Shown: in pieces, positions 1 to 64,000 of the stretch
Layout: each line of letters starts with the position of its first letter
Numbering within the stretch: the first letter of the stretch is position 1
Source: Halarchaeum rubridurum
Lineage (GTDB): Archaea > Halobacteriota > Halobacteria > Halobacteriales > Halobacteriaceae
Reading direction: 5' to 3'
DNA length: 64,000 nt
Assembly (NCBI RefSeq): GCF_014647115.1
Contig: NZ_BMOO01000001.1
Coordinates: 124,001 to 188,000, forward strand
Notes under the pieces: model-generated
What the model was told of the DNA's origin: nothing
The model's database searches: none
The model's input: only the letters and a program-made list of their open reading frames with translations
Translations under genes and position numbers: made by a program

Positions 1-922
1 ACTTGTATTCAAGCATCCGGAGAAACGCTCCCCACGCCGAGCCTGCCCGGTTCCGTGAGTTACCCGGGAGTTCGACCAAGCCCTTTGCGTCGAGATTTTC
101 GACCGCTACGAGGTCGTACTCGGTAGCGTAATAGTTCGATAGCTTGTGGAGGAAATCCCGTCGCATCCGCTTGAGGTCAGCGTGGCGTTCGGCTACGACA
201 CGGCGTTGTTTCTCCCAATTCGCAGACTCGTGTTCTCTCCGCGAGAGGTCGCGCTGTGCGCGTTCCAACCGCTCGCGCTCGTCGGAGAGGTCAAGCGACC
301 CCACGACGGTTCCGTCGGTGTCGTGAGCGTACTTGAGAATCCCCACGTCGATGCCGACGCACTTCTCGGGATTCTCAGGTGGTTCAGGCGGTTCACGGTC
401 CATTTGGACGCCGAAGGTGGCGAACCACTCGCCCGTCGGCTGCTTCTTGACCGAGACCTGCTTGAGCTTCGCGTCGTCGGGGATGGTGCGGTGGAATCGA
501 ATCGGGATGTCCGCGAGTTTCGAGAGAGACAGCACAGTCTGACCGCCCTTCTTGTCGAGCTTGAAGCCAGACTGACTGTACGTGAAACTGCGGAACTCGC
601 GTGGCGGCTTCCACTTGAGATTACCGACGTCGTAGCCGTTCTCCTTGAGTGCGGAGAGCGCTTTGAGGTTGTCGAACAGGCGTTCCACGACGGTTTGGAG
701 AACCTTCGAGTACACGTTTGAAAGGTCGTCCCACCACGTTTTGAGGTCGGGTAGCTCCGACCGTAATGTGGTCATAGACGGCAGTTCGCCATGTTCGTCT
801 TGGTACTCGTTGAGGCGGTAGAGCGTGTGGTTGTACAGTTGCCTACAAATGTCTCGGTGGCGGTCCAACTCTTCACGATGGGTGTCGGACGGCTTGAGAC
901 GGTATTTGTAGGCGTAGTACAT
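1..922 (-). CDS. tnpB: TnpB-type RNA-guided nuclease of an IS200/IS605 (IS1341-like) element, 3' part cut by window edge
   Basis: The frame opens at ATG 922 and runs 307 codons to the window edge without a stop, so the C-terminal end is missing. The N-terminus (MYYAYKYRLKPSDTH) and the helical region after it are typical of TnpB. The first RuvC motif is GIDVG (Asp192) and the second is VAVENL (Glu275). The third RuvC Asp and the CxxC zinc ribbon would lie beyond base 1. TnpB proteins are compact RNA-guided DNA nucleases encoded in IS200/IS605 elements, with the guide RNA arising from the right end, here outside the window. No Y1 transposase (TnpA) is seen in the 1.6 kb on the other side, so the element is either IS1341-like or has its tnpA off-window. 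A small RHH gene ends 3 bases upstream and is probably co-transcribed. Confidence 0.9.
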   Translation of the reverse strand, partial: MYYAYKYRLKPSDTHREELDRHRDICRQLYNHTLYRLNEYQDEHGELPSMTTLRSELPDLKTWWDDLSNVYSKVLQTVVERLFDNLKALSALKENGYDVGNLKWKPPREFRSFTYSQSGFKLDKKGGQTVLSLSKLADIPIRFHRTIPDDAKLKQVSVKKQPTGEWFATFGVQMDREPPEPPENPEKCVGIDVGILKYAHDTDGTVVGSLDLSDERERLERAQRDLSRREHESANWEKQRRVVAERHADLKRMRRDFLHKLSNYYATEYDLVAVENLDAKGLVELPGNSRNRAGSAWGAFLRMLEYK

Positions 923-925
923 CCG

Positions 926-1045
926 TTACTCTCGTTCCTCGATTAGTTCGTCCAGTTGTTCGCGGACGAACGACGAGAGGTTGAGGTGTTGGTCCTCAAT
1001 CCAATCGTCTTGGTCCTCCCGAATGGTGATTGTCTTCCGCTTCAC
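926..1045 (-). CDS. Small ribbon-helix-helix-like protein associated with tnpB
   Basis: This is a 39-residue protein if started at GTG 1045. In-frame alternatives are GTG 1057 and ATG 1075. The sequence has an N-terminal strand (KRKTITIRE) followed by two predicted helices (DDWIEDQHLNLSSFVREQL), the pattern of a minimal CopG/Arc ribbon-helix-helix fold. Small genes of this type are common directly upstream of tnpB in haloarchaea. Its stop lies 3 bases before the tnpB ATG, so the two are probably co-transcribed and translationally coupled. The TATA-like TTATTA near 1075-1080 would start transcription close to 1050, which favours the GTG at 1045. The role, possibly autoregulation of the element, is inference. 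Confidence 0.7.
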   Translation of the reverse strand: MKRKTITIREDQDDWIEDQHLNLSSFVREQLDELIEERE

Positions 1046-1075
1046 CGTGATGCACACTATACACGATACACGCAT

Positions 1076-1612
1076 AATAATTCCGGCGAGACGTTGGCCT
1101 GTGGGACGAGCGTCGACCGTGTATGAAAACTGTACGACGTTGATGAGACGCTTCGTGTCTCGTTCACGCACGAGAGCTATGCTCTCGTGAACGCTGTATC
1201 CCATCCCTGCTTGTACCCTCCCGTCGGTCGGCGTTCGCTGAGGAAGGGGCTTAGCGCTACTTTCAGCTGACTCACCTACTCGGGAACCCACCGACGAGTC
1301 ACAGATGAAGCTGTTCGAGTATCTGAGAGCGTCATCGAGGAGGTGCATAACTAGACGGTGCCGACGACAAGGTATTTGTCCCTTCGTCGTCGTGGTCGTT
1401 CTCGAACAATTCGTCAATCTGTCCCGGGAAGTTAGGGTACGGAAATGTCCTAACGCCATCTGATAGGGACATCTCCCTTTTGGCTTGATCCCCTCCTCAG
1501 ATTGGTACTCCTTGTCGGAGCTGATTCCAAACAGATTTTGGTGGTGGGGTTTCGACTCTGGATTGAGTATGAATAACACTCCGGACGAACGCAGTTTCCA
1601 AGCAACCCACAA
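1076..1612. other. Intergenic relic region between the tnpB element and sucC
   Basis: These 537 bases hold no convincing gene. They contain the hairpins described above and short protein-like stretches in conflicting frames. One is a + frame ending at the TAG near 1352 that reads VTDEAVRVSESVIEEVHN. Another is a minus frame around 1370-1450 reading PGQIDELFENDHDDEG. Base composition is lower in GC than the flanking sucC gene. This fits decayed insertion-sequence or gene remnants. The sucC promoter must lie near the right end; a weak AT-rich stretch is seen at about 1567-1577. Confidence 0.4.
1161..1193. repeat. Nested perfect palindromes, probable subterminal hairpin of the tnpB element
   Basis: Bases 1169-1177 and 1181-1189 form a perfect 9-bp stem (CACGAGAGC / GCTCTCGTG) with a 3-base TAT loop. 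Bases 1161-1168 and 1186-1193 form a competing 8-bp pair (CGTTCACG / CGTGAACG). A weaker hairpin (GAGAC...GTCTC) lies just before, at 1145-1161. IS200/IS605 elements carry subterminal hairpins that are recognised as single strands by TnpA, and the site is on the upstream side of tnpB, where the left end is expected. The exact element boundary cannot be fixed from one copy. Confidence 0.55.
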
Positions 1613-2755
1613 ATGAGGCTGCACGAGTACCAGGCGAAGGACGTCTTCGCCGACGCGGGTGTCCCGACGCCCCCGTCCGCGCTCGCCACGACCGTCGACG
1701 AGGTCGTCGAGCACGCGGAGGACATCGGGTATCCGGTCGCGGTGAAGGCACAGGTCCACGTCGGCGGACGTGGGAAGGCCGGCGGCATCAAGCTCGTCGA
1801 GAACGCCGAGGAGGCCCGCGAGGCCGCCGAGGACATCCTCGGGATGGACCTCAAGGGCTACCACGTGGACAAGGTCCTCGTCGAGGGTGCGGTCGACTTC
1901 AAGAACGAGCTCTACGTCGGGGTCACGATGGACCGCGGCGAGGGCAAGCCCGTCGCCATGGTCTCGACGCAGGGCGGCGTGAACATCGAGGAGGTGGCCG
2001 CGGAGAACCCCGAGGCCATCGCCCGCGAACACATTGACCCCGCGTTCGGGATGCATCCGTATCAGGCCCGGAAGGCCGTCTACGACGCGGGCGTCCCCAA
2101 CGCCGTCGCGCGCGACGTCGCGAGCGTCCTCACGACGCTCTACGACCTCTGGGAGAACAACGACGCGAGCGACGCCGAGATAAACCCCCTCATGATAACC
2201 GAGGACGACGAGGTCATCGCGGCCGACGCCGTCCTCAACGTCGACGACGACGCGCTCTTCCGTCACCCCGACCTCGCCGAGATGGAGGACGAGGCCGCGG
2301 AGGACGACCTCGAAGCGAAGGCCAACGAGTACGGCTTCGACTACGTCCGTCTCGACGGGAACGTCGGCATCATCGGCAACGGCGCGGGCCTCGTGATGAC
2401 GACGCTCGACCTCGTCGACTACTACGGCGGGAAACCCGCGAACTTCCTCGACATCGGCGGCGGCGCGAAGGCCGAGCGCGTCGTGAACGCGCTCGACATG
2501 GTGTTCAGCGACGACAACGTCGACGCGGTCGTCTTCAACATCTTCGGCGGCATCACGCGCGGTGACGAGGTCGCCAAGGGCATCAACGAGGCGCTCGGGC
2601 AGTTCGACGAGATTCCCAAACCCGTCGTCGTCCGCCTCGCCGGCACCAACGCCGAGGAGGGCCGCGAGATTCTGAACGACGAGCTCGTCACGGTCGAGGA
2701 GACGCTCGAAGGGGCGGTCCAGCGGACCGTCGAATACGCGGAGGACGAACAATGA
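1613..2755 (+). CDS. sucC: Succinyl-CoA synthetase (ADP-forming), beta subunit
   Basis: The 380-residue protein has the length and order of the SucC family: an N-terminal ATP-grasp fold ([12 protein letters not shown] at the start, [15 protein letters not shown] near residues 44-58) and a C-terminal CoA-ligase domain with [13 protein letters not shown] and the conserved [14 protein letters not shown] segment. It binds nucleotide and, with SucD, interconverts succinyl-CoA and succinate with substrate-level phosphorylation in the TCA cycle. The stop overlaps the sucD start by 4 bases (ATGA), so the two subunits are translationally coupled. The ATG at 1613 begins exactly where family homology begins. 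Confidence 0.97.
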
Positions 2756-3621
2756 GCATTCTAGTCGACGAAGACACCCGCGTCGTCGTCCAGGGTATCA
2801 CGGGCGGCGAGGGCAAGTTCCACACCGAACAGATGATCGAGTACGGGACGAACGTCGTCGCCGGCACGTCGCCCGGCAAGGGCGGCCAGGAGGTCGCCGG
2901 CGTCCCCGTCTACGACACCGTCGAGGAGGCGGTGGAAGAGGAGGACGCCGACGCCTCGGTCGTGTTCGTCCCGCCCGCGTTCGCCGCGGACGCCATCTTC
3001 GAGGCCCTCGATACGGACCTCGACCTCGTCGTCGCCATCACGGAGGGCATCCCGACGCAGGACATGGCGAAGGTCAACAAGCGCCTCGACGAGGTCGACA
3101 CGCGCCTCCAGGGCCCCAACTGCCCGGGCATCATCACGCCCGGCGAGTCGAAACTCGGCATCCTCCCGGGGAACATCTTCTCCGAGGGGAACGTCGGGCT
3201 CGTCTCCCGCTCCGGCACCCTGACCTACCAGGTCGTCGACAGCCTCACCCAGCGCGGCATCGGCCAGACGACCGCCATCGGCATCGGCGGCGACCCCATC
3301 ATCGGCACCTCGTTCATCGACGCCCTCGAAGCGTTCGAGAACGACCCCGAGACGGACGCGGTCGTCATGTGCGGTGAAATCGGCGGCGAGGACGAGGAGG
3401 AGGCCGCCGCGTACATCGCCGAGCACATGGACACGCCCGTCGCGGGCTTCATCGCCGGGCGCACCGCGCCGCCGGGCAAGCGCATGGGCCACGCCGGCGC
3501 CATCGTCTCCGGCTCCGGTACCGGCACCGCCGAGTCGAAGATCGACGCGCTCAACGAGGCGGGCGTCCCCGTCGGCGACACCCCCGAGGAGGTCGCCGAC
3601 AACGTCGAAGACCTGCTGTAA
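2752..3621 (+). CDS. sucD: Succinyl-CoA synthetase (ADP-forming), alpha subunit
   Basis: This 289-residue protein has a Rossmann CoA-binding N-terminus ([18 protein letters not shown], residues 11-28). The phosphohistidine loop is [11 protein letters not shown], placing the active-site His at about 247. The segment [12 protein letters not shown] (121-132) is also typical of the family. The subunit carries the histidine that is transiently phosphorylated when succinyl-CoA is converted to succinate, and it pairs with the upstream SucC. The operon appears to end here, because a GC-rich inverted repeat and a T6 run follow immediately. Confidence 0.97.
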
Positions 3622-3658
3622 GCCGCGACTCGCCGACGCGAACGCGGCTTCGTTTTTT
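3621..3658 (+). terminator. Stem-loop plus T6 terminator after sucD
   Basis: The arms AGCCGCG (3621-3627) and CGCGGCT (3643-3649) can pair, and a run of six T follows at 3653-3658. The left arm begins at the last base of the sucD stop codon. The U-run alone may suffice for archaeal termination; the stem gives extra support. Confidence 0.6.
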
Positions 3659-3698
3659 CGACCGGTGGTTCTACCCGTCTCACGCGTCACGTCCCCCC

Positions 3699-4061
3699 AT
3701 GGTCGAAGAAGACCTCGGTCGCGCGACGCTCGTCTACGAGAACGCGGACGGCGACACCGTGGAGACGACCGTTCGGAACGAACACCTCGTCTACGTGCAG
3801 GACCACTGGCTCCTCGACGTGAGCGACGAGGAGGCCGGGACGGACACCGTCCGGCGCATCCCGATACAGCGCGTCTACCACGTCGAGCGGGAGGTCGAGG
3901 CGTTCGAGGACGAACTCTCCACGCTCCGCGGGCGGGTCGAATCGGTCGCGGACGACGTGCGCGACCGACTGCTCGGGGGTGACGGGGAGGAGGACGACAC
4001 GGGTGAGGAGAGCGACGCCGTCCACATCGACGTCGAGGAGGCCGACGACGTGGACCGCTGA
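3699..4061 (+). CDS. Conserved haloarchaeal protein of unknown function
   Basis: This is a 120-residue acidic protein that I do not recognise as a named family. The first two thirds look like a small beta-rich domain (ATLVYENADGDTVETTV, YVQDHWLLDV, RRIPIQRVYHVERE). A short coiled-coil-like helix follows (VEAFEDELSTLRGRVESVADDVRDRLL), then a disordered Asp/Glu-rich tail. There is no signal peptide or membrane span. It starts 78 bases after sucD, beyond a probable terminator, and is convergent with the HTH-10 regulator downstream. A DNA- or protein-binding role is only a guess. Confidence 0.8.
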   Translation: MVEEDLGRATLVYENADGDTVETTVRNEHLVYVQDHWLLDVSDEEAGTDTVRRIPIQRVYHVEREVEAFEDELSTLRGRVESVADDVRDRLLGGDGEEDDTGEESDAVHIDVEEADDVDR

Positions 4062-4107
4062 CGCTCGACGGAGGCGTCGTGTCGTCGGTCGCAGTAGGCG
4101 TCGAACG

Positions 4108-5733
4108 TCAGTCGAAGAACGCGTCGAAGAGTTTGCGCTCGCCCGCGCGGAAGTGCTGGTAGAAGGTGGGCGGCGAGACGTCCATCGTCTCCGCGATTTC
4201 CTCGCCGCTCGACTCACGGGGCCACTCCAGATAGCCGGCGTGGTAGGCCGCCCGGAGCGCGGTGCGCTGGCGGTCGGTGAGGTCGTCGCGCACGTCCTCG
4301 CGCACGTCCGCGAAGGCCTCGGGGTCGCGTTCGACCTCGCGCTTCGAGACGAGGTCGGCGCGCGGGTGGAGCCGACGGACGTGATCGACGAGGCCGCGGA
4401 CGTCCGCGTCCGGGGCCGTCTGCACGACGAAGCGCGCCTCGCCGTTCGCGGCGGTCGCGTCGTCGACGCGGGCACCCGCGGCCGCGAGCGTCGAGACGAC
4501 GCCGTCCTCGGCGAGCGAGAGCTCCACCAGCCCGCCGTCCGCCGTCTCGCGGACGACGCGCGCACGACTCGTCACGTCGTCGAGGGCGTCGAGGGCGCGC
4601 TCGGGCGCACACCCGTCGACGTCGACGTAGAGCGCGGAGCGCTCGCCGTCGCCCGGGACGAACCCTTCGAGGGTCAGCGTACAGTCACAGCGCTCCGTCG
4701 CCGCGACGAGCGGCGAGCCGTCGGTGACGCGGAGTTCGAGTTCGAGGAGCGTGTCCGCGTGGAGGAGCTTGCGCTGCTCGCTCGACCGGATGGCCTTCGC
4801 GACGATTCGCCCGACGTCGCCGAGCGCGTCCGTGATCCCGTCGAACGCGCCCGGTTGGGTCGCGTAGAGGCAGATGACGCCGTACGTCGTACCGTCGAGG
4901 GCGACGGGGACGGCCGCGACTGCGCGGAAGCCGTGTTCGCGGGCGGCCTCGCGCCACGGACCGAACTGCGGGGCGTCGCGGACGTCCGCGACCGCCGTGA
5001 CGTCGGTCGTGTCGAGCGCGCGCCCCGCGGGCCCACAGCCCGTCGCCGTGTCGTCCGTCGTCACCTCCACGACGTCGAGGTACTCCTCCGGCGACCCCGG
5101 CCCGGAGCCCGCCCACGCGGACGGCTCGACCATCGCGGACGCGAGGCGCGGCCGACCGAACCACGCGAACGCGTGCGGGTCGTGGTCGGCGATGCGCTCG
5201 CAGGCGACGCGCTCGATGTCGCGTCGCTCGTCGGCGTCGACGACGGCACGCGCGAGGTCGCGGACGAGCGCGTCGACGCGCTCGATTCGGTCGCGCTCCT
5301 CGCGGAGTCGGTGGCGCTCGCGGGCGGCGACCGACAGCGGGTCGGCGACGCGACAGACCGCCGCGAGGTACCGCGTGCCCTCGCTCGGGACGTCGCGGAC
5401 GTCGACGAGGAGCGACGTCGTGCCGCGGTCCCCGCGCACGGTGAGCGACGCGTCGCCCCAGGGGAGGGACGCGTCCGGGTCGGCGTGGCGCTCGCGCAGC
5501 ACCTCGTACCCCGAATCGGGGTCGGCGTCGGGGAGGAGCGTCGCGAGCGCCGCGCCGCGGAGGGCGGCCGCGTCCCGCCCGACGATGCGCTCCACGTCGT
5601 CGCTCGCATCGACGATTGTGTCGTCCGGCGCGACGACGACAACGGGGTCGGCCGCGTCGTGGACGAGCGTCTGATAGAGCGGCACGTTCCGGAGGGCGGC
5701 CGGCGTCAGGTCGGTCGGCGGGGGTGTCGTCAT
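4108..5733 (-). CDS. PAS/GAF-containing HTH-10 (bacterio-opsin activator-like) transcriptional regulator
   Basis: About 541 residues when started at MTTPPPTD (ATG 5733); an in-frame ATG 30 bases upstream is less likely. In order it shows a PAS domain (about residues 20-120, DPVVVVAPDDTIVDASDDVERIVGRD), a GAF domain (about 160-330, ending GVICLYATQPGAFD), a Bat-type linker domain, and the C-terminal HTH-10 domain (LTDRQRTALRAAYHAGYLEWPRESSGEEIAE). Proteins of this family sense redox, light or small ligands through the PAS and GAF domains and bind DNA through HTH-10. It is divergent from the small membrane protein at 5896. The signal and targets are unknown. Confidence 0.88.
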   Translation of the reverse strand: MTTPPPTDLTPAALRNVPLYQTLVHDAADPVVVVAPDDTIVDASDDVERIVGRDAAALRGAALATLLPDADPDSGYEVLRERHADPDASLPWGDASLTVRGDRGTTSLLVDVRDVPSEGTRYLAAVCRVADPLSVAARERHRLREERDRIERVDALVRDLARAVVDADERRDIERVACERIADHDPHAFAWFGRPRLASAMVEPSAWAGSGPGSPEEYLDVVEVTTDDTATGCGPAGRALDTTDVTAVADVRDAPQFGPWREAAREHGFRAVAAVPVALDGTTYGVICLYATQPGAFDGITDALGDVGRIVAKAIRSSEQRKLLHADTLLELELRVTDGSPLVAATERCDCTLTLEGFVPGDGERSALYVDVDGCAPERALDALDDVTSRARVVRETADGGLVELSLAEDGVVSTLAAAGARVDDATAANGEARFVVQTAPDADVRGLVDHVRRLHPRADLVSKREVERDPEAFADVREDVRDDLTDRQRTALRAAYHAGYLEWPRESSGEEIAETMDVSPPTFYQHFRAGERKLFDAFFD

Positions 5734-5895
5734 TGGTCGTGTCTCCGTGTACGGGGGGTACACACGTTCGCGGCCGCCGCGCGGGTCCGCGTCCGAGGAA
5801 GGGCGGACGGCCGTCGCCCCGGCCGACCCGGGGCGCGTTACTCCCGACTATGCCGACCCAGGGGGTTAAAGGTGTCCGCGTCCCCACGCTCGCCC

Positions 5896-6207
5896 ATGCC
5901 GGCCGACACCGCTCGGGGTCGTCTCCCCGGGTTCTTCTACCGGTTCGCCCACCCGGCGCTCGCCGTCGTCAGCACCGTCGGGAGCCTCCTCTGGCTCGCC
6001 GGCTTCGCCCTCGCGGGCGCCGGCGTCGCGCTCCGCGCGAGCGACCCCACGACCGCGTACGCCCTCTTCTACTACGGGTCGCTCGTCAGCCTCGCCGGCA
6101 TCGCCGGCATCGCCGCCGTCGTCGCCTACCTCGTCGTCCTCTGGCTCCTCCGCGACGTCCTCGACGTGCTCGACTGGGAGAAACCCGAACCCGGCGCGCG
6201 CCGATAG
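5896..6207 (+). CDS. Small membrane protein with two transmembrane segments
   Basis: The 103-residue protein starts at ATG 5896. The same frame is open far upstream, but that is only a shadow of the opposite gene. Two long hydrophobic helices are clear: about residues 20-45 (LAVVSTVGSLLWLAGFALAGAGVAL) and 55-85 (ALFYYGSLVSLAGIAGIAAVVAYLVVLWLL). A short charged C-terminus with DVLDVLDWEKPEP follows. It is a haloarchaeal-type membrane protein of unknown role, divergent from the HTH-10 regulator and 45 bases ahead of the methyltransferase. Confidence 0.75.
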   Translation: MPADTARGRLPGFFYRFAHPALAVVSTVGSLLWLAGFALAGAGVALRASDPTTAYALFYYGSLVSLAGIAGIAAVVAYLVVLWLLRDVLDVLDWEKPEPGARR

Positions 6208-6252
6208 CGACGCATCCGAACCGTTAATCCCCCGGGAGTGCCACGCTCTCGC

Positions 6253-7287
6253 ATGGAGACCACCCACCGCGTCGTCGCCGACGACGCGCGGGACCTCACC
6301 GCCCTCGACGACGACAGCGTCGACCTCGTCGTCACCTCCCCGCCCTACCCGATGGTCGAGATGTGGGACGACCTCTTCTGCGACCTCGACCCCGCGGTCG
6401 GCGACGCGCTCGACGCCGGCGACGGCCAGCGCGCCTACGACGCCATGCATCGCGTCCTCGACGACGTCTGGGACGAGGTCGCGCGCGTCCTCGCGCCCGG
6501 CGGCCTCGCCTGCCTCGACGTCGGCGACGCCACCCGGACCGTCGAGAACTACCGCGTCTACCGCAACCACGCCCGAATCGCCGACGCGTTCACGGAACGC
6601 GGCTTCCACCCACTCCCGAGCGTCCTCTGGCGCAAACCCACGAACACCGCCGCGAAGTTCATGGGGAGCGGCACCCTCCCGCCGAACGCCTACGTCACCC
6701 TCGAACACGAACACGTCCTCGTCCTCCGCAACGGCCCCGAACCCCGCGACTTCCCGCCCCACGACCCCGACCGCTACGCCGCCGCGTACTTCTGGGAGGA
6801 ACGCAACCGGTGGTTCAGCGACGTCTGGACGGACGTCCGGGGCCGCCGCCAGTCACTCCCGGCCGCGCGCGGCGAGCGCGAACGCTCCGCCGCCTACCCC
6901 TTCGAGATACCGTATCGTCTCATCAACATGTTCAGCGTTCGGGGCGACACGGTCCTCGACCCCTTCTGGGGGACCGGCACCACGACGCTCGCCGCGATGG
7001 CCGCCGCACGCAACTCCGTCGGCTACGAACTCGACGACGGCCTCGTCGAGGGCTTCGCCGAGCGACTCGACGGCGTCGAAGATTTCAGCGCCGACGTCGC
7101 CCGCGACCGCCTGGAGCGCCACCGCGAGTTCGTCCGCGACGCCGACACCGCCTTCGACTACGACGCCACCCACTACGACGTCCCCGTCAAGACCAAACGC
7201 GAACGCGACATCCGCCTCTACCGGGTGTCAGAGGTCGAAGCAGAAGGGTGGGGCTACCGGACGACACACGAACAACTCGGGGAGTGA
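6253..7287 (+). CDS. zim: Site-specific DNA methyltransferase, probable haloarchaeal CTAG methylase (Zim-like)
   Basis: 344 residues from ATG 6253; a GTG 15 bases upstream is possible. The catalytic motif IV TSPPY lies at residues 28-32, and the AdoMet motif I DPFWGTGTTTLA is near residue 236. This IV-before-I order is that of beta-class N4-cytosine/N6-adenine methyltransferases. The segments VTSPPYPMVEMWDDLF, SVLWRKPTN and KFMGSG resemble what I recall of the haloarchaeal Zim protein, which methylates CTAG. No restriction endonuclease lies beside it, so it looks like a solitary regulatory or housekeeping methylase. CTAG is strikingly rare in this window, which is consistent with the assignment. 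The target specificity is inferred, not proven by sequence. Confidence 0.72.
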   Translation: METTHRVVADDARDLTALDDDSVDLVVTSPPYPMVEMWDDLFCDLDPAVGDALDAGDGQRAYDAMHRVLDDVWDEVARVLAPGGLACLDVGDATRTVENYRVYRNHARIADAFTERGFHPLPSVLWRKPTNTAAKFMGSGTLPPNAYVTLEHEHVLVLRNGPEPRDFPPHDPDRYAAAYFWEERNRWFSDVWTDVRGRRQSLPAARGERERSAAYPFEIPYRLINMFSVRGDTVLDPFWGTGTTTLAAMAAARNSVGYELDDGLVEGFAERLDGVEDFSADVARDRLERHREFVRDADTAFDYDATHYDVPVKTKRERDIRLYRVSEVEAEGWGYRTTHEQLGE

Positions 7288-7306
7288 GAGACGTCGGCGA
7301 GGAGAG

Positions 7307-7381
7307 TGGGTCGGGGCGGATTCGAACCGCCGGCCTGCTCCGTGTGAAGGAGCCGTCATAACCGGACTAGACCACCGACCC
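7307..7381 (-). tRNA. tRNA-Val (anticodon CAC)
   Basis: Read on the minus strand, the acceptor stem GGGTCGG (7375-7381) pairs with CCGACCC (7308-7314), and A at 7307 is the discriminator base. The anticodon stem GCTCC/GGAGC closes a TTCACAC loop, giving anticodon CAC for GUG valine codons. The T arm reads GGCGG-TTCGAAT-CCGCC. No intron is present, and CCA is not encoded. It lies between the 3' ends of the methyltransferase and cobalamin adenosyltransferase genes. Confidence 0.96.
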
Positions 7382-7475
7382 GCACGACGTGGTAGCGGCA
7401 GGGCGGACTTAAGGTTGCTTATTCGACCCCGGCGCCACCCACACGAGCCGAAACCGTATCGCGGAATGCGGTGTA

Positions 7476-8009
7476 TCAGTAGGTGGGTTCGTCCTCCGGG
7501 ACGCCGTCGCGGGCGTTGAGGAGGCGCGCGAGCGTGAACAGCGCGTCGGAGAGTCGGTTGAGGTAGACGACGACGGTCTCGTTGATGGCCTCGTGCTCGG
7601 CGAGCGCGACGGCGCGGCGTTCGGCGCGGCGGGCGACGGAGCGGGCGTGGTGGAGGGACGCACCGGCGTCGCTGCCGCCGGGGAGGACGAAGTGCGTGAG
7701 GGGGTCGAGTTCGTCGTCGGCGTCGTCGATCCACCCCTCGACCGTCTCGACGTGCGACTCCGTTATCCGGGGGTCGTCGTCCGCGGGCTCGGGGTTTGCG
7801 AGGTCGGCCTGCGCGACGTGGAGGTGGTTCTGGGCGTCCCGGAGGGCGCTATCGACGTCGTCGTAGCCCGTGGGGAGGGCGACGCCGAGGAGGCTGTTCA
7901 CCTCGTCGACGGTCCCGTAGGCCTCGATTCGGGGGTTCGTCTTGGAGACGCGCTCTGCCCCGCGGAGGTCGGTGCGGCCCTCGTCGCCGCGGCCGGTGTA
8001 GATGGTCAC
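7476..8009 (-). CDS. pduO: ATP:cob(I)alamin adenosyltransferase (PduO type)
   Basis: This 177-residue all-helical protein has the N-terminal signature MTIYTGRGDEGRTDLRG and the central VDEVNSLLG. The conserved C-terminal helix holds RSVARRAERRAV and VVVYLNRLSDALFTLAR, the ATP and corrinoid binding residues of PduO-type enzymes. It transfers the adenosyl group of ATP to cob(I)alamin to make adenosylcobalamin, the coenzyme of haloarchaeal methylmalonyl-CoA mutase and class II ribonucleotide reductase. Its ATG overlaps the stop of the upstream glutaredoxin-like gene by 4 bases, so they form a two-gene operon. Confidence 0.93.
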   Translation of the reverse strand: MTIYTGRGDEGRTDLRGAERVSKTNPRIEAYGTVDEVNSLLGVALPTGYDDVDSALRDAQNHLHVAQADLANPEPADDDPRITESHVETVEGWIDDADDELDPLTHFVLPGGSDAGASLHHARSVARRAERRAVALAEHEAINETVVVYLNRLSDALFTLARLLNARDGVPEDEPTY

Positions 8010-8281
8010 GTCTCGCTCCCGCTCTCACTCCCGACGTCGGCGAGCGTGCGCTCGACGTACTCGCAGATGTTCTCGGATTCGGGCATCGTGACGCCGCGTT
8101 CGTCGTCGACGAGGACGGGGACGGCGCGCTGCCCGCTGATGCGCTTCACGTCGTCGCGCTCGGAGTGCAGGGCGGCCGTCCACACCGTCTCGTAGTCGAC
8201 GTCGTGCGCGTCGAGGGCGTCGTGGACCCGCTCGCAGTAGGGACACCCCTCCAGCGCGTAGAGCGTGATACTCACGCCCAC
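8006..8281 (-). CDS. Glutaredoxin / GST N-terminal-like thioredoxin-fold protein
   Basis: The 91-residue thioredoxin-fold protein has a CPYC redox motif (Cys13, Cys16 if ATG 8281 is used; a GTG two codons later is also possible). It also has the cis-Pro segment RAVPVLVDDERG and the C-terminal ESENICEYVERTL helix seen in GST-N/glutaredoxin-like proteins. It would act as a cytoplasmic dithiol carrier or disulfide reductase. It is the first gene of a pair with cobalamin adenosyltransferase, overlapping by 4 bases, so a role in supplying reductant for cob(II)alamin is conceivable but is inference. Confidence 0.85.
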   Translation of the reverse strand: MGVSITLYALEGCPYCERVHDALDAHDVDYETVWTAALHSERDDVKRISGQRAVPVLVDDERGVTMPESENICEYVERTLADVGSESGSET

Positions 8282-8398
8282 GTGTGGGTGGCGCGGGGCA
8301 AAGAAGGTCCCGCCTGCGCGACGCGTGACCGACGGCCACGCCCGCGCCCTCTATCGGAGCGAGTGAGCCTTATCCGTCAGCGTGCTCTTTCGGGAGGC

Positions 8399-8821
8399 GT
8401 GCGATACACGGCCTTCGGGGCGACGTTCGAGTTCGACACGGCCCAGCTCGACGCCGACGAGGCGGCGCTCCGCGAGCAGCTCGCGGCGTACGAACGCGGG
8501 GAGCGCGAGGGCTTCGACGTCGACGTGGCGTACCCCGAGGGGTTCACGGGCGAGGTGATGGCCGCGATGGCGGCGATCCCGTACGGGGAGACGCGGACGT
8601 ACGGCGAGCTCGCGGCGACGCTCGACAGCGCGGCGGTCGCGGTGGGGCAGGCCTGCGGGCGGAACACCCTCCCGCTCGTCGTCCCGTGTCACCGCGTCGT
8701 CGCGGCGGACGGCCTGGGCGGGTTCTCGCTCGACCACCCGGACGCGCTCGGGGTGAAGCGCCGGCTCCTCGAACACGAGGGCGCGCGGGACGGCCCGCGG
8801 CAGGCGACGCTCCCGGTGTAG
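8399..8821 (+). CDS. ogt: Methylated-DNA--protein-cysteine S-methyltransferase
   Basis: 140 residues from GTG 8399. Residues 45-135 match the alkyltransferase domain: a DNA-binding helix region (AAIPYGETRTYGELAA, 58-73), the arginine-finger region AVGQACGRN (81-89), and the PCHRV active site (96-100) with acceptor Cys97. It repairs O6-methylguanine by transferring the alkyl group to its own cysteine. Upstream there is only a short intergenic region shared with the divergent glutaredoxin-like gene. The upstream continuation of this frame is a shadow of the minus-strand genes. Confidence 0.93.
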   Translation: MRYTAFGATFEFDTAQLDADEAALREQLAAYERGEREGFDVDVAYPEGFTGEVMAAMAAIPYGETRTYGELAATLDSAAVAVGQACGRNTLPLVVPCHRVVAADGLGGFSLDHPDALGVKRRLLEHEGARDGPRQATLPV

Positions 8822-8870
8822 CGCGCTCGGTCCCGATACGTTAAACACCCTCGCGCGTCGACCCGGAGGC

Positions 8871-9038
8871 ATGGCCACGGAACTCGAACACGACTGTCCG
8901 GAGTGCGAGGAGGAGCAGACGTTCTACCGTGCGGCGGCGACGAACCTGCACCTCGGGCTGAAGACGAAGTGGTACTGCCCGGAGTGTGACTACGGCTTCG
9001 TCCGCGTGAACGGCGACATCGACTCCTCGACGGCGTAA
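8871..9038 (+). CDS. 55-residue zinc-ribbon protein
   Basis: This is a short acidic ORF from ATG 8871 to TAA 9036-9038. Two CPEC motifs (Cys9-Cys12 and Cys36-Cys39) about 24 residues apart form a four-cysteine zinc ribbon, and the intervening part reads TFYRAAATNLHLGLKTKWY. Single zinc-ribbon micro-proteins are abundant in haloarchaea and may bind nucleic acid or protein partners. It starts 50 bases after ogt in the same direction and is followed by T-rich sequence. The molecular role is unknown. Confidence 0.85.
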   Translation: MATELEHDCPECEEEQTFYRAAATNLHLGLKTKWYCPECDYGFVRVNGDIDSSTA

Positions 9039-9051
9039 GCGAAAGAAACAG

Positions 9052-9064
9052 CTTTTCGGTTTTC
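9052..9064. terminator. T-rich intergenic terminator between convergent genes
   Basis: Two T runs (CTTTTCGG and TTTTCGG) follow the zinc-ribbon gene, and the opposite strand has pyrimidine runs after the DoxX-like gene. The site sits in the 42-base convergent gap. There is no strong stem, so the support is modest. Confidence 0.4.
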
Positions 9065-9080
9065 GGCTTCTCGCGGTCGT

Positions 9081-9470
9081 TCAGTCCTGCGTGGCGTGCT
9101 CGTAGAACGCGATGGCCGCGCCGAGCAGCGTGAGGTTCTGCAGGAAGGACGTGAGCTCCTCGCCGCGCGACTCCTCGTCGACGTTCCAGAAGTCGTGCAT
9201 GAGCGGCGTGACGCCGACGAAGAACCCGGCGATGCCGGCGGCGGCGAGCCGCGGGAGCTTCCAGAAGCCGATGCTCGCGCTCCCGCCGAGGAGGAGCGCG
9301 CTCGCCGCGGGGACGAGTTTGTCGGCGGCGGGGACGCCCTTCGCGTCCGCGTAGGCGATGCGGCCGTCGAGGTTGGTGAGGTTTCGAACGGCGAGGATGG
9401 CGAGACCGCTCGCGAAGAGGAGGCGGCTCAGTCGTGACGGGACGCTGCCCGTCTCGTCGGAATCCGTCAT
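9081..9470 (-). CDS. DoxX-family membrane protein
   Basis: 129 residues from MTDSDE (ATG 9470); an ATG two codons upstream is equally possible. Four hydrophobic segments are visible: LSRLLFASGLAILAVRN, LVPAASALLLGGSASIGFW, LAAAGIAGFFVGVTPLMHDFW and FLQNLTLLGAAIAFYEHA. The pattern MHDFW and the final QNLTLLGAA are typical of DoxX/DoxD-like proteins of the cytoplasmic membrane. Some relatives are subunits of quinone-linked oxidoreductases, but most, including haloarchaeal ones, have no assigned role. It is monocistronic and convergent with the zinc-ribbon gene. Confidence 0.82.
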   Translation of the reverse strand: MTDSDETGSVPSRLSRLLFASGLAILAVRNLTNLDGRIAYADAKGVPAADKLVPAASALLLGGSASIGFWKLPRLAAAGIAGFFVGVTPLMHDFWNVDEESRGEELTSFLQNLTLLGAAIAFYEHATQD

Positions 9471-9601
9471 CGCCACGAGTGGACGACAGCGAGGGGTATA
9501 GGCGTCTCTCTCTCCGAGAGTACCGCCGGTATCGCTCGACGTCGCCGACGAAGATAAACCGCATGTGGGGATAGAGAATCCGGGGTCCGGCGACGAGACC
9601 C

Positions 9602-11266
9602 CTAGTAGGGTCCCGGGTCGCGCGGTCGGCGGTCGACGACGCCGGGGTCCGCGCTCCCGACGGCGGTCGGGTCGCTCTCGGTGAGGAAGTCGTGGAGGTC
9701 GGGGATGTCGGCGAGCGACGGGCCGGTGTCGTCGCTCGGGGGTCTCGGTGCCGGGCCGACGCCGCCCGTCGCGCGCGTCGCGCGCCGCTCGCGGTCGGTC
9801 GCGTCCTCGTTCGCGGCGTCGTCGCGTTTCGCGGCGACGCGCTCGCGCGAGCGCTCCAACCCCGCGGCCTCGTAGTGCTCGCGGGCAGCGTCGAGGTGCG
9901 TCTCGACGGCACCGGCCTCCTCGCGGCGGGCGAGGAGCGCGAGGCGCTCGTGGCGCTGCCCGCGGAGGTGGTGGCGGACCTCATCGGCGCGCGCGTCGGG
10001 AATCGCGTAGTCGTCGAGGGCGTCGAGACCGTCCTCGATGACGTCGACGGCCGCGGCGTGGTCGCCGGCGGCGGAGCGCGCGTTCGACGCCACGACCGTC
10101 CGGCTGTAGAGGGGGTCCCACGGCGTCACGTCGTCGTCCGGGCACTCCTCGGCGATTCGGCGGGCGCGCTCGAAGGCGGCGACGGCGAGCGCGTGGTTCG
10201 TCGCGCTCCGGTGGCGGTGGCCGACGGCGCGGGCGCGCTCGTAGCGCGCGCGGACACGTATCCAGTCGAGGTCGGCGGGGACGGCGGCGAGCGCGCCGTC
10301 GTAGCAGAGTTCGTCCGCGCGGGCGTCCGTGCGGCTCGTCTCGCCCGTCCAGTAGTAGGCGTTGGCGAGCACGTAGCGGAACGTCTCGCGGGAGCGGCGG
10401 CTCGCGGGCCCGCAGAGCGCGCGCCACGCCGCACCGCGCTCGGCGTAGTCGGCGTCGAGCGCACGCTCCTTCAGGCGGGCGTAGTCGCCGCCGTCGCCGC
10501 CCGCACCCGCGACGTCGCGGGCCGCGTCGATTCCGCTATCACGGGCGAGCGCGGCGAGCCAGTACGCCCGGAAGCGACCGTCGTCGCGGTGCGCGAGGCG
10601 GACGAGGTCGTAGCCGAGCGCGCGGACGTCGTCGAGACCGTGGACGGCGACGAGGTCGCCGAGCGCGTCGAGGGCCTCGACGTCGCCGATTCCCTCGACC
10701 GAATCGAGCCCGTCGGCGAGCGTCTCGAAGGCGTCGGGCTCGTCGACGGCGAGGCCGTTCGTCCCGCGCGCGGCCGCCCGGCAGAGCGCGTAGCGCCGGG
10801 CGTGGAGGTCGTCCGAGGCCGCCCCGCTCGCCGACGCGAGGGCGTCGACGAGCGCGACGACCCCCTCGGTGTCGAGGGCGTGCGCACAGGCGTGAACGGC
10901 CGCGGTCGCGGAGCCGTGGTGGTCGGCGAGCGCGCGCGCGGCCGTGTCGTCCCCGCGGAGGGCCGCGGTGAGGTGGCCGCCGAGCGTCGGGTCGGAAAGC
11001 GGGAGGGCGGTCCGCCCGTCGTCGGTGGCGAGGCGGAGGCGGGCGACGCCCACGCCGTCGGGGACGACGACCGTGAGCCGGTCGCCGTCGCCCTCGCGCG
11101 TCAGGCGCACGCGCTCGTCGGGCGTCGAGGCCGCGACGTCCGCGGGGAGTCGGCAGTCGTAGCGGCGGCGCGGGTCGTCGCCGTCCTCGTGCGCCCCGGC
11201 GACGCGCGAGACGGTGGCCTCGCGGCCGTCGGCGAGCGTGTGCGTCCAGCGGAAGCGTTGCGCCAT
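9602..11266 (-). CDS. Large haloarchaeal protein with helical repeats, function unknown
   Basis: A 554-residue acidic protein that I do not recognise. The first 80 residues are beta-rich (RFRWTHTLADGREATVSRV). Residues about 100-470 are nearly all alpha-helical with Ala-rich, TPR- or HEAT-like periodicity (for example AVAAFERARRIAEE, HAAAVDVIEDGLDALDDYA, HLDAAREHYEAAGLERSRERVAAK). The last 80 residues are disordered and end DIPDLHDFLTESDPTAVGS. There is no signal peptide or transmembrane helix. It may act as a cytoplasmic scaffold. The antisense frame is also open for most of the length, a side effect of high GC. Confidence 0.82.
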   Translation of the reverse strand: MAQRFRWTHTLADGREATVSRVAGAHEDGDDPRRRYDCRLPADVAASTPDERVRLTREGDGDRLTVVVPDGVGVARLRLATDDGRTALPLSDPTLGGHLTAALRGDDTAARALADHHGSATAAVHACAHALDTEGVVALVDALASASGAASDDLHARRYALCRAAARGTNGLAVDEPDAFETLADGLDSVEGIGDVEALDALGDLVAVHGLDDVRALGYDLVRLAHRDDGRFRAYWLAALARDSGIDAARDVAGAGGDGGDYARLKERALDADYAERGAAWRALCGPASRRSRETFRYVLANAYYWTGETSRTDARADELCYDGALAAVPADLDWIRVRARYERARAVGHRHRSATNHALAVAAFERARRIAEECPDDDVTPWDPLYSRTVVASNARSAAGDHAAAVDVIEDGLDALDDYAIPDARADEVRHHLRGQRHERLALLARREEAGAVETHLDAAREHYEAAGLERSRERVAAKRDDAANEDATDRERRATRATGGVGPAPRPPSDDTGPSLADIPDLHDFLTESDPTAVGSADPGVVDRRPRDPGPY

Positions 11267-11385
11267 TCGTTCGCCCGGAGGGGCTCGTCGGGTTTCACCG
11301 CCACGGTCCGGGGGCGTCGCGGGCGGCCGCGGCGCGACGTGCCGATTCCCCGGAGACCAATGGGGCGAGGTGCATAGAGGGAGGT

Positions 11386-12126
11386 ATGATCGAAGACGAC
11401 AGCGTCGCGCTCGTCACGGGTGCATCGTCGGGTATCGGTGCCGAGACCGCCGTCCAGCTCGCGGAAGCCGGTGCCGACGTCGCGCTCGCCGCGCGCCGCG
11501 AAGACCGCCTGCGCGAGGTCGCAGAACGCGTCGAGGCGACGGGGAGCGAGGCACTCGTCGTCCCCGCGGACGTCAGCGAACGCGACGAGGTCGTCCGGAT
11601 GGTCGCGGACACCGTCGACGAGCTCGGCGGGCTCGACGTCCTCGTGAACAACGCGGGCGTGATGCTCCTCGAGGCCGTCGCGGACGCCGACCCGGCGAAC
11701 TGGCGGACGATGATCGAGGTGAACCTCATCGGGCTGATGAACGCGACGAAGGAGGCCCTGCCGCACCTCCGCGATGGGGGCCACGTCATCAACGTCTCCT
11801 CGGTCGCGGGCCGCGTCGCCGGCGAGACCTCCAGCGGGTACAGCGCCACGAAGTTCGGCGTCAACGCCTTCACGGAGGGCCTCCGACAGGAGGAGGCCGA
11901 CGACGGGCTGCGGACGACGCTCATCGAGCCCGGGTTCGTCGAGACGGAGCTCGCCGACCACATCCCGGACGAGGACATCCAGGACCACACGGAGGAGATG
12001 CTGCAGGAGATGGACGTCCTCCAGCCGGAAGACATCGCGCGCGCCATCGTCTACGCGACCGACCAGCCCGAGCACGTCAGCGTCAACGAGCTGATGGTGC
12101 GCCCGACCGGGCAGGCCCAGCCGTAG
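11386..12126 (+). CDS. Short-chain dehydrogenase/reductase
   Basis: This 246-residue classical SDR has the cofactor motif TGASSGIG (residues 11-18), NNAG (88-91), and the catalytic triad Ser139, Tyr152, Lys156 (YSATK). An Arg in AARRED after the second strand, rather than Asp, favours NADP(H). The substrate cannot be deduced; homologues act on short-chain alcohols, ketones or sugars. It is divergent from the unknown 554-residue gene and followed by the NYN-domain gene, with a 60-base gap. Confidence 0.92.
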   Translation: MIEDDSVALVTGASSGIGAETAVQLAEAGADVALAARREDRLREVAERVEATGSEALVVPADVSERDEVVRMVADTVDELGGLDVLVNNAGVMLLEAVADADPANWRTMIEVNLIGLMNATKEALPHLRDGGHVINVSSVAGRVAGETSSGYSATKFGVNAFTEGLRQEEADDGLRTTLIEPGFVETELADHIPDEDIQDHTEEMLQEMDVLQPEDIARAIVYATDQPEHVSVNELMVRPTGQAQP

Positions 12127-12186
12127 CGCGCCGACGCCGGGCCGAGCTTTCGCCACCGCTTTACTCGCGGCCGACGAGTGACAGGT

Positions 12187-12633
12187 ATGGAACGGCTCCG
12201 TGACGCCTTGACGGGCGGCGAGAGGGGCGTCGCGCTCTTCGTCGACGGCCCGAACGTCCTGCGCGACGAGTTCGACGTCGACCTCGACGACGTGCTGCAC
12301 GCGGCCCGCGAGGAGGGACGCCTCGTGGTCTCGCGGCTCTACCTCGACGAGCACGCGACGCCCGGCCTCATCCAGGCGGGCGAGGCGCGCGGCTACGACG
12401 TCCGCGTGACGAGCGGCGACGTCGACGTGAAGCTCGCCGTGGACGCGACCGAACTCGTGTTGAGCGAGCACGTCGACCTGCTCGCCGTCGCCTCGCGCGA
12501 CACCGACTTCAAGCCCGTCCTGGAGAAGGCGTCCGCGAACGGCGTCGGGACGCTCGCCATCGCGCCCGGGGAACACGGCCGCTCGGACGCGCTGCGGAAC
12601 GCCGCGGACGACGCGCTCGTCCTCGAAGACTGA
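12187..12633 (+). CDS. NYN-domain (PIN-like) putative ribonuclease
   Basis: 148 residues from ATG 12187; an in-frame GTG lies 9 bases upstream. The NYN fold is recognised by the first acidic strand VALFVDGPNV (Asp of FVDGPN), the VDVKLAVDATEL segment, and VDLLAVASRDTDFKPVLEKA, whose acidic residues (Asp in DVKLA, Asp in SRDTDF) would bind metal in a PIN-like nuclease. Members of this family are thought to process or degrade RNA, but no archaeal substrate is established. A T5 run follows the stop. It sits 34 bases before the TatD-like gene in the same orientation. Confidence 0.88.
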   Translation: MERLRDALTGGERGVALFVDGPNVLRDEFDVDLDDVLHAAREEGRLVVSRLYLDEHATPGLIQAGEARGYDVRVTSGDVDVKLAVDATELVLSEHVDLLAVASRDTDFKPVLEKASANGVGTLAIAPGEHGRSDALRNAADDALVLED

Positions 12634-12635
12634 GC

Positions 12636-12640
12636 TTTTT
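12636..12640 (+). terminator. T5 run after the NYN gene
   Basis: A GCTTTTTCACGG stretch follows immediately after the NYN stop codon and precedes the TatD-like gene ATG by 26 bases. It could act as a weak U-run terminator or be part of the next promoter. Confidence 0.3.
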
Positions 12641-12666
12641 CACGGCTGGCGCGCGGACGTCGACGC

Positions 12667-13512
12667 ATGCGCGATTTGGGCACCCCGGTACTCGACGACC
12701 ACCTACATCTCGACCGCGAGGGCGCGCGCGGCATCGACGCCGTGCGGGAGTTCGCGCGGGCGGGCGGCACGCACCTGCTCGTGGTGAACAAGCCCTCGTG
12801 GCACCTCGGCGTCGAGGCGGAGACGGGCGCGGACTTCCGGGCCGTCTTCGAGGAGACTGAGCGTATCGTCGCGGACGCGAGCGAGGAACTCCGCGGGCGT
12901 GCGTGGCCGGTGTTGGGCGTGCACCCCGGCCTGATCAGTCGCCTCGTCGACGAGCGCGGCTTCGGGCCCGACGAGGCCGCGGACCTAATGTGCGCGGGCC
13001 TCGACGCCGCCGCGGAGTACGCCGCCGAGGGCGACGCGGTCGCGCTGAAGTCGGGTCGGCCCCACTACGAGGTGAGCGACGCGGTGTGGGACGCCTCGAA
13101 CCGCGTGCTGCGCCACGCGCTCGAACGCGCGGCGGAGACGGGCGTCGCCCTCCAGTTGCACACGGAGGCGACGGAGGACCTGACGGACGTCGCGGCGTGG
13201 GCCGAGGACGCCGGCCAGCCGCCCGAGCGCGTCGTGAAACACTACGCGAGCGGGACGCTCGCGGGCGTGACGAAGAGCGTGATGTGTGAAAAGGACTACC
13301 TCGATGAGGCCGTCGACTCGGGCGAACCGTTCCTGATGGAGACGGACTACGTGGACGATACCGACCGGCCGGGTGCCGTGATGGGCCCGAAGACGGTGCC
13401 CCGGCGGGTCGCGTGGCTCCAGGAGCGCGGCGACGACGAGGCGGTGCGCCGGGCGCACGTCGAGACCCCAGAGGCCGTCTACGGAATCGACACCGAGGCG
13501 ACGCTCGACTGA
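12667..13512 (+). CDS. TatD-related metal-dependent hydrolase (amidohydrolase superfamily)
   Basis: This 281-residue TIM-barrel protein has the metal-binding DDHLHLD (residues 10-16), GVHPGL after the fourth strand, VALKSGRPHYE, LQLHTEA (a further metal His) and MLMETDY-type residues in FLMETDYVDD near 225. It resembles the archaeal TatD-related branch, whose bacterial relatives are 3'-exonucleases or deoxyribonucleases. The archaeal function is untested. The tail MGPKTVPRRVAWL is conserved in this branch. It lies downstream of the NYN putative ribonuclease, which may hint at linked nucleic-acid turnover. Confidence 0.85.
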   Translation: MRDLGTPVLDDHLHLDREGARGIDAVREFARAGGTHLLVVNKPSWHLGVEAETGADFRAVFEETERIVADASEELRGRAWPVLGVHPGLISRLVDERGFGPDEAADLMCAGLDAAAEYAAEGDAVALKSGRPHYEVSDAVWDASNRVLRHALERAAETGVALQLHTEATEDLTDVAAWAEDAGQPPERVVKHYASGTLAGVTKSVMCEKDYLDEAVDSGEPFLMETDYVDDTDRPGAVMGPKTVPRRVAWLQERGDDEAVRRAHVETPEAVYGIDTEATLD

Positions 13513-13632
13513 CGGGGCGAGCGAGCGCGCAGCGACGCGAGCGCCGAAGCGGGCGCGAGGCGGGCGTGCGACGCCGTGGCGCGCCGTCGCGCATAGGAAA
13601 GGCATTTGTCCCGCGCTCCGGACGTATGGGGT

Positions 13633-14220
13633 ATGAGCGACACCGAGGAGGAGTTCTACTCCGCCGAACGCTGGCAGAACTGGCTCGACCGCCTCCGCGA
13701 CGAGGAACTCGACCCCGAGGACGAGGACTCCGCGCGCCTGCTCTACAACCTCCAGGACGACGTCGCCATCGCCGTGGCGAAGATCGTCTCCGCGTATCAG
13801 GACGACGAGCTCGGCGACGAGGAGGCGATGGAGGAGCTGGAGTCGATCCGCGAGGTCGTCCTCGCCGAACCCGACTTCGACGACGAGGACAAGCGGATGC
13901 TCGTCGAGGGCGTCCAGACGAGCCTCGTCGCCGTCTTCTACTCCGCGGACGTCTACGTCTCGAACGGGCCCGCCGACGAGGCGAGCGCGCAGGAGTACGT
14001 CGAGGCGGCCGCGGCCGCAGAGCAGGACGAGGAGTTCGACCGCGCGCTCGACCTCACCGCGGGCGCGGGCTCGCAGCTCTTCGAGGGCGCGGAGGTCGAC
14101 GTCTCCATCACCGAGGAGCTGGAGTACGGCCCGCTGACGGACTGGCTGAGCGGCCTCGACAGCCTCCAGAGCGCCCTCGCCGACCCCGAGGTCATCGAGG
14201 ACGACGAGGAGTCGGCGTAG
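13633..14220 (+). CDS. DUF2150 family protein
   Basis: 195 residues from ATG 13633. The start EEFYSAERWQNWLDRLRDEELDPEDEDSARLLYNLQDDVAIAVAKIV matches what I know of the archaeal DUF2150 family in composition and order, though I cannot align it here. The protein is helical and very acidic, without signal peptide or membrane helices. No biochemical role is known. The gene is followed 39 bases later by the first of two pilin-like surface protein genes, in the same direction. Confidence 0.85.
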   Translation: MSDTEEEFYSAERWQNWLDRLRDEELDPEDEDSARLLYNLQDDVAIAVAKIVSAYQDDELGDEEAMEELESIREVVLAEPDFDDEDKRMLVEGVQTSLVAVFYSADVYVSNGPADEASAQEYVEAAAAAEQDEEFDRALDLTAGAGSQLFEGAEVDVSITEELEYGPLTDWLSGLDSLQSALADPEVIEDDEESA

Positions 14221-14259
14221 CCGTCGAGTTTACCACCACCCGGGCGCAACTACGAGCAC

Positions 14260-16083
14260 ATGAACGACCGGAGGGCCGTCGCCGGACTCGTCGGCGCGGT
14301 GTTGCTGTTCGGCATCCTCGTCATCTCCCTCTCACTCTACCAGGCCCAGGTCGTTCCGAGCGAGAACCAGCGCACGGAGTTCGAGCACAGCCAGCACGTC
14401 CAGAACCAGATGGAGGACGTCCGTAACGCGCTTTTGCGGACGGCGTGGTCGGGCAACAGCCAACCCACCTCGGTGACGCTCGGTACGCGCTACCCGAGCC
14501 GGACCGTCGCGGTGAACCCGCCGCCCGCGACGGGCAGATTGGCGACGGAGGAGTTGGGGACCATCCGGATTACCGACGTCACCGCCGCGAGCGGGCCCGA
14601 GGGGTTACGGGAGTACCTCGATAGCCGGAACAACACCCTCACGTACGACACGAGCGCGCTCGTCTACGCGCCGGACTACAACGAGTATCGGAGCGCCCCC
14701 CGGACGGTCTACGAGAACACCCTCCTCTACAACAACTTCACGAGCGGCAGCGGTAATCGGTACCTGCCGCTCACGGGTGACTCGCTCGTCTCCGGGGACC
14801 GCGTCTCGCTCGTCGTCCTCACGGGCGAGTACAGCGAGAACGGCGTCGGGAGCGCGACGGTCGACCCCGAGGCGGTGAGTACGCCACGGGGCGGCGTCTC
14901 CGTGAATGGGTCGCTGAACGTCTCGCTGCCGACGCGGTACGACGGAACGGGTACGACGTGGAGCGACCTGCTCCCGACGGCCGCGAGCGAGAGTGGTGGC
15001 CGGGTGAACGTCTCGACGGTCGGCGACACGCGCCTGCGTATCGGGGCCGTGAGCGTCGGGTCCGGGGCGACGAGCGAGCCGGCATACATCACGGCGGTGT
15101 CACAGCGGCGCTCGGGTGACGGGGTTTACACCCTCACGGCGCGGGTCAACGACGAGTACCTCAACCCACGGTCGGGTACCGTCGTGAACGCGAGCGCGGC
15201 GAGCGGGAGCATCACGCGTCCGTCACGGACGTCCGGTGCGGACGGAGAGGTCGCGTTCGAGTACGAGCCGCCGGATACGCCCGGGACGTACGACGTCGAC
15301 GTCTGGTTCGGCCCGAACGGAACCGACGGTCCGCGAGCGCAGTGGGAGACGTTCGGCGTGACGGTCCCGGACCAGACCGGTGGTGGTGGCGGTGGAACCG
15401 GGAGCGGTGGAACCGGGAGCGGCGACCAGGGCGGCCCGGCTATCAACTGGCGGCTCGACGACTTATCGAACCCGAACCAGGACCGCGTGAACTACGTCGC
15501 GTCGTATTCGGTGACGAACACGAACAGCTCGTTCGACCACGTCGAGGTCGCGTTCAACGACAACGATGGGAGCGCGCAGGGGACGGAGCAGAGCACGGCC
15601 ACGCGAGGGGGCGTCGAGTACACGGCGGGCAACGGTGCGAAGGACAGTTGGGACGTTACGCTCAAGGTCGTCTACGCGTCCGGCGGGTCGGAGTACGTCG
15701 CGGCGTCGCGGCAGTTCACGGACACCGCCGACGCGATCAACCCCACCAGCAACGCGAACCTCGGTGACGCCGGGTCGCCGACTATCGGTTCGTTCGACGT
15801 TACCGACGACTCCACCGGCAGCGGGCCCGAGTACACCATCTCGTACGGCGTCGCAAACACCGGTCGGTTTAGCCACGTTCGGGGGGCGCTCCTCAGCACC
15901 GGGAGCGGCGGCTACGACATAAAGCGGCGGAGCGCGTCGTCCGGTTCCATCGACCTCAGGCCGAACTACGGCGATAGCTTCGTCACGAAACTCCTCGTCT
16001 ACGACGACGACGGCGTGGTGGTCGCGTACGCCGCGACGGAGCCGGACCAGGCGGACGGGAACGACCCGGCGCGTGCGACGTGA
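14260..16083 (+). CDS. Membrane-anchored surface protein with pilin-like N-terminus and Ig-like domains (paralogue 1)
   Basis: This 607-residue protein has a short basic start and one hydrophobic helix at the N-terminus (RRAVAGLVGAVLLFGILV, about residues 4-28), like archaeal type IV pilin/archaellin precursors. An extracellular domain (about 30-280) shared with the next gene follows. An Ig-like (invasin/Big_1-type) domain spans about 285-370 (TARVNDEYLNPRSGTVV), then a Gly/Ser linker (about 373-390). The C-terminal part shows two repeats (YVASYSVTNTNSSFDHVEVAF and YTISYGVANTGRFSHVRGAL). Asn-X-Ser/Thr sites are frequent, fitting N-glycosylation at the cell surface. Function is unknown: surface adhesion or pilus-like anchoring is inference. 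Confidence 0.8.
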   Translation: MNDRRAVAGLVGAVLLFGILVISLSLYQAQVVPSENQRTEFEHSQHVQNQMEDVRNALLRTAWSGNSQPTSVTLGTRYPSRTVAVNPPPATGRLATEELGTIRITDVTAASGPEGLREYLDSRNNTLTYDTSALVYAPDYNEYRSAPRTVYENTLLYNNFTSGSGNRYLPLTGDSLVSGDRVSLVVLTGEYSENGVGSATVDPEAVSTPRGGVSVNGSLNVSLPTRYDGTGTTWSDLLPTAASESGGRVNVSTVGDTRLRIGAVSVGSGATSEPAYITAVSQRRSGDGVYTLTARVNDEYLNPRSGTVVNASAASGSITRPSRTSGADGEVAFEYEPPDTPGTYDVDVWFGPNGTDGPRAQWETFGVTVPDQTGGGGGGTGSGGTGSGDQGGPAINWRLDDLSNPNQDRVNYVASYSVTNTNSSFDHVEVAFNDNDGSAQGTEQSTATRGGVEYTAGNGAKDSWDVTLKVVYASGGSEYVAASRQFTDTADAINPTSNANLGDAGSPTIGSFDVTDDSTGSGPEYTISYGVANTGRFSHVRGALLSTGSGGYDIKRRSASSGSIDLRPNYGDSFVTKLLVYDDDGVVVAYAATEPDQADGNDPARAT

Positions 16084-16173
16084 GGGCCCCCGGTTCCGTC
16101 GTCCCCCGTCACCGACCGGGTAGCTCCCGTGACCACCGCATCCTTTAGGCTTGTTGGCGTCTAACACACCGTC

Positions 16174-17808
16174 ATGAGGGACGAGCGCGCGGTCGCGGGG
16201 CTGGTCGGTGCGATTCTGTTGTTCGGGATGCTCGTCGTCGCGCTGTCGCTCTATCAGGCGCAGGTCGTTCCGTCGGAGAACGCGCGGGTGGAGTTCGACC
16301 ACAGCCAGCAGGTGGGGAACGACCTCGTCGAGGTGCGAAACGCGCTCCTGCGGACGGCGTGGTCGGGCGACGCGCAACCGACGGCGGTGTCGCTCGGCAC
16401 GCGCTATCCCGAGCGGGCGTTCGCGCTGAACCCGCCCCCGGCGACCGGGACGCTCGCGACGCGGAACTTCTCGGGCGCGTCGACGGTCATCATCTCGAAC
16501 CTCACGCGCGCGAACGTCGGCGAGGGCCTCAGCGAGTACGCGGGCGACGACGGGGCGCTCTCCATCCCGACGAAGCGGCTCGTCTACACGCCCCACTACA
16601 ACGAGTACGGGAGCGCGCCGACGACGACCTACGAGAACACCGTGTTGTACGACCGCTTCGGGCGGGCGGCGGGCGAGCGCACGCTCGCGCGGACCGGCCA
16701 GCGGCTCGTGACGCCGGAGCGCGTCTCGGTGGTGGCTCTGACGGGTGAGTACACCGAGAGCGGCGTCGGGAGCGTGGCGCTCGACCCCGAAGCGGTGAGT
16801 GCCGGGAGCGGCGCGGGGTCGTCGTTCGCGGGGCCGGTGACGGTCTCGGTGCCCACCGCGCTCCCCTCGGAGGGGGCGAGCGGGACGTCGTGGAACTCGC
16901 TGGTCGCGGCGGACACGACACTACGCGGTGACGACGGGCGGCTGAACGTGACGCTCGCGCCGGGAACGCGGCTGCGGGTGGCGGCGGTGAGCGTGGGCGC
17001 GACGCCGGAGCGTGCCTCACCGGCGTACCTGTCGCGGGAGTCGAGGGACGCGACGATGGCGGCGGGCGAGCGTCGCCCGTTCACCGTGCGGGTCAACGAC
17101 GCGTCCCTCAATCCCGTCGAGGGCGTGGCGGTGAGCGCGTCGGTCGCGGGTGACGGCGAACTCGTGGACGGCGACGCGGTCGTGACGGGCGCGGACGGGA
17201 CGGCGTCGTTCGCGTACCGCGCGGGACCGAGCGACGGCGCGGTGACGGTCTGGGTCGATAGCGCGTCGCCGGGCGACCCCGGCAGTCCGAAGACGACGAC
17301 GTTCGACGTGAGCGTCCCCGACGGCGGCGGGAGCGACGGCAGCGGGAGCGACGGGAGCGGTGACGGTTCCGGTGACGCGGCGACGCTCACGTACAACGGC
17401 GACGCCGGGCCGTACAACGGCGGGAACACCATCCGGTTCTCGATGTCCGCGAACGCGGACGCGACGATAACGGGCGTGAACGTCTCGGTCGAGGGCGCGG
17501 CGTGGCTGTGGGACGAGAGCGGTGGGCAACCGGAGGTCAGGGTCGGGAACGGCGCGTACGACGCGAACGTCGACGACGCGCCGAATAGCGCGAACGACTA
17601 CTACCGGCTCGGGACGGCGGTGGACCTGACGAGCGACGCGACGGTGAGCGCGGGCGAGACCGTCACGGTCGAGATGCAGAACTTCCGGCGGGACGGGAAC
17701 GACCGACCGGGTGGGAGCGTGGACGTCCAGAACGAACGCGTGCGGATCACGTTCGCGTTCGCCGACGGCTCGACGCAGACGCTCTCGTTCACGAACGGCG
17801 CGTACTGA
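16174..17808 (+). CDS. Membrane-anchored surface protein with pilin-like N-terminus and Ig-like domain (paralogue 2)
   Basis: A 544-residue paralogue of the preceding gene. The N-terminal helix (RAVAGLVGAILLFGMLVVAL), the next block ending RNALLRTAWSG, and the motif GTRYP then NPPPATG recur almost unchanged. An Ig-like domain follows (TVRVNDASLNPVEG, about 300-380). After it comes a Ser/Gly/Asp linker (about 385-402) and a C-terminal domain unrelated to paralogue 1. An internal tandem duplication followed by replacement of the C-terminal domain is the simplest reading. The 90-base gap with TTTAGG at about 16144 could hold its own promoter. Confidence 0.8.
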   Translation: MRDERAVAGLVGAILLFGMLVVALSLYQAQVVPSENARVEFDHSQQVGNDLVEVRNALLRTAWSGDAQPTAVSLGTRYPERAFALNPPPATGTLATRNFSGASTVIISNLTRANVGEGLSEYAGDDGALSIPTKRLVYTPHYNEYGSAPTTTYENTVLYDRFGRAAGERTLARTGQRLVTPERVSVVALTGEYTESGVGSVALDPEAVSAGSGAGSSFAGPVTVSVPTALPSEGASGTSWNSLVAADTTLRGDDGRLNVTLAPGTRLRVAAVSVGATPERASPAYLSRESRDATMAAGERRPFTVRVNDASLNPVEGVAVSASVAGDGELVDGDAVVTGADGTASFAYRAGPSDGAVTVWVDSASPGDPGSPKTTTFDVSVPDGGGSDGSGSDGSGDGSGDAATLTYNGDAGPYNGGNTIRFSMSANADATITGVNVSVEGAAWLWDESGGQPEVRVGNGAYDANVDDAPNSANDYYRLGTAVDLTSDATVSAGETVTVEMQNFRRDGNDRPGGSVDVQNERVRITFAFADGSTQTLSFTNGAY

Positions 17809-17873
17809 GGTGTTCGTCACCCGTCGAACGGCCTATCGACAGACACATACGCCAGTTTCGTGAATGACGGGCC

Positions 17874-19211
17874 ATGACAGCCGTCGGCATCGACGCGGTC
17901 GAGGTCTGGACCGGTAAGTTGTCGCTCGACCTCGCCGAGACGTTCGCCCCGGAGCAGGGCGACGACCCGGCGAAGTACACGAAGGGGCTCGGGCTCCGCG
18001 AGAGTTCGTTCCCGGACGCCCACGAGGACATCGTGACGATGGGTGCGAACGCCGCCCACCGGCTGATGGAGCGAAAGAGCCTGACGCCCGAGGACGTCGG
18101 GCGCATCGACGTCGCCACGGAGTCGGCGTTCGACAACTCGAAGCCCGTCTCGACGTACATCGCGGGGTGTCTCGAACAGGTGTACGACGGGGACTTCCAC
18201 CACGCGAACAAGGGCGAGCGGAAGTTCGCCTGTATCGCGGGGACGCAGAGCCTCGACGACGCGTGCAACTGGATACGCGCGGGGCGCAACCGCGGCCGGG
18301 GCGCGCTCGTCATCGCGAGCGACACGGCGCTCTACGAGCGCGGCGACGCGGGCGAGGCGACGCAGGGCGCGGGCGCGGTGGCGATGTGGGTCACCGAGGA
18401 CCCCGCGCTGGTCGAACTCTCCGTCGAGCAGGGGTACGGCTCGGCGGACGAGACGGACTTCCTGAAGCCGAACCAGCAGTTCCCGAGCGTCGACGGGAAG
18501 CGCTCGATTCAGGTCTACCTCGCGCGGATGCGCGAGGCGCTGGAGGACTTCGAGAGCGTCGCGGGCGACGTCGGCCCCGACGACTACGCGTACGCGCCGT
18601 TCCACACGCCGTATCCGGGGATGGTGCGCAAGGCCGCGCTCCTCGCGTACCGGCACACGACCCGCGGAACGGACGTCGAGGACGCCCTCGCGGAGGACAT
18701 CGGTCGCCAACCGCGCCGGGAGGCGTTCGACGACGAGAGCGCGTTCGAGGACGCCGTGAGCGACTACACGGACGCGCTGAAGGAGCGCTCCGAGTACCGC
18801 GAGTGGTACGACGCGCGCATCGAGCCGACGCTGGCGATAAGCGAGCGCGTCGGGAACTGGTACACGGGGTCGGTCCACCTCGCGCGTCTCTCGGCGCTCC
18901 ACCACGCCGCGGCGAACGGCCGGGACCTCGCGGGTGAAAAGTTGCTCGTCGCCTCCTACGGGTCGGGCGCGCAGGCGGAGGTCCACGCCGAGACGGTTCG
19001 TGACGGGTGGCGCGAGGAGGTCGACGCGCTCTCGATATTCGACCGTGTCGAGTCGCGCTACGACCTCAGTTTCGCGGAGTACGAGCGGGTGCACGACCGA
19101 CACAACCACGCGAAGCAGGCGGAACTGGACGCCTTCACGACGCCCGAGGACGAGTTCGTCTTCGACGGCTGGGGGCCGATGAACGAGCGGACGTATCGGT
19201 ACGTGGAGTAA
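17874..19211 (+). CDS. hmgB: Hydroxymethylglutaryl-CoA synthase
   Basis: A 445-residue thiolase-fold enzyme. Glu83 (ATESA) is the general acid/base, Cys120 (FACIAGTQ) is the acetyl-accepting nucleophile, and PFHTPYPGM holds the catalytic His. SYGSGAQAE near residue 355 is also diagnostic. It condenses acetyl-CoA with acetoacetyl-CoA to HMG-CoA in the mevalonate pathway that feeds archaeal isoprenoid lipids. The size fits the haloarchaeal enzyme. It is followed directly by palindromic repeats and a convergent histidine kinase gene. No other mevalonate gene is nearby. Confidence 0.96.
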   Translation: MTAVGIDAVEVWTGKLSLDLAETFAPEQGDDPAKYTKGLGLRESSFPDAHEDIVTMGANAAHRLMERKSLTPEDVGRIDVATESAFDNSKPVSTYIAGCLEQVYDGDFHHANKGERKFACIAGTQSLDDACNWIRAGRNRGRGALVIASDTALYERGDAGEATQGAGAVAMWVTEDPALVELSVEQGYGSADETDFLKPNQQFPSVDGKRSIQVYLARMREALEDFESVAGDVGPDDYAYAPFHTPYPGMVRKAALLAYRHTTRGTDVEDALAEDIGRQPRREAFDDESAFEDAVSDYTDALKERSEYREWYDARIEPTLAISERVGNWYTGSVHLARLSALHHAAANGRDLAGEKLLVASYGSGAQAEVHAETVRDGWREEVDALSIFDRVESRYDLSFAEYERVHDRHNHAKQAELDAFTTPEDEFVFDGWGPMNERTYRYVE

Positions 19212-19262
19212 CGCGGTTCCGGAGGAACCGCGGAAGGCTGAACGGCGGAGCCGTGAGGAGTG
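19206..19262. repeat. 57-bp direct repeat, copy 1, with internal palindrome
   Basis: This copy matches 19320-19376 with one mismatch (GGCTGA versus GACTGA). It contains the hairpin CGCGGTTCC-GGA-GGAACCGCG at 19212-19232, which begins right after the hmgB stop codon, and a second short palindrome around CGGCGGAGCCG. It may act as an RNA stem after hmgB or be a REP-like element. Confidence 0.8.
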
Positions 19263-19319
19263 AAGTGGGGCCGAGCGTAGCGAGGGCCCACTACGGACGA
19301 GCGGGGAGGCACGACCCGC

Positions 19320-19376
19320 GAGTAACGCGGTTCCGGAGGAACCGCGGAAGACTGAACGGCGGAGCCGTGAGGAGTG
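19320..19376. repeat. 57-bp direct repeat, copy 2
   Basis: The second copy lies 114 bases after the first, with one substitution, and carries the same 9-bp stem and 3-base loop. The spacer between the copies holds another AGCGTAGCGAG-type palindromic segment. Together they fill the 236-base convergent gap between hmgB and the histidine kinase. Confidence 0.8.
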
Positions 19377-19447
19377 CGTGTCCCCCCGCTCCGCTCGGCC
19401 CACGGGCACGCGAACGGAGCCAACTATCGTGAGGGCGAGCGGTCGCC

Positions 19448-20527
19448 TCAGAGCGGTGTGGGGCGTTCGACGCCGCGGAACTCGAAGCGCGCACCGCCGT
19501 CGTCGCTCTCGGTGATGTCGAGGTCCCAGCCGTGGGCGTCGGCTATCTCTGCGACGATGGCGAGCCCGAAGCCGGTGCCGTCGTCGGCGTCGGTGTAGCC
19601 GGCGTCGAGGACGTCGTCGCGTCTCGACGGGGGGATGCCGGGGCCGTCGTCGGCCACGTAGAACCCCGCGCCGTCGTCGAGGTCGTCGACGGTGACGGAG
19701 ACGTCGGTGCCGCCGTGCCGGACGCTGTTGGCGAAGAGGTTCTCGAAGACCTGCCGGAGACGGGCGGGGTCGGCGGCGATCCGCTCGCTGTCGTCGAGGT
19801 CGACGGAGAGGTCGACGTCGCACTCGGCGTCGGCGGCGGCACGCCAGCACTCCTCGACGAGCGTCGTGACGTCGACGGGCTCGGGGTCGGTGACGGTCCG
19901 GCCGTCGCGGGCGAGGGTGAGGGTGTCCTCGACGATGGTCTCCATGCGTTCGAGGGCGTCCTCGACGACGGCGAGGTGTTCGTCGGCCTCGTCGGGGTGC
20001 TCGCGCGCGACGTCGAGGCGCGCTTTGGCGAGCGTGAGCGGGTTACGGAGGTCGTGGGAGACGACGCCCGCGAACTCGTCGAGGCGTTCGGCGCGGCGGG
20101 TGAGCTCGGCGGTCTGTTCTTCGAGCTCGCGGCGCTGGGCCTCCTGGGCGACGACCCAGCGGCGGAGCCCGAAGAAGAGACAGAGCGCGCCGAGGGGAGC
20201 CGTCACGTCGCCGAAGACGAAGTCGAACCAGAAGGGCTGGCGGACGAGTTCGTCGAGGACCTCGACGAGCGCGAAGACGTGGACGAGGGTCGTCCCGGCC
20301 ATGAAGGGCCAGTAGAGGTCGAACTCGGTACGGAGGCGTTGGACGATAGTCACGCCCCCAAGGAGGAGGACGGCGAAGACGGCGTCGAGGGCGACGCTGA
20401 GCGTCGTCGTCGGGATTCGCGGGAACGCCCGGAGCTGGTAGACGGTGAGGACGACGGAGCAGATCGCGACGGCGGCCGCTGGCCAGTAGGATATCGGGGT
20501 GTCGACGGTCAAGCTCCGCGCGGCCAT
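19448..20527 (-). CDS. Membrane-bound sensor histidine kinase
   Basis: About 359 residues from MAARSLT (ATG 20527; ATG 20536 is possible). Four hydrophobic helices occupy about residues 12-130. A short coiled coil follows (AQEAQRRELEEQTAELTRRAERLDEFAG), then the H box VVSHDLRNPLTLAKA with phospho-acceptor His. The HATPase part has the N box ENLFANSVRHG and the G boxes DDGPGIP and GTGFGLAI. It probably autophosphorylates in response to a membrane signal; no response regulator lies beside it. The similar C-terminal half of the kinase at 61-62.7 kb suggests a paralogous family in this genome. Confidence 0.92.
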   Translation of the reverse strand: MAARSLTVDTPISYWPAAAVAICSVVLTVYQLRAFPRIPTTTLSVALDAVFAVLLLGGVTIVQRLRTEFDLYWPFMAGTTLVHVFALVEVLDELVRQPFWFDFVFGDVTAPLGALCLFFGLRRWVVAQEAQRRELEEQTAELTRRAERLDEFAGVVSHDLRNPLTLAKARLDVAREHPDEADEHLAVVEDALERMETIVEDTLTLARDGRTVTDPEPVDVTTLVEECWRAAADAECDVDLSVDLDDSERIAADPARLRQVFENLFANSVRHGGTDVSVTVDDLDDGAGFYVADDGPGIPPSRRDDVLDAGYTDADDGTGFGLAIVAEIADAHGWDLDITESDDGGARFEFRGVERPTPL

Positions 20528-20696
20528 TCGTGTCACGGTAGAGTGAGGAGTCGTCTAAGTGTTATGGCAGCCGAGTCGGGTCGGGCGGACGAGGAATCGA
20601 CCGCCGCCGGGCGCACGAGCCGCGAACGTGACTGGCTCCGTAAATGACTGGCCGGGAGGGGACGCGTCCCGGAAGGCGGGGGAGCGGCGGCGGCGT

Positions 20697-21407
20697 TCAG
20701 TCGGCGAGCGAGCGGAGCGCGTCGAGCATCTCGTCGACCGGCGTCGTGCAGACGGCGAGGGAGAAGCCGTCGCGCTGGGCGAGGCGGGGTGCGTGCTCCC
20801 AGAGGTCGTCCTCGGAGAGACCGTGGAGGAGGACGGCGTTCGGCGTCGGGTTGACGACGCGGAGGGCGACGAGCGGCGACTCGCCGCGCGTGACGCCGGT
20901 GAAGCCGAGGACGCGGTTCGTCGACTGCCCGTAGAGCCGGTAGAACTCGTCGCTGGAGAGTCTGGTGATGGCTTTGATGCTGTCGATGATGGTGTGGCCG
21001 CTGACGCGCTCACGGTCGCCGGCGACGACCTCCGTGGCGCCGATGGCGTCGTAGACGTCGGCGAGCGGGACGGTCGCCGGGTACTCGCGGAGGTCGAGGA
21101 CGACGTCGCTCTCGAAGCCCGCGGAGAGGACGCGTGCGTACTGGCGGATGCGGTCGCCACCACGACGTTCGTCGATGTCGAGGAGCGCGACGACGAGCCG
21201 CGAGACGAGGCCGATGCCCGGGCTCTCGCGACGACCGCTCTCGTAGTCGGAGATGACGGAGGAGGAAACGTCGAGTTGGTCCGCGAGTTCGGTCTGGGAG
21301 ACGTCGAAGTCGGTGCGCCACTTACGCAGGGTCGCGCCGGGGTCGTCGCTGAGGGTGATCTCGCCCGCGATGCGTTCCGCGAGGCCGGCGCGCGCGTCCG
21401 AATCCAT
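20697..21407 (-). CDS. XRE-family (Cro/CI HTH) transcriptional regulator
   Basis: 236 residues from MDSDARAG (ATG 21407; ATG 21416 is possible). The N-terminal HTH is clear: LRKWRTDFDVSQTELADQLDVSSSVISDYESGRRESPG (about residues 28-66). The remaining 150 residues form an archaeal ligand-binding-like domain with ESPLVALRVVNPTPNAVLLHG and a final FSLAVCTTPVDEMLDALRSL. This domain arrangement is conserved in archaea, but the ligand and targets are not known. It is monocistronic by spacing: 160 bases separate it from the kinase and 60 from the membrane protein upstream. Confidence 0.88.
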   Translation of the reverse strand: MDSDARAGLAERIAGEITLSDDPGATLRKWRTDFDVSQTELADQLDVSSSVISDYESGRRESPGIGLVSRLVVALLDIDERRGGDRIRQYARVLSAGFESDVVLDLREYPATVPLADVYDAIGATEVVAGDRERVSGHTIIDSIKAITRLSSDEFYRLYGQSTNRVLGFTGVTRGESPLVALRVVNPTPNAVLLHGLSEDDLWEHAPRLAQRDGFSLAVCTTPVDEMLDALRSLAD

Positions 21408-21476
21408 ACACCCCACAACCGGGTACGTGACCTAAGGCGTATCGGAGCGGGTTCGACAGGTGCCGATACCGTGCGG

Positions 21477-22043
21477 TCAGTCGCTCGTGAGCGCGGCGAG
21501 CGCGCCGCCGAGCGCCCCGAAGACGACGGGGTAGACGACGCCGGCGAGGACGAGGCCGAGGACGACCGCGGGCCCCATCCACGTGCCGTCGCTCGTGACG
21601 CGGACCGCGAAGACGCCGGCCCACGCGGGAATCGCGTAGCCGAGCGAGACGACGGTCCCGCAGAGCGCGCCGTCGCGGGGCGTGTCGAGGCCGACGTAGC
21701 GCACGAGGACGACCCCCGCGACGAGTAGGAACAGCGGCGGGAGGACGTAGAGCAACTGGGGGGCGTTGCCGCCCGCGATGAGGTTCGTCGCCGCCCGCCC
21801 GCCGCCGAGGGCCGGGCGCGTGACGTCGACGAAGTGGGCGTTGTAGAGGAGCCAGCCGACGACCTTCCACGCGGGGATACCCTGGCCGCCGAGGAGTTCG
21901 ATGACCGCGTTGAGTCCCTGGAGGTTCTCGCGCACGCGGTTCGCCTGCCAGAGGTAGACCACGAGGTATTCGAGGGCGAAGGCGACGACGCCGGTGACGG
22001 CCGCGGGGAGCCACGGGACGGCGCGTGACGTGTCGTGTGCCAT
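21477..22043 (-). CDS. Haloarchaeal integral membrane protein of unknown function
   Basis: The 188-residue protein starts at ATG 22043, just after a probable promoter shared with the divergent Tat protein. About five hydrophobic helices are seen (AAVTGVVAFALEYLVVYLW, YVLPPLFLLVAGVVLVRYV, GTVVSLGYAIPAWAGVFAV, AVVLGLVLAGVVYPVVFGALGGAL). A loop carries NAVIELLGGQGIPAWKVVGWLLYNAHFVD. I do not recognise a family with known function. The upstream extension of the same frame is a shadow. Confidence 0.82.
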   Translation of the reverse strand: MAHDTSRAVPWLPAAVTGVVAFALEYLVVYLWQANRVRENLQGLNAVIELLGGQGIPAWKVVGWLLYNAHFVDVTRPALGGGRAATNLIAGGNAPQLLYVLPPLFLLVAGVVLVRYVGLDTPRDGALCGTVVSLGYAIPAWAGVFAVRVTSDGTWMGPAVVLGLVLAGVVYPVVFGALGGALAALTSD

Positions 22044-22179
22044 GGGACGGGCTTCGACGGGCGACGCAAAAGTCGTTGCGTCGGTTTCGAGCGCCAAGCG
22101 TGCGCGGCGACGTCGACGCCCGCGCGAACGCACAGTAGCCACCAACCTGAAACGGGTCGCGGCCGAAGCGTCGCGCACG

Positions 22180-23181
22180 ATGAGTGACGTCTCGCGCCGT
22201 CGATTCCTCGGTGCCGCGGCGGGGGCCGCGCTCGCGTGGGGTGCGACCGGGAGCGCGAGCGCCGCGGGCGCGACAGGGACGGGAACCGACGGCGACTGGC
22301 GCGTGGTCGACGCGCCCACCAGTCGGGCGCTCCACGACGTCGCGCGGGCGGGCGGTCGCGTGTACGCCGTCGGCGGTGGCGGCGTCGTCCTCGAACGCAC
22401 CCGCGACGGGGAGTGGCGCGTTCTCGCGGCGAACGGTCCGGACGGGAACGGCTCGAACCTCCACGCGGCCGCGAGCGACGGCGAGCGGGTCTGGGTCGCG
22501 GGCGCGAGCGGTGCGCTCGCCGTCCTCGACGCCGCGGCGGGCGACGTCACCACGCATCGCGCGCCCGATGACGTGACGAACCAGTTCACGAGCCTCGCGC
22601 TCGTCGAGTCGGGCGACGACGCGACCGTCCACGTGGCCGATAGCTCCGGGCAGGTCCACGTCTCGCGCGGCCGGAGGGGTGATGGACGCGACTGGACGCA
22701 CGTCACGCCCGGGAGCGGGGCGGCGATTCGCGACGTGACCGCCGACGGGGAGCGCGTCGTCGCGGTCGACGCGAACGCGGCCGTCTTCGAGACGCGCGAC
22801 GGCGGGGCGTCGTGGGACCGTCTCGGCATCGACGACGCGGACGCGGCGCTGCGCGGCGTCGCGCTCGCGGGCGGGACGGCGCACGTCGTCGGCGGCGCGC
22901 TCTACAGCGAGACGGGGGCAGAGGACGGCTGGGACGTCGCCGACCCGTGCGGGGCGACGCTCGCCGACGTCGAAATCGGGCCGTGTGGCTGCGTCCACGC
23001 CGTCGGCGCGAACGGCACCGTCCTCCACCGCCCCGGCCACGGTATCCCCGCGGGGGCGACGTTGGCGAAGTGGCTCGGCCGCTGGGAGACGGCACACCCG
23101 GTTTCGAGCGGGCTCGACGCGCTCGTCCTCGGCGACCCGCACGTCGCCGTCGGCGCGAACGGCACGGTCGTCGAGCGCTGA
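22180..23181 (+). CDS. Tat-exported repeat protein, probable beta-propeller
   Basis: 333 residues from ATG 22180. The N-terminus has a twin-arginine signal SRRRFLGAAAGAALAWG and a cleavage-like ASA-AG site near residue 28. The mature part has repeated four-strand units such as LHDVARAGGRVYAVGGGGVVLERTRDGEWRV, ANAAVFETRDGGASWDRLG and VHAVGANGTVLHR. The phrase TRDGGASW is typical of BNR/YCF48-like propellers. It would act outside the membrane as a folded exported protein. The ligand is unknown, and no redox cofactor motif is seen. Confidence 0.8.
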   Translation: MSDVSRRRFLGAAAGAALAWGATGSASAAGATGTGTDGDWRVVDAPTSRALHDVARAGGRVYAVGGGGVVLERTRDGEWRVLAANGPDGNGSNLHAAASDGERVWVAGASGALAVLDAAAGDVTTHRAPDDVTNQFTSLALVESGDDATVHVADSSGQVHVSRGRRGDGRDWTHVTPGSGAAIRDVTADGERVVAVDANAAVFETRDGGASWDRLGIDDADAALRGVALAGGTAHVVGGALYSETGAEDGWDVADPCGATLADVEIGPCGCVHAVGANGTVLHRPGHGIPAGATLAKWLGRWETAHPVSSGLDALVLGDPHVAVGANGTVVER

Positions 23182-23238
23182 CGGCGCGCCGTCCACCGGG
23201 GGCGTAGTATTATGGCGGTCCGTGATGGACGGGGAGGT

Positions 23239-23703
23239 ATGGATGCGACGCTCGATACGGTACTGGTCGCGCTCAGCCCGGCGGTCACCGACGAGAACGC
23301 CGACAGACTGCTCGACGCCGCGATGCGGGTCGCCGGCCCGGCCAAGGCGACGGTCGTCCTGACCTACGTCGTCTCGGGCGAGGAGTTCCTCGACGCCGCC
23401 GAGCGCCTCGGCCACGAGGGGGCGGACCGGGACGACGCGAGCGAGGTTCTCGCGGACCACGAAACGATCCAGCGCCTCGGCGCGACGCTCGACGACCACG
23501 GAATCGGCTACGAGGTTCGGGGCGCGGTCGGGAAGGTGGCGGAGGAGGTCGTCGCCGCCGCGGGCGAGGTCGACGCCGACCAGGTCTTCGTCTCCGGGCG
23601 GCCGCGCTCACCGACCGGGAAGGCCGTCTTCGGGAGCACCGCCCAGGACATCATCCTCGACTCGCCGTGCCCCGTGACGTACGTCGCCGCGCAGTCCGAC
23701 TAG
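23239..23703 (+). CDS. Universal stress protein (UspA) family
   Basis: 154 residues from ATG 23239. The alpha/beta Usp fold shows LDTVLVALSPAVTDENADRLLDAAM at the N-terminus and the C-terminal nucleotide loop region DQVFVSGRPRSPTGKAVFGSTAQDIILDSPCPVTYV, where G-x2-G-x9-G(S/T) binds ATP in part of the family. The exact role is unknown; Usp proteins respond to stress and energy status. It is 52 bases ahead of the RFC gene in the same direction and may be co-transcribed. Confidence 0.92.
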   Translation: MDATLDTVLVALSPAVTDENADRLLDAAMRVAGPAKATVVLTYVVSGEEFLDAAERLGHEGADRDDASEVLADHETIQRLGATLDDHGIGYEVRGAVGKVAEEVVAAAGEVDADQVFVSGRPRSPTGKAVFGSTAQDIILDSPCPVTYVAAQSD

Positions 23704-23752
23704 GGAGCGCGGGTCGGAACACCTAACCGCGGTTCGCGTCTCTTCTCGCGTA

Positions 23753-25225
23753 ATGGTTGACTGGACGGAGAAGTACCGCCCGACGACGCTCTCGGAGGTC
23801 CGCGGGAACGACTCGGCCCGCGACGACCTCAAGCAGTGGGCGGAGACGTGGGACGACCACCGCGAGGCCGTCATCGTCCACGGAAGCCCCGGCGTCGGCA
23901 AGACGTCCGCGGCGCACGCGCTCGCCAACGACATGGGGTGGGACGCGATCGAGCTGAACGCGAGCGACACGCGCACGAAGGACGTCATCGAGCGCGTCGC
24001 GGGCGAAGCCGCGAAATCCGGCACGCTCGGCGGCGGCACCGGCGGGCGCAAACTCGTCGTCATGGACGAGGCCGACAACATCCACGGGAACGCCGACCGG
24101 GGCGGCGCGCGCGCCGTCACGCGCCTCGTGAAGGAGGCCACCCAGCCGATGGTGCTCATCGCCAACGACTACTACGACATGTCGAACGCCCTCCGGAACG
24201 CCTGCCGGGAGATCGAGTTCCGCGACGTCGGCAAGCGCTCCATCGTCCCCGTCCTCCGCGACGTCTGTCGCCGAGAGGGCATCACGTACGAGGACGCAGC
24301 GCTCTCCGCGCTCGCCCAGAAGAACGCCGGCGACCTCCGTTCGGCGATCAACGACCTCCAGGCGCTCGCCGAGGAACACGAGGTGCTCACCGAGGACGAC
24401 ATCGTCACGGGCGAGCGCGACACCACCGAGGGCATCTTCGACTTCCTCGACGACGTCATCAAGGAGAAGGGCGCAGAGGAGTCGCTCTACGCCGCCTACG
24501 ACGTCGACGAGACGCCAGACGACCTCCTCAACTGGGTCGAGGACAACGTCCCGAAGGACTACTCGGGCGCGGAGTTGGCCGACGCCTACGGCTTCCTCGT
24601 GAACGCCGACAAGTGGCTCGGGCGCGTGCGCGCCACCCAGGACTACTCCTACTGGCGCTACGCGACCGACAACGTCGCCGCCGGCGTCGCCGCCGCCCGC
24701 CGAGAGCCCAAGGGCGGATGGACGCGCTACGGGCCGCCCTCCTACTGGTCGAAGCTCGGCCGGACGAAGGGCACCCGGAACACCCGCGACTACGTCGCCC
24801 GGAAGATAGCGGAGCAATCGGGCTGCTCGATGGCGACCGCCCGCCGCGAGGTCATGCCGTTCCTCGCCGCGATGACGCACCACTGCAAGCCCCGCGAACT
24901 CACCGTGGCGATGGCCGCCGCCTACGACCTGGAGGAAGAACACGTCGCCTTCGTCACCGGCAGCGGGAAGGACACGAACAAGGTGCAGGACATCGTCGCC
25001 GACGCCGAGGCGTCGAAGGCCGAAGCTGCCGTCGAACACTCCGGGGGCGCGTTCGCCGGTCAGGCCAGCGTCGAGGACGTCGACGCCAGCGAAAGCGGCG
25101 ACACGGGCGAGGACGAGGGCGACGACACCGACGAGGACGTCTTCGTCGACGACGAGGAAGCCGACACGAAGAGCGACGACGCCGAGGACGACGACATGCA
25201 GAGCGGCCTCGACGAGTTCTTCTAA
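23753..25225 (+). CDS. rfcL: Replication factor C large subunit (clamp loader)
   Basis: A 490-residue AAA+ protein with Walker A GSPGVGKT (residues 44-51), Walker B LVVMDEAD, sensor 1 MVLIANDYYD, and a sensor-2-containing DLRSAINDLQ region. A C-terminal collar domain follows, then a very acidic linker (about 440-480) and the PCNA-interacting motif QSGLDEFF at the extreme C-terminus. With the small RFC subunit it loads the PCNA sliding clamp at replication forks. The DEGDD-type linker is typical of salt-in haloarchaea. It is followed directly by a palindrome-rich repeat element. Confidence 0.97.
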   Translation: MVDWTEKYRPTTLSEVRGNDSARDDLKQWAETWDDHREAVIVHGSPGVGKTSAAHALANDMGWDAIELNASDTRTKDVIERVAGEAAKSGTLGGGTGGRKLVVMDEADNIHGNADRGGARAVTRLVKEATQPMVLIANDYYDMSNALRNACREIEFRDVGKRSIVPVLRDVCRREGITYEDAALSALAQKNAGDLRSAINDLQALAEEHEVLTEDDIVTGERDTTEGIFDFLDDVIKEKGAEESLYAAYDVDETPDDLLNWVEDNVPKDYSGAELADAYGFLVNADKWLGRVRATQDYSYWRYATDNVAAGVAAARREPKGGWTRYGPPSYWSKLGRTKGTRNTRDYVARKIAEQSGCSMATARREVMPFLAAMTHHCKPRELTVAMAAAYDLEEEHVAFVTGSGKDTNKVQDIVADAEASKAEAAVEHSGGAFAGQASVEDVDASESGDTGEDEGDDTDEDVFVDDEEADTKSDDAEDDDMQSGLDEFF

Positions 25226-25651
25226 ACGACCTTTTGCTGTGCGCGGGCTTCGCCCGCGCTGGCAAACGCTCGGCCATCGGGAGAAGCGTCGTTCCTTCCT
25301 GTGCAGCGAGGCGACTCCATCGTCTCGCACGCAAAGGCCGGTCGGACCACCGTCGGTGGTCCTCGGGCCTCGCGCTGACGCGCGAGTGAACCGCGCGATC
25401 CACGCGAGGGCTGCGGGCCCGAGTGTGGGTCAGTGAGAACGGTGTTCTCACTCGACTACCGGTCTCTTCGAGCCACTCGTCGCGCGGACGCTAGCCGCGG
25501 GGACCGTTACAGATAGCCCGCGTACCTACCGCGAGCGACCGGCAGGAGCGAGCGGACCAAGAGCCGACCAACGGGAGGCTCGCAGGCTTTTGGCCGACCT
25601 TTTGCAAGCGCAGGCGCGGCGAAGCCGCGCCAAGCGCTGCAAAAGGTCGTT
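25225..25651. repeat. Palindrome-rich intergenic element with 13-bp inverted ends
   Basis: The 460-base gap between rfcL and the next gene starts with AACGACCTTTTGC (25225-25237) and ends with its exact reverse complement at 25639-25651. Several palindromes lie inside (GCGCGGGC-TTC-GCCCGCGC near 25241; GGACCACCG-TCGGTGGTCC near 25344; GAGAACGGTGTTCTC near 25436). Its first 115 bases resemble the gap after the Lrp gene at 35642-35757. No coding potential was found. It could be a MITE-like non-autonomous element or a REP-type terminator island; there is no recognised transposase. Confidence 0.6.
25596..25648. repeat. Long inverted repeat (hairpin) at the right end of the element
   Basis: The arms GACCTTTTGCA (25596-25606) and TGCAAAAGGTC (25638-25648) pair perfectly, and the inner GCGCGGC-GAA-GCCGCGC extends the stem. 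A transcript would fold into a long hairpin about 40 bases before the next gene. Confidence 0.8.
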
Positions 25652-25688
25652 CCGAAACCCTAACCCCGACTCTCCCTGAATCGGTGGT

Positions 25689-27005
25689 ATGATCGGGATC
25701 GTCGGCGGCGGAATCGCGGGGTTGGCGGCGGCGCGGCGGTTACAGGCCGCGGGCCGCGAGGTGACGGTATTCGAGACGTCCGAGGAGGTCGGCGGGCTCG
25801 CGGCGACGTACGAGACGCGGGGGGACCGTCTGGAGAAGTTCTACCACCACCTCTCGGGGAGCGAGGAGACCATCGTCGAACTCATCGAGGAGCTCGGGCT
25901 CGGCGACGACCTGACGTGGCCCATCGGGAAGAACGCCTACTACATCGACGGGACGATTCACCCGATGGACAAACCCTGGGAGATTCTCGCGTTCCCCCAC
26001 TGGAACCTCTACGACACCTTCCGGCTGGGGATGCTCGTCCTCGACGTCGACGTTCGCGGGGGGGTCCCCTCGTTCGACTCCTACGAGGACCTGCGGGACT
26101 ACGAGGACGTCCCCGTGAAGGAGTTCTGCATCGAACACACGACGCGGAACGTCTACGAGACGTTCTTCGAACCCCTCCTGGAGGCGAAGTTCGGCGAGCG
26201 CGCGGAGGACGTCTCGGCGGCGTGGCTCCTCGGGCGCATCAAGTTCCGCGGGGAGCGCGACCTCCTGAAGGGCGAACCCCTCGGCTACCTGCGCGGGGGC
26301 TTCGGTCGTCTGCTCGACGAACTCCTGCGCGACGTCGGGACGGCGACGGTGGAGACGAACACGCGCGTCACCGACCTCTCGTTCGGCGAGGCCGGCGTGG
26401 AGGCGCTCACCGCCGAATCGGGGGACGGGACGACGGAGACGCACGACGTCGATTCGGTCGTCGTCGCGGCGATGCCGACCGTCCTCGAATCGCTCACGGG
26501 CTACGAGTGCGACATCGAGTTCCAGGGGACGGTCTGTTCCGTGGTCTCCATGTCGGAGTCGCTCACGGACACCTACTGGCTGAACGTCGCGGACGACGCT
26601 CCCTTCGGCGCGCTGATCGAGCACACGAACTTCGTCGACGAGTCGCACTACGGCGGCGAGCACCTCCTCTACGTCCCGAAGTACGTCCAGGGTCCCGAGG
26701 ACGAGGTCTGGCAGATGGACGACGACGAGGTCGCGGAGACGTGGCTCGCGGGCATCGAGTCGCTCTTCCCCGACTTCGAGCGCTCGCAGGTCAACTGGGT
26801 GAAGACGGCGCGCAACCCCCGGACGGCACCGATATACGAGCGGGGCTACCTCGACATGGTGGTGCCCTACGACCTCGCGGACGACGGCGCGCCGGGGGTC
26901 TACTACGCGGGGATGGCGAGCGAGGCGCAGTACCCCGAGCGGTCGCTGAACGGCGGTATCGTCGCGGGCTACGAGGTCGCGGACCGCATCACGGGCCGTC
27001 GCTAG
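25689..27005 (+). CDS. NAD(P)/FAD-dependent oxidoreductase, protoporphyrinogen-oxidase/amine-oxidase-like
   Basis: A 438-residue flavoprotein. The dinucleotide-binding motif GIVGGGIAGLAAARRL opens the protein, followed by VFETSEEVGGLAATYE, the FAD-adenosine contact. The C-terminal YYAGMASEAQYPERSLNGGIVAGYEVA is the second FAD segment. The central part, with HWNLYDTFRLG and EAKFGERAEDVSAAWLLGRIKFRG, matches the family of UDP-galactopyranose-mutase-like or amine-oxidase-like proteins often found with glycan or isoprenoid genes. The true substrate is unknown. It is convergent with the DUF6149 gene after 13 bases. Confidence 0.88.
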   Translation: MIGIVGGGIAGLAAARRLQAAGREVTVFETSEEVGGLAATYETRGDRLEKFYHHLSGSEETIVELIEELGLGDDLTWPIGKNAYYIDGTIHPMDKPWEILAFPHWNLYDTFRLGMLVLDVDVRGGVPSFDSYEDLRDYEDVPVKEFCIEHTTRNVYETFFEPLLEAKFGERAEDVSAAWLLGRIKFRGERDLLKGEPLGYLRGGFGRLLDELLRDVGTATVETNTRVTDLSFGEAGVEALTAESGDGTTETHDVDSVVVAAMPTVLESLTGYECDIEFQGTVCSVVSMSESLTDTYWLNVADDAPFGALIEHTNFVDESHYGGEHLLYVPKYVQGPEDEVWQMDDDEVAETWLAGIESLFPDFERSQVNWVKTARNPRTAPIYERGYLDMVVPYDLADDGAPGVYYAGMASEAQYPERSLNGGIVAGYEVADRITGRR

Positions 27006-27018
27006 CGGGCCTCGACGC

Positions 27019-27600
27019 TCAGCGCTCGGTCGCCCCGGGCGCGTCGTCGACGTCGACGTCCTCGGGGGTCGCTTGGCTGCCGCGTTTCGTCTCGCCGTCG
27101 CCGTCCTCGACGTAGACGTCGTCGGCGAACCCGGCTTCGGCGTGCGGGAAGTCGCCCTCCGCCAGGCGTTCGGGCGTCGCGGTGGCCTCCGGGAGCCCGC
27201 CCTCGGGGGCGAACTCGCCGAGGAGGTCCTCGACGGTGATGTCGTGGGCCTCGAAGAACTCCCGGTGGCGCTCGTAGTGGGCGTCCACCTCCTCCGGGGG
27301 GTACTCCATCATCTCCGCCCACCCGTGGTTGTAGAAGTCGAAGGTGGCGACGACGTGCGTCATCTCGCGGGCCGTCGCCTCGTCGTACCCCGCCTGCAGG
27401 GCGGTGAGGTACATCTCGGTGCTGGCGTCGAAGAACGCCTCCAGGTGGGGGATGCGCTCCTCCCGGTACTCCTCGTCGGCCCAGCCGCCGAAGACGGAGA
27501 CGTGGATGTCCACGAGTTTCTCGTGGACGAGGTCGCCGACGCCGGGCATCTCCAGGGCCTTCTGCGCCGCGAAATGCGTGACGTTCTGCCGCAGCTTCAT
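27019..27600 (-). CDS. DUF6149 family protein
   Basis: 193 residues from ATG 27600. The helical core MKLRQNVTHFAAQKALEMPGVGDLVHEKLVDIHVSVF and the motif THVVATFDFYNHGWAEMMEYP with HYERHREFFEAHDI are, as I recall, those of the haloarchaeal DUF6149 family. The C-terminal 60 residues are acidic and disordered. No function is known. It is divergent, by a 130-base gap, from the FAD oxidoreductase at 27731. An open upstream extension is probably spurious. Confidence 0.82.
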   Translation of the reverse strand: MKLRQNVTHFAAQKALEMPGVGDLVHEKLVDIHVSVFGGWADEEYREERIPHLEAFFDASTEMYLTALQAGYDEATAREMTHVVATFDFYNHGWAEMMEYPPEEVDAHYERHREFFEAHDITVEDLLGEFAPEGGLPEATATPERLAEGDFPHAEAGFADDVYVEDGDGETKRGSQATPEDVDVDDAPGATER

Positions 27601-27730
27601 ACGCGACGCGTTGGGGTGCGACCTACAAAGACCCACCCATCGCGGCCGTTCCGTGACACACGGCGGTAACGAGTGCCGGAATCGACAACGGATAGCAATC
27701 GACTTTAACCCGGAACGCACAGTGCCGGAC

Positions 27731-28975
27731 ATGAGCCAGTCGTTCGTGATCATCGGTGACGGGGTCGCGGGGAGTTCCGCGGCGGAAACGATCCGCGAGC
27801 GCGAGCCCGACGCCGACGTCACCATCGTTACAGACGAGGGCGAAGCCCTCTACAACCGTATCCTTATCAAGGAGTACGCCAAGGGGAAACTCCCCGAGGC
27901 ACCGATCTCCATCCACGACGAGTCGTGGTACGACGAGCGCGACATCGACCTGCGGCTCAACACGCTCGTCACGGGCGTCGACCCCGACGCCCACGTCGTC
28001 CACACCCACGAGGGCGACGACCTGGAGTACGACGCGCTGCTCGTCGCCACCGGCGGGACGCCGACGCAGCTCCCGGTCGAGAACAGCGACGCGGAGGGTA
28101 TCCACCACTTCTGGACGTTCGAGGACGCCCGCCACATCCGCGAGCACGCCGAGACGGCTGACTCCGGCGTCATCGTCGGTGCGGGGCTCCTCGGCATCGA
28201 CCTCGCGGCTATCTGTGCCGGCCAGGACATCGACGCGAAGTACCTGATGCGTGGCAACCGCTGGTGGCGGTACGCCCTCAGTGAGGACGGCGCGGAGATA
28301 ATCCACGACGCGCTCGCGGAGAAGGGCATCGAGCCGGTCTTCGAGTCCGGGGCGTCGGGCTTCGAGACGGACGACGACGGCCACGTCGTCGCCACGCTCG
28401 GCGGCGACGGCGAGCGCTACGACTCCGAGTTCGTCGGCATCGCCATCGGCCTCAACTTCAACGTCGAGTTCCTGCAGGACACGGACGTCGAGGTCGACGA
28501 CGGCGTCGTCGTCGACGAGTACATGCGCACCGACGCGGAGGACGTCTACGCGGCGGGCGACATCACGCGCTTCTACGACACGATCCGCGACACGCACGCG
28601 CAGAACGGGTCGTGGGGCTCCGCCAAACAGCAGGGTTCCGTCGCGGGCCACGCGATGACCGCGGACGACGTCGAGGACGACGTCGACGAGTTCCGCTGGG
28701 TCTCCTCCTACTCCATCACGCACTTCGACTTCCCGTTCCTCTCCTTTGGCTTCCCGACGGACGGCGACGAGCACGCGGAGCGGCGCTACTCGGAGACCGA
28801 GTGGCGGCGCCTCGCCTTCGAGGACGGGAAGCTCATCGGCGGCGTCCTCATCGGCGACCTCGCCCCGCAGTCGAAGTACAAACAGCTCATCCGCGCCGAG
28901 GCGGACGTCGCCGACCAGTCCGAGGTCCTCCTCCAGCAGAACTTCGAGCTCGAAGAGCTCGACGTCGACCTGTAA
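27731..28975 (+). CDS. FAD-dependent pyridine nucleotide-disulfide oxidoreductase-like protein
   Basis: 414 residues from ATG 27731. Two Rossmann folds are visible: FVIIGDGVAGSSAAETIRE (residues 5-23, FAD) and GVIVGAGLLGIDLAA (about 145-160, NAD(P)H). The DVYAAGDITRF segment near 280 is the flavin contact. The family includes rubredoxin/ferredoxin reductases and the N-terminal module of assimilatory nitrite reductases. No redox Cys pair is seen, so it is not a disulfide reductase. The long C-terminal part (SYSITHFDFPFLSFGFP) is specific to a haloarchaeal group. The electron partner is unknown. Confidence 0.9.
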   Translation: MSQSFVIIGDGVAGSSAAETIREREPDADVTIVTDEGEALYNRILIKEYAKGKLPEAPISIHDESWYDERDIDLRLNTLVTGVDPDAHVVHTHEGDDLEYDALLVATGGTPTQLPVENSDAEGIHHFWTFEDARHIREHAETADSGVIVGAGLLGIDLAAICAGQDIDAKYLMRGNRWWRYALSEDGAEIIHDALAEKGIEPVFESGASGFETDDDGHVVATLGGDGERYDSEFVGIAIGLNFNVEFLQDTDVEVDDGVVVDEYMRTDAEDVYAAGDITRFYDTIRDTHAQNGSWGSAKQQGSVAGHAMTADDVEDDVDEFRWVSSYSITHFDFPFLSFGFPTDGDEHAERRYSETEWRRLAFEDGKLIGGVLIGDLAPQSKYKQLIRAEADVADQSEVLLQQNFELEELDVDL

Positions 28976-29043
28976 CACCCGCCGGCAAAACCCGCTTCTT
29001 CCTCGTTCGCGTCCAGTTCAGACGCCATCGACCGCGCCGTCCG

Positions 29044-29355
29044 TCAGACGCCCTCGCTCGCGCCCTCGGCGGCGAGACCGAACCGACCGGCGGCGTAGCG
29101 CACCGTGAGACCGAGGCCGACGAAGAGGATTTCGAGCGTCACGCCGCCGATCTCCGTCCACTCGGGGGTAGCGATGCCGAGCATCGGGTCGCCGCCGGCG
29201 CTCGTGACCCAGAACACCAGCGTGGCGAGCGTGAAGAGCACGCTCGTCGCGCGCTCGTGCCGGTCGAACCCGGCGTCGAGCCAGATGTAGAGGGCGAACG
29301 CCGTCATGAGGACGGCGCCGGTGGTCGAGGTCACGAACAGCAGCGGCCACTCCAT
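29044..29355 (-). CDS. Small haloarchaeal membrane protein (three transmembrane helices)
   Basis: The 103-residue protein starts MEWPLLFVTSTTGAVLMTAFALYIWLDAGFDRHERATSVLF and has three hydrophobic helices (about 5-26, 38-53, 70-88). The order and charge pattern suggest a small membrane-sensor-like or structural protein, but I recognise no family with known function. It is convergent with the oxidoreductase before it and divergent from the gene at 29445. Confidence 0.75.
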   Translation of the reverse strand: MEWPLLFVTSTTGAVLMTAFALYIWLDAGFDRHERATSVLFTLATLVFWVTSAGGDPMLGIATPEWTEIGGVTLEILFVGLGLTVRYAAGRFGLAAEGASEGV

Positions 29356-29444
29356 ACCGGGTACAACGCCTCCGCCCGGGAAGGTGTTGTGGCCCCGTCG
29401 CCCCGACCGAAGCCGTTTTCCACGCGAGCGGCCCTTTCGTACCT

Positions 29445-29864
29445 ATGAGCATGAGCGGCGGGAGCACGGATATGACGCTCGCCTTCGAGCTGTCCGCGCT
29501 CAAGCGACTCGCCAAGCCCGGGACGGCGTTCGCCGACGCCCGACAGTGGACGGAGTACGTCGGCGTCGTGAGCGACGAACCGACGTACGTCGTTACGAAC
29601 TTCACGCGGAAGCGCCGCATCCGCCAGGACTTCTTCTCCGGCCCGAAGGACAAACGCGAGAGCCTGGAGAACGTCAAGAGCCAGTTCGAGACCGACCGAC
29701 ACGTCTTCGTCGGCGCGGACGAGGCGGACGAGGCGCTCGCCGAGGAGACGGGGTGGGAGTTCCTGCACGTCGAGGACGCCGCAGAGGCGGCCGGGTGGGA
29801 GCTCGGCGACCCCGAGGACGAGGAGGCCGCGAGCGGCGAACCCGAGCGCGACGACTGGCCGTAG
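29445..29864 (+). CDS. Conserved haloarchaeal protein, unknown function
   Basis: A 139-residue soluble protein with the recognisable conserved stretch MTLAFELSALKRLAKPGTAFADARQWTEYVGVVSDEPTYVVTNFTRKRRIRQDFFSGP, an alpha/beta domain, then a short acidic tail. The start may be either ATG 29445 or the later in-frame ATG codons at 29451 and 29472. Its stop is immediately adjacent to the ATG of the next gene (0-base gap), so the two are translationally linked. Confidence 0.8.
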   Translation: MSMSGGSTDMTLAFELSALKRLAKPGTAFADARQWTEYVGVVSDEPTYVVTNFTRKRRIRQDFFSGPKDKRESLENVKSQFETDRHVFVGADEADEALAEETGWEFLHVEDAAEAAGWELGDPEDEEAASGEPERDDWP

Positions 29865-30473
29865 ATGACCGACACGGGCGCGGGACCGCGCGTGCCGGAC
29901 GCCGGCGACGACGACGGTGGGGACGGCCGCGGGGGCGGAGGCGGGGGCGAGGCCGGCGCGGACGACGGGACCATCGCGCTCCCCTGCGGGGAGACGGTCC
30001 ACCGCTCGGCGTTCGACCTCGGGATGCGCGAGTACGAGTGCGCGTGCGGCGAGCGCCACGCGGTCGTGATGGACATGCATCCGCCATCGCGCTTCGTGCC
30101 GGAGGCCGTCGTCGACGTTCTGCGCGAGACGGTGAGCGTGGGGGACGACGACGCCTTCGAGGAGTTCGGTACCCCCCACCTGCTGGGGAGCGTGCTGGAG
30201 GAGTTCCCCGACGACGTGACGGTCGTGGACGCGACGGACGACGGGCGCGTCGGCTACGCGATGCTGTGGGTGACGGCCTTCGACGCGCGGACGCTCCACG
30301 AGCACGTCGTCGAACTCGTCGTCGAGCTGATGGAGCACGCGGTGAGCCACGCGCGCGACGACGCCGCGCAGGGCGACTTCGAAGAGCAGATGCTCGACTT
30401 CGACGTCGAGGCGTTCGTCGAGCGCTACCGGCGAGCGCGCGACTGGCAGGACGAGTACGACGCGCCCGCGTGA
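29865..30473 (+). CDS. DUF5815-like haloarchaeal protein
   Basis: 202 residues. A Gly/Asp-rich disordered N-terminus (about 1-36) leads into a compact domain with CGETVHRSAFDLGMREYECACGERHAVVMDMHPPSRFVPE (possible CxC metal site) and GYAMLWVTAFDARTLHEHVVELVVELMEHAVSHA. It resembles my memory of DUF5815, which is widespread in Halobacteria with unknown function. It directly follows the preceding gene without a gap. Between its stop and carB lies the carB operator region. Confidence 0.78.
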   Translation: MTDTGAGPRVPDAGDDDGGDGRGGGGGGEAGADDGTIALPCGETVHRSAFDLGMREYECACGERHAVVMDMHPPSRFVPEAVVDVLRETVSVGDDDAFEEFGTPHLLGSVLEEFPDDVTVVDATDDGRVGYAMLWVTAFDARTLHEHVVELVVELMEHAVSHARDDAAQGDFEEQMLDFDVEAFVERYRRARDWQDEYDAPA

Positions 30474-30540
30474 CGCGCCCGCGCGGGCGATTCTGACGCC
30501 GCGACAGCGACCTCACTCGCCATGGCCCCCCGGCGCCACC

Positions 30541-30565
30541 CCGGATTACGAAAATCGTAATCCGG
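30541..30565. promoter_or_regulatory. Operator-like palindrome upstream of carB
   Basis: A perfect inverted repeat with 11-base arms (CCGGATTACGA ... TCGTAATCCGG) and an AAA centre. It lies about 28 bases upstream of the carB TATA-like box. A second half-site-like GGTTACGAGATTT follows at 30564-30576. The core TTACGA-N3-TCGTAA also occurs, as TTACGAA-A-TTCGTAA, between carA and the Lrp gene, so both sites are probably bound by the same Lrp/AsnC regulator. Confidence 0.7.
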
Positions 30566-30592
30566 TTACGAGATTTGCACCGTTTCGTTTCG

Positions 30593-30599
30593 TTTATTA
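30593..30599 (+). promoter_or_regulatory. TATA-like box of carB
   Basis: TTTATTA is centred 27 bases upstream of about 30623, so the transcript would start only a few bases before the carB ATG at 30627. The preceding CGTTTCGTTTCG is a possible BRE region. The operator palindrome lies just upstream of this box, a position compatible with activation as well as repression. Confidence 0.6.
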
Positions 30600-30626
30600 C
30601 GATGTACGCACTCGTCTCCGATACAC

Positions 30627-33600
30627 ATGAGTGACGACCGGACCGTCCTCCTCATCGGAAGCGGCCCGATACAGATCGGCCAGGCGGCAGAGTTCGACTA
30701 CTCCGGCGCGCAGGCGTGTCGCGCACTGCAGGAGGAGGGTGCCCGAGTCGTCCTCGTCAACTCCAACCCCGCCACCATCATGACGGACCCCGAGATGGCG
30801 GACGAGGTCTACATCGAACCCATCACCACCGACGCCATCGCGGAGGTCATCGCCCAGGAGAACCCCGACGGCGTCATCGCGGGACTCGGTGGCCAGACGG
30901 GGCTGAACGTGACCGCCGAACTCGCCGAGGAGGGCGTCCTCGACGAGTATGACGTCGACATCATGGGCACGCCCCTCGACACCATCTACGCGACGGAGGA
31001 CCGCGAACTCTTCCGCCAGCGGATGCACGACCTCGGCCAGCCCGTCGCGCGCTCGACGACCATCAGCCTCGACGACGGCGAGAGCGTGCAAGCCCTGGAC
31101 GCGGAGGCCCTCGGCGAGCGCGTCGAGGACGCCGTCGAGGAGGTCGGCGGCCTCCCGGTCATCATGCGGACCACGTACACGCTCGGCGGCTCCGGGTCCG
31201 GCGTCGTCGAGGACATGGACGTCCTCAAGGAGCGCGTCCGCAAGGGCCTGCGCCTCTCCCGGAACGACGAGGTGCTCATCACCGAGTCCATCGCCGGCTG
31301 GGTCGAACTCGAGTACGAGGTGATGCGCGACGCCGGCGACTCCACCGTCATCATCTGTAACATGGAGAACATCGACCCGATGGGCATCCACACCGGGGAG
31401 TCCACGGTCGTGACGCCCTCGCAGGTCATCCCGGACGACGGCCACCAGGAGATGCGCGACGCGGCCCTGGAGGTCATCCGCGACCTCGGTATCGAGGGCG
31501 GCTGTAACATCCAGTTCGCGTGGCGCGACGACGGCACCCCCGGCGGCGAATACAGAGTCGTGGAGGTCAACCCGCGCGTCTCGCGCTCCTCCGCGCTCGC
31601 CTCGAAGGCGACCGGCTACCCCATCGCGCGCGTCACCGCGAAGGTCGCGCTCGGCAAGCGCCTCCACGAAATCACGAACGAAATCACGGGCGAGACGACG
31701 GCGGCGTTCGAGCCCGCCATCGACTACGTCGTCACGAAGGTGCCGCGCTGGCCCAAGGACAAGTTCGACAACGTCGATTTCACGCTCGGCACCGCGATGA
31801 AGAGCACGGGCGAGGCGATGGCAATCGGCCGGACCTTCGAGGAGTCCCTCCTGAAGGCGATGCGTTCGAGCGAGTACGAACCCGACGTCGACTGGGCGAG
31901 CCTCTCCGACGACGAGCTCGCCGAGACGTACGTCGCGCGCCCGAGCCCGGACCGCCCCTACGCCATCTTCGAGGCGTTCGACCGCGGCTTCACGGTCGAT
32001 GAGGTCGTCGAGCTGACGGGCATCGAGGAGTGGTACGTCGAGCGCTTCGCGCGGATCGCCGACGCCGCCGACGGCGCGAAGGACGGGTCGTTCACCGACG
32101 CCGCCATCGAGGGCTTCACCAACCACGAGATAACCGCGCTCGCCGGCGGCGCCTTCGACGACACGCACCCGTCGTGGCTGCCCTCGGACGTCGAGGCCGA
32201 GGCCTCGGCGGACGAACCCGAGGCGCGCCCCGACGGCGCGGGCATCACTATCGACGACGTCGAGGCCGACGTCCCGGGTCGCACCTACAAGCAGGTCGAC
32301 ACCTGCGCGGGCGAGTTCGAGGCCCAGACGCCGTACTACTACTCCTCCCGGAAGCCCGAGTGGTTCAGCGGGCCCTTCGAGGGCGAGTCCGCGGGCGGCG
32401 AACTCCGCGTCGACCACGACACCGACTCCGTCGTCGTCGTCGGCGGCGGCCCCATCCGCATCGGGCAGGGCGTCGAATTCGACTACTGTTCCGTCCACGC
32501 CGTGCGCGCCCTCCGCGAGGAGGGCATCGAGGCCCACGTCGTCAACAACAACCCCGAGACGGTCTCCACGGACTACGACACCAGTGACGGCCTCTTCTTC
32601 GAGCCCATCACCGCCGAGGAGGTCGCGGACGTCGTCGAGGCCACCGGCGCGGACGGCGTGATGGTCCAGTTCGGCGGTCAGACCTCGGTGAACGTCGCGG
32701 ACGAACTCGAGGCCGAGATCGACCGCCGCGGTCTCGATGCAAACATCCTCGGGACGAGCGTCGAGGCGATGGACTTAGCGGAGGACCGCGACCGCTTCAA
32801 CGTCCTGATGGACGACCTCGGCATCAGCCAGCCCGACGGTGGCACGGCGACGAGCGAGGCCGAGGCGCTCGACCTCGCGCACGACCACGGCTATCCCGTG
32901 CTCGTTCGCCCCTCCTACGTCCTCGGCGGGCGCGCGATGGAGGTCGTCCACAGCGACGCCGAGCTTGAGGAGTACATCGAAGAGGCCGTCCGGGTCGCCC
33001 CGGACAAACCCATCCTCGTCGATGAGTTCCTCGCGGACGCCGTCGAGCTCGACGTGGACGCCGTCTCGGACGGCGAGGACGTCCTCATCGGCGGCGTGAT
33101 GGAGCACGTCGAGGCCGCGGGCGTCCACAGCGGGGACTCCGCCTGCGTCATCCCGCCGCGGAACCTCGACGACGAGACGCTCGGTCGCGTCCGCGAGGTC
33201 GTCGAGGAGATTGCGCGCGCCCTCGAAACCGTCGGCCTCCTCAACGTCCAGCTCGCCGTGAAGGACGGCGAGGTCTACGTGCTGGAGGCGAACCCGCGCT
33301 CCTCGCGCACCGTCCCCTTCGTCTCGAAGGCGACCGGCGTCCCCATCGCCAAGCTCGCCGCGAAGGTCATGGCGGGCGACTCGCTCGCCGACCTCGGCGT
33401 CGAGGAGGGCGTCCCCGAGCAGTTCAGTGTCAAGGAGGTCGTCCTGCCGTTCGACCGCTTCGAGGGCGCGGACCCCCGCCTCGGCCCCGAGATGAAGTCC
33501 ACGGGCGAGGTCATGGGCACCGCCCGCACCTTCGGGAAGGCCTACGAGAAGGCCCAGTCCGCCGCCGGCAATCCGCTCCCCGAGGGCGGCGTCGCCGTCG

Positions 33601-33869
33601 TCGACTTCGACCTCGACGGATTCGCGGACTACTACGACGTCCGGGCGTTCGACGACGTCCCCGAGGCGATCCGGCAGAACGAACTCGACCTCTACGTCGG
33701 CGACGACGTCGACGCCCTCCAGACCGCCATCGAGGAGGAACTCCCCTACATCTCGACGGTCGCCAGCGCCGAGGCGAGCCTCGAAGCCCTCGCCCACCGC
33801 GACGAGGACCTCGACGTCGCCTCCGTCAGCTCGCGCCCCATCACGAACACGACGTGGGGCGGCGAGTGA
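30627..33869 (+). CDS. carB: Carbamoyl-phosphate synthase, large subunit
   Basis: 1080 residues, the full length of the family. It has two homologous halves, each with a carboxyphosphate/carbamoyl ATP-grasp domain: the first with IGSGPIQIGQAAEFDYSG (residues 8-25) and the second with VGGGPIRIGQGVEFDYCS near 609. Both halves carry the typical R-PSYVLGG / R-TTYTLGG loops and the oligomerisation domain between. The C-terminal MGS-like allosteric domain of bacterial enzymes is largely absent, as the protein ends soon after the second ATP-grasp domain. It makes carbamoyl phosphate for arginine and pyrimidine synthesis. carA lies convergent downstream, not upstream as in bacterial operons. Confidence 0.97.
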   Translation: MSDDRTVLLIGSGPIQIGQAAEFDYSGAQACRALQEEGARVVLVNSNPATIMTDPEMADEVYIEPITTDAIAEVIAQENPDGVIAGLGGQTGLNVTAELAEEGVLDEYDVDIMGTPLDTIYATEDRELFRQRMHDLGQPVARSTTISLDDGESVQALDAEALGERVEDAVEEVGGLPVIMRTTYTLGGSGSGVVEDMDVLKERVRKGLRLSRNDEVLITESIAGWVELEYEVMRDAGDSTVIICNMENIDPMGIHTGESTVVTPSQVIPDDGHQEMRDAALEVIRDLGIEGGCNIQFAWRDDGTPGGEYRVVEVNPRVSRSSALASKATGYPIARVTAKVALGKRLHEITNEITGETTAAFEPAIDYVVTKVPRWPKDKFDNVDFTLGTAMKSTGEAMAIGRTFEESLLKAMRSSEYEPDVDWASLSDDELAETYVARPSPDRPYAIFEAFDRGFTVDEVVELTGIEEWYVERFARIADAADGAKDGSFTDAAIEGFTNHEITALAGGAFDDTHPSWLPSDVEAEASADEPEARPDGAGITIDDVEADVPGRTYKQVDTCAGEFEAQTPYYYSSRKPEWFSGPFEGESAGGELRVDHDTDSVVVVGGGPIRIGQGVEFDYCSVHAVRALREEGIEAHVVNNNPETVSTDYDTSDGLFFEPITAEEVADVVEATGADGVMVQFGGQTSVNVADELEAEIDRRGLDANILGTSVEAMDLAEDRDRFNVLMDDLGISQPDGGTATSEAEALDLAHDHGYPVLVRPSYVLGGRAMEVVHSDAELEEYIEEAVRVAPDKPILVDEFLADAVELDVDAVSDGEDVLIGGVMEHVEAAGVHSGDSACVIPPRNLDDETLGRVREVVEEIARALETVGLLNVQLAVKDGEVYVLEANPRSSRTVPFVSKATGVPIAKLAAKVMAGDSLADLGVEEGVPEQFSVKEVVLPFDRFEGADPRLGPEMKSTGEVMGTARTFGKAYEKAQSAAGNPLPEGGVAVVDFDLDGFADYYDVRAFDDVPEAIRQNELDLYVGDDVDALQTAIEEELPYISTVASAEASLEALAHRDEDLDVASVSSRPITNTTWGGE

Positions 33870-33941
33870 CGCGCCGCGCGCGCTAACACCGGCTTCCGGA
33901 CTCCGGTTCGTCGACGCATCGACCATCCGACGCCACGACGC

Positions 33942-33946
33942 TTTTT
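33942..33946 (+). terminator. T5 run after carB
   Basis: CGACGCTTTTTCGCGG lies 72 bases after the carB stop, in the gap between the convergent carB and carA genes. A short GCG/CGC context surrounds it but no strong stem is present. Confidence 0.35.
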
Positions 33947-34083
33947 CGCGGTTCGTTTCGAGACGAGACACGGATACGTCGCCCGGAGCTACGGATAGCG
34001 CGAGCCGTCGCTCCGACGCGCGCGCGACGCGGGAGAGGTAGAACGAAGGCGGAGAAAAGACGGAACCGAGACAGAGCGTCCGC

Positions 34084-35136
34084 CTACGCCGTGACCTGCC
34101 GACTCTCGGCGAGTTCGAGGACCTCGTCGAAGAAGTCGAGGGTGTCGTGGGGACCGGGGTTCGCCTCGGGGTGGTACTGGCGGGTGAGGATGCCGTACTC
34201 CGCGCTGTCGAGGCCCTCGGGGGTGTCGTCGTTGACGTTCACCTGCGTGACGGTGAGGTCCCCGGGCTCGTCGACGGTGTAGCCGTGGTTCTGCGTCGTC
34301 ATGACGACCCGCCCGGTGTCGTGGTCGAGGACGGGCTGATTGACGCCGCGGTGGCCGAAGTCCATCTTCTCCGTCGTGCCGCCGAGGGCGCGCGCGACGA
34401 CCTGCTGGCCGAGACAGATGCCCGCGATGGGGAGTTCGTCGGTGAAGTGCTCGACGAGCGCCTGGGCGGCCTCGAAGTTCGCGGGGTCGCCCGGGCCGTT
34501 CGAGATGAAGAGGACGTCCGGGTCGAGCGCCTCGACCTCCTCGGGCATCGTGTCGTAGGGGAGGACGTGGACGTCGGCGTTCCGCGCGGTGAGCGAGTCG
34601 ACGATGGAGCCCTTCGCGCCGCAGTCGACGAGCGCGACGCGCGCGCCCGACCCCTCGTGGTGAATCGGCTCCTCGACGCTGACGTCCGCGCCGATGTCCG
34701 TGATGTCGCTCATGTGCGGACAGCTGTCGAGTTGGGCCTTCGCCTCCTCGGGCGAGGCGTCCGGGCCGGCGGAGACGCCGACCTTCATCGCGCCGCGGTC
34801 GCGGATGTCCGTCACGAGGTCGCGCGTGTCGACGTGGTCGACCGCGGGCACGCCCTCCGCCTCGAGCCACTCCGCGACGTCGTCCGTCATCTCGCGCGCG
34901 ACGACGGCGTAGGGGTGGACGCGGTCCGACTCGAAACGCTCCTCTCGGACGCCGTAGTTCCCGATGAGTGGGTAGGAGAAGGTGAGCACTTGGGCCTCGT
35001 AGGAGGGGTCGGTGAGACTCTCCTCGTACCCGGTGTAGGCGGTCGTGAACACGAGTTCGCCCTGGGCCGCACCCGGGGCGCGCGCACGCGCTTCGACTAC
35101 GTCCCCCGTTTCGAGGGCGAGGTAGGCGTCCGACAT
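34084..35136 (-). CDS. carA: Carbamoyl-phosphate synthase, small (glutamine amidotransferase) subunit
   Basis: A 350-residue protein with the CPSase small-chain N-terminal domain (MSDAYLALETGDVVEARA) and a class I glutamine amidotransferase domain. The nucleophile is Cys241 in GICLGQQ, and YHPEANPGPHD near 330 holds the catalytic His and Glu region. It hydrolyses glutamine and channels ammonia to CarB. The gene faces carB tail to tail and is divergent from the Lrp/AsnC regulator gene at 35234, with an operator palindrome between. The TATA-like CTTATA at about 35162-35169 predicts an almost leaderless start at ATG 35136. Confidence 0.97.
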   Translation of the reverse strand: MSDAYLALETGDVVEARARAPGAAQGELVFTTAYTGYEESLTDPSYEAQVLTFSYPLIGNYGVREERFESDRVHPYAVVAREMTDDVAEWLEAEGVPAVDHVDTRDLVTDIRDRGAMKVGVSAGPDASPEEAKAQLDSCPHMSDITDIGADVSVEEPIHHEGSGARVALVDCGAKGSIVDSLTARNADVHVLPYDTMPEEVEALDPDVLFISNGPGDPANFEAAQALVEHFTDELPIAGICLGQQVVARALGGTTEKMDFGHRGVNQPVLDHDTGRVVMTTQNHGYTVDEPGDLTVTQVNVNDDTPEGLDSAEYGILTRQYHPEANPGPHDTLDFFDEVLELAESRQVTA

Positions 35137-35187
35137 TACGAGAAACGAACGGACCTCCCGACTATAAGCCTTGCTTTCGTAGCGTCG

Positions 35188-35202
35188 TTACGAAATTCGT
35201 AA
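35188..35202. promoter_or_regulatory. Operator-like palindrome between carA and the Lrp gene
   Basis: TTACGAA-A-TTCGTAA is a perfect 15-base palindrome. It is about 20 bases upstream of the carA TATA-like box and overlaps the expected promoter of the regulator at 35234. Its core matches the palindrome in front of carB, so it may be the site for Lrp-type control of both car genes and autoregulation. Confidence 0.7.
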
Positions 35203-35233
35203 CTCCTTTCGCCCGCCGCGTCCACCCGTCCGT

Positions 35234-35644
35234 ATGGACGACCTCGACCGGCAGATTCTGGACGTCCTCCGACGCGACGCCAGGACTCCCTACACCGAGA
35301 TCGGCGACGAGCTCGGCGTCAGCGAGGGCACCATCCGCAACCGCGTCGAGCGCTTACAGGAGGACGGCATCATCGAGCGCTTCACCATCTCGACCAGCAC
35401 CGGCAACGTCAAGGCCATGATCGAAGTCGACGTCGCCGTCGACGTCGACACCCACGGCGTCGGCGACCAGATCGCCGAGTGGCCCGAGGTCGACTTCGTC
35501 TGGCAGGTCTCCGGCGAACTCGACATCGTCGTCGTCGTCGACGCCGACGACACCGGCCGCGTCAACGAACTCATCACCAAGACGCGCGAACTCGACGACG
35601 TCACCACCACCAAGACCCGCCTCATCCTCGACGAAACCCTGTAA
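35234..35644 (+). CDS. Lrp/AsnC-family transcriptional regulator
   Basis: A 136-residue protein with an AsnC-type HTH (LDRQILDVLRRDARTPYTEIGDELGVSEGTIRNRVERLQEDGIIERF, residues 4-49) and a C-terminal RAM domain (MIEVDVAVDVDTHGVGDQIAE, then VVVVDADDTGRVNELI). These proteins form octamers that read amino acids through the RAM domain. It is divergent from carA, with a shared palindromic operator in the gap, and the same motif sits before carB. That context suggests it senses a precursor or end product of arginine/pyrimidine metabolism, such as glutamine. The ligand is inferred. Confidence 0.92.
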   Translation: MDDLDRQILDVLRRDARTPYTEIGDELGVSEGTIRNRVERLQEDGIIERFTISTSTGNVKAMIEVDVAVDVDTHGVGDQIAEWPEVDFVWQVSGELDIVVVVDADDTGRVNELITKTRELDDVTTTKTRLILDETL

Positions 35645-35757
35645 ACCGACCATTTACTGCGCTCGCCTTCGGCTCGCTGGGAAACGCTCGGCTATCGGAA
35701 GAAGCTCCGCTTCTTCCTATGCAGCGAGGCGACTCCGTCGTCTCGCCCGCAGGGCGA
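35642..35757. repeat. Dispersed intergenic repeat, copy after the Lrp gene
   Basis: Starting at the stop codon of the Lrp gene, this stretch shares long identical segments with the start of the element after rfcL (25223-25340). Shared pieces include AAACGCTCGGC, GCAGCGAGGCGACTCC and TCGTCTCGC. It also has similar palindromes at equal spacing (GCGCTCGCC-TTCG-GCTCGC, GAAGAAGC-TCC-GCTTCTTC). Downstream to 35880 further inverted pairs follow (AGAACCGCTTCG..GGTTCT, GAGACGGCACAGCCGTCTC). The whole 364-base gap to the next gene carries no ORF. Both copies start immediately after a coding region. Confidence 0.7.
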
Positions 35758-36008
35758 GAGAACCGCTTCGTTCGGGTTCTTCGAACCGTCATCGGAGATC
35801 GGAGATTTCCGATCGGCGAACGAGACGGCACAGCCGTCTCGTTAACGCTCGCTCGCGGACGCTACCTCCGTGGTTCGTTTGGTCCATGTATGAACCTCGC
35901 AGTAGATTACCGCCCAGCTCCGGTGGTGAAATCGCGTCGCACGGGAGAACGTTCTACCGGACGTACGCGAAGTCATCATTTTGTGTCTTTAGCGAGGATA
36001 CACCGACT

Positions 36009-36311
36009 ATGGTCCCCTATATCGGCGACGTTCTGTTCAAGGAGCCACAAGGCCGGCGCAGCTCACTCGTCCAGTTTGGCACGTCGCTCTCCTTCTGCTG
36101 TCTACTCGTGTACGCTTGGAGTGTCGGCGAAGCTGGAGCCGTCGTCCCGTGGGTGCTGTTCTTTATCGTCGGAACTGCGCTGTCCGGAATTGCTGAATCG
36201 CTTCCGAAAACTCGACGACGGGCGGCTGGCCTACTCCGCCTCACAGCCATCTTCGTATTGACTTGTTTTCTGGCCGGTCTGTTCCTCGCTCCGGAGTACA
36301 TCGTTGGGTGA
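36009..36311 (+). CDS. Small membrane protein of lower GC content, unknown function
   Basis: 100 residues from ATG 36009. Three hydrophobic segments are evident: LVQFGTSLSFCCLLVYAWSVG, AVVPWVLFFIVGTALSGIAE and LLRLTAIFVLTCFLAGLFLAPEY. The start MVPYIGDVLFKEP is polar. Codon choice is visibly less GC-biased than neighbours, with runs such as ATCGTTGGGTGA and TTCTTTATC. The gene is flanked on both sides by palindrome-rich noncoding DNA. It may have been acquired with the surrounding repeats. Longer upstream starts, from 35886, read through repeat DNA and are less likely. Confidence 0.6.
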   Translation: MVPYIGDVLFKEPQGRRSSLVQFGTSLSFCCLLVYAWSVGEAGAVVPWVLFFIVGTALSGIAESLPKTRRRAAGLLRLTAIFVLTCFLAGLFLAPEYIVG

Positions 36312-36715
36312 TGGACGGTCGGTCTTCGCACTCGAAGTGGTGTGTCCGTATGAGGATACACTGGTTCCGTGAGTCACCCGGAGCTATCCCACGGAATCCG
36401 CCCTCGATAGCCAGCAGGCGGTTCTTGACGGGATGTGAATAGATTCGGTACAGTTCGACGGACCATTTCCCTATATCGAACGCCGGCGGTCGCGGTGCAG
36501 TCCGGCGTACGCGGCGCGGCGCGACGCGCCGCGTTTCACCGAGCGACGAAGTCACTCGGGATTTTTCACCCCTGCGAGACCCGTCGGGCCTCGCTGGTCC
36601 CACACTCGCTTCCTCGCGTGGACCATGTTTTTGCGGGGACGGGTGCGCGGAGCGCACCCGACCCGGAAAAAGATGGTTCGCTACGCTTTTCAGCCCCCAC
36701 ACGGTACGCCACGGC
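36312..36715. repeat. 404-base noncoding, palindrome-rich region before thrB
   Basis: No convincing gene was found. The palindrome GCGGCGCG-N6-CGCGCCGC occupies 36511-36532. GGGTGCGC-GGA-GCGCACCC occupies 36641-36659 and sits inside a larger imperfect inverted repeat (CCATGTTTTTGCGGGG at 36623-36638 against ACCCGGAAAAAGATGG at 36660-36675). The right end must contain the thrB promoter. A minus-strand open frame across 36320-36480 looks protein-like but has no clear start and is not called. Confidence 0.6.
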
Positions 36716-37597
36716 ATGCTTACGGTCCGTGCGCCCGCGACGAGTGCGAACCTCGGGAGCGGGTTCGACGTCTTCGGCGTCGCGCTCGACCGCCCGGCGG
36801 ACGTCGTCACGGTCGAACGGGCCGCGGAGACGACCATCGAGGTGTCGGGGGCGGGCGCGCAGTACATCCCGGAGGACCCGGCGAAGAACACGGCGGGCGT
36901 CGTCGCCCGCGAACTCGACGCGCCGGCGCACATCCGCATCGACAAGGGCGTCCGTCCCTCCTCGGGACTGGGGTCGAGCGCGGCGTCGGCGGCGGCGGCG
37001 GCGGTCGCGCTCGACGCGCTCTACGAGCGCGGCCACACGGGCGAGGAGCTCGTCCGCGTCGCCGCGGAGGGCGAGGCCGCGGTCTCGGGGGAGGCGCACG
37101 CGGACAACGTCGCGCCGTCGATACTCGGCGGTTTCACGGTCGTCCGCGACGACGGCGTGCTCAGCATCGACGCGGACGTCCCCCTCGTGGCGTGCCTCCC
37201 GGAGATCGTGGTGTCGACGCGCGACGCGCGCGGCGTCGTTCCGCGCTCCGCAGAGATGGACGACGTCGTCCACACGGTCGGAAGCGCGGCGACGCTCACC
37301 GCGGGGATGCAGCGCGACGACCCGTCGCTCGTCGGTCGCGGGATGGACGAGCGCGTCGTGACGCCGGCGCGCGCGGCGCTCATCGACGGTTACGACGCGG
37401 TCTGCGAGGCCGCGGCGGACGCGGGCGCGACGGGCGTGACGGTCAGCGGCGCGGGACCGGCGCTCATCGCGGCGTGCTATCCGGCGCGTCAGCGCGCCGT
37501 CGCGTCGGCGATGGTGGAGGCCTTCGCGGACGCGGGCGTCGACGCGCGCGCCTATCGCTCGTCGGTCGGGGACGGCGCGGAAATCGTCGAGCGCTAG
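36716..37597 (+). CDS. thrB: Homoserine kinase (GHMP kinase family)
   Basis: A 293-residue GHMP kinase with N-terminal MLTVRAPATSANLGSGFDVFGVALDRP, ATP-binding loop RPSSGLGSSAASAAAA (about residues 80-95), and the third motif VTVSGAGPALIA near the C-terminus. The NLGSGFD segment and overall length favour homoserine kinase over mevalonate kinase. It phosphorylates homoserine on the route to threonine. It is monocistronic by spacing, convergent with leuB, and preceded by palindromic DNA. Confidence 0.93.
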   Translation: MLTVRAPATSANLGSGFDVFGVALDRPADVVTVERAAETTIEVSGAGAQYIPEDPAKNTAGVVARELDAPAHIRIDKGVRPSSGLGSSAASAAAAAVALDALYERGHTGEELVRVAAEGEAAVSGEAHADNVAPSILGGFTVVRDDGVLSIDADVPLVACLPEIVVSTRDARGVVPRSAEMDDVVHTVGSAATLTAGMQRDDPSLVGRGMDERVVTPARAALIDGYDAVCEAAADAGATGVTVSGAGPALIAACYPARQRAVASAMVEAFADAGVDARAYRSSVGDGAEIVER

Positions 37598-37654
37598 ACC
37601 GAGCGGGAGGGTCGAGACGTACGAGAAGAAAGCGAGTAGGAGAGCGGGGCGCGC

Positions 37655-38615
<961 letters not shown>

Positions 38616-38623
<8 letters not shown>

Positions 38624-39266
38624 CGGACTCGACCTCGGGGAGCGAACCGGATTCGACGTACGGGAGGGACTCGGCGACGTCGCGCGTCGCGGCCGCGTTC
38701 GCCTCCATCAGCGCCGTCGTGTCCCAGACGCCCTCGACGAGCGCCTTGTGCTGGGCCTTATCGACGTTCGCGCCCATCTCGTTGTCGCCGTACTCGACGG
38801 TCTCGCGCACGACGTCGACGTGGAGGTCCTCGTCGGGGTGGTCGTCCACCCACTGCTGGAGGGCGTTGATGGACTCGTGGTCCGCGGTGAGCGTCGGGAT
38901 ACCGAGCGCGAGGCAGTTCCCCGCGAAAATCTCCGCGAAGGACTCGCCGACGATGGCGTCGATACCCCAGCGCATCAGCGCCTGCGGGGCGTGCTCGCGC
39001 GAGGAGCCACAGCCGAAGTTCGAGTTCACCACGAGGACGTTCGCGCCTTGGAAGCGCTCCTCGTTGAACGGGTGGTCCTTCTCGTTGTCCTCGTCGTCGA
39101 AGCGCTGGTCGAAGAAGGCGTACTCACCGAGGCCGTCGAACGTGACGACCTTCATGAAGCGCGCCGGGATTATCTGGTCGGTGTCGATGTCGTTCCCGCG
39201 GATCGGGATGCCCGTCCCCGTCACTTCCTCGACGGTGTCGGCGGGCCCGTCCTCGACGTCGCTCAC
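38616..39266 (-). CDS. leuD: 3-Isopropylmalate dehydratase, small subunit
   Basis: A 216-residue protein with the swivelling-domain signature [16 protein letters not shown] and the [13 protein letters not shown] loop of bacterial-type LeuD. Its length is that of the bacterial rather than the short archaeal type, in line with the large LeuC next door. With LeuC it isomerises 2-isopropylmalate to 3-isopropylmalate. Its start overlaps the leuC stop by 4 bases and its end overlaps leuB by 8, so all three are translated as a tightly linked unit. Confidence 0.95.
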
Positions 39267-40684
39267 GCCAGGCTCACCCCCTTCATCTCGCGGACGTCAG
39301 TCACTTCCCCGGTGATCGCCGCCGCGGCGACCATCCGCGGGTTCATCAGGACGGTCCGACCGTCCTTCGACCCCTGTCGGCCGATGAAGTTCCGGTTCGA
39401 CGACGACGCGCAGGCCTCGTCGCCCTGCAGTTGGTCGTCGTTCATCCCGAGACACATCGAACAGCCGGCGTCGCGCCAGTCGAAGCCGGCCTCCGTGAAG
39501 ACCTGATCGAGGCCCTCCTCCTCGGCGGCGGCCTTCACGCGCTGGCTGCCCGGGACGACGAACGCGCGAACGCCGTCGTCGACCTCGCGGCCCTCGACGA
39601 CGTTCGCGGCCGCGCGGAGGTCCGGGAGGCGGGCGTTCGTACACGAGCCGAGGAAGGCGACGTCGATGTCGTAGCCGTTCATCGTCTCGCCGGGTTCGAC
39701 GCGCATGTGCTCCTGTGCGCGTCGCGCGACGTCCGCGTCGCCCGACGCCATCTCCTCGGGGTCCGGAATCGGGTCGGTGATGCCGATGCCCTGCCCCGGC
39801 GTGGTGCCCCACGTGACGACGGGTTCGAGTTCGGAGCCGTCGATGGTGACGACGTCGTCGTACTCCGCCTCGGCGTCCGAGCGAATCGACTCCCAGTACT
39901 CCTTGTGGCGCTCGAACTTCTCGGGGTCGTCGGCGTAGGCGTCGGTCTCCGCGAGCCACTCGTAGGTGGTCTCGTCGGGGTTGACGTAGCCCGCACGGGC
40001 GCCGCCCTCGATGGACATGTTGCAGATGCTCATCCGACCTTCCATGCCCATGTTCTCGATGGCCTCGCCCGCGTACTCGTAGACGTGACCGACGCCACCG
40101 TCGGTGCCGAGCCGGCGGATGATCTCGAGGATGACGTCCTTCGCCTCGACGCCCGGGCCGAGCTCGCCCGTGACCTCGATTTTGCGCACCTTCTGTTTCT
40201 CCATGGCGATACACTGCGTGGCGAGCACGTCGCGAATCTGCGAGGTGCCGATACCGAAGCCGATAGCGCCGAACGCGCCGTGCGTCGACGTGTGCGAGTC
40301 GCCACAGACGATGGTCTTGCCGGGGGTGGTGATCCCCTGCTCCGGGCCGATGACGTGGACGATACCCTGGTCGCCCGTCGTCGGGTCATCGAACTCGATG
40401 CCGGCGTCCCGGACGTTCTCCTCTAGTTCCTCCATCATCCGCTCGGCGGCGTCGTTCTCGAACGGCCGCGAGCGGTCGCCCGTCGGGACGATGTGGTCCA
40501 CCGTCGCGTGCGTCAGCTCGGGGTACGCGACGTCGAGGTCGCGCTCCTGGAGCATCCCGAACGCCTGCGGGCTCGTGACCTCGTGGATGAGGTGGAGACC
40601 GACGAACAGCTGCGTCTGGCCCGTGGGGAGCGTCGTGACCGTGTGCTCGTCCCAGACCTTGTCGTAGAGCGTGCCCTCACTCAT
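39263..40684 (-). CDS. leuC: 3-Isopropylmalate dehydratase, large subunit
   Basis: A 473-residue aconitase-superfamily protein. The 4Fe-4S ligands are in [11 protein letters not shown] and CSMCLGMN, and [24 protein letters not shown] carries the conserved active-site Asp-Ser-His. The length and domain order fit bacterial-type LeuC. It needs LeuD for activity. Its start overlaps the ilvC stop by 4 bases. Proteins of this size are common in Halobacteria, which probably obtained the type from bacteria; that is background knowledge, not shown by this sequence. Confidence 0.96.
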
Positions 40685-41730
40685 TCAGCGTTCACCTCTA
40701 CGCGTTCGTCCTCGCTCTCGGTCTCCTCGTCGGCCCACTCGAAGAGTTCGCGCAGGCGCTCGCCGACCTCCTCGATGTCGTGGTTACGCTCGCGCTCGTA
40801 GAGCTGGTTGTACTTCGGCCGGTTCGCCTGGTTCTCCAGAATCCACTCCTGGGCGAACTCGCCGTTCTGCACCTGCTCTAAGACCTCCTCCATGTTCTCG
40901 CGGGCCTGCTCGTCGACGACGACGTCGCCGCGCGTCAGCCCGCCGAACTCGGCCGTGTCGGAGACCGAGTCCCACATCTCCGCGAGCCCGCCCTCGTACA
41001 TCAGGTCGACGATGAGCTTCAGCTCGTTGAGGACCTCGAAGTACGCCATCTCGGGGCTGTAGCCCGCATCGACCAGCACCTCGTAGCCGGTCTTGACGAG
41101 GGCCGTCGCGCCGCCGCAGAGGACGGCCTGCTCGCCGAAGAGGTCCGTCTCCGTCTCCTCTTTGAACGTCGTCTGGATGACGCCGGCGCGCGCGCAGCCG
41201 ATCGCGTTCGCGTACGCGAGGGCCTGCTCTTTCGCGTCGCCCGTCTCGTCCTGGTAGACGGCGACGAGCCCCGGCGTCCCCTCGCCGGCCTCGTAGTTCC
41301 GGCGGACGAGGTGGCCCGGGGACTTCGGCGCGACCATCGTCACGTCGATGCCCGATTTGGGCTCGATCTGGCCGTAGTGGATGTTGAAGCCGTGGGCGAA
41401 CTGGAGCGTGTCGCCTTCCTCGAGTTCGTCCTCGATCTGCGCGTAGACGTCCGGCTGGACGGTGTCCGGGACGAGGATGCTCACCACGTCCGCCTCAGCG
41501 GCGGCGTCCGTGGGCGTCTCGACGCGCAGTCCGTCTTCCGTCGCGGCCGCGCGGGAGGCCGACCCCTCGCGGAGGCCGACGACGACGTCGACGCCCGACT
41601 CGTTCAGGTTCTGGGCGTGCGCGTGGCCCTGGCTCCCGTAGCCGAGCACCGCGACCGTCTCGTCGGCGAGGTACTCGGGGTTCGTGTCTTCTTCGTGATA
41701 CACCGGCTGGGTGAATTCGTCGTCACTCAT
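40681..41730 (-). CDS. ilvC: Ketol-acid reductoisomerase
   Basis: The 349-residue class I enzyme has the Rossmann motif [21 protein letters not shown] (near residue 27), [22 protein letters not shown], and the C-terminal helical knot with [12 protein letters not shown] and the Mg-binding Glu residues in [19 protein letters not shown]. It rearranges and reduces acetolactate, or acetohydroxybutyrate, in valine/leucine/isoleucine synthesis. It overlaps ilvN by 8 bases and leuC by 4. The C-terminus is a short Asp/Glu-rich extension. Confidence 0.97.
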
Positions 41731-42331
41731 TGTCGTGGGTTTCGTGTGCCGTGAACTCCGTGCCGCCGGCGAGCGCGGCGGTGCCCGTGCGGGCGACCTC
41801 GCGCACGCCGAACCGTTCGAACGCCTCGACCGCGGCGTCGATCTCGCTCTCCGTGCCGGTCAGCTCGACCGTCACGACCTCCGGGCCGGCCTCGACGGCC
41901 TCGCCGCCGTACATCTCCGCGACGGCCGCGACGCCGGCGGGGTCGTCGTCGCCGACCTTGATGAGCGCGAGCTCGCGCTCGGTCGCGGCGTCGAGCTCCC
42001 GGACCGCGTGGACGGGGACGAGCTTCCGCAGTTGGCGCTTGACCTGCTCGACGCCGGGACCCGTCTCCTCGACGACGATGGTCATGCGCGCGAGGCCGTC
42101 GGTGGCCGTCGGGCCGACCGTCAGGCTCTCGATGTTGAACTGGCGGCGGGCGAACAGCCCCGAGACCTCGGCGAGGACGCCGGGCTCGTGGTCGACGAGC
42201 GCCGACAGCACCTCCCGTCTGATCTCGGGTTCGGCCTCCGCCTGCGGGTCGATGCGGATGCCCTGCTTGTTCCGGCGGCCCGACGGGTGCGGGCGCTCCT
42301 CGGGCGCGGGCCCGGGGAGTTCGCCGGTCAT
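41723..42331 (-). CDS. ilvN: Acetolactate synthase, small (regulatory) subunit
   Basis: A 202-residue protein with an ACT domain ([34 protein letters not shown], about residues 40-73) and the second ACT-like C-terminal domain ([29 protein letters not shown]). The N-terminus is extended and polar. It binds valine or other branched-chain products and sets the feedback sensitivity of IlvB. Its start overlaps the stop of the 26-codon ORF by 4 bases, so that small ORF lies between it and ilvB. Confidence 0.94.
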
Positions 42332-42408
42332 CGCCGCTCACCCCGCTCGTGCGTGCGTGCGTTCGCGTGTGCGTGCTCGTGTCCGTCTCCGAATCCGTGT
42401 CCGTTCAT
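42328..42408 (-). CDS. 26-codon His-rich ORF linking ilvB and ilvN
   Basis: The reading frame runs from ATG 42408 to TGA 42328-42330. It encodes 26 residues with five histidines within a 17-residue span (HGFGDGHEHAHANARTH), and Arg/Glu at the end. The ATG overlaps the ilvB stop by 4 bases, and its TGA overlaps the ilvN ATG by 4 bases, so it bridges the pair with two ATGA junctions. The DNA is a CGTGCGTGCG/GTGTCC-like quasi-repeat. It may be a translational coupling device, a metal-binding micro-protein, or chance. I do not recognise a homologue. Confidence 0.5.
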   Translation of the reverse strand: MNGHGFGDGHEHAHANARTHERGERR

Positions 42409-44138
42409 AGGTGCTCCTCCTGCAGGGCGAACAGCCCGTTCGCGCCGCCGCTCGCGACCATCGGGTAGACGTCCTCGCGCGGGTCGATGTGGCAGTCGAT
42501 GACGCTGGGGCCGTCGTAGTCGCGCGCCGCCGCGATGGTGTCCGCGACGTCGTCGTAGTCGTCGAGCGTGAAGCCCGCAGCGCCGAACGCCTCGGCGAGC
42601 GTGGCGAAGTCCGGCCCCCACGGGTACTCGGAGGCCATCCGGCGCCCCTCGAAGAAGGCGTCCTGCCACTGTCGGACCATCCCGACGGCCTCGTTGTTGA
42701 GGACGCAGACCGTGAGGTCGAGGTTCTCGCGGACCGCGACGGAGAGCCCCTGGACGGTCATCAGGAAGGAGCCGTCGCCGTCGAAGCAGACGACCTCCTG
42801 GTCGGGGGCGGCGACCTTCGCGCCGATGGCGGCGGGGAGGCCGTACCCCATCGTCCCGAGGCCGTGACTGGATATCCACGTCCGGGGTTCGGTGAACGTC
42901 CAGTACTGGACGGCCCACATCTGGTGTTGGCCGACGCCCGTGGTGACGATGGTGTCCGCGTCCGTCGCCTCGTCGAACGCCTCGACGACGAACTGCGGTT
43001 TGAGCGGTTCGTCCTCGGGGGCGTCGTAGTCCATCGGATACTCGTCTTTCCACTCGGCGCACCGCTCGCGCCACGCCGCGGCGTCGGGCGAGCGGGGGAG
43101 CGCGTCGTCGAGCTGGCGCAGCACCGTGCTCGCGTCGCCGACGAGCGGGTAGTCCGCGTGGACGTTCTTCGAAATCTCGGAGGCGTCGATGTCGACGTGG
43201 ATGACCTCGGCCTCGGGCGCGAACGTGTCGACGCCGCCGGTGAGGCGGTCGTCGAAGCGCGTGCCGACGCCGAGCAGCACGTCGCAGTGCGTGATGGCCA
43301 TGTTCGCGTAGCCCGTGCCGTGCATCCCCGCCATCTCCATGGCGAGGTCGTGGGTCTCGTCGAACGCGCCGACGCCCGGCATCGTCGTGATGACCGGGAT
43401 GCCGTGGTCGACGGCGAACTGCCGCAGTTCGTCGGTCGCCTCGCCCTTGATGACGCCGCCGCCGGCGAGGATGGCGGGCCGCTCCGCGTCCGCGAGCGCG
43501 TGTGCCGCACGGCTGACCTCCTCGGCGTCGGCCTCGTCCGGAATGTCCTGCGTCTCCGGGCCCTCCGCGGGGCCGGGGCGCGCGACGTCCTCGGCGTTCG
43601 AGACGTCCTTCGGAAGGTCGACGAGCGTCGGGCCCTGGCGGCCGTCGCGGGCGAGCGCGAACGCCTCGCCGACGGTGTCGCCGACGGTGTCCGGGTCGCT
43701 CGCGAAGTAACTCGACTTCGTGACGGGGCGGGTGATGCCGGTCGTGTCCGCCTCCTGGAAGGCGTCGTTGCCGACCATCTCGGTGGCGACCTGCCCCGTC
43801 AGGGCCAGCACCGGCTCCGAGTCCATGTCGGCGTCGGCGATGCCGGTGACGAGGTTGGTCGCGCCGGGGCCGGACGTCGCCAGGCAGACGCCCGGCTCGC
43901 CCGTGACGGCGCCGTAGGCGTCGGCGGCGTGAGCCGCGCCCTGTTCGTGCGCCATCGTGACGTGGTGGATGTCGCTCTGGTAGAGCGCGTCGTAGATGGG
44001 CATGATCGCCCCGCCCTGCACGCCGAAGGCGGCCTCGACGCCGGCGTCCTCCAGTGCGGTCACGACGGACGACGCACCCGTCGGTAGCGTCTCCGCCTCG
44101 TCGCGGTCAGTGGTTCGTTCTGGTTCGCTCTCGCTCAT
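42405..44138 (-). CDS. ilvB: Acetolactate synthase, large (catalytic) subunit
   Basis: A 577-residue ThDP-dependent enzyme. The N-terminal catalytic Glu lies in FGVQGGAIMPIYDAL with HEQGAAHAADAYGAVTGEPGVCLATSGPGATNLVTG. The ThDP-binding motif GDGSFLMTVQGLSVAVRENLDLTVCVLNN (GDG...NN) is near residue 455. It condenses pyruvate with pyruvate or 2-oxobutyrate. It is the first long gene of the ilv-leu operon. The 80-base gap after the leader ORF has no Shine-Dalgarno sequence before ATG 44138, so its initiation may depend on upstream translation. Confidence 0.97.
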   Translation of the reverse strand: MSESEPERTTDRDEAETLPTGASSVVTALEDAGVEAAFGVQGGAIMPIYDALYQSDIHHVTMAHEQGAAHAADAYGAVTGEPGVCLATSGPGATNLVTGIADADMDSEPVLALTGQVATEMVGNDAFQEADTTGITRPVTKSSYFASDPDTVGDTVGEAFALARDGRQGPTLVDLPKDVSNAEDVARPGPAEGPETQDIPDEADAEEVSRAAHALADAERPAILAGGGVIKGEATDELRQFAVDHGIPVITTMPGVGAFDETHDLAMEMAGMHGTGYANMAITHCDVLLGVGTRFDDRLTGGVDTFAPEAEVIHVDIDASEISKNVHADYPLVGDASTVLRQLDDALPRSPDAAAWRERCAEWKDEYPMDYDAPEDEPLKPQFVVEAFDEATDADTIVTTGVGQHQMWAVQYWTFTEPRTWISSHGLGTMGYGLPAAIGAKVAAPDQEVVCFDGDGSFLMTVQGLSVAVRENLDLTVCVLNNEAVGMVRQWQDAFFEGRRMASEYPWGPDFATLAEAFGAAGFTLDDYDDVADTIAAARDYDGPSVIDCHIDPREDVYPMVASGGANGLFALQEEHL

Positions 44139-44212
44139 TGTGTGGTGTGTGTGGTGCGGTCGCTGATCGGTCGGTCGGCCGGTACTGACGGTCGGGGAGG
44201 ATGAGGAGAGAG

Positions 44213-44226
44213 GGGGCTTACGCCCC
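44213..44226. promoter_or_regulatory. Hairpin at the leader-ORF stop codon
   Basis: On the minus strand the RNA reads GGGGC-GUAA-GCCCC. The leader TAA stop codon is in the loop, and a CUCUCUCCUC pyrimidine tract follows. A ribosome terminating at that codon would melt the stem. It could be an attenuator element or a coincidence; the stem has only 5 bp. Confidence 0.4.
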
Positions 44227-44298
44227 TACGATGAACGTCGGGACGGCGGCGACGACGCTGCCCGAGAGACGGTCGGTCCGCGCGGTGGGTCGTCGCAT
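44218..44298 (-). CDS. Candidate leader peptide of the ilv-leu operon (26 residues)
   Basis: The ORF runs from ATG 44298 to TAA 44218-44220. The second half reads SGSVVAAVPTFIVGA, so Val, Ala and Ile codons concentrate before the stop; one Leu codon is also present. A TATA-like TTCAAATA at 44324-44331 would start the message about 3 bases before its ATG, making it the first, leaderless ORF of the ilv-leu mRNA, 80 bases before ilvB. A hairpin encloses its stop codon. This resembles bacterial branched-chain leader peptides in position, but it is an inference from one sequence. Confidence 0.45.
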   Translation of the reverse strand: MRRPTARTDRLSGSVVAAVPTFIVGA

Positions 44299-44323
44299 CG
44301 GTATCGGCTGTAGGCGTCGCTCC

Positions 44324-44331
44324 TATTTGAA
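44324..44331 (-). promoter_or_regulatory. TATA-like box of the ilv-leu operon
   Basis: On the minus strand, CGGGAAGG (BRE-like) precedes TTCAAATA. Counting 27 bases downstream from its centre gives a start near 44300, just before the leader ATG at 44298. leuA ends 44 bases away at 44375, so this promoter lies entirely in the leuA-ilvB gap and gives the ilv-leu operon its own transcript. Confidence 0.6.
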
Positions 44332-44374
44332 CCTTCCCGGCCGTGCAAGCGTTGCCGAACGAGGGCATGACGTC

Positions 44375-45577
<1,203 letters not shown>

Positions 45578-45839
45578 CGGGAATGTCGTTGGATGACATC
45601 GTGTACGTTCGTCCAGACCGGCCAGCCACATAAGGGTATCCCTCTCGTTCCGACACCGCGCCGCCGGCCGCGTCGCACGCCGCGAAACCACCGGACTGCG
45701 GCGTCTCGTAGGAATATTAGGTCTGAGTATGAGAGTGAAGAACAAGGCGATGCGGGGCGTGCCGACTCGGGTCGCCCCCGAGCCTAGTGACCGAACGTTC
45801 AGTCGCGTCGCCGTCGGCGGGTAGGAAACCCCCCGTGTG

Positions 45840-46706
45840 TCAGACGACACCGAGGCCGACGCTCGCCGCGAGGACGCAGGCCCCGCCGACGACCGTGCTG
45901 GCGACGGCGTGCGTGCGGAGGGTGTCGAGGAGCGCGTGGTCGTGGCCGTCGTGGTCGTGGGTGACGGCGTCGTGTATCTCGCCGCCGACCTCGCAGTCCG
46001 GGAGGAAGTCCATGGCGATGTGGAGGAAGACCCCCGCGGCGAAGCCGAAGACGACGGCGTCGACGGCGGGGTTCGGCGGGACGCGGAGGAGAGAGACGGC
46101 GACGGCCGCGATGCCGACGGCGGCGGCCGGGAGGAGCATCGGCGTCACGGGTCGCCCGTCGAGGCGGAGGCGGCGCGCGGCCGCGTAGCCGGCGGGACCC
46201 TTGTGCGAGACGATGGCGAGCCCGAGCACCGCGCCGAGGTCGGGCATCGTCGCGTAGACGGCACCGATGATGACGCCGGCGGCGAGCGCGTGCGCGGTGA
46301 GCTGTGCGGCCGTCCGGTCGATGGGGAACTCGCGGTGGGAGAGCCGGTGGCCGACGGTGTGCGCGGCGAAGCCGGCGACGACGCCGGCCGCGAGCCCGAA
46401 GCCGGCGAGCTTCGGCTGGTAGCCGACGGCCTGCGGGACGAGGAAGACGGCGGCGCTCGTCACCATCGCGCCGCTGGCGAGCCCGTAGCCCCAGACGAGG
46501 CCGCGCGCGCTCCCGTTGTGCGCGCGCTCGCCGAAGAACGCGCCGCCGGTCATCGCGGCGAACGCGACCCAGCCGATTCCGACGACCTTGCCCCCGCGGC
46601 CGGCGGCGAGCGCGACGGCGGAGAGCACACAGAGGAGGACGACGGCGACGGCCCCGAGGGCGACCGACGGGCGGCGGACGGCGCGGGTGAAGAGTGTGTT
46701 CGACAC
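45840..46706 (-). CDS. ZIP-family metal ion transporter
   Basis: 288 residues from GTG 46706. About eight hydrophobic helices are visible. Characteristic features are the metal-binding AAHTVGHRLSHREFP, GLAIVSHKGPAGYAA, and GVFLHIAMDFLPDCE, with an intracellular/extracellular loop EIHDAVTHDHDGHDHALLD rich in His and Asp. ZIP proteins bring zinc, iron or related divalent metals into the cytosol. The start follows a TATA-like box by about 27 bases, giving a leaderless message. It is divergent from the DUF2071 gene at 46798. A distal upstream extension of the frame is a shadow. Confidence 0.85.
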   Translation of the reverse strand: MSNTLFTRAVRRPSVALGAVAVVLLCVLSAVALAAGRGGKVVGIGWVAFAAMTGGAFFGERAHNGSARGLVWGYGLASGAMVTSAAVFLVPQAVGYQPKLAGFGLAAGVVAGFAAHTVGHRLSHREFPIDRTAAQLTAHALAAGVIIGAVYATMPDLGAVLGLAIVSHKGPAGYAAARRLRLDGRPVTPMLLPAAAVGIAAVAVSLLRVPPNPAVDAVVFGFAAGVFLHIAMDFLPDCEVGGEIHDAVTHDHDGHDHALLDTLRTHAVASTVVGGACVLAASVGLGVV

Positions 46707-46729
46707 AGTTACTAAATCTTCTCCTAATG

Positions 46730-46738
46730 TTAATAACC
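46730..46738 (-). promoter_or_regulatory. TATA-like box of the ZIP transporter gene
   Basis: On the minus strand GTTATTAAC lies 27 bases upstream of the GTG start at 46706. The next bases, ATTAGGAGAAGATTTAGTAACT, contain TTAG half-sites spaced so that a metal-dependent DtxR-type repressor could sit over the start site. The regulator is not identified in the window. Confidence 0.5.
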
Positions 46739-46797
46739 CTGTCGGTGGCCGCGACGACGGCCGGCACGACGAAGGGGCCGCGCGGCGAAGCGCGCGT

Positions 46798-47481
46798 ATG
46801 CGAGTTATCTCCATGGACTGGCGCGACGTCTGCGTCGCCTCGTACGCCGTCGACCCCGACGTCGTCGCCGCGACGCTCCCCGAGGACGTCACGGTCGACA
46901 CCCACGGCGGCGACGCCTACCTCTCCGTCGTCCCCTTCGTGATGGGCGACGTCCGTCCCTACGGGTTCCCGCGGTTCGTGGGACCGACCTTCGGCGAGTT
47001 GAACCTCCGGACGTACGTCACGGGCGACGCCGGCCCCGGCATCTACTTCTACAACCTCGACGCCACCGACCGCCTCGGCGTCGCCATCGCGCGCGCGACC
47101 TACCGGCTCCCCTACTACGACGCCAGTCAGCGCATCGTCCGGCGCGGCGAGACCGTCGAGTTCGAGAGCGAACGCACGCACGCCGGCGTCCCGCCCTGCG
47201 AGTTCGACGCCGACTACACCCCGCGGGGCGACCCCGAACCCGCCGAGCCGGGTTCGCTCACGGAGTTCCTCCTCGAACGCTACCGCTTCTACGTCGAGGG
47301 GCGCGACACCCTCCTCCGCGGCGAGATCGAACACGACCCGTGGCGGGTGCAGGAGGCGACCTACGACGTCCGCGAAAACGACCTCTTCGCGGTCAACGGC
47401 TTCGACGACCCCGCGGGCGACCCGCACGTCGTCTACAGCCCCGGCGTCGAGGTCGCCGCGCACGCCCCGAAACGCGTCTAG
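46798..47481 (+). CDS. DUF2071-like (YqjF-type) protein
   Basis: 227 residues from ATG 46798 (or ATG 46813). The sequence VPFVMGDVRPYGFPRFVGPTFGELNLRTYVTGDAGPGIYFYNLDATDRLGVAIARATYRLPYYDA is characteristic of DUF2071, which shares a fold with acetoacetate decarboxylase-like barrel proteins. The C-terminal part has LTEFLLERYRFYVEG and YSPGVEVAAHAPKRV. No biochemical role is established. It is divergent from the ZIP gene and convergent with an HTH-10 regulator 20 bases downstream. Confidence 0.85.
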   Translation: MRVISMDWRDVCVASYAVDPDVVAATLPEDVTVDTHGGDAYLSVVPFVMGDVRPYGFPRFVGPTFGELNLRTYVTGDAGPGIYFYNLDATDRLGVAIARATYRLPYYDASQRIVRRGETVEFESERTHAGVPPCEFDADYTPRGDPEPAEPGSLTEFLLERYRFYVEGRDTLLRGEIEHDPWRVQEATYDVRENDLFAVNGFDDPAGDPHVVYSPGVEVAAHAPKRV

Positions 47482-47501
47482 ACGATTCGCGCCGCGCGCC
47501 C

Positions 47502-48140
47502 TCAGAGGAGCGTCCGCTCGACGAGCGCGGCGTGGGCACGCCGGAGGCGCTCCGAGAGCGACTGGTCGGAGATGCCCAGTTCCTCGGCGAGCTCCACCGT
47601 CGTCGTCCCACGCGGGATGTCGTAGAAGCCGGCCTCGTAGGCGCGGCGGAGCGTCTCGCGCTGGTTCGCCGTGAGACCGTCGTCGCGCTCCTCGGTCGGG
47701 TCGAGGCGGTTGACGCCCGTGACCGTCAGGTCGATGTCGGCCTCGCGGCAGGCGTCGTGGAAGCCCGAGAGGGCGTCCTGCGACGGGAACCGGGCGGTGA
47801 ACTCCCAGGCGTCGCGGGTGCCGGTCGCGCCGCTCAGACTCGCCGACGCCCGGCGGAGGTGCGAGAGGACGCACGTCTCCGAGGACGCCCAGTCGACGCG
47901 GTAGAGCCGCCGGTCGTCGAAGACGTCGACGGCCTCGACGTCCGCGACGTCCGCGTCGCCGGCGAGACGCGTCTGGAAGTCGTCGAGCGCGTCCGCGTCG
48001 GCGTACGCCCAGAGGAACGGCGGTGTATCTACGCCCAGCGGTACGACACGGTCGAGTTCGGCTCGTATCCCCCCTTCCGGCATCGCGCGGCCGAGTGCGA
48101 ACTGGCCCCCCGGAACGGTGAACGTCAGAACGACGCTCAT
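47502..48140 (-). CDS. HTH-10 (bacterio-opsin activator-like) transcriptional regulator
   Basis: 212 residues. The N-terminal 150 residues are an alpha/beta sensory domain found in Bat-type regulators lacking PAS or GAF (FTVPGGQFALGRAMP, LSHLRRASASLSGATG). The C-terminal HTH-10 is LTANQRETLRRAYEAGFYDIPRGTTTVELAEELGISDQSLSERLRRAHAALVE (about residues 155-210). The ligand and target genes are unknown. It lies between the DUF2071 gene and the diphosphoglycerate synthetase-like gene, both separated by small gaps, and may regulate either. Confidence 0.9.
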   Translation of the reverse strand: MSVVLTFTVPGGQFALGRAMPEGGIRAELDRVVPLGVDTPPFLWAYADADALDDFQTRLAGDADVADVEAVDVFDDRRLYRVDWASSETCVLSHLRRASASLSGATGTRDAWEFTARFPSQDALSGFHDACREADIDLTVTGVNRLDPTEERDDGLTANQRETLRRAYEAGFYDIPRGTTTVELAEELGISDQSLSERLRRAHAALVERTLL

Positions 48141-48188
48141 CCTACCGGACCTAGTCGGTGGGTGTTGATAAACCCATCCGCATCGCGC

Positions 48189-49526
48189 TCAGGGGTCGAG
48201 GACGGCACCGAGGCCCGCGTCGAGGAGTTCCGCGGGCGTGGTGTCGTGGAACGCGACCTCGTAGCGCGCGCGGACGACGGGCGCGTCGACGTCCACGACG
48301 GCGTCGAGGTCGACCGGCGTCCCCGCGACGACGACGTCGGGGTCGGCGGCGTCGATGGTGGCTTCGAGGTCCGCGAGCTGGGCCTCGCTGTACCCCATCG
48401 CGGGGAGGACGTCGTCGAGGTGGTCGTACTCGGCGAGGACGTCCGCAATTTCGCCGACAGCGTGGGGCTCCGGGTCGATAATCGACGCCGCGCCCGCGTC
48501 CTCGGCGGCGACGTACCCCGCGCCGTGGGGCGTCCCGCCGTGGGTGAGCGTCGGGCCGTCCTCGACGACGAGCGCGTCGCGGCCCGCGATGGCGTCGGGG
48601 TCGTCGGCGCGCACGACCGAGTCGCTGTGGTACACCGGCGCGTCGGCCGGCGCGAGGCGGGCGGCCGAGTCGCGCGCCGTCTCGACCTGGTCGTCGCTCG
48701 CCGCGTTCTCCTTCGTGACGAGGACCGCGTCGGCGCGTCGGAGGTTCGCCTCGCCGGGGTGGTAGCGCTCGCCGTGGTCGGGTCGCAGCGCGTCGACGAG
48801 CACGAGGTGGTAGTCGGGGCGGGCGAACGCGAGTTCGTTGTTCCCGCCGTCCCAGACGAGCACGTCCGCCTCGTCGCTCGCCCGCTCGAATACCGCCCGG
48901 TAGTCGACGCCCGCGTAGACGACGTGGCCCGCCGCGACGTGGTCCTCGTACTCTTCGCGTTCCTCCACGGTGAGCCCGGCGAGGTCGCGCTCGTCGGCGA
49001 AGCGCTCGACGCGCTTCTCGACGAGGTCGCCGTACGGCATCGGCTCGCGGACGACGGCGACGTCGAGGCCGCGCGCGTCGAGTTCGTCCGCGAACGCCCG
49101 CGCGACCGCGGACTTCCCGCAGCCCGTGCGCACGGCGTTCACGGCGACGACGGGGACGTCGACGTCGAGCTGGACGCTGTCGGGGCCGAGCATTCCGAAG
49201 TCCGCGCCGGCGGCGAGCGCGCGCGAGGCCGCGTGCATCACGTCCCCGTGGGCGACGTCGGAGTACGCGAACAGCACCGTGTCGGCGTCGCGCTCGGCGA
49301 CGGTCTCCGCGAGGGCCGCCTCGGGGACGATGGGTATCGGGCCGCGGCCGTCGGGCGTGAGTGCGGCGGGGAAGGCGTCGTCCCCGCCCGCCTCGGTCTC
49401 GCCGAGGTTCTGGCCGGGGGCGCGCGTGAACGCGACGACGCGCCGGTCCGGGTCGTCCCGGAGGGCGGCGAAGTAGTCGTGGAAGTCGCGGCCGGCCGCA
49501 CCCATCACGACGACGCGTTCGGTCAT
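48189..49526 (-). CDS. Cyclic 2,3-diphosphoglycerate synthetase-like P-loop protein
   Basis: The 445-residue protein starts MTERVVVMGAAGRDFHDYF. An N-terminal Rossmann-like domain precedes a P-loop-like VVAVNAVRTGCGKSAVARAFADELDARG near residue 140, followed by VLVWDGGNNELAFARPDYHLVLVDALRPDHG and ADAVLVTKENAAS. The family includes the cyclic 2,3-diphosphoglycerate synthetase of methanogens and other predicted GTPases with the same layout. In haloarchaea the real product is unknown, since this compound is chiefly a thermolyte of methanogens. It forms its own unit, 48 bases from the HTH-10 gene. Confidence 0.85.
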   Translation of the reverse strand: MTERVVVMGAAGRDFHDYFAALRDDPDRRVVAFTRAPGQNLGETEAGGDDAFPAALTPDGRGPIPIVPEAALAETVAERDADTVLFAYSDVAHGDVMHAASRALAAGADFGMLGPDSVQLDVDVPVVAVNAVRTGCGKSAVARAFADELDARGLDVAVVREPMPYGDLVEKRVERFADERDLAGLTVEEREEYEDHVAAGHVVYAGVDYRAVFERASDEADVLVWDGGNNELAFARPDYHLVLVDALRPDHGERYHPGEANLRRADAVLVTKENAASDDQVETARDSAARLAPADAPVYHSDSVVRADDPDAIAGRDALVVEDGPTLTHGGTPHGAGYVAAEDAGAASIIDPEPHAVGEIADVLAEYDHLDDVLPAMGYSEAQLADLEATIDAADPDVVVAGTPVDLDAVVDVDAPVVRARYEVAFHDTTPAELLDAGLGAVLDP

Positions 49527-49590
49527 GTTCCGGGGTTGTCGCCCGCGGGCGAAAAGCGTGTCCGCCACGCGGGCACCCGCGGTGGGCGAC

Positions 49591-50508
49591 TCAGACGAGG
49601 AGGAACGACGGCACGTAGAGCGCGGCGACGACGAGGCCGGCGCGGCGGCCGACGGTGCGCCGGACGGCGAAGAGACAGACGACGAGGGCGGAGACGCAGA
49701 GCATGTAGAGGCCGGCGGGGAGGACGCTCGCGGGGTGCGGGACGCCGAGGCCGCCGACGGCGGCACCGACCCCGAGGCTGAACAGTGGGTCGGTGACGTT
49801 CGAGCCGAGGAGGGTGCCGACGGCGATGCCGGATTCGCCGTCGCGGACGGCCTGGAGGGAGACGACGATTTCGGGGAGCGTCGTCCCGAGGCCCGTGAGC
49901 GCGCCGACGAACGCGGCGGGGACGTCGAGGGCGAGCGCGACCGTCCGGCCGGCGGTGACGAGCAGGTGGCCGCCGAGGAGGACGAGCGCGAGGCCGGCGA
50001 GGAGCCACGCGACGGCACGCCGGGGGTCGTCGATGCCGTCGTGGTCGCTCGCGTGGTCGGCGAAGTCGGTGCGCTCGACGACGACCGCGAGGAAGCCGAG
50101 GTAGCACGCACAGAGGAGGACGCCCTCGACGCGGCTCACGGCCCCGGAGGCCGCGGCGGCGAGCATGAGGACCATCGCGGCGAGCATCCCGCCGCCGTAG
50201 ACGGCGAGGCGGTCGCGCGGGACCGTGAGGGGGGAGGCGGCGGCGACGAGGCCGATCCCGAGCGTCACCTGCGAGGTCGCGGAGCCGACGACGTGGCCGA
50301 CGGCGAACGTCCCGGCACCGTAGAGACCGGCGTACGCCGCGGTGGCGATTTCGGGGACGCTGGAGCCGACGGCGACGACCGTGACGCCGACGAAGAGCGC
50401 GCCGACGTCGGCGTGGTCGGCGAGGCCGGCGGCGGCGTCGACGACCCGGTCCGCGCCGGTGACGAGCGCGAGCAGACCGACGACGAGCAGGGCGAGCGGG
50501 ACGAGCAC
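49591..50508 (-). CDS. Calcium/cation antiporter (Na+/Ca2+ exchanger family)
   Basis: 305 residues with about ten hydrophobic helices. The two alpha repeats are recognised by VGVTVVAVGSSVPEIATAAYAGL with GSATSQVTLG, and by FVGALTGLGTTLPEIVVSLQAV with GSNVTDPLFSLG. The Glu and Ser/Thr in these motifs form the ion pathway. It exchanges Ca2+ or another cation against Na+ or H+ across the membrane. The protein length is about the standard for prokaryotic members. A loop between the halves contains ERTDFADHASDHDGIDD, rich in Asp and His. The gene is directly downstream of a winged-helix-like gene, 3 bases apart. Confidence 0.92.
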   Translation of the reverse strand: MLVPLALLVVGLLALVTGADRVVDAAAGLADHADVGALFVGVTVVAVGSSVPEIATAAYAGLYGAGTFAVGHVVGSATSQVTLGIGLVAAASPLTVPRDRLAVYGGGMLAAMVLMLAAAASGAVSRVEGVLLCACYLGFLAVVVERTDFADHASDHDGIDDPRRAVAWLLAGLALVLLGGHLLVTAGRTVALALDVPAAFVGALTGLGTTLPEIVVSLQAVRDGESGIAVGTLLGSNVTDPLFSLGVGAAVGGLGVPHPASVLPAGLYMLCVSALVVCLFAVRRTVGRRAGLVVAALYVPSFLLV

Positions 50509-50511
50509 GGC

Positions 50512-51162
50512 CTACTCGGTGAGGTCGAGGTCGGCCTCGACGGTGGAGAGGTCGTCCTCGGAGAGGCCGCGTTGGATGGCGCGCACGAGGTTCTCGATGT
50601 CGTCCGGGTCGACGTCGAGCGTGAGTTCGAGGCCGACCGCGACGGAGCTCTGCGGGGAGTCCTCGACGCGGCCGGGGAGGTACGCGCCCCGGTCGGTGCG
50701 GTCGAGGACGCCCGCCCACGTCCAGAGGTCGAGGAGGGTGCGGAGGCCGACGCGGACGCGCTCGCGCTCGGTGTCGTGGCCCGTGAGACCCGCGAGGACG
50801 GGGATGAGGGCTGGTGCGTGCATCGGTTCGTCGGCGAGTAAGGCGCGCACGCGTCGGGTCGGCGGCCAGTCCGCGAGGACGTCGCGGAAGGCCGCGCGGG
50901 CGTCCGCTTCGCGGTCGTTGGCGAGCGCCGCGGCGAGGTCCGTCCCCTGTTCGGTGAGGCGGTGGTCGCGCCCGTCGACGTCGAGGACGCCGACGTCGTC
51001 GAGGAACGCGGTCTGTCTGCTCACGGCGTCGCTGATACCGGTGGCGTCCTCGACGGCGCTCGTCTGCGTCGCCCCCTCGCTCGCGCCGGCGGCGTACCAG
51101 CCGGCGACGACGGTGCACAGCGTCCCGCGGCTCACGCCCTTCGGTATCGGGTGGTCGCTCAC
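50512..51162 (-). CDS. Haloarchaeal winged-helix-like protein, possibly regulatory
   Basis: The 216-residue protein has a conserved N-terminus MSDHPIPKGVSRGTLCTVVAGWYAAGAS, then a helix-turn-helix-like piece (SAVEDATGISDAVSRQTAFLDDVGVLDVDGRDHRLTEQGTDLAAAL), and a C-terminal half with WTWAGVLDRTDRGAYLP. This pattern is that of a MarR/ArsR-like module with a haloarchaeal extension. It may be a regulator of the exchanger gene, since only 3 bases separate the stop of this gene from the exchanger start and they are probably one operon. No literature function is recognised. Confidence 0.75.
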   Translation of the reverse strand: MSDHPIPKGVSRGTLCTVVAGWYAAGASEGATQTSAVEDATGISDAVSRQTAFLDDVGVLDVDGRDHRLTEQGTDLAAALANDREADARAAFRDVLADWPPTRRVRALLADEPMHAPALIPVLAGLTGHDTERERVRVGLRTLLDLWTWAGVLDRTDRGAYLPGRVEDSPQSSVAVGLELTLDVDPDDIENLVRAIQRGLSEDDLSTVEADLDLTE

Positions 51163-51201
51163 GCCCGTAGGTGAGCGGGGGACGGCAAAAAGCCCGCGGG
51201 C

Positions 51202-51870
51202 TCAGCCGGTCGTGCCGGTCGGCTCGACGTCGCGGCCGGCGCTCGGGTAGCCGGCGCGACGCCACGCCGGGAACCCCTCGCGGACCGCGTACACCTCGTC
51301 GTAGTCGGCGGCGACGAGCGCGGCGGCGCGTTCGCGGCCGTGTCGGTCCGTCTCGCCGCCGTAGCAGACGATGCGGTCGCCCTCGGGCCAGTAGTCGACG
51401 GGGTCGCACGCGTCGTTCGTGTCGCTCTCGTCGCTTTCGTCGCTCCCGTCGCTGCCGTTGGCCGGGTCGGTCGTGCCGTCGGCGGGGCTCCAGACGGCCC
51501 CGTAGACGTGGGCGCGGTCGTAGGCGTCGCGCCCGCGGGCGTCCGCGAACCGGGCGGCACCGCGGCGCCACCAGTAGTGCGCGGCGTCCACGGGAACGAG
51601 GCGGACGTCGACGCCCGCAACGGTGGCCACGGGGAAGACGTCCGGGTCGAGGTCGTGGGAGGGCGGGTCGCCGTCGAGGGCGGGCGGGATACCGTCCGTC
51701 GGCGTCTCGTCGGGCGGGAGGGCACCGCGGTTCGCGGCGAAGCTCTCGGGGACGCCACAGCCCGCGGGCGGGCCGTCACCGAGACCGTCGCGGCCGGAGA
51801 GCGCGCCGCAGCCGGCGAGGCCGGCCAGACCGGCGACGCCCAGGGCGGCGAGGTAGTCGCGTCGGTCCAT
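51202..51870 (-). CDS. Tat-type lipoprotein with rhodanese-like domain
   Basis: 222 residues from ATG 51870. The N-terminus MDRRDYLAALGVAGLAGLAGCGALSG has a twin arginine, a hydrophobic stretch and a lipobox (LAGC), so it should be anchored at the outer face of the membrane by a lipid on Cys21. The mature region has VATVAGVDVRLVPVDAAHYWWRRGAARFADARGRDAYDRAHVYGAVW (rhodanese-like), a short Ser/Asp linker, and DRIVCYGGETDRHGRERAAALVAADYDEVYAVREGFPAWRRAGYP. That last part carries the active-site Cys loop CYGGETDRHG of a rhodanese/sulfurtransferase domain. A sulfur or redox role is likely but not specified. Confidence 0.85.
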   Translation of the reverse strand: MDRRDYLAALGVAGLAGLAGCGALSGRDGLGDGPPAGCGVPESFAANRGALPPDETPTDGIPPALDGDPPSHDLDPDVFPVATVAGVDVRLVPVDAAHYWWRRGAARFADARGRDAYDRAHVYGAVWSPADGTTDPANGSDGSDESDESDTNDACDPVDYWPEGDRIVCYGGETDRHGRERAAALVAADYDEVYAVREGFPAWRRAGYPSAGRDVEPTGTTG

Positions 51871-51936
51871 ACGTCGGCTCAAGAAGGACGGAACCGAAAA
51901 GTTTCGGGACCGCGGGCGCGCCGGCACGGTCCGGCC

Positions 51937-52404
51937 CTAGAGGCGCTCGGGGACCGAGACCGTCCGCTCGTCGTCGTTCGCGTCCCCGGTGTTCAGCGTG
52001 CCAGCGGGCTCGAAGAGGAGCACCTTCGCCTCGCCGTCGGCCACGGGGCGGTGCTCGACGCCCGCGGGCACGACGGTCAGGTCGCCCGCGGCGAGCTCGA
52101 CGGCGTCCACGTCACCGTCCTCGCGGTACTCGACCGTGAGTGCGCCCTCGACGACGTAGAAGAGTTCGTCGGCGTCCGCGTGGCTGTGCCAGACGAACGC
52201 GCCGTCGAGGCGCGCGACCTTCACGTGCTGGTCGTTGAGTGCGGCGACGATGCGCGGGCTCCACGTCTCGTCGAACGAGTCGAAGGCGTCGGCGAGCGAT
52301 GTCGACTCCACGTCGAAGGCGTCGGGCCGGGGGCGCAAAACGACGCCGGCCGCCCCGTCACCGCCGGCCGCGTCCGTCGTGCCCACCGCGCGTTCGTTCG
52401 CCAT
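51937..52404 (-). CDS. Cupin-fold protein
   Basis: The 155-residue protein has the cupin motifs FVWHSHADADELFYVVEGALTVEY (His, His and Glu) and LAAGDLTVVPAGVEHRPVADGEAKVLLFEP, whose second His completes the metal-binding set. The N-terminal 40 residues are probably disordered. A small-molecule isomerase or dioxygenase activity, or a sugar-binding role, cannot be distinguished. It is divergent from the YchF GTPase gene at 52466, with a 61-base gap. Confidence 0.9.
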   Translation of the reverse strand: MANERAVGTTDAAGGDGAAGVVLRPRPDAFDVESTSLADAFDSFDETWSPRIVAALNDQHVKVARLDGAFVWHSHADADELFYVVEGALTVEYREDGDVDAVELAAGDLTVVPAGVEHRPVADGEAKVLLFEPAGTLNTGDANDDERTVSVPERL

Positions 52405-52465
52405 AGAGTACCACGCTATCGCCCTTCAGAAGACCATTTAGGCCGCGATGGCCTTCGGGTGGCTA

Positions 52466-53650
52466 ATGAGCTACAAGATCGGTCTCGTGGGCAAGCCCTC
52501 CGTGGGCAAGTCCTCCTTCTTCAACGCGGCGACGATGAACGACGTCCCGGAGGGGGCGTACCCGTTCACGACCATCGACCCCGCGGTCGGCGAGGCGTAC
52601 GTCCGCACCGACTGTGCGGCCCCCGAGTTCGACGAGGAGTGCGCGCCCAACGCCGGCTACTGCGAGGACGGCAAGCGCTTCGTCCCGACGAAACTCGTCG
52701 ACGTCGCCGGGCTCATCCCGGGCGCACACGAGGGGAAGGGCCTCGGGAATCAGTTCCTCACCGACCTGAACGAGGCGGACGTCCTCGTCCACATCGTGGA
52801 CTTCTCGGGGAAGACGGACGCCGAGGGCGAACCGACCGAGGGCCACGACCCGCGCGACGACATCGACTTCTTAGAGGAGGAACTCGACCAGTGGTATCTG
52901 GGCATCCTCCGCAAGGGCATCGAGCGCTTCGAGACGGCGCACACCACCGAGGTCGAACTCGAAGTCGAACTCGCCGAGCAGATGAGCGCCTTCGGCACGA
53001 ACAAAGACGAGATAAAGCAGATAATCCTCGGCGAGGGCCTCGACCTCGACCCCGACACGTGGGACGATGAGGACGAACTCGAACTGGCGCGCGCGATCCG
53101 CGAGCGCACGAAGCCGATGGTCGTCGCCGCGAACAAACTCGACACGCCGGAGGGGCAGGCGAACTACGAGGAGATAACGAACGACCCCGCGTACGAGGAC
53201 GTCACCATCGTCCCCGTGAGCGTCCACGCGGAGAAGGCGCTGAAGAACGCGGCCGAGCAGGGCGTCGTCGACTACGTGCCGGGCGACGACGACTTCGACA
53301 TCGTCGCGGACGTCTCCGCGGAACAGGAGCAGGGCCTCGAGGACATTCGCGAGTTCGTGACCGAGTTCGGCGGGACGGGCGTCCAGGAGGCCCTGGAGAC
53401 CGCGCTGTTCGAGGAGCTCGGCCTGAAGGCGGTGTTCACGGGCGACTCGGGGCTCAACTGGACGCAGGGCCCGTTCCCGGACGTCTTCTTGCTCCCGCAG
53501 GACGCGACGGCGGAGGACTTCGCCTACCACATCCACTCGGACATCGGCGACGGCTTCCTCCACGGCATCGACTGTCGCTCGCAGCGTCAGCTCGGGAAGG
53601 ACACCGTCCTCGACCACAACGCCGTCGTCGAGGTCGTCACGACGAACTGA
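52466..53650 (+). CDS. ychF: YchF/OLA1-type GTP/ATP-binding protein
   Basis: 394 residues from ATG 52466; an ATG six codons upstream is in frame but unlikely. The P-loop is GKPSVGKS (residues 9-16), switch II is DVAGLIPGAHEGKGLGNQFL, and the NKLD-like motif is ANKLDTPEG. A helical middle region and a C-terminal TGS-like domain are present (LKAVFTGDSGLNWTQ, AYHIHSDIGDGFLHGIDC). This archaeal type is a ribosome-associated hydrolase that binds ATP better than GTP in bacterial homologues. It overlaps the 3' end of the convergent NUDIX gene by 14 bases. Confidence 0.95.
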   Translation: MSYKIGLVGKPSVGKSSFFNAATMNDVPEGAYPFTTIDPAVGEAYVRTDCAAPEFDEECAPNAGYCEDGKRFVPTKLVDVAGLIPGAHEGKGLGNQFLTDLNEADVLVHIVDFSGKTDAEGEPTEGHDPRDDIDFLEEELDQWYLGILRKGIERFETAHTTEVELEVELAEQMSAFGTNKDEIKQIILGEGLDLDPDTWDDEDELELARAIRERTKPMVVAANKLDTPEGQANYEEITNDPAYEDVTIVPVSVHAEKALKNAAEQGVVDYVPGDDDFDIVADVSAEQEQGLEDIREFVTEFGGTGVQEALETALFEELGLKAVFTGDSGLNWTQGPFPDVFLLPQDATAEDFAYHIHSDIGDGFLHGIDCRSQRQLGKDTVLDHNAVVEVVTTN

Positions 53651-54131
53651 GCGAGTCGTCCGCGACGGCCGCCGCGGCGGGCCCGCCGCGTTTGCCCCCA
53701 GTCACGGCGGCGAGCGCGTGAACGTAGTCGTCGAGGTCGAGCGCGAAGGCGGTGTCGGGGACCGTCGAGAGGTCGACCCACGAGAAGTCGAACTCGGCGC
53801 CGACCTCCGCGCCCTCGCCCGTGACGACGTGCGTCCACGCGTCGCGGGGTTCGTGGACGGGGACGTGGTAGAAGTGCCGGACGTAGCGTTTGTCGTCGCG
53901 GCGGACCCAGACGTCCGTGGCGAGGTGCCGGACGCCGTGGAAGGTGGCGACGCCGCTCTCCTCGATGACCTCCCGATAGAGCGCCGCACGGGGCTCCTCG
54001 CCGGTCTCGACGGTCCCCTTCGGAATCTGGCGGCCGTCGTGGCCCGGCCCCTCGAAGGTCAGTAGCTCCGACCCGCCGCGGGTCACGTACGCGCACGCCT
54101 TCTCGACGTACGTCACGTCCGTGTCACTCAT
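53637..54131 (-). CDS. NUDIX hydrolase
   Basis: 164 residues from MSDTDVT (ATG 54131; ATG 54137 is possible). The Nudix box GTVETGEEPRAALYREVIEESG matches Gx5Ex7REUxEExG and lies near residue 40. The start VEKACAYVTRGGSELLTF is typical of these enzymes. They hydrolyse nucleoside diphosphates linked to another moiety. The substrate is unknown. Its 3' end overlaps the convergent ychF gene by 14 bases. Confidence 0.92.
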   Translation of the reverse strand: MSDTDVTYVEKACAYVTRGGSELLTFEGPGHDGRQIPKGTVETGEEPRAALYREVIEESGVATFHGVRHLATDVWVRRDDKRYVRHFYHVPVHEPRDAWTHVVTGEGAEVGAEFDFSWVDLSTVPDTAFALDLDDYVHALAAVTGGKRGGPAAAAVADDSLSSS

Positions 54132-54200
54132 GCCCATACAACGGCGGTGGGTACTGATAGGCGTGTCCCTGAGACGCCCTTGGAGAATACTAGGTATCGG

Positions 54201-54518
54201 TCAGGCGTGCGCGGCGTCGGGGGCGTCCTCGACGCGGCGGAACCCGCGCTCGACCGCCGCGGTCAGCGCGCTCTCGACGTCGTGCGTCGGCAGTTCGTAG
54301 TAGCGTTCGCGGCCCGCGGGCGTCCGCACGAGGACGACCGTCGCGCCGCCGACATCGTGGACGGCACCGCGGACGGTCCCGCCGATACGGCGCAAGCGGG
54401 CGGTTCGCGTGCCGTCGTCGGTGATCGCGTCGCCGAGCGTCCATCCCAGTCGCGTCGCGGCCGCCGCGTCGAAGGGGAGCGTGAGGTGCGGCGTGCCGCT
54501 CGCATCACGGGAAGCCAT
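54201..54518 (-). CDS. Small conserved haloarchaeal protein, function unknown
   Basis: 105 residues from ATG 54518. It appears mainly beta (PHLTLPFDAAAATRLGWTLGDAI, TARLRRIGGTVRGAVHDVGGATVVLVRT) with a C-terminal helix (ESALTAAVERGFRRVEDAP). There is no signal peptide or membrane span. It lies 66 bases downstream of the aIF2-beta-like gene and could be cotranscribed with it. The longer in-frame start at 54569 would overlap the spacer and is not preferred. Confidence 0.72.
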   Translation of the reverse strand: MASRDASGTPHLTLPFDAAAATRLGWTLGDAITDDGTRTARLRRIGGTVRGAVHDVGGATVVLVRTPAGRERYYELPTHDVESALTAAVERGFRRVEDAPDAAHA

Positions 54519-54584
54519 ACCAACCCGTGGTGGAGACGGGGATATAATCGTGACTATCTCGCGCGACACCCCGAGCCCGGCGGT

Positions 54585-55193
54585 CTACGCGAGGCGGGCG
54601 AACGCGAGGTCGCCGCTCGTGCTCTCGACGTACGCGCGGACGGTCTGGCCCTCGCGCGCGCCGGAGACGAAGACGGTGTAGCGCCCGCGTTCGGCGACGC
54701 CGTCGCCCTTGCGGCCCGTGCCGGTTATCTCCAGTTCGTAGGTCTTGCCGGAGTCGACGGTCTCGCGGGCCGTGCGGGTGGTGTTCGTCTTCTTCTGAAC
54801 GGGACGGAACGCCCCGCAGGCCGTACAGCGCAGCATCTCGACGCCGTCCTCGGTGACGAGGCGGGTGTCGGGTCGCTCGCACTCCGTGCAGGTGACGAAC
54901 TCGGCGACGTAGGCGTCGATGGCGGCGTCGAAGTCCGCGACGGAGAACGACCCGTTGTAGCGGGCGCGCTGGCCGTCGAACTGGCCGTTGGTGCCGAGTT
55001 CGCGCTGGACGTTGCGGAAGAGGTGGTCGGGGTCGCGCGAGACGGCGTCGGCAATCGCGCGGACGTTCGTGAGGCGGGTGAACGCGCCGTCCGTCTCGCC
55101 CTCGGGGGCGGGAATCTGGAGACGGGCGTCGGCTTCGGCGGGGCGCTCGGGGAGGGCGTCGAACGCCCGGTCCAGCGCGATCTGGTAGTCCAT
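54585..55193 (-). CDS. aIF2-beta-like translation factor with a C-terminal TRAM-like domain
   Basis: 202 residues. The N-terminal part matches archaeal IF2-beta (LDRAFDALPERPAEADARLQIP, LTNVRAIADAVSRDPDHLFRNVQRELGTNGQFDGQRARYNG). A zinc ribbon follows, with CTECERPDTRLVTEDGVEMLRCTACGAF (four cysteines). Beyond residue 145 it reads VDSGKTYELEITGTGRKGDGVAERGRYTVFVSGAREGQTVRAYVE, a TRAM domain. Archaeal IF2-beta usually ends at the zinc ribbon; the fusion to a TRAM-like RNA-binding domain sets this protein apart. It may be an additional paralogue that binds structured RNA or tRNA. The role is inferred from domains. Confidence 0.85.
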   Translation of the reverse strand: MDYQIALDRAFDALPERPAEADARLQIPAPEGETDGAFTRLTNVRAIADAVSRDPDHLFRNVQRELGTNGQFDGQRARYNGSFSVADFDAAIDAYVAEFVTCTECERPDTRLVTEDGVEMLRCTACGAFRPVQKKTNTTRTARETVDSGKTYELEITGTGRKGDGVAERGRYTVFVSGAREGQTVRAYVESTSGDLAFARLA

Positions 55194-55282
55194 ACGGAAC
55201 TGAGACGACCGGCGCGTAAAGCACCTCCGAGGGGAGTGGTAGCACGGTTTCGGGGCGCGCGTGGCGTGTCGAAAAGCGCCGC

Positions 55283-56626
55283 TCAGCCGAACAGCGGGCT
55301 CTCCTCGCCGGGGACGAAGGTGTTGAGCAGGAGTGCGGAGAGCGCGGTGACGATGACGGGTTCGCCGAAGAACGTCCGGGCGGCGACGGGGAGGCCGCCG
55401 AGGGCCTCGGGCGTGGTGGCGACGCCGAGGCCGAGACCGAGCGCGACGGCGAGGATGACCATGTTCCGCCGGTCGAGCGTGACGTCGAGGGTGATGAGGC
55501 GAGCGCCGCTGGCGGCGACCATCCCCGCCATGAGGAGGACCGCGCCGCCGAAGACGGCGCTCGGGATGGTGGTGACGAGCGCGCCTATCTTCGGGCTGAG
55601 GCCGAGGACCGCGAGTATCACGCCCGCGACGCCGACGACGTGGCGGCTCATGACCCCCGTGAAGTTGATGATGCCGGCGTTCTGCGAGAAGGACGTGACG
55701 GGGAACGCTCCGAAGATTCCCCCGAGGGAGCTCATCAGGCCGTCGGTGAAGAGGCCGCCGCGGAACTCCCCGTTCGTGGGCGTGCGGCCCTCCGCGGCGG
55801 TGACGCTGGACATGTCGCCGACGGTCTCCATCGCGGAGACGAGAAAAAGGAAGGCGAAGGTGAGGATGGGGACGGGTTCGAAGGCGAAGCCGAAGCGGCC
55901 CGGGTTCGGGACCGCGAACCACGGTTGGGCGGCGACGGCGTCGAAGCTGAGGAGGCCCGGGGCGACCCCGGTGACGGTGAGGACGCCGGCGGCGACGTAG
56001 CCGACGGCGATGGCGACGAGCGTGCTGAGGAGGCGCGTGACGCCGCTCGTGAAGAGGTTGAGGACGACGGCGATGCCGAGGACGAGGGCGGCGAGGCCGA
56101 CGTTGTACGCCGCCCCGTAGTGGGCGCTGCCCGCGCCGCCGGCCGCGTTGTCCATCGCCGCGGGGACGAGGTAGAGGCCGATGATGACGACGACGAGGCC
56201 GGTGACGAGCGGCGGGAAGAAGGGTCGGATGCGCTCGAACTGCCAGCCGATGAGGCCCTCGACGAGCCAGCCGGTGACGAGGATCGCGCCGAAGACGGCC
56301 GCGAGGCCGTAGTTGATACCGATGGTGGAGGCCGCGCCGACGAAGGTGAAGCTCGTCCCCATCACGACGGGGAGTTTCGCGCCGACCGGCCCGACCGTGT
56401 AGGCCTGCACGACCGTGGCGAGCCCGGAGAAGAGCAGCACCATCTGGACGATGTAGGCGGTCGCGTCGCCGAGCCCGACCGCGCCGCCGACGATGTAGGC
56501 GACGGCGGTCGCGGGCACGATCATCACCGCCACGTGCTGGAGGGCGAGGAGGAGCGAGCGCGGCCACGGCGGCCGGTCGTCGAGGCCGTACTGAACGTCG
56601 ATTTCGGTGTCCGTCTCGGACGCCAT
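55283..56626 (-). CDS. NCS2-family nucleobase (uracil/xanthine) permease
   Basis: 447 residues from MASETD (ATG 56626). About 12 to 14 hydrophobic helices occur in the order of UraA/UapA-type NCS2 carriers. Diagnostic segments are LLLALQHVAVMIVPATAVAYIVGG, KLPVVMGTSFTFVGAA, SAMETVGDMSSVTAAEGR, and SQNAGIINFTGVMSRHVVGVAG. The protein probably imports uracil or a purine (xanthine/hypoxanthine/uric acid), coupled to Na+ or H+. It is adjacent and parallel to an Hpt-like phosphoribosyltransferase gene 92 bases away, which supports purine salvage. Confidence 0.9.
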   Translation of the reverse strand: MASETDTEIDVQYGLDDRPPWPRSLLLALQHVAVMIVPATAVAYIVGGAVGLGDATAYIVQMVLLFSGLATVVQAYTVGPVGAKLPVVMGTSFTFVGAASTIGINYGLAAVFGAILVTGWLVEGLIGWQFERIRPFFPPLVTGLVVVIIGLYLVPAAMDNAAGGAGSAHYGAAYNVGLAALVLGIAVVLNLFTSGVTRLLSTLVAIAVGYVAAGVLTVTGVAPGLLSFDAVAAQPWFAVPNPGRFGFAFEPVPILTFAFLFLVSAMETVGDMSSVTAAEGRTPTNGEFRGGLFTDGLMSSLGGIFGAFPVTSFSQNAGIINFTGVMSRHVVGVAGVILAVLGLSPKIGALVTTIPSAVFGGAVLLMAGMVAASGARLITLDVTLDRRNMVILAVALGLGLGVATTPEALGGLPVAARTFFGEPVIVTALSALLLNTFVPGEESPLFG

Positions 56627-56718
56627 TCGTGTCACGTCCGTCCCCGCTCGCACCGATAAGTGTTGCGTGTTCGCCGCTACTTCTCCGCGCGGCTAGCGAC
56701 GAATATGCACGACCGTGC

Positions 56719-57267
56719 TCAGTCGTGGACGGTGACGCCGGTCTCGTCGACGGTGATGTCGAGGAGGCTCGTGGCCTCGTAGTCGGTGTCGTCGAGCGCG
56801 GAGGGGCCGACCTTCCGGAGCGCGACGACGATGTCCGTGACCTCCGCGCCGATGTCGTCGAGCGCGCCCGTGATGGCGGCGAGCGTCCCGCCCGTCGAGA
56901 GCAGGTCGTCGAGGATGAGGACGCGGTCGCCCTCCTCGACGTCGTTGATGAACATCTCGGACTCCGAGTAGCCCGTCTGTTGGTGGAGGGCGACCTCGCC
57001 GTCGAGGCCGTACTCGCGCTTGCGGATGACGACGAGCGGGACGTCCGTCTGGAGGGAGACGGCGGTGGCGATGTGGATGCCCATCGCCTCGGGCGCGACG
57101 ATCTTGTCGACGTCGAGGTCGGCGGCGCGCGTCACGCCGACGACGACCTCGCGCAACAACGCGGGTTCGAGCATTGGCACGCCGTTGCTTATCGGGTGGA
57201 CGAGGTAGTGATAGCCGTCCTTGTCGATTATCGGGGCCTCGTGGAGGGACTCGCGGAGCCGTTCCAT
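56719..57267 (-). CDS. hpt: Hypoxanthine/guanine phosphoribosyltransferase-like protein
   Basis: 182 residues from ATG 57267. The PRPP-binding loop [20 protein letters not shown] (near residue 116) is the type I PRTase motif. The start [32 protein letters not shown] matches the archaeal Hpt/adenine-PRT-like group. It would convert hypoxanthine or guanine with PRPP to IMP or GMP. A purine-like permease gene follows downstream. Halobacterial annotation often calls it HGPRTase-like, so specificity is uncertain. Confidence 0.9.
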
Positions 57268-57349
57268 ATTGCCCGTTCGCCGAAAGACGGGAAAAGCCGT
57301 TCGCTCCGCGAGTCCGGGGTTTTTCGACCCCCGCCCGCGAACCCCCGGT

Positions 57350-57790
57350 ATGACAGAGTTCCGCGGCGCGTGGGACGAGGCGGGCGTCGCCGACTTCCTC
57401 CGGGACGCGACGGTGCCGATTCGGCTGACGACGCACCGCCCCGACGGCACGATGTGGACGGTGACGCTCTGGTTCGCCTACGAGGACGGGACGTTCGCGT
57501 GCGCGACGGGCGCGAACGCCGACGTCGTCCGCTTCCTCCGCGCGGACGACGCCGTCGCCTTCGACGTCTCCGTGAACGACCCGCCCTACTACGGCGTCCG
57601 GGGGACCGGGACGGTGACGGTCGAACCGGACGAGGAGAAGACCCTGTTGCGCTCGCTCATCACCCGCTATCTCGGTGGGACGGACTCCGAACTCGCCCGG
57701 AGTCTCCTCGACGCAGACCGCGAGGAGGTGCGCGTCGAAATCGACCCCGCGGAGGTCTACAGCTGGGACTACACCGAGCGGATGTCGTAG
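57350..57790 (+). CDS. Pyridoxamine 5'-phosphate oxidase-like (FMN-binding split-barrel) protein
   Basis: 146 residues from ATG 57350. The split barrel is indicated by [68 protein letters not shown], with a helical C-terminus. Such proteins bind FMN or F420 and reduce small molecules. The haloarchaeal proteins are mostly uncharacterised. It is divergent from hpt (82-base gap) and lies 92 bases ahead of the lipase-maturation-factor homologue. Confidence 0.85.
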
Positions 57791-57882
57791 CGCCGCCAGT
57801 CGGAGCGGCACCGAACACCGGCGTGTTGGCAGACGTCGGAGCGCCGCCAGAGGTTTGGGCGTCGCGGCGCTGACGCATCGAC

Positions 57883-59364
57883 GTGGGTCTCCTCGGTACC
57901 GGCGACTACTGGCTGACGCGCGTTCTGCTCCAGCGCGGCCTCGCGCTCCTCTACCTCGTCGCCTTCCTCGTCGCCGCCCGGCAGTTCCGCCCGCTCGTCG
58001 GCGAGGACGGCCTCCTCCCGCTCTCCGAGTACGCGGAGCGCGCCGACTTCGCCGCGCGCCCGAGCCTCTTCTACCTCGCCCCCGACGACCGGGTGGTCGG
58101 CGTCGCCGCGTGGACGGGCGTCGCGCTCGCCGCCCTCGCCCTCGTCGGCGTTCCCGGCTTCCTCGGCGCGTACGCCGTCCCCGCCTCGATGGCGCTCTGG
58201 GGCGCGATGTGGCTCCTCTACCTCTCCTTCGTCAACGCGGGGCGCGTCTTCTACGGCTACGGCTGGGAGTCGATGCTCCTCGAAACGGGCTTCCTCGCCG
58301 TCTTCCTCGGCGCGGGCGCGAGCGCGCCCCCCGAAATCGTGGTCTGGCTGCTGCGCTGGGTGCTCTTTCGCAACATGTTCGGCGCGGGGCTCATCAAGCT
58401 CCGCGGCGACGACTGCTGGCGCGACCTGAGCGCGATGGACGACCACTACGAGACCCAGCCGATACCGAACCCCGGCAGCTGGTTCGCCCACCACCTCCCG
58501 GCGCGCTTCCACCGCGTCGAGGTGCTCGGCAACCACGTCGTCGAACTCGCCGTCCCGTTCCTCTACTTCGCCCCCCAGCCCTACGCGGCGCTCGGCGGCG
58601 CGCTCACCATCGGCTTCCAGCTGTGGCTGATGGGCACCGGGAACTTCGCGTGGCTGAACGCCCTCACCGCCGTGCAGGCGCTCGCCACGTTCGACGACGC
58701 GACGCTCGCGCGCCTCCTCCCCATCGACGCCCCGGCGGCCGCGTCGCCGCCCGACGCGCAGGTCGTCGCCGCGTTCGTCGTCGCGCTGGTCGTCCTCGCG
58801 CTCAGCGTCCGCCCCGCGCGGAACCTCCTCTCCGAGTCGCAGGCGATGAACCGCGGCTACGACCCGCTCCACCTCGTCAACACCTACGGCGCGTTCGGCT
58901 CCATCACCGAGACGCGGTACCAGCTCGTCGTCGAGGGGACGCGCGCGGCCGACCCGGACCCCGACGACTGGACGGCCTACGGCTGGGCGGGCCAGCCCGG
59001 GCCGGTCGACGAGCGCCCCCGCCAGTGGGCTCCCTACCACCTCCGGCTCGACTGGCAGCTCTGGTTCGCCGCGATGCGCCCGCGCCCCGGGCCGCGCCAG
59101 CGCTGGCTCTACCGGCTCCTCGAGGCCCTGCTCGACGCCGACCCGGCGACGCGCTCGCTCCTCGGCGACGACCCGTTCGGCGACGAGCCGCCCGAGCGGG
59201 TGCGCGTGCTGCGCTACCGCTACCGGTACACCACGCCCGAAGAGCGCGCCGAGACGGGCGACTGGTGGGTGCGCGAGCGCGTCGGCACCTACGTCCCGGC
59301 GAGCGACGCCGCCGACCTCGCGCGACGGCGGGGATGCCGCGGGCTCGGGCGAGGGCGGTACTGA
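57883..59364 (+). CDS. Lipase maturation factor (LMF1) homologue
   Basis: 493 residues from GTG 57883. The hydrophobic N-terminal half has about six membrane helices. The signature segments are LLETGFLAVFLGA, RWVLFRNMFGAGLIKLRGDDCWRDLSAMDDHYETQPIPNPGSWFAHHLP, and the C-terminal soluble part with HLRLDWQLWFAAM and RVLRYRYRYTT. In animals LMF1 is an ER membrane chaperone needed for maturing dimeric lipases. Homologues occur in bacteria and archaea with unknown partners. A role in folding of a secreted protein is inference. Confidence 0.88.
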   Translation: MGLLGTGDYWLTRVLLQRGLALLYLVAFLVAARQFRPLVGEDGLLPLSEYAERADFAARPSLFYLAPDDRVVGVAAWTGVALAALALVGVPGFLGAYAVPASMALWGAMWLLYLSFVNAGRVFYGYGWESMLLETGFLAVFLGAGASAPPEIVVWLLRWVLFRNMFGAGLIKLRGDDCWRDLSAMDDHYETQPIPNPGSWFAHHLPARFHRVEVLGNHVVELAVPFLYFAPQPYAALGGALTIGFQLWLMGTGNFAWLNALTAVQALATFDDATLARLLPIDAPAAASPPDAQVVAAFVVALVVLALSVRPARNLLSESQAMNRGYDPLHLVNTYGAFGSITETRYQLVVEGTRAADPDPDDWTAYGWAGQPGPVDERPRQWAPYHLRLDWQLWFAAMRPRPGPRQRWLYRLLEALLDADPATRSLLGDDPFGDEPPERVRVLRYRYRYTTPEERAETGDWWVRERVGTYVPASDAADLARRRGCRGLGRGRY

Positions 59365-59452
59365 GCGGGCGGCGACGAGACGGACAGCACCGCAGGGGGG
59401 TGACGGCGACGGGGGGAGTGACACGCACCGGCGGCGGGCGACGGAACGGGGA

Positions 59453-59665
59453 GTGGGCGACAGAGCCAACCGTCCGGCCGCCGACGCGTCCGACGTGGAA
59501 CGCTTCGTCCGGTTCGTCGTCGCCGGCGGGCTCACGCTCCTCGCCGGACTCTGGGTGGACCGTCTCCTCGCCTGGCCGCGCGCCGCGCTGGGCGTCGCGC
59601 TCGCCCTCGCGGGCCTCTGTCTGCTCGGCGTCGGCATCGCGGGCGAGCTAGAGGTGGAGTACTAG
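59453..59665 (+). CDS. Small two-helix membrane protein
   Basis: 70 residues from GTG 59453, 88 bases after the LMF gene. Two hydrophobic helices (about 22-38, VRFVVAGGLTLLAGLWVDRLL, and 46-66, RAALGVALALAGLCLLGVGIA) flank a short polar turn. The stop codon TAG overlaps the photolyase stop by 4 bases in antisense orientation. It may be part of the same transcript as the LMF gene. Its function is unknown. Confidence 0.65.
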   Translation: MGDRANRPAADASDVERFVRFVVAGGLTLLAGLWVDRLLAWPRAALGVALALAGLCLLGVGIAGELEVEY

Positions 59666-61047
59666 CGCTTCCCGAGCGCCGTCTCGAAGGCGCGCTCGGC
59701 GCGCTCGTAGGCGGCGTCGCGCTCGACGATCGGGTCCGCGTACGCCGGCGCGAGGTCGTGGCGCTCCGCGGCGTCGAGGGTCGGCCACTCGACGACTTTC
59801 CGTGCGGGGACGCCGCGCAGTTCGGGGACGTACTCGCTCACGAACGCCGCGTCGGCGTCGTACTTGTCCATCTGCGCGACCGGGTCGAAGATTCGGACGT
59901 CGACGGTGTCGGTGCCCGTGGAGGCGCACCACTGCCACATCGCGGCGTTGCTCGCGGGGTCGTAGTCGACGAGGCGGCGCGCGAAGTGGCGCTCGCCGTC
60001 GCGCCAGTCGTGGAGGAGGTGTTTCGTCAAAAAGGAGGCGACGACCTGTCGGGGGCGGTTGTGGACGTACCCCTCGCGTTCCAGTTGACGCATCCCGGCG
60101 TCGACGAGCGGGTAGCCCGTCTCGCCCGCCCGCCACGCCGCGAACGCCTCGTCGTCGTCGCGCCACGCGACCGGCGTCTCGAAACTGCGGTAGGTCTCGC
60201 GTCGGAGGTCGGGGTTCGCCGCGAGGAGGTGGAAGTGGCGTTCGCGCCACGTGAGTTCGTAGCGGTACTTCTCGACGTTCCGCGCGGCGTCGCCGGCCGC
60301 GTCGTCGAGCGCGGCACCGGCGGCCGCCCACGCCTCGCGGATGCCGAGCGCGCCCGCCGCGAGGAACGGCGAGAGCCGGGAGACCGCTTCACGGGGGCGT
60401 TCGACGGCCGCCGCGAGGTCGTCCCGCGTGTCCGCGTACGTCTCGATGCCCGCGTCCACGAACCCATCGAGGCGTTTGCGCGCCGCGTCGTGACCCGCCC
60501 CCGGGAGGTCGATATCGGCCGTCGCGGCGGGGAGCGCGGCGTCGTCCGTGACGGCGGCGAGCGCGTCCGCGTCCGGTGTCGGCGCGGGTTCCGGTTTCTC
60601 GACGGCCTCCCAGTCGTCGAGGAACGCCCGGTGCGAGCGGTAGTCGTCGCCGAGCGTCTCGGGCGCGACGAGCACCGCGTCGGTGTGCGCCGCGACGTCG
60701 AGGCCCGCGCTCGCGCAGGCGTCGGCGACGCGTTCGGCGCGCTCGCGGCGTTCGCGGCCGTACGCGACGTTCCAGTGTACGGCGTCCGCACCGCACTCGT
60801 CGGCGAGCGCCGGGAGGACGGCCGCGGGGTCGCCCGAGCGGACGCGGAGGTCGCTCCCGCGCTCGCGATACGCCTCGCGGAGCGCCGCGTCGGTCGCCGC
60901 GCGGTAGGCGCGCGCCCGGGAGTCCGCGGGCGGGCCGACGGCGTCGTCGCGCACCGCGACGGGGAGGACGGTGTCGTCGCTCGCGGCCGCGGCGAGCCCG
61001 CGGTTGTCGTGGAGCCGGCGGTCGCGTCGGTGCCAGAAGAGCCGCAT
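59662..61047 (-). CDS. phr: Deoxyribodipyrimidine photolyase
   Basis: 461 residues from ATG 61047. The N-terminal photolyase alpha/beta antenna domain begins MRLFWHRRDRRLHDNRGLAAA. The FAD-binding C-terminal domain includes LSPFLAAGALGIREAWAAAG, YRYELTWRERHFHLLAANPD and MRQLEREGYVHNRPRQVVASFLTKHLLHDWRDGERHFARRLVDYDPASNAAMWQWCASTGTD. It uses blue light to split cyclobutane pyrimidine dimers. The DNA and FAD binding residues (WREF-like, NRPR) are intact. The gene is convergent with the small membrane protein gene. Confidence 0.96.
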   Translation of the reverse strand: MRLFWHRRDRRLHDNRGLAAAASDDTVLPVAVRDDAVGPPADSRARAYRAATDAALREAYRERGSDLRVRSGDPAAVLPALADECGADAVHWNVAYGRERRERAERVADACASAGLDVAAHTDAVLVAPETLGDDYRSHRAFLDDWEAVEKPEPAPTPDADALAAVTDDAALPAATADIDLPGAGHDAARKRLDGFVDAGIETYADTRDDLAAAVERPREAVSRLSPFLAAGALGIREAWAAAGAALDDAAGDAARNVEKYRYELTWRERHFHLLAANPDLRRETYRSFETPVAWRDDDEAFAAWRAGETGYPLVDAGMRQLEREGYVHNRPRQVVASFLTKHLLHDWRDGERHFARRLVDYDPASNAAMWQWCASTGTDTVDVRIFDPVAQMDKYDADAAFVSEYVPELRGVPARKVVEWPTLDAAERHDLAPAYADPIVERDAAYERAERAFETALGKR

Positions 61048-61097
61048 ACCGGAGCGACGGCGCGGGACGGGTATAGGGTTGTGGCCGGCCCCGCGCG

Positions 61098-62702
61098 TCA
61101 CGTCGACCCGCGGAACGCGACGTCGCCGAACTCGAAGCGTGCGCCCCCCTGCTCGCCCTCCGTCAGCGCGAGCGTCCAGCCGTGGGCGTCCGCGATCTGC
61201 CGCACGATGTTGAGCCCGAAGCCCGTCCCGCCGTCCGCCGTCGTGTAGCCGATGTCGAACACCTGCTCGCGCTCGTCCGCGGGGATGCCGGGACCGTCGT
61301 CCGCGACGTAGAAGCCGTCGTCGGTGCGCCCGACCGTGACGGTGAGGTCGGCCGCGTCCTCCCCCGTGGCCGCGTGCGTGATTGCGTTCCGAAAGAGGTT
61401 CTCCAGGAGCTGGCGCAGGCGACTGCGGTCGCAGGCGACGACGCCGAGGTCGTCCGCGACCCGGAGCGTCGCGTTCGGCGTGCCCGCCGTCGACCACGCG
61501 CGCTCGACGACGTCGCCGAGGGGGACGGGTTCGACCTCGTCGACGGTCTCGCCCTGTCGCGCGAGCGTGAGCAGGTCGTCGATGAGGTCGTTCATCCGTT
61601 CGAGCGCCGCCTCGACGCGCTCGAAGTGCGCGTCCTCGCCCGTCTCGCGCGCGAGTTCGAGATACCCCTCCGCGACGTTCAGCGGGCTCCGGAGGTCGTG
61701 AGAGACGACGCCCGCGAACTCCTCCAGGCGCTCGTTCTGGCGCGCGAGCTCGCGTTCGCGTCGCGCGAGGCGCTCGCGGGCCTCGATGGAGGCGACGGCG
61801 TGCCCGACGGAGTCCCCGAGTTCCGAGAGCACCTCGCGCTCGCGCTCGTCGAAGACGTTCGGCCGGTCGGCGTAGATACTGAAGAAGCCGTAGACCGTCT
61901 CGTCGTGCGTGACCGGGATGGCCGCGAGCGACTTGACGCCCTGACGCTCGAGGACGTCCCACCACGGCTCCATCGTCGGGTCGTCGTAGACGTCCGGCAC
62001 CCACTGCGGTTCGCCGGTCTTGATAGCGCGCCCGCCCGCGCCCCGCCCGAGGTCGCTATCGTCGACTCTGACCTCGAAGGACTCGACGTACTCCCCGTCG
62101 AACCCCGCGGACGCCGACGGGACGACCACCTTCCTGTCGGGGTCGTAGCGCCCCATCCAGACCGCGTCGTACGGGGCCGACTCCGTGAGGCGCTCGCAGA
62201 CCGCCCGTTCGAGGGCGTTCCGGTCCGTCTTGTCGACGAGCTCCTGCGTCGTGATGCGCAGCGTCTCGTTGATGCGGTTGAGCCGCCGGATGTCGCGCTG
62301 TTGGTCGAGCCGGCCCGCGTCGTAGATGCCGACGATCAAGCCGAGCAGGACGCCGAACGGGACGGCGCTGAGGAGCTCCCGAACGGGGTCGTACTACCCG
62401 TTGACCGGCGCGAAGAGGCGTATCTCGGCGACGATCCACGTGTTCATCCCGCCGATGGCGACGATGCCCGCCGCCATCCACAGGAGCGTGCGCCCCACGA
62501 ACGGCTCCGGGACGACGTTCCCGCGCGCGATGACGACCCCCGCGATCACGACGGCGAGCGACGCGACTAACGGGACGGCCTCCAAGCCGGCGTGCATCGC
62601 GACGTCGCGGAACACGTAGACGTGGTACGCGAGAAAAGCGGCGAGCGCGACGCCGAGCGCCACCGTAATCGCGCCGCCCGTCCGCGCCGAAATCCTGTGC
62701 AT
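61098..62702 (-). pseudogene. GAF-domain sensor histidine kinase interrupted by an in-frame TAG codon
   Basis: The frame from ATG 62702 encodes a membrane part of several helices up to FAPVNG, then TAG at 62396-62394. The same frame continues as YDPVRELLSAVPFGVLLGLIVGIYDAGRLDQQRDIRRLNRINETLR and reaches TGA at 61098 with no further break. The downstream part has a GAF domain (about residues 130-270), an H box VVSHDLRSPLNVA with phospho-acceptor His, and HATPase boxes ENLFRNAITHA, DDGPGIP and GTGFGLNI. The reading is intact apart from this codon; a C-to-G change in a TAC would create it. A TTG at 62339 could re-initiate a soluble kinase. It may be a sequencing error, a recent nonsense mutation, or a split gene. 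Confidence 0.85.
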
Positions 62703-62925
62703 CCACGGTAAACTACGTTCTCCACGGTTATCATACCCCGCATCGACTCGAACATGTCGGCCTCGAAATTAATCGACGCGCGGGTCGGTCGGCACGAGCC
62801 AGATTAAGCCAGTCCGGACGTTGACTCCGGGACCGCCCATACGACGACTCACCGGTACGGACGTCGTAGACGCAAATCTGTACGCGTTCGGGAGTCTGGT
62901 AGACCAGGACGCACCGATTTCCGTT

Positions 62926-63996
62926 CTAGTTCGTCAGCTGGCTGGGTTCGGGAGCCCAATACCTCTCGGTGGTGTACTCTTCTTGTGGAACGGGCTCGAC
63001 GGTTAGTTGGTCGTTCTCCGCGTGTATGAGCCCGATCTCCTCTTTGTTCACCGTATTTTGGAACTCGTCGTGGAGTTTTTTGAGGTAGTCGGGGCCATCG
63101 TAGTCGTGAATCGCTTCCTCCTGCAATTCTTTTGCCCCCGACCTCGAAGTCCACGCCCACGGATTCTCCGGCTTCAAGCCTTCTGGGTATAGTCCTGGGA
63201 CTAGTTTACCCATGTTTAGATGGTAGAAGTCGACATCTTTGTCGGATACCTCACTTTCTGGTATTTTTTGGTTCATTGTTTTCATTTCATCGTAGGATGT
63301 GATTCTCAAGTTGTGGTCTCCTGATCCTGTCTGTGTTTCGTCTTGTGTTAGGCTTTCTATCCATCTTTCTACTGTGCTGTTTGGGTCTTCGCCGGGGTAG
63401 AGTGTTTTTCGTTCGTCGGTTAGGCCGTATTCTGCTAGTGTTGTTGTTTTGCCGGCGTCGGTGTGGATGTCGATTCCGTGGATGGGTTTGCCGGAGACGA
63501 CCATCGGCGTCGGGTATATTTGCATCCAGTCGTCTTCGTCCGTATCGATGGGGCGCTCGAGTTTTTGGTGTGCGATGTAGCGTGCGGCCTGTGCGAAGTC
63601 GGCGGCCTCCTCCCATGTGATTCCCGAGTAGTCGTGGATGATGTCCCCGATTGGCTCCATGAGAATCTCGCCGTGTCTCTCACTCGGAGAGTCCTCAAGC
63701 CGGGATTCGACCTCCTCGAAGGGGTAATTCTCCTCCATCTCCCGTGCAATATCATCATCGGTGCTCGGTACAAGATTCAAAATATAGTCATCCAAAAAAG
63801 ATTCTTTGATATAGAATGTTTCGTCTTCTTGAGTGGTTGTTTCTTCTTCTGTTGTGGTAGTTGTTTCTGTTTGCGTTGTGGTTGTCGTCGTAGTCGTTGC
63901 CGCTCTGTTGGTTTCGGTATCTGCACACCCCGCTGCGAGGACGGTGGCGCCAGCAGCTCCGGCCGTCTTCAGGAATCGTCGCCGCGACCCGTCCAT
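62926..63996 (-). CDS. Tat lipoprotein of lower GC content, function unknown
   Basis: A 356-residue protein. The N-terminus MDGSRRRFLKTAGAAGATVLAAGC has a Tat motif (RRRFLK) and lipobox (LAAGC, Cys24). A Thr/Gln/Glu-rich linker of about 30 residues follows. The mature domain (about 60-356) is mixed alpha/beta with GITWEEAADFAQAARYIAHQKL and VSGKPIHGIDIHTDAG. I recognise no family. Parts of the gene have AT-rich codons (runs of TTGTTTCTTCTTCTG and similar), unlike the rest of the window, so it was probably acquired horizontally. A 223-base gap lies toward the kinase gene. The gene ends 4 bases before the window edge. Confidence 0.75.
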   Translation of the reverse strand: MDGSRRRFLKTAGAAGATVLAAGCADTETNRAATTTTTTTTQTETTTTTEEETTTQEDETFYIKESFLDDYILNLVPSTDDDIAREMEENYPFEEVESRLEDSPSERHGEILMEPIGDIIHDYSGITWEEAADFAQAARYIAHQKLERPIDTDEDDWMQIYPTPMVVSGKPIHGIDIHTDAGKTTTLAEYGLTDERKTLYPGEDPNSTVERWIESLTQDETQTGSGDHNLRITSYDEMKTMNQKIPESEVSDKDVDFYHLNMGKLVPGLYPEGLKPENPWAWTSRSGAKELQEEAIHDYDGPDYLKKLHDEFQNTVNKEEIGLIHAENDQLTVEPVPQEEYTTERYWAPEPSQLTN

Positions 63997-64000
63997 CTCG

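Follow-up and report, generated by a model that had tools for sequence, protein, structure and literature searches.

The repeat described here, called the boundary unit below, has its closest kind in the bacterial REP/BIME sequences (GTAG and CGTC classes), which the excerpt of PMC3733652 describes as many dispersed extragenic palindromes of 20–40 bp, standing singly or in inverted pairs. The closest haloarchaeal kind is formed by the PATEs of Haloquadratum walsbyi; these and the SMR elements of that species are given in the excerpt of PMC3119063 as transposase-free, with near-terminal palindromes and no target duplication, the PATEs also having strain-specific insertions, IS605-like termini and no terminal inverted repeats.

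Like REP/BIME sequences, boundary units are palindromes scattered outside genes, some standing singly and some as inverted pairs, but a unit has four hairpins in ~165 nt, is archaeal, is packed to a stop codon, RNase P end or promoter and has no RAYT beside it; no GTAG or CGTC tag was seen by eye at the unit ends in the alignment. With the PATEs the units share near-terminal palindromes, the lack of a target duplication and a length too short for a transposase. Their sites, however, are kept between species, no unit lies beside the Y1 genes that were fetched, and the composite described below has exact 13-bp inverted ends, a single unit having merely imperfect ones (AACGACC and GGTTCGTT; alignment, by eye). 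As regards MITE-type terminal repeats, each of these 13-bp ends is an outer arm of a different unit. The unit departs from the PATE class, and likewise from the GTAG/CGTC-tagged REP class, in a defining feature that was tested, and it is filed among the dispersed extragenic palindromic repeats.

Bidirectional terminator hairpins between convergent genes have a T-rich left arm and an A-rich right arm, and boundary units share these arms and mostly this setting; boundary units differ from such terminators in general by forming one conserved four-hairpin family with long linkers, which also occurs beside promoters and RNase P RNA. ERIC sequences and integron attC sites are imperfect palindromes of ~100–150 bp directly behind stop codons, whereas the hosts of boundary units are chromosomal housekeeping genes. 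No description of the boundary-unit family was found among the titles and abstracts listed by literature searches, in agreement with the initial annotation, which knew no named family for the sequence.

Composition of the stretch

The window, that is, the whole stretch of 64,000 nucleotides of Halarchaeum rubridurum DNA that was analysed, holds three boundary-unit copies in total (A, A' and B). Positions 25225–25651 had initially been annotated as a single dispersed palindromic element with inverted ends; the parts are as follows.

23759–25225, plus strand: rfcL, replication factor C large subunit (named by eye from the translation), host of unit A
25225–25506, plus strand: unit A, four hairpins and two extra hairpin modules, its first base being also the final one of the rfcL stop (covariance model, blastn, alignment)
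25225–25276, plus strand: hp1 of unit A, with right arm GGCAAACGCTCGGCC and, in the left arm, a T4 tract 6 nt past the stop (sequence; sister-unit folding)
25225–25237, plus strand: left copy of the 13-bp inverted repeat, outer hp1 arm of unit A (sequence)
25469–25651, minus strand: unit A', inverted, without the hp3/hp4 tail of the H. nitratireducens (G002) copy (covariance model)
25595–25651, minus strand: hp1 of unit A', facing the promoter of the next gene
25639–25651, minus strand: right copy of the 13-bp inverted repeat, outer hp1 arm of unit A' (sequence)
25652–25688, plus strand: 37-nt spacer from unit A' to the next start codon, with TATA-like CCTAACCC (by eye)
25689–27005, plus strand: gene starting MIGIVGGG, FAD-dependent oxidoreductase-like (by eye), whose promoter adjoins unit A'
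35234–35644, plus strand: lrp-type regulator, host of unit B
35645–35885, plus strand: unit B behind lrp, with hp1, a substituted hp2 module and an extra hp4 module (blastn, alignment, covariance model)
25469–35885, no strand: block inverted relative to three sister Halarchaeum genomes, with units A' and B inverted at its borders

The exact 13-bp inverted repeat is present, AACGACCTTTTGC at 25225–25237 and its complement at 25639–25651, and base 25225 doubles as the final A of the rfcL stop codon. The nested palindromes are genuine, single units folding with z = -5.2 to -6.0 against dinucleotide shuffles. A copy after lrp was confirmed by blastn (the initial ~110 bases again at 35644–35751, 82 % identity), and both copies start at a stop codon, as had been proposed, TAA in either case. 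What ends at 25651 is not one element but a second unit in inverted orientation: the 427-bp stretch is two half-units, tail to tail. The proposal of a dispersed non-coding family is supported, and that of a single mobile element with inverted ends is not, two independent units having been joined by inversion in this species. One mobile element with 13-bp ends was rejected, its halves being apart or absent in three sister species.

Origin of the composite

In G002 and G003 gene 36746 is followed by the block from FAD to lrp and then by rfcL, lrp and rfcL being convergent; the order in G001 is consistent as far as its contigs extend. The FAD..lrp block (about 10 kb) is inverted in the window, so that rfcL adjoins FAD and lrp adjoins gene 36746. 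Unit A (rfcL, C4:39168–39344) and unit A' (FAD promoter, C4:28646–28817) lie about 10 kb apart in G002, whereas G001 has A' and none behind rfcL, and G003 has neither. Window A' shares 96 % identity with the G002 copy over 133 bp of hp1–hp2, promoter included, its tail being lost; the 25652–25688 spacer is conserved at the same gene in G001 and G002. This comparison of sequences shows that a ~10-kb inversion between unit-bearing borders made both the 'element' of the window and its 13-bp ends: it placed A and A' tail to tail, and the exact ends are therefore the two hp1 outer arms.

Because A' and B stand inverted at the two block borders, recombination between them is suggested. The tail of unit B is 93 % identical to the G002 A' tail over 45 nt and hardly less, 90 %, identical to the G002 B tail over 48 nt; this hybrid-tail signal is weak and no more than suggestive of an inversion brought about by homologous recombination between units.

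Architecture and distribution of the family

A boundary unit is ~165–230 nt long and has four hairpins joined by conserved linkers. The first, hp1, reads A-CGACC-TTTTGC ... GCAAAA-GCTCG-GCCAAAAGC; after it come hp2 and hp3 (CTCGCG..CGCGAG). The linker TGAACCG leads on to hp4, which contains an inner hairpin, and the linker GGACGCTAGC joins hp4 to a tail near GTGGTTCGTT, a sequence lying near 35870–35880 in unit B. Some copies carry extra hairpin modules, and the same module reappears in different copies of the alignment. Own-genome blastn gave many partial places spread over several modules, which, read in the sense direction, form one repeating unit.

The initial annotation had allowed for these being the only two copies genome-wide. 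This is not so: the first 116 bases as blastn query gave 12 places in the own genome (E <= 0.0125), and a covariance model built from 7 own-genome units gave 27 matches (E <= 2e-6); the window's two copies are nothing special. Three other Halarchaeum genomes had 34, 34 and 21 matches (E <= 0.001), and tens of matches were seen in many relatives; at least one match was found in 36 of 59 genomes (E <= 0.01) and, across the class, in 71 of 145 (E <= 1e-4), the own genome included in both. With 19 to 150 candidates scored per genome, these figures are minimum values, and the E-values are rough, so lone weak matches outside the family may be chance. As a control, 107 kb of sequence surrounding RNase P and transposase genes yielded 3 strong matches, all directly 3' of RNase P RNA, and 3 weak ones (E 0.02–0.08).

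A known RNA family was rejected, there being no Rfam match to units at gathering score: none was found in positions 25000–36200 of the window, and 40 further loci gave tRNA, RNase P, one CRISPR repeat and nothing else.

A second hairpin type, ACCATCTTTTTCC...GGAAAAAGATGGT, occurs at about 36625–36745 of the window and at L189 1793, L187 1303, L210, L215 and L222; it, too, is packed at stops or promoters, and its conservation extends across species. Small low-GC membrane-protein ORFs were noted on the side to which units turn their tails (window 36009–36311; L041, L204, L039, L193, L045, L086, L164). Homologous ORFs of this type lie at non-orthologous loci (e.g., window 36009, L041, L204), three of the small ORFs are flanked by inverted units, and nine compared with Pfam matched no family at its cut-off. 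The arrangement unit/ORF/inverted unit was found at three places (G000 L045, G001 L086, G002 lrp–rfcL); a cargo cassette of this form was rejected, since the nine ORFs gave no Pfam match and many units have no such ORF.

Placement of the units

From 123 model matches in four Halarchaeum genomes (G000–G003), 102 units were kept; 8 duplicates (overlapping loci) and 13 matches judged by hand (contig-end cuts, opposite-strand shadows, weak fragments) were left out, and the match at L039 3120–3345 was extended by hand. The stop search required a coding score > 25; for 24 of the 102 units none was present within 300 nt. In 62 of the 102 units the CC of hp1 is placed 0–7 nt past a sense stop, 48 of these at 3–5 nt, which bears out the position directly behind genes that had been noted for the two copies. 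Of the 79 units that follow a sense gene and also have a gene on their downstream side, 61 lie 0–7 nt from the stop, against 4.7 expected by uniform placement in free space and a maximum of 13 in 20,000 runs of simulated placement; the inner end is equally near the next gene in just one of the 79. Of the 61 anchored units with a downstream gene, 40 stand between convergent genes. Outside the genus, 15 of 26 loci begin <=3 nt from a stop, the strands of L108–L113 being assigned from the motif by guess. Only 2 of the 62 called genes of the window have a unit behind them.

Stop codons are not the only edges used. In 3 of 24 genomes units start 2–3 nt past the Rfam end of RNase P RNA; by eye, an hp1-like hairpin stands on the 3' side of this RNA in G000 and G010, and a single T/A-armed palindrome in several other genomes. 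In 19 units hp1 faces a divergent gene; in 13 of them its distance to the coding segment is 28–57 nt, which puts it just beyond a TATA-like box (box by eye). Among the remaining six, three are behind tRNA-Val and one behind RNase P RNA. The rule is that hp1 abuts a functional edge (stop codon, structural-RNA 3' end or outer core-promoter edge) and that the tail floats.

The stop is TAA in 33 of the 62 unit-bearing genes (G000–G003) and in 7 of the 62 window genes; the AACGACC unit end may complete the stop codon. An insertion target behind TAA/TAG as the cause of the stop anchoring was rejected, since the promoter and RNase P units have no such edge triplet (by eye).

Units stand directly behind sequences resembling H/ACA guide RNAs (ACA + NNN, by eye) at L163, L194, L185, L090 and L106, and Rfam gave no family at gathering score for the H/ACA-like sequences ahead of units. 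At L224 1465–1660 (G003) the unit starts 24 nt past a CRISPR repeat match. Behind tRNA-Val in three Halarchaeum genomes and tRNA-Lys in G010 comes an insert of about 100–150 bp (L192 1242–1480, L068 1670–1925, L216, L099), which in L192, L068 and L099 ends with a second copy of the tRNA 3' end, a unit following directly; these duplicated 3' ends are possibly old attachment sites.

Pairing of the stems

Paired cells make up 90.1 % of the alignment, against 70.3 % in shuffled and 35–43 % in slid controls, and compensatory changes on both sides occur in every one of the 52 modelled pairs; the fitting of the alignment to the model works in favour of both figures. This very strong covariation, the sense orientation of units directly behind genes and a G.U excess in helices 2–4 are what a structured 3' UTR RNA element, selected as RNA and acting as an mRNA stabiliser or sRNA source, would give. 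A genuine RNA should, however, tolerate G.U far more than A.C. The variable pairs of RNase P RNA in 24 related genomes behave in this way (47 G.U to 7 A.C, own count), whereas in helices 5–8 of the unit G.T to A.C is 58:51 (Fisher p = 1.3e-5 against RNase P RNA) and in the outer ten pairs of hp1 it is 18:25; helices 2–3 (35:9) and helix 4 (32:13) have an excess of G.T. Some copies, moreover, point away from promoters and have no upstream gene to transcribe them, and on this balance an RNA element is unlikely. The pattern of G.T and A.C argues that what maintains the stems is selection on both strands, a process at the level of the DNA, or template-switch correction; part of the signal remains RNA-like, the excess in helices 2–4 being compatible with selection on RNA.

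Shared sites and exchange of sequence

Of 68 units behind genes, 58 are at genes that are also followed by one in one or more of the other Halarchaeum genomes, and 23 of 33 gene clusters with a unit are common to at least two of these genomes; the hosts include TBP, TFS, aRF1, ArgRS, ValRS, thermosome, SdhA, HisG, PdxS and SUI1 (translations by eye). Nineteen own-genome gene ends were located in the three sister genomes, and 29 such sites outside the anchored set were read: some had variant or decayed units, and others, among them the rfcL ends of G001 and G003 and the lrp end of G003, were empty. Empty orthologous gene ends thus exist, and sites are mostly common to sister species. The unit is not essential, since many genes and some orthologs have none.

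The best-matching copy stands at the orthologous site for 17 of 67 units; the other 50 match better elsewhere. Shared sites with better matches elsewhere imply a process like concerted evolution, in which a site persists and exchange or replacement renews the sequence at it. Among the 12 closest within-genome pairs all but one differ by at least 13 %; the exception is a G002 pair with 96 % identity over 148 nt. The spread of units is real, given the empty orthologous ends and this pair.

These data bear on a non-autonomous transposable element that prefers gene ends, either a MITE or a PATE moved by an IS200/IS605-type Y1 transposase. Such an element would be dispersed and patchy, with presence or absence varying at orthologous stops of sister species, and would account for the 96 % pair, for near-end hairpins like those in the PATE excerpt (PMC3119063) and for the TAA excess, as though AACGACC completed the stop. 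The common sites and the divergence of 11 of the 12 closest pairs speak against it. No target-site duplication was seen either, the flanks TTCTTCTA and CCGAAACC having no direct repeat (by eye, one element). A Y1/RAYT partner was rejected because Y1_Tnp is absent from two unit-rich genomes, G002 (34 units) and G008 (38 units). None of the 8 fetched Y1 loci (of 15 matches) had a unit within 1.5 kb. A transposable element is an unlikely explanation, and the transposon-like reading first given to the stretch finds no support.

The units might also be neutral junk, that is, palindromes kept by template-switch (quasi-palindrome) correction and gene conversion and tolerated outside functional sequence. 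The small preference for G.T in several helices, the homogenisation across loci and the orthologs without units would all follow; the close fit of hp1 to its edge against a floating inner end (61 and 1 of 79) and the shared sites would be left unaccounted for, so this explanation is judged quite unlikely.

Proposed two-way termination

The reading preferred here, with a probability of roughly 0.52, is a REP/BIME-like boundary repeat that works as a bidirectional terminator; its structure and placement are observed, and its function is inferred from them. Transcripts leaving the gene would be ended by the T4 tract of the hp1 left arm, which lies a few nt beyond the functional edge, and T tracts on the opposite strand (TTTTGGC...GCTTTTGCC) would stop transcripts coming from outside; the unit would thus act as an insulator or as a terminator in both directions. 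The paired stems, with their weak G-U preference, would be maintained by selection on both strands or by hairpin correction at the DNA level. Copies would exchange sequence among themselves and also recombine; inversion of the FAD..lrp block, presumably through its border units, joined A to A' and so produced the 'element' with 13-bp inverted ends.

Runs of at least four T occur in 44 of 62 hp1 left arms and runs of at least four A in 52 of 62 right arms, so each strand has a T tract near the functional edge. For Haloferax volcanii the excerpt of PMC7237163 gives in vivo termination of 95 % of transcripts at a T5C tract and of 59 % at one tested hairpin; the T4 tract of the unit is shorter than this T5C. 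Two-way termination would explain the packing at stop codons, RNase P RNA and promoters, and the convergent gene pairs fit too. The suggestion that the sequences serve as terminators is compatible with these findings. As excerpted, a 2026 survey reports that in archaea inverted repeats are over-represented past stop codons and peak at +50 to +80 (PMC13155455), and the same holds for inverted repeats downstream of stops in E. coli, for terminators (PMC6060812); a repeat family like the boundary unit is not described in either excerpt.

A terminator alone needs no hp2–hp4, and the conserved linkers of these hairpins are not accounted for by termination. A further version of the reading is one ancestral four-hairpin DNA module reused as a two-way insulator at mRNA ends, RNase P RNA and outer promoter edges; its position would be inherited, gene conversion would homogenise its sequence, its stems would be maintained as DNA, and its copies would serve as inversion joints. 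This version is rather unlikely. If it were true, inversions at units would reshuffle transcription units without harm.

Significance

If the bidirectional terminator is the right reading, boundary units would be a built-in punctuation mark of haloarchaea, also in genera as well studied as Halobacterium, with dozens of conserved sites per genome, and would allow a direct test of how archaeal transcription stops at compact gene borders. They would likewise test whether covariation must mean RNA; in this case the mismatch pattern suggests DNA or both strands. Finally, an inversion can yield a convincing 'transposon with inverted ends'.

Follow-up and report, generated by a model that had tools for sequence, protein, structure and literature searches.

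A putative leader-peptide attenuator for valine and isoleucine upstream of ilvB and valS in Halobacteria

The window, the whole 64,000-nucleotide stretch of Halarchaeum rubridurum DNA analyzed here (contig NZ_BMOO01000001.1, positions 124,001 to 188,000), carries on its minus strand an operon in the order leuA-like, ilvB, ilvC, leuC, leuD and leuB (NCBIfam). The ilvB gene (42405-44138, ATG at 44138), assigned to TIGR00118 (2.6e-205; NCBIfam) and 97% and 90% identical to ilvB of two relatives (G005 and G003), is the first gene that the element described below would control. Upstream of it on the same strand lies a TATA-like box, TTCAAATA (44324-44331), with a BRE-like purine stretch adjoining its upstream side; from the sequence itself, and from a position weight matrix (PWM) and the distances in relatives, it is taken as the promoter of a leader whose ATG (44298) is placed 33 nt below it. 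This ATG opens an ORF of 26 codons, MRRPTARTDRLSGSVVAAVPTFIVGA (44218-44298), with homologous ORFs in 104 genomes. The proposed sensing codons ATC-GTA (Ile-Val, 44227-44232) adjoin the 5' arm of a GGGGC-GTAA-GCCCC hairpin (44213-44226; arms 44226-44222 and 44217-44213), the leader stop codon TAA (44220-44218) falls within the loop of this hairpin, and the 19 bases 3' of it (44194-44212) form a G-free, pyrimidine-rich tract, a candidate for termination or factor loading. No Shine-Dalgarno sequence precedes the ilvB ATG. An earlier note on this DNA had described the box, the ORF, the stop codon in the hairpin loop, the pyrimidines behind it and the missing Shine-Dalgarno sequence; all of these were found again, and every coordinate proved exact on re-reading. 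The leader ORF would be leaderless, with the 5' end of the transcript derived from the position of the promoter.

This single genome by itself makes a weak case for the leader. Two occurrences of the hairpin pattern were counted in the window where chance would give 1.4, the 164-nt leader fold has no excess stability over shuffles (z +0.9), and a simple scan found no classical T-run terminator after the hairpin. The string GTAGGGGC..GCCCC occurs once in the window against none in 100 shuffles, and an Rfam cmscan of the window at the gathering threshold returned tRNA only, with no riboswitch, T-box or ilvB motif. The earlier note had cautioned that the hairpin is short; by itself it stands at chance level in the window, but in the relatives the arms are conserved. 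It is this conservation across relatives that leads us to accept the leader as real.

ilvB was located in Halobacteriales genomes and the DNA upstream of it was read for a leader, the third base of the valine codon being left free in the scan. Under these terms the leader is present in all of the first 83 loci and in nearly all later ones, and the same architecture could be tabulated before ilvB in 104 Halobacteria genomes: a TATA box, a start codon at a near-fixed distance from it, a run of variable codons, Ile-Val(GTA)-Gly-Ala, a stop codon in the hairpin and about 17 nucleotides with almost no G. Among the named genomes 77 of 80 have it, including Haloferax (peptide MTSHDEHAVRATPDAGASDAAVGAIRSLIIVGA), Natrialba, Halosimplex and Halococcus, and a covariance model built on ilvB leaders only finds the ilvB site in 103 of 118 sampled genomes. 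The leaders begin with ATG in 101 of the 104 genomes and with GTG in 3, the distance from the start codon to GTA ranges from 15 to 34 codons, and the stop is TAG, TAA or TGA in different loops, in frame 9-24 nt from GTA; in 87 of 90 tabulated genomes the start of a TATA-like sequence falls between -29 and -36 relative to the leader start codon. In the AT-rich family f2 the peptide is MKAVVRTKNGLFVSCAAVQVSVGA and the arms are GGUGC/GCGCC, and in genus g7 of family f1 the arms are GGGCC/GGCCC with the ORF retained. The earlier note had made its proposal depend on conservation of the ORF in other Halobacteria with frame-preserving changes, and both were found overwhelmingly, since the start, the frame, the stop and the Ile-Val codons are kept across the order and changes of length, over 17 different lengths, keep the frame. 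Two deep families, f10 and f12, have no such leader before ilvB; there the match to leuA stops 450-570 nt before ilvB and the interval reads as coding up to near ilvB. Two loci of one genus (L124 and L127, f8 g43) have a leader that begins with GTG at the expected place. The few matches of the model outside Halobacteria are mostly marginal, and the best of them (G196, L304) lies elsewhere than at an ilv gene; a second match in the genome of the window (L138, contig C11) lies antisense in a transporter-like gene and was discarded as chance. A search with the peptide alone was also abandoned as a means of finding homologs, because the body of the peptide is variable and only chance matches were returned beyond the genus.

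The relation between promoter and reading frame was examined with a PWM trained on half of the genomes and applied to the other half, in which the frame was not used. In 97 of 104 genomes the start expected from the PWM has an ATG no more than 6 nt away, and every one of these 97 promoter-located ATGs shares the frame of the GTA motif, across 17 different lengths, where chance would give one in three. With the TATA distance, this places a short ORF downstream of a promoter and upstream of the operon, as in an attenuator, and the frame is not unconstrained as it would be in an intrinsic terminator without a reading frame. Within the final 14 codons, isoleucine, leucine and valine together account for 39% in the leader frame and for 19% and 4% in the two others, and isoleucine alone for 13% against about 0.2%. 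Openness of the leader frame was dropped as proof of coding, the other two frames being open in 102 and 88 of the 104 genomes, and so was an excess of third-position substitutions, which the variable body does not show (248, 257 and 296 substitutions at the first, second and third codon positions); that lack is compatible with a leader peptide whose body may be unimportant and is not positive proof of translation. Leaderless initiation in haloarchaea has been reported to require AUG (PMC3986360), so the GTG starts of three leaders count against the leaderless reading. Taken as a whole, the sequence data strongly support a leader that would be specific for valine, and we infer that it is translated.

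All leaders detected in the scan with a free third base have GTA immediately ahead of the GGGG arm. This is a rare codon: GTA accounts for 27 of 2145 valine codons (1.3%) in the ilvB starts of the same genomes and, in the window, for 1 of the 171 counted over four genes of the operon. Part of its constancy, not the whole, is due to base pairing of GUA with UAC, which is an insufficient explanation because the UAC partner is missing in many genomes. The codon before GTA specifies isoleucine in 84 of 90 genomes, and in 58 of those 84 it is ATT, which makes up 9% of the isoleucine codons of ilvB. End-product codons thus stand at the regulatory position, as expected of an attenuator, with an invariant GTA and a rare ATT before ilvB and valine only before valS (see below). 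The earlier note had seen a valine- and isoleucine-rich signal in the whole second half of the ORF, SGSVVAAVPTFIVGA; what is borne out is the final Ile-Val pair (ATY-GTA), valine above all, and not the whole stretch.

In over 20 of the 118 genomes the covariance model has a second site; in about 20 the site lies upstream of valS (E 1e-9 to 1e-3), and 17 of the 20 second sites that were read precede a valyl-tRNA synthetase gene (family NF009687, 5e-165). The valS leaders found by the model end in (F/V/R/L)-Val-Gly-Ala with GTA adjoining the arm, the isoleucine being lost. Other genomes, that of the window included, have a second type of valS, 42% identical, and before it the window genome carries a leader MRVAVAVVRR with tandem GTA-GTA (L160, G000:C4:347900-348600). 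Further leaders of this window-type valS read MRVVAVVRE, MSVAGPVVRR and MGLMSSVVR, a TATA box lies about 30 nt upstream of the tandem GTA-GTA leaders, and 24 of the 25 such leaders tabulated stand before the window-type valS and 1 before the other type. No conserved hairpin was found in the leaders of window-type valS; the leader of the window genome has a GUCGGU-AGAU-ACCGAC hairpin with the stop codon in its loop, which is not conserved in relatives. Two genomes (in f12 and f15) have a window-type valS with no leader. At three loci of family f5 (L170, L171 and L175) valS directly follows its TATA box while the ilvB leader is present, an apparent lineage-specific loss of the valS leader. At two further loci (L155, G054:C2:~397908; L159, G106:C1:~686110) an ilvB-like leader ending in LIVGV stands before a small protein, MADVDHTPPHEAPGANRVFERG.., which is neither ilvB nor valS and has no NCBIfam match. 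Neither ileS nor leuS, examined as controls, is preceded by a leader of this kind. The presence of leaders at valine synthesis and at valyl-tRNA charging, with none at ileS or leuS, suggests that the device tracks valine, and the fact that the valS element keeps valine and not isoleucine is fitted better by amino-acid sensing than by any other reading.

The same data bear on the possibility that the C-terminal Ile-Val-Gly-Ala acts as an arrest peptide, in the manner of TnaC, rather than through codon-specific stalling. The peptides do end in a highly conserved IVGA or IVGV immediately ahead of the stop. Conservation, however, is at the level of the codon, GTA and ATT being kept over common synonyms, and the GGGGC arm itself imposes Gly-Ala; in the valS leaders, moreover, isoleucine gives way to phenylalanine, valine, arginine or leucine, and the window-type leaders end in Val-Val-Arg. 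We consider arrest by the peptide itself very improbable.

Pairing of the hairpin arms is supported by loops that vary from 3 to 9 nt between genomes with the complementarity of the arms kept, and by a few swapped arms (GGGCC/GGCCC in L029, L035, L195 and L226). Covariation within the commonest hairpin class is nil, because the arms do not vary within it. Behind the hairpin, G makes up 0-8% of positions +3 to +17 in about 100 genomes, with a T-rich YTTYTC around +12 to +15. The conserved hairpin and the G-free C/U tract with its T-rich centre may act as a terminator, with no classical T-run seen; Haloferax volcanii terminates at T-stretches ending in TC, and one hairpin tested in that species gave 59% termination (PMC7237163). 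No antiterminator is apparent among the single folds examined, the window's own leader folding no better than shuffles.

The near-invariant arms could also be taken to mean that the palindrome GTAGGGGC..GCCCCTAC, often extended to TGTAGGGGC..GCCCCTACA, is a DNA operator, for example of an Lrp/AsnC-type regulator, with the ORF incidental. Yet the spacing of the arms ranges from 3 to 9 nt, and the 3' arm is much less conserved than the 5' arm and the in-frame GTA. The start codon, the frame and the in-frame stop inside the loop are conserved as well, and the window-type valS leaders keep GTA-GTA with no palindrome, all of which makes an operator highly unlikely. We give an equally slight chance to a hairpin that simply terminates constitutively, or is a processing site, between leuA and ilvB, the ORF being accidental: the hairpin alone stands at chance level in the window and the body of the ORF has no codon signature, but the hairpin lies downstream of a promoter of its own, the ATG keeps the frame of the conserved codons without exception, and valS is preceded by the same element.

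Past the leader stop, mostly after 64-81 nt, comes the first ATG, which in 69 of 90 genomes (e.g. L045, L118 and L099) starts a second short ORF whose end coincides with the ATGA of ilvB and in 11 of 90, the genus of the window included, is that of ilvB itself. A motif G[CT]A[CT]CG is enriched at about 22-57 nt after the leader stop, mostly near 35: 53 of the 104 genomes have it, where shuffles predict 5.7, but it is not universal. The placement of the second ORF and of the ilvB ATG is compatible with an output through translational coupling, in addition to termination or in its place. The leader might, on this alternative, sense valine and isoleucine but act on translation or on the stability of the mRNA, in that stalling or release at the hairpin would gate the ribosomes that reach ilvB or the coupled second ORF; the 69 ORFs that end in the ilvB ATGA and the 11 first ATGs that are ilvB favor it, as do window-type valS leaders that have no conserved hairpin. 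Against it, the hairpin has no obvious pairing with the start of ilvB or of the second ORF, and the G-free tract behind the hairpin is more easily explained by termination. We regard an output of this kind as unlikely, though the most serious of the competing explanations.

We propose, as the probable reading, that a leader peptide attenuates the ilvB-ilvC-leuCDB operon of haloarchaea, ribosome stalling leading to read-through. Codon identity, the position of the hairpin and the nature of the target genes support this mechanism; the attenuator-like leader of the earlier note has gained the support of conservation and of valS, whereas ribosome stalling, and transcription termination as the output step, are what we infer from sequence. 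Transcription would begin on the leader ATG itself or only a few bases away from it, so that a ribosome loads on the 5' end and trails the RNA polymerase. If charged tRNA for valine (at the rare GTA) or for isoleucine (at the preceding codon) is scarce, the ribosome would stall there; because the GGGGC arm starts at the base next after GTA, a ribosome at Ile-Val would cover the arm with its mRNA channel, no hairpin would form and the polymerase would continue into ilvB. When valine and isoleucine are plentiful, the ribosome would reach the stop codon in the hairpin loop and depart, the hairpin would fold, and together with the G-free pyrimidine tract it would cause the transcript to be ended or processed. 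Such a scheme would work with no antiterminator, giving read-through on starvation and termination on sufficiency, and the valS leader would be a related device with valine codons only.

Ribosome-mediated attenuators control the branched-chain operons ilvBN, ilvGMEDA and leu of Escherichia coli. The haloarchaeal leader shares with them a short ORF between promoter and operon, end-product codons, rare regulatory codons and an adjoining hairpin, but it would be leaderless, with one or two sensing codons and not a run of them, and it has its stop codon inside the hairpin loop, no antiterminator that could be found and a C/U-rich G-free tract in place of a U-run. Bacterial aminoacyl-tRNA synthetase genes are controlled by leader peptides or by T-box RNAs, which bind tRNA directly. 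Common to that control and the present system would be a single charging signal that governs both a biosynthetic operon and the tRNA synthetase for the same amino acid, but the reader in haloarchaea would be a ribosome on a tiny ORF, whereas a T-box RNA binds the tRNA itself. In Corynebacterium, the ilvB-II motif of ilvBNC includes a conserved uORF enriched in branched-chain residues and attenuation has been proposed; it resembles our leader in having such a uORF upstream of ilvB and differs in being bacterial and in its sequence and structure (PMC10272879). The termination elements of H. volcanii likewise have T-stretches ending in TC and hairpins upstream of 3' ends, but they are gene-end signals, and the part of that report consulted describes no leader peptide or amino-acid control for them (PMC7237163). 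A 2021 paper states that attenuation was not then known in archaea (PMC8448881), and our search of openly accessible literature found no report of archaeal leader-peptide attenuation. Attenuation by a leader peptide is known from bacteria, and the archaeal, leaderless form with the stop in the hairpin would be new.

A second arrangement was seen at leuA. The promoter-proximal ATG of leuA opens an ORF, MSSNDIPGASPGERVLPGHISPQ (45599-45528, minus strand, in the window), and the leuA frame itself runs to 44375. This promoter-proximal ORF is +1 out of frame with leuA at 77 of the 78 leuA loci read (L180-L259), and three deep-family genomes (L305-L307, read by eye) have the same +1 arrangement; the ORF stops 17-35 nt past the junction, and nearly all loci read have no ATG in the leuA frame before its conserved start. 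The junction, GGGUCGAGUUCUUCCAGGG, is almost invariant and holds a rare leucine codon in frame 0 (CTT; TTG in the deep families). leuA is therefore a candidate for a cellular +1 programmed frameshift that may be linked to leucine; reviews list archaeal +1 frameshifting only for a virus (PMC8211752, PMC5009743).

As a tentative extension, to which we give somewhat less than even weight, GTA/ATT leaders in Halobacteria would attenuate ilvB and valS according to the charging of valine and isoleucine tRNA, while leuA, the gene of the cluster nearest its promoter, would be expressed through the conserved +1 frameshift beside a rare leucine codon and so provide a leucine sensor. The link to valS predicts that the main signal is valine and not leucine. 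Should this extension prove true, archaea would have their first described attenuation system and their first described +1 programmed frameshift in a cellular gene. A leader device kept through nearly all of the order Halobacteriales would provide direct evidence of functional transcription-translation coupling in archaea, and it would show that leader-peptide control arose with an archaeal polymerase and with leaderless ribosome loading.
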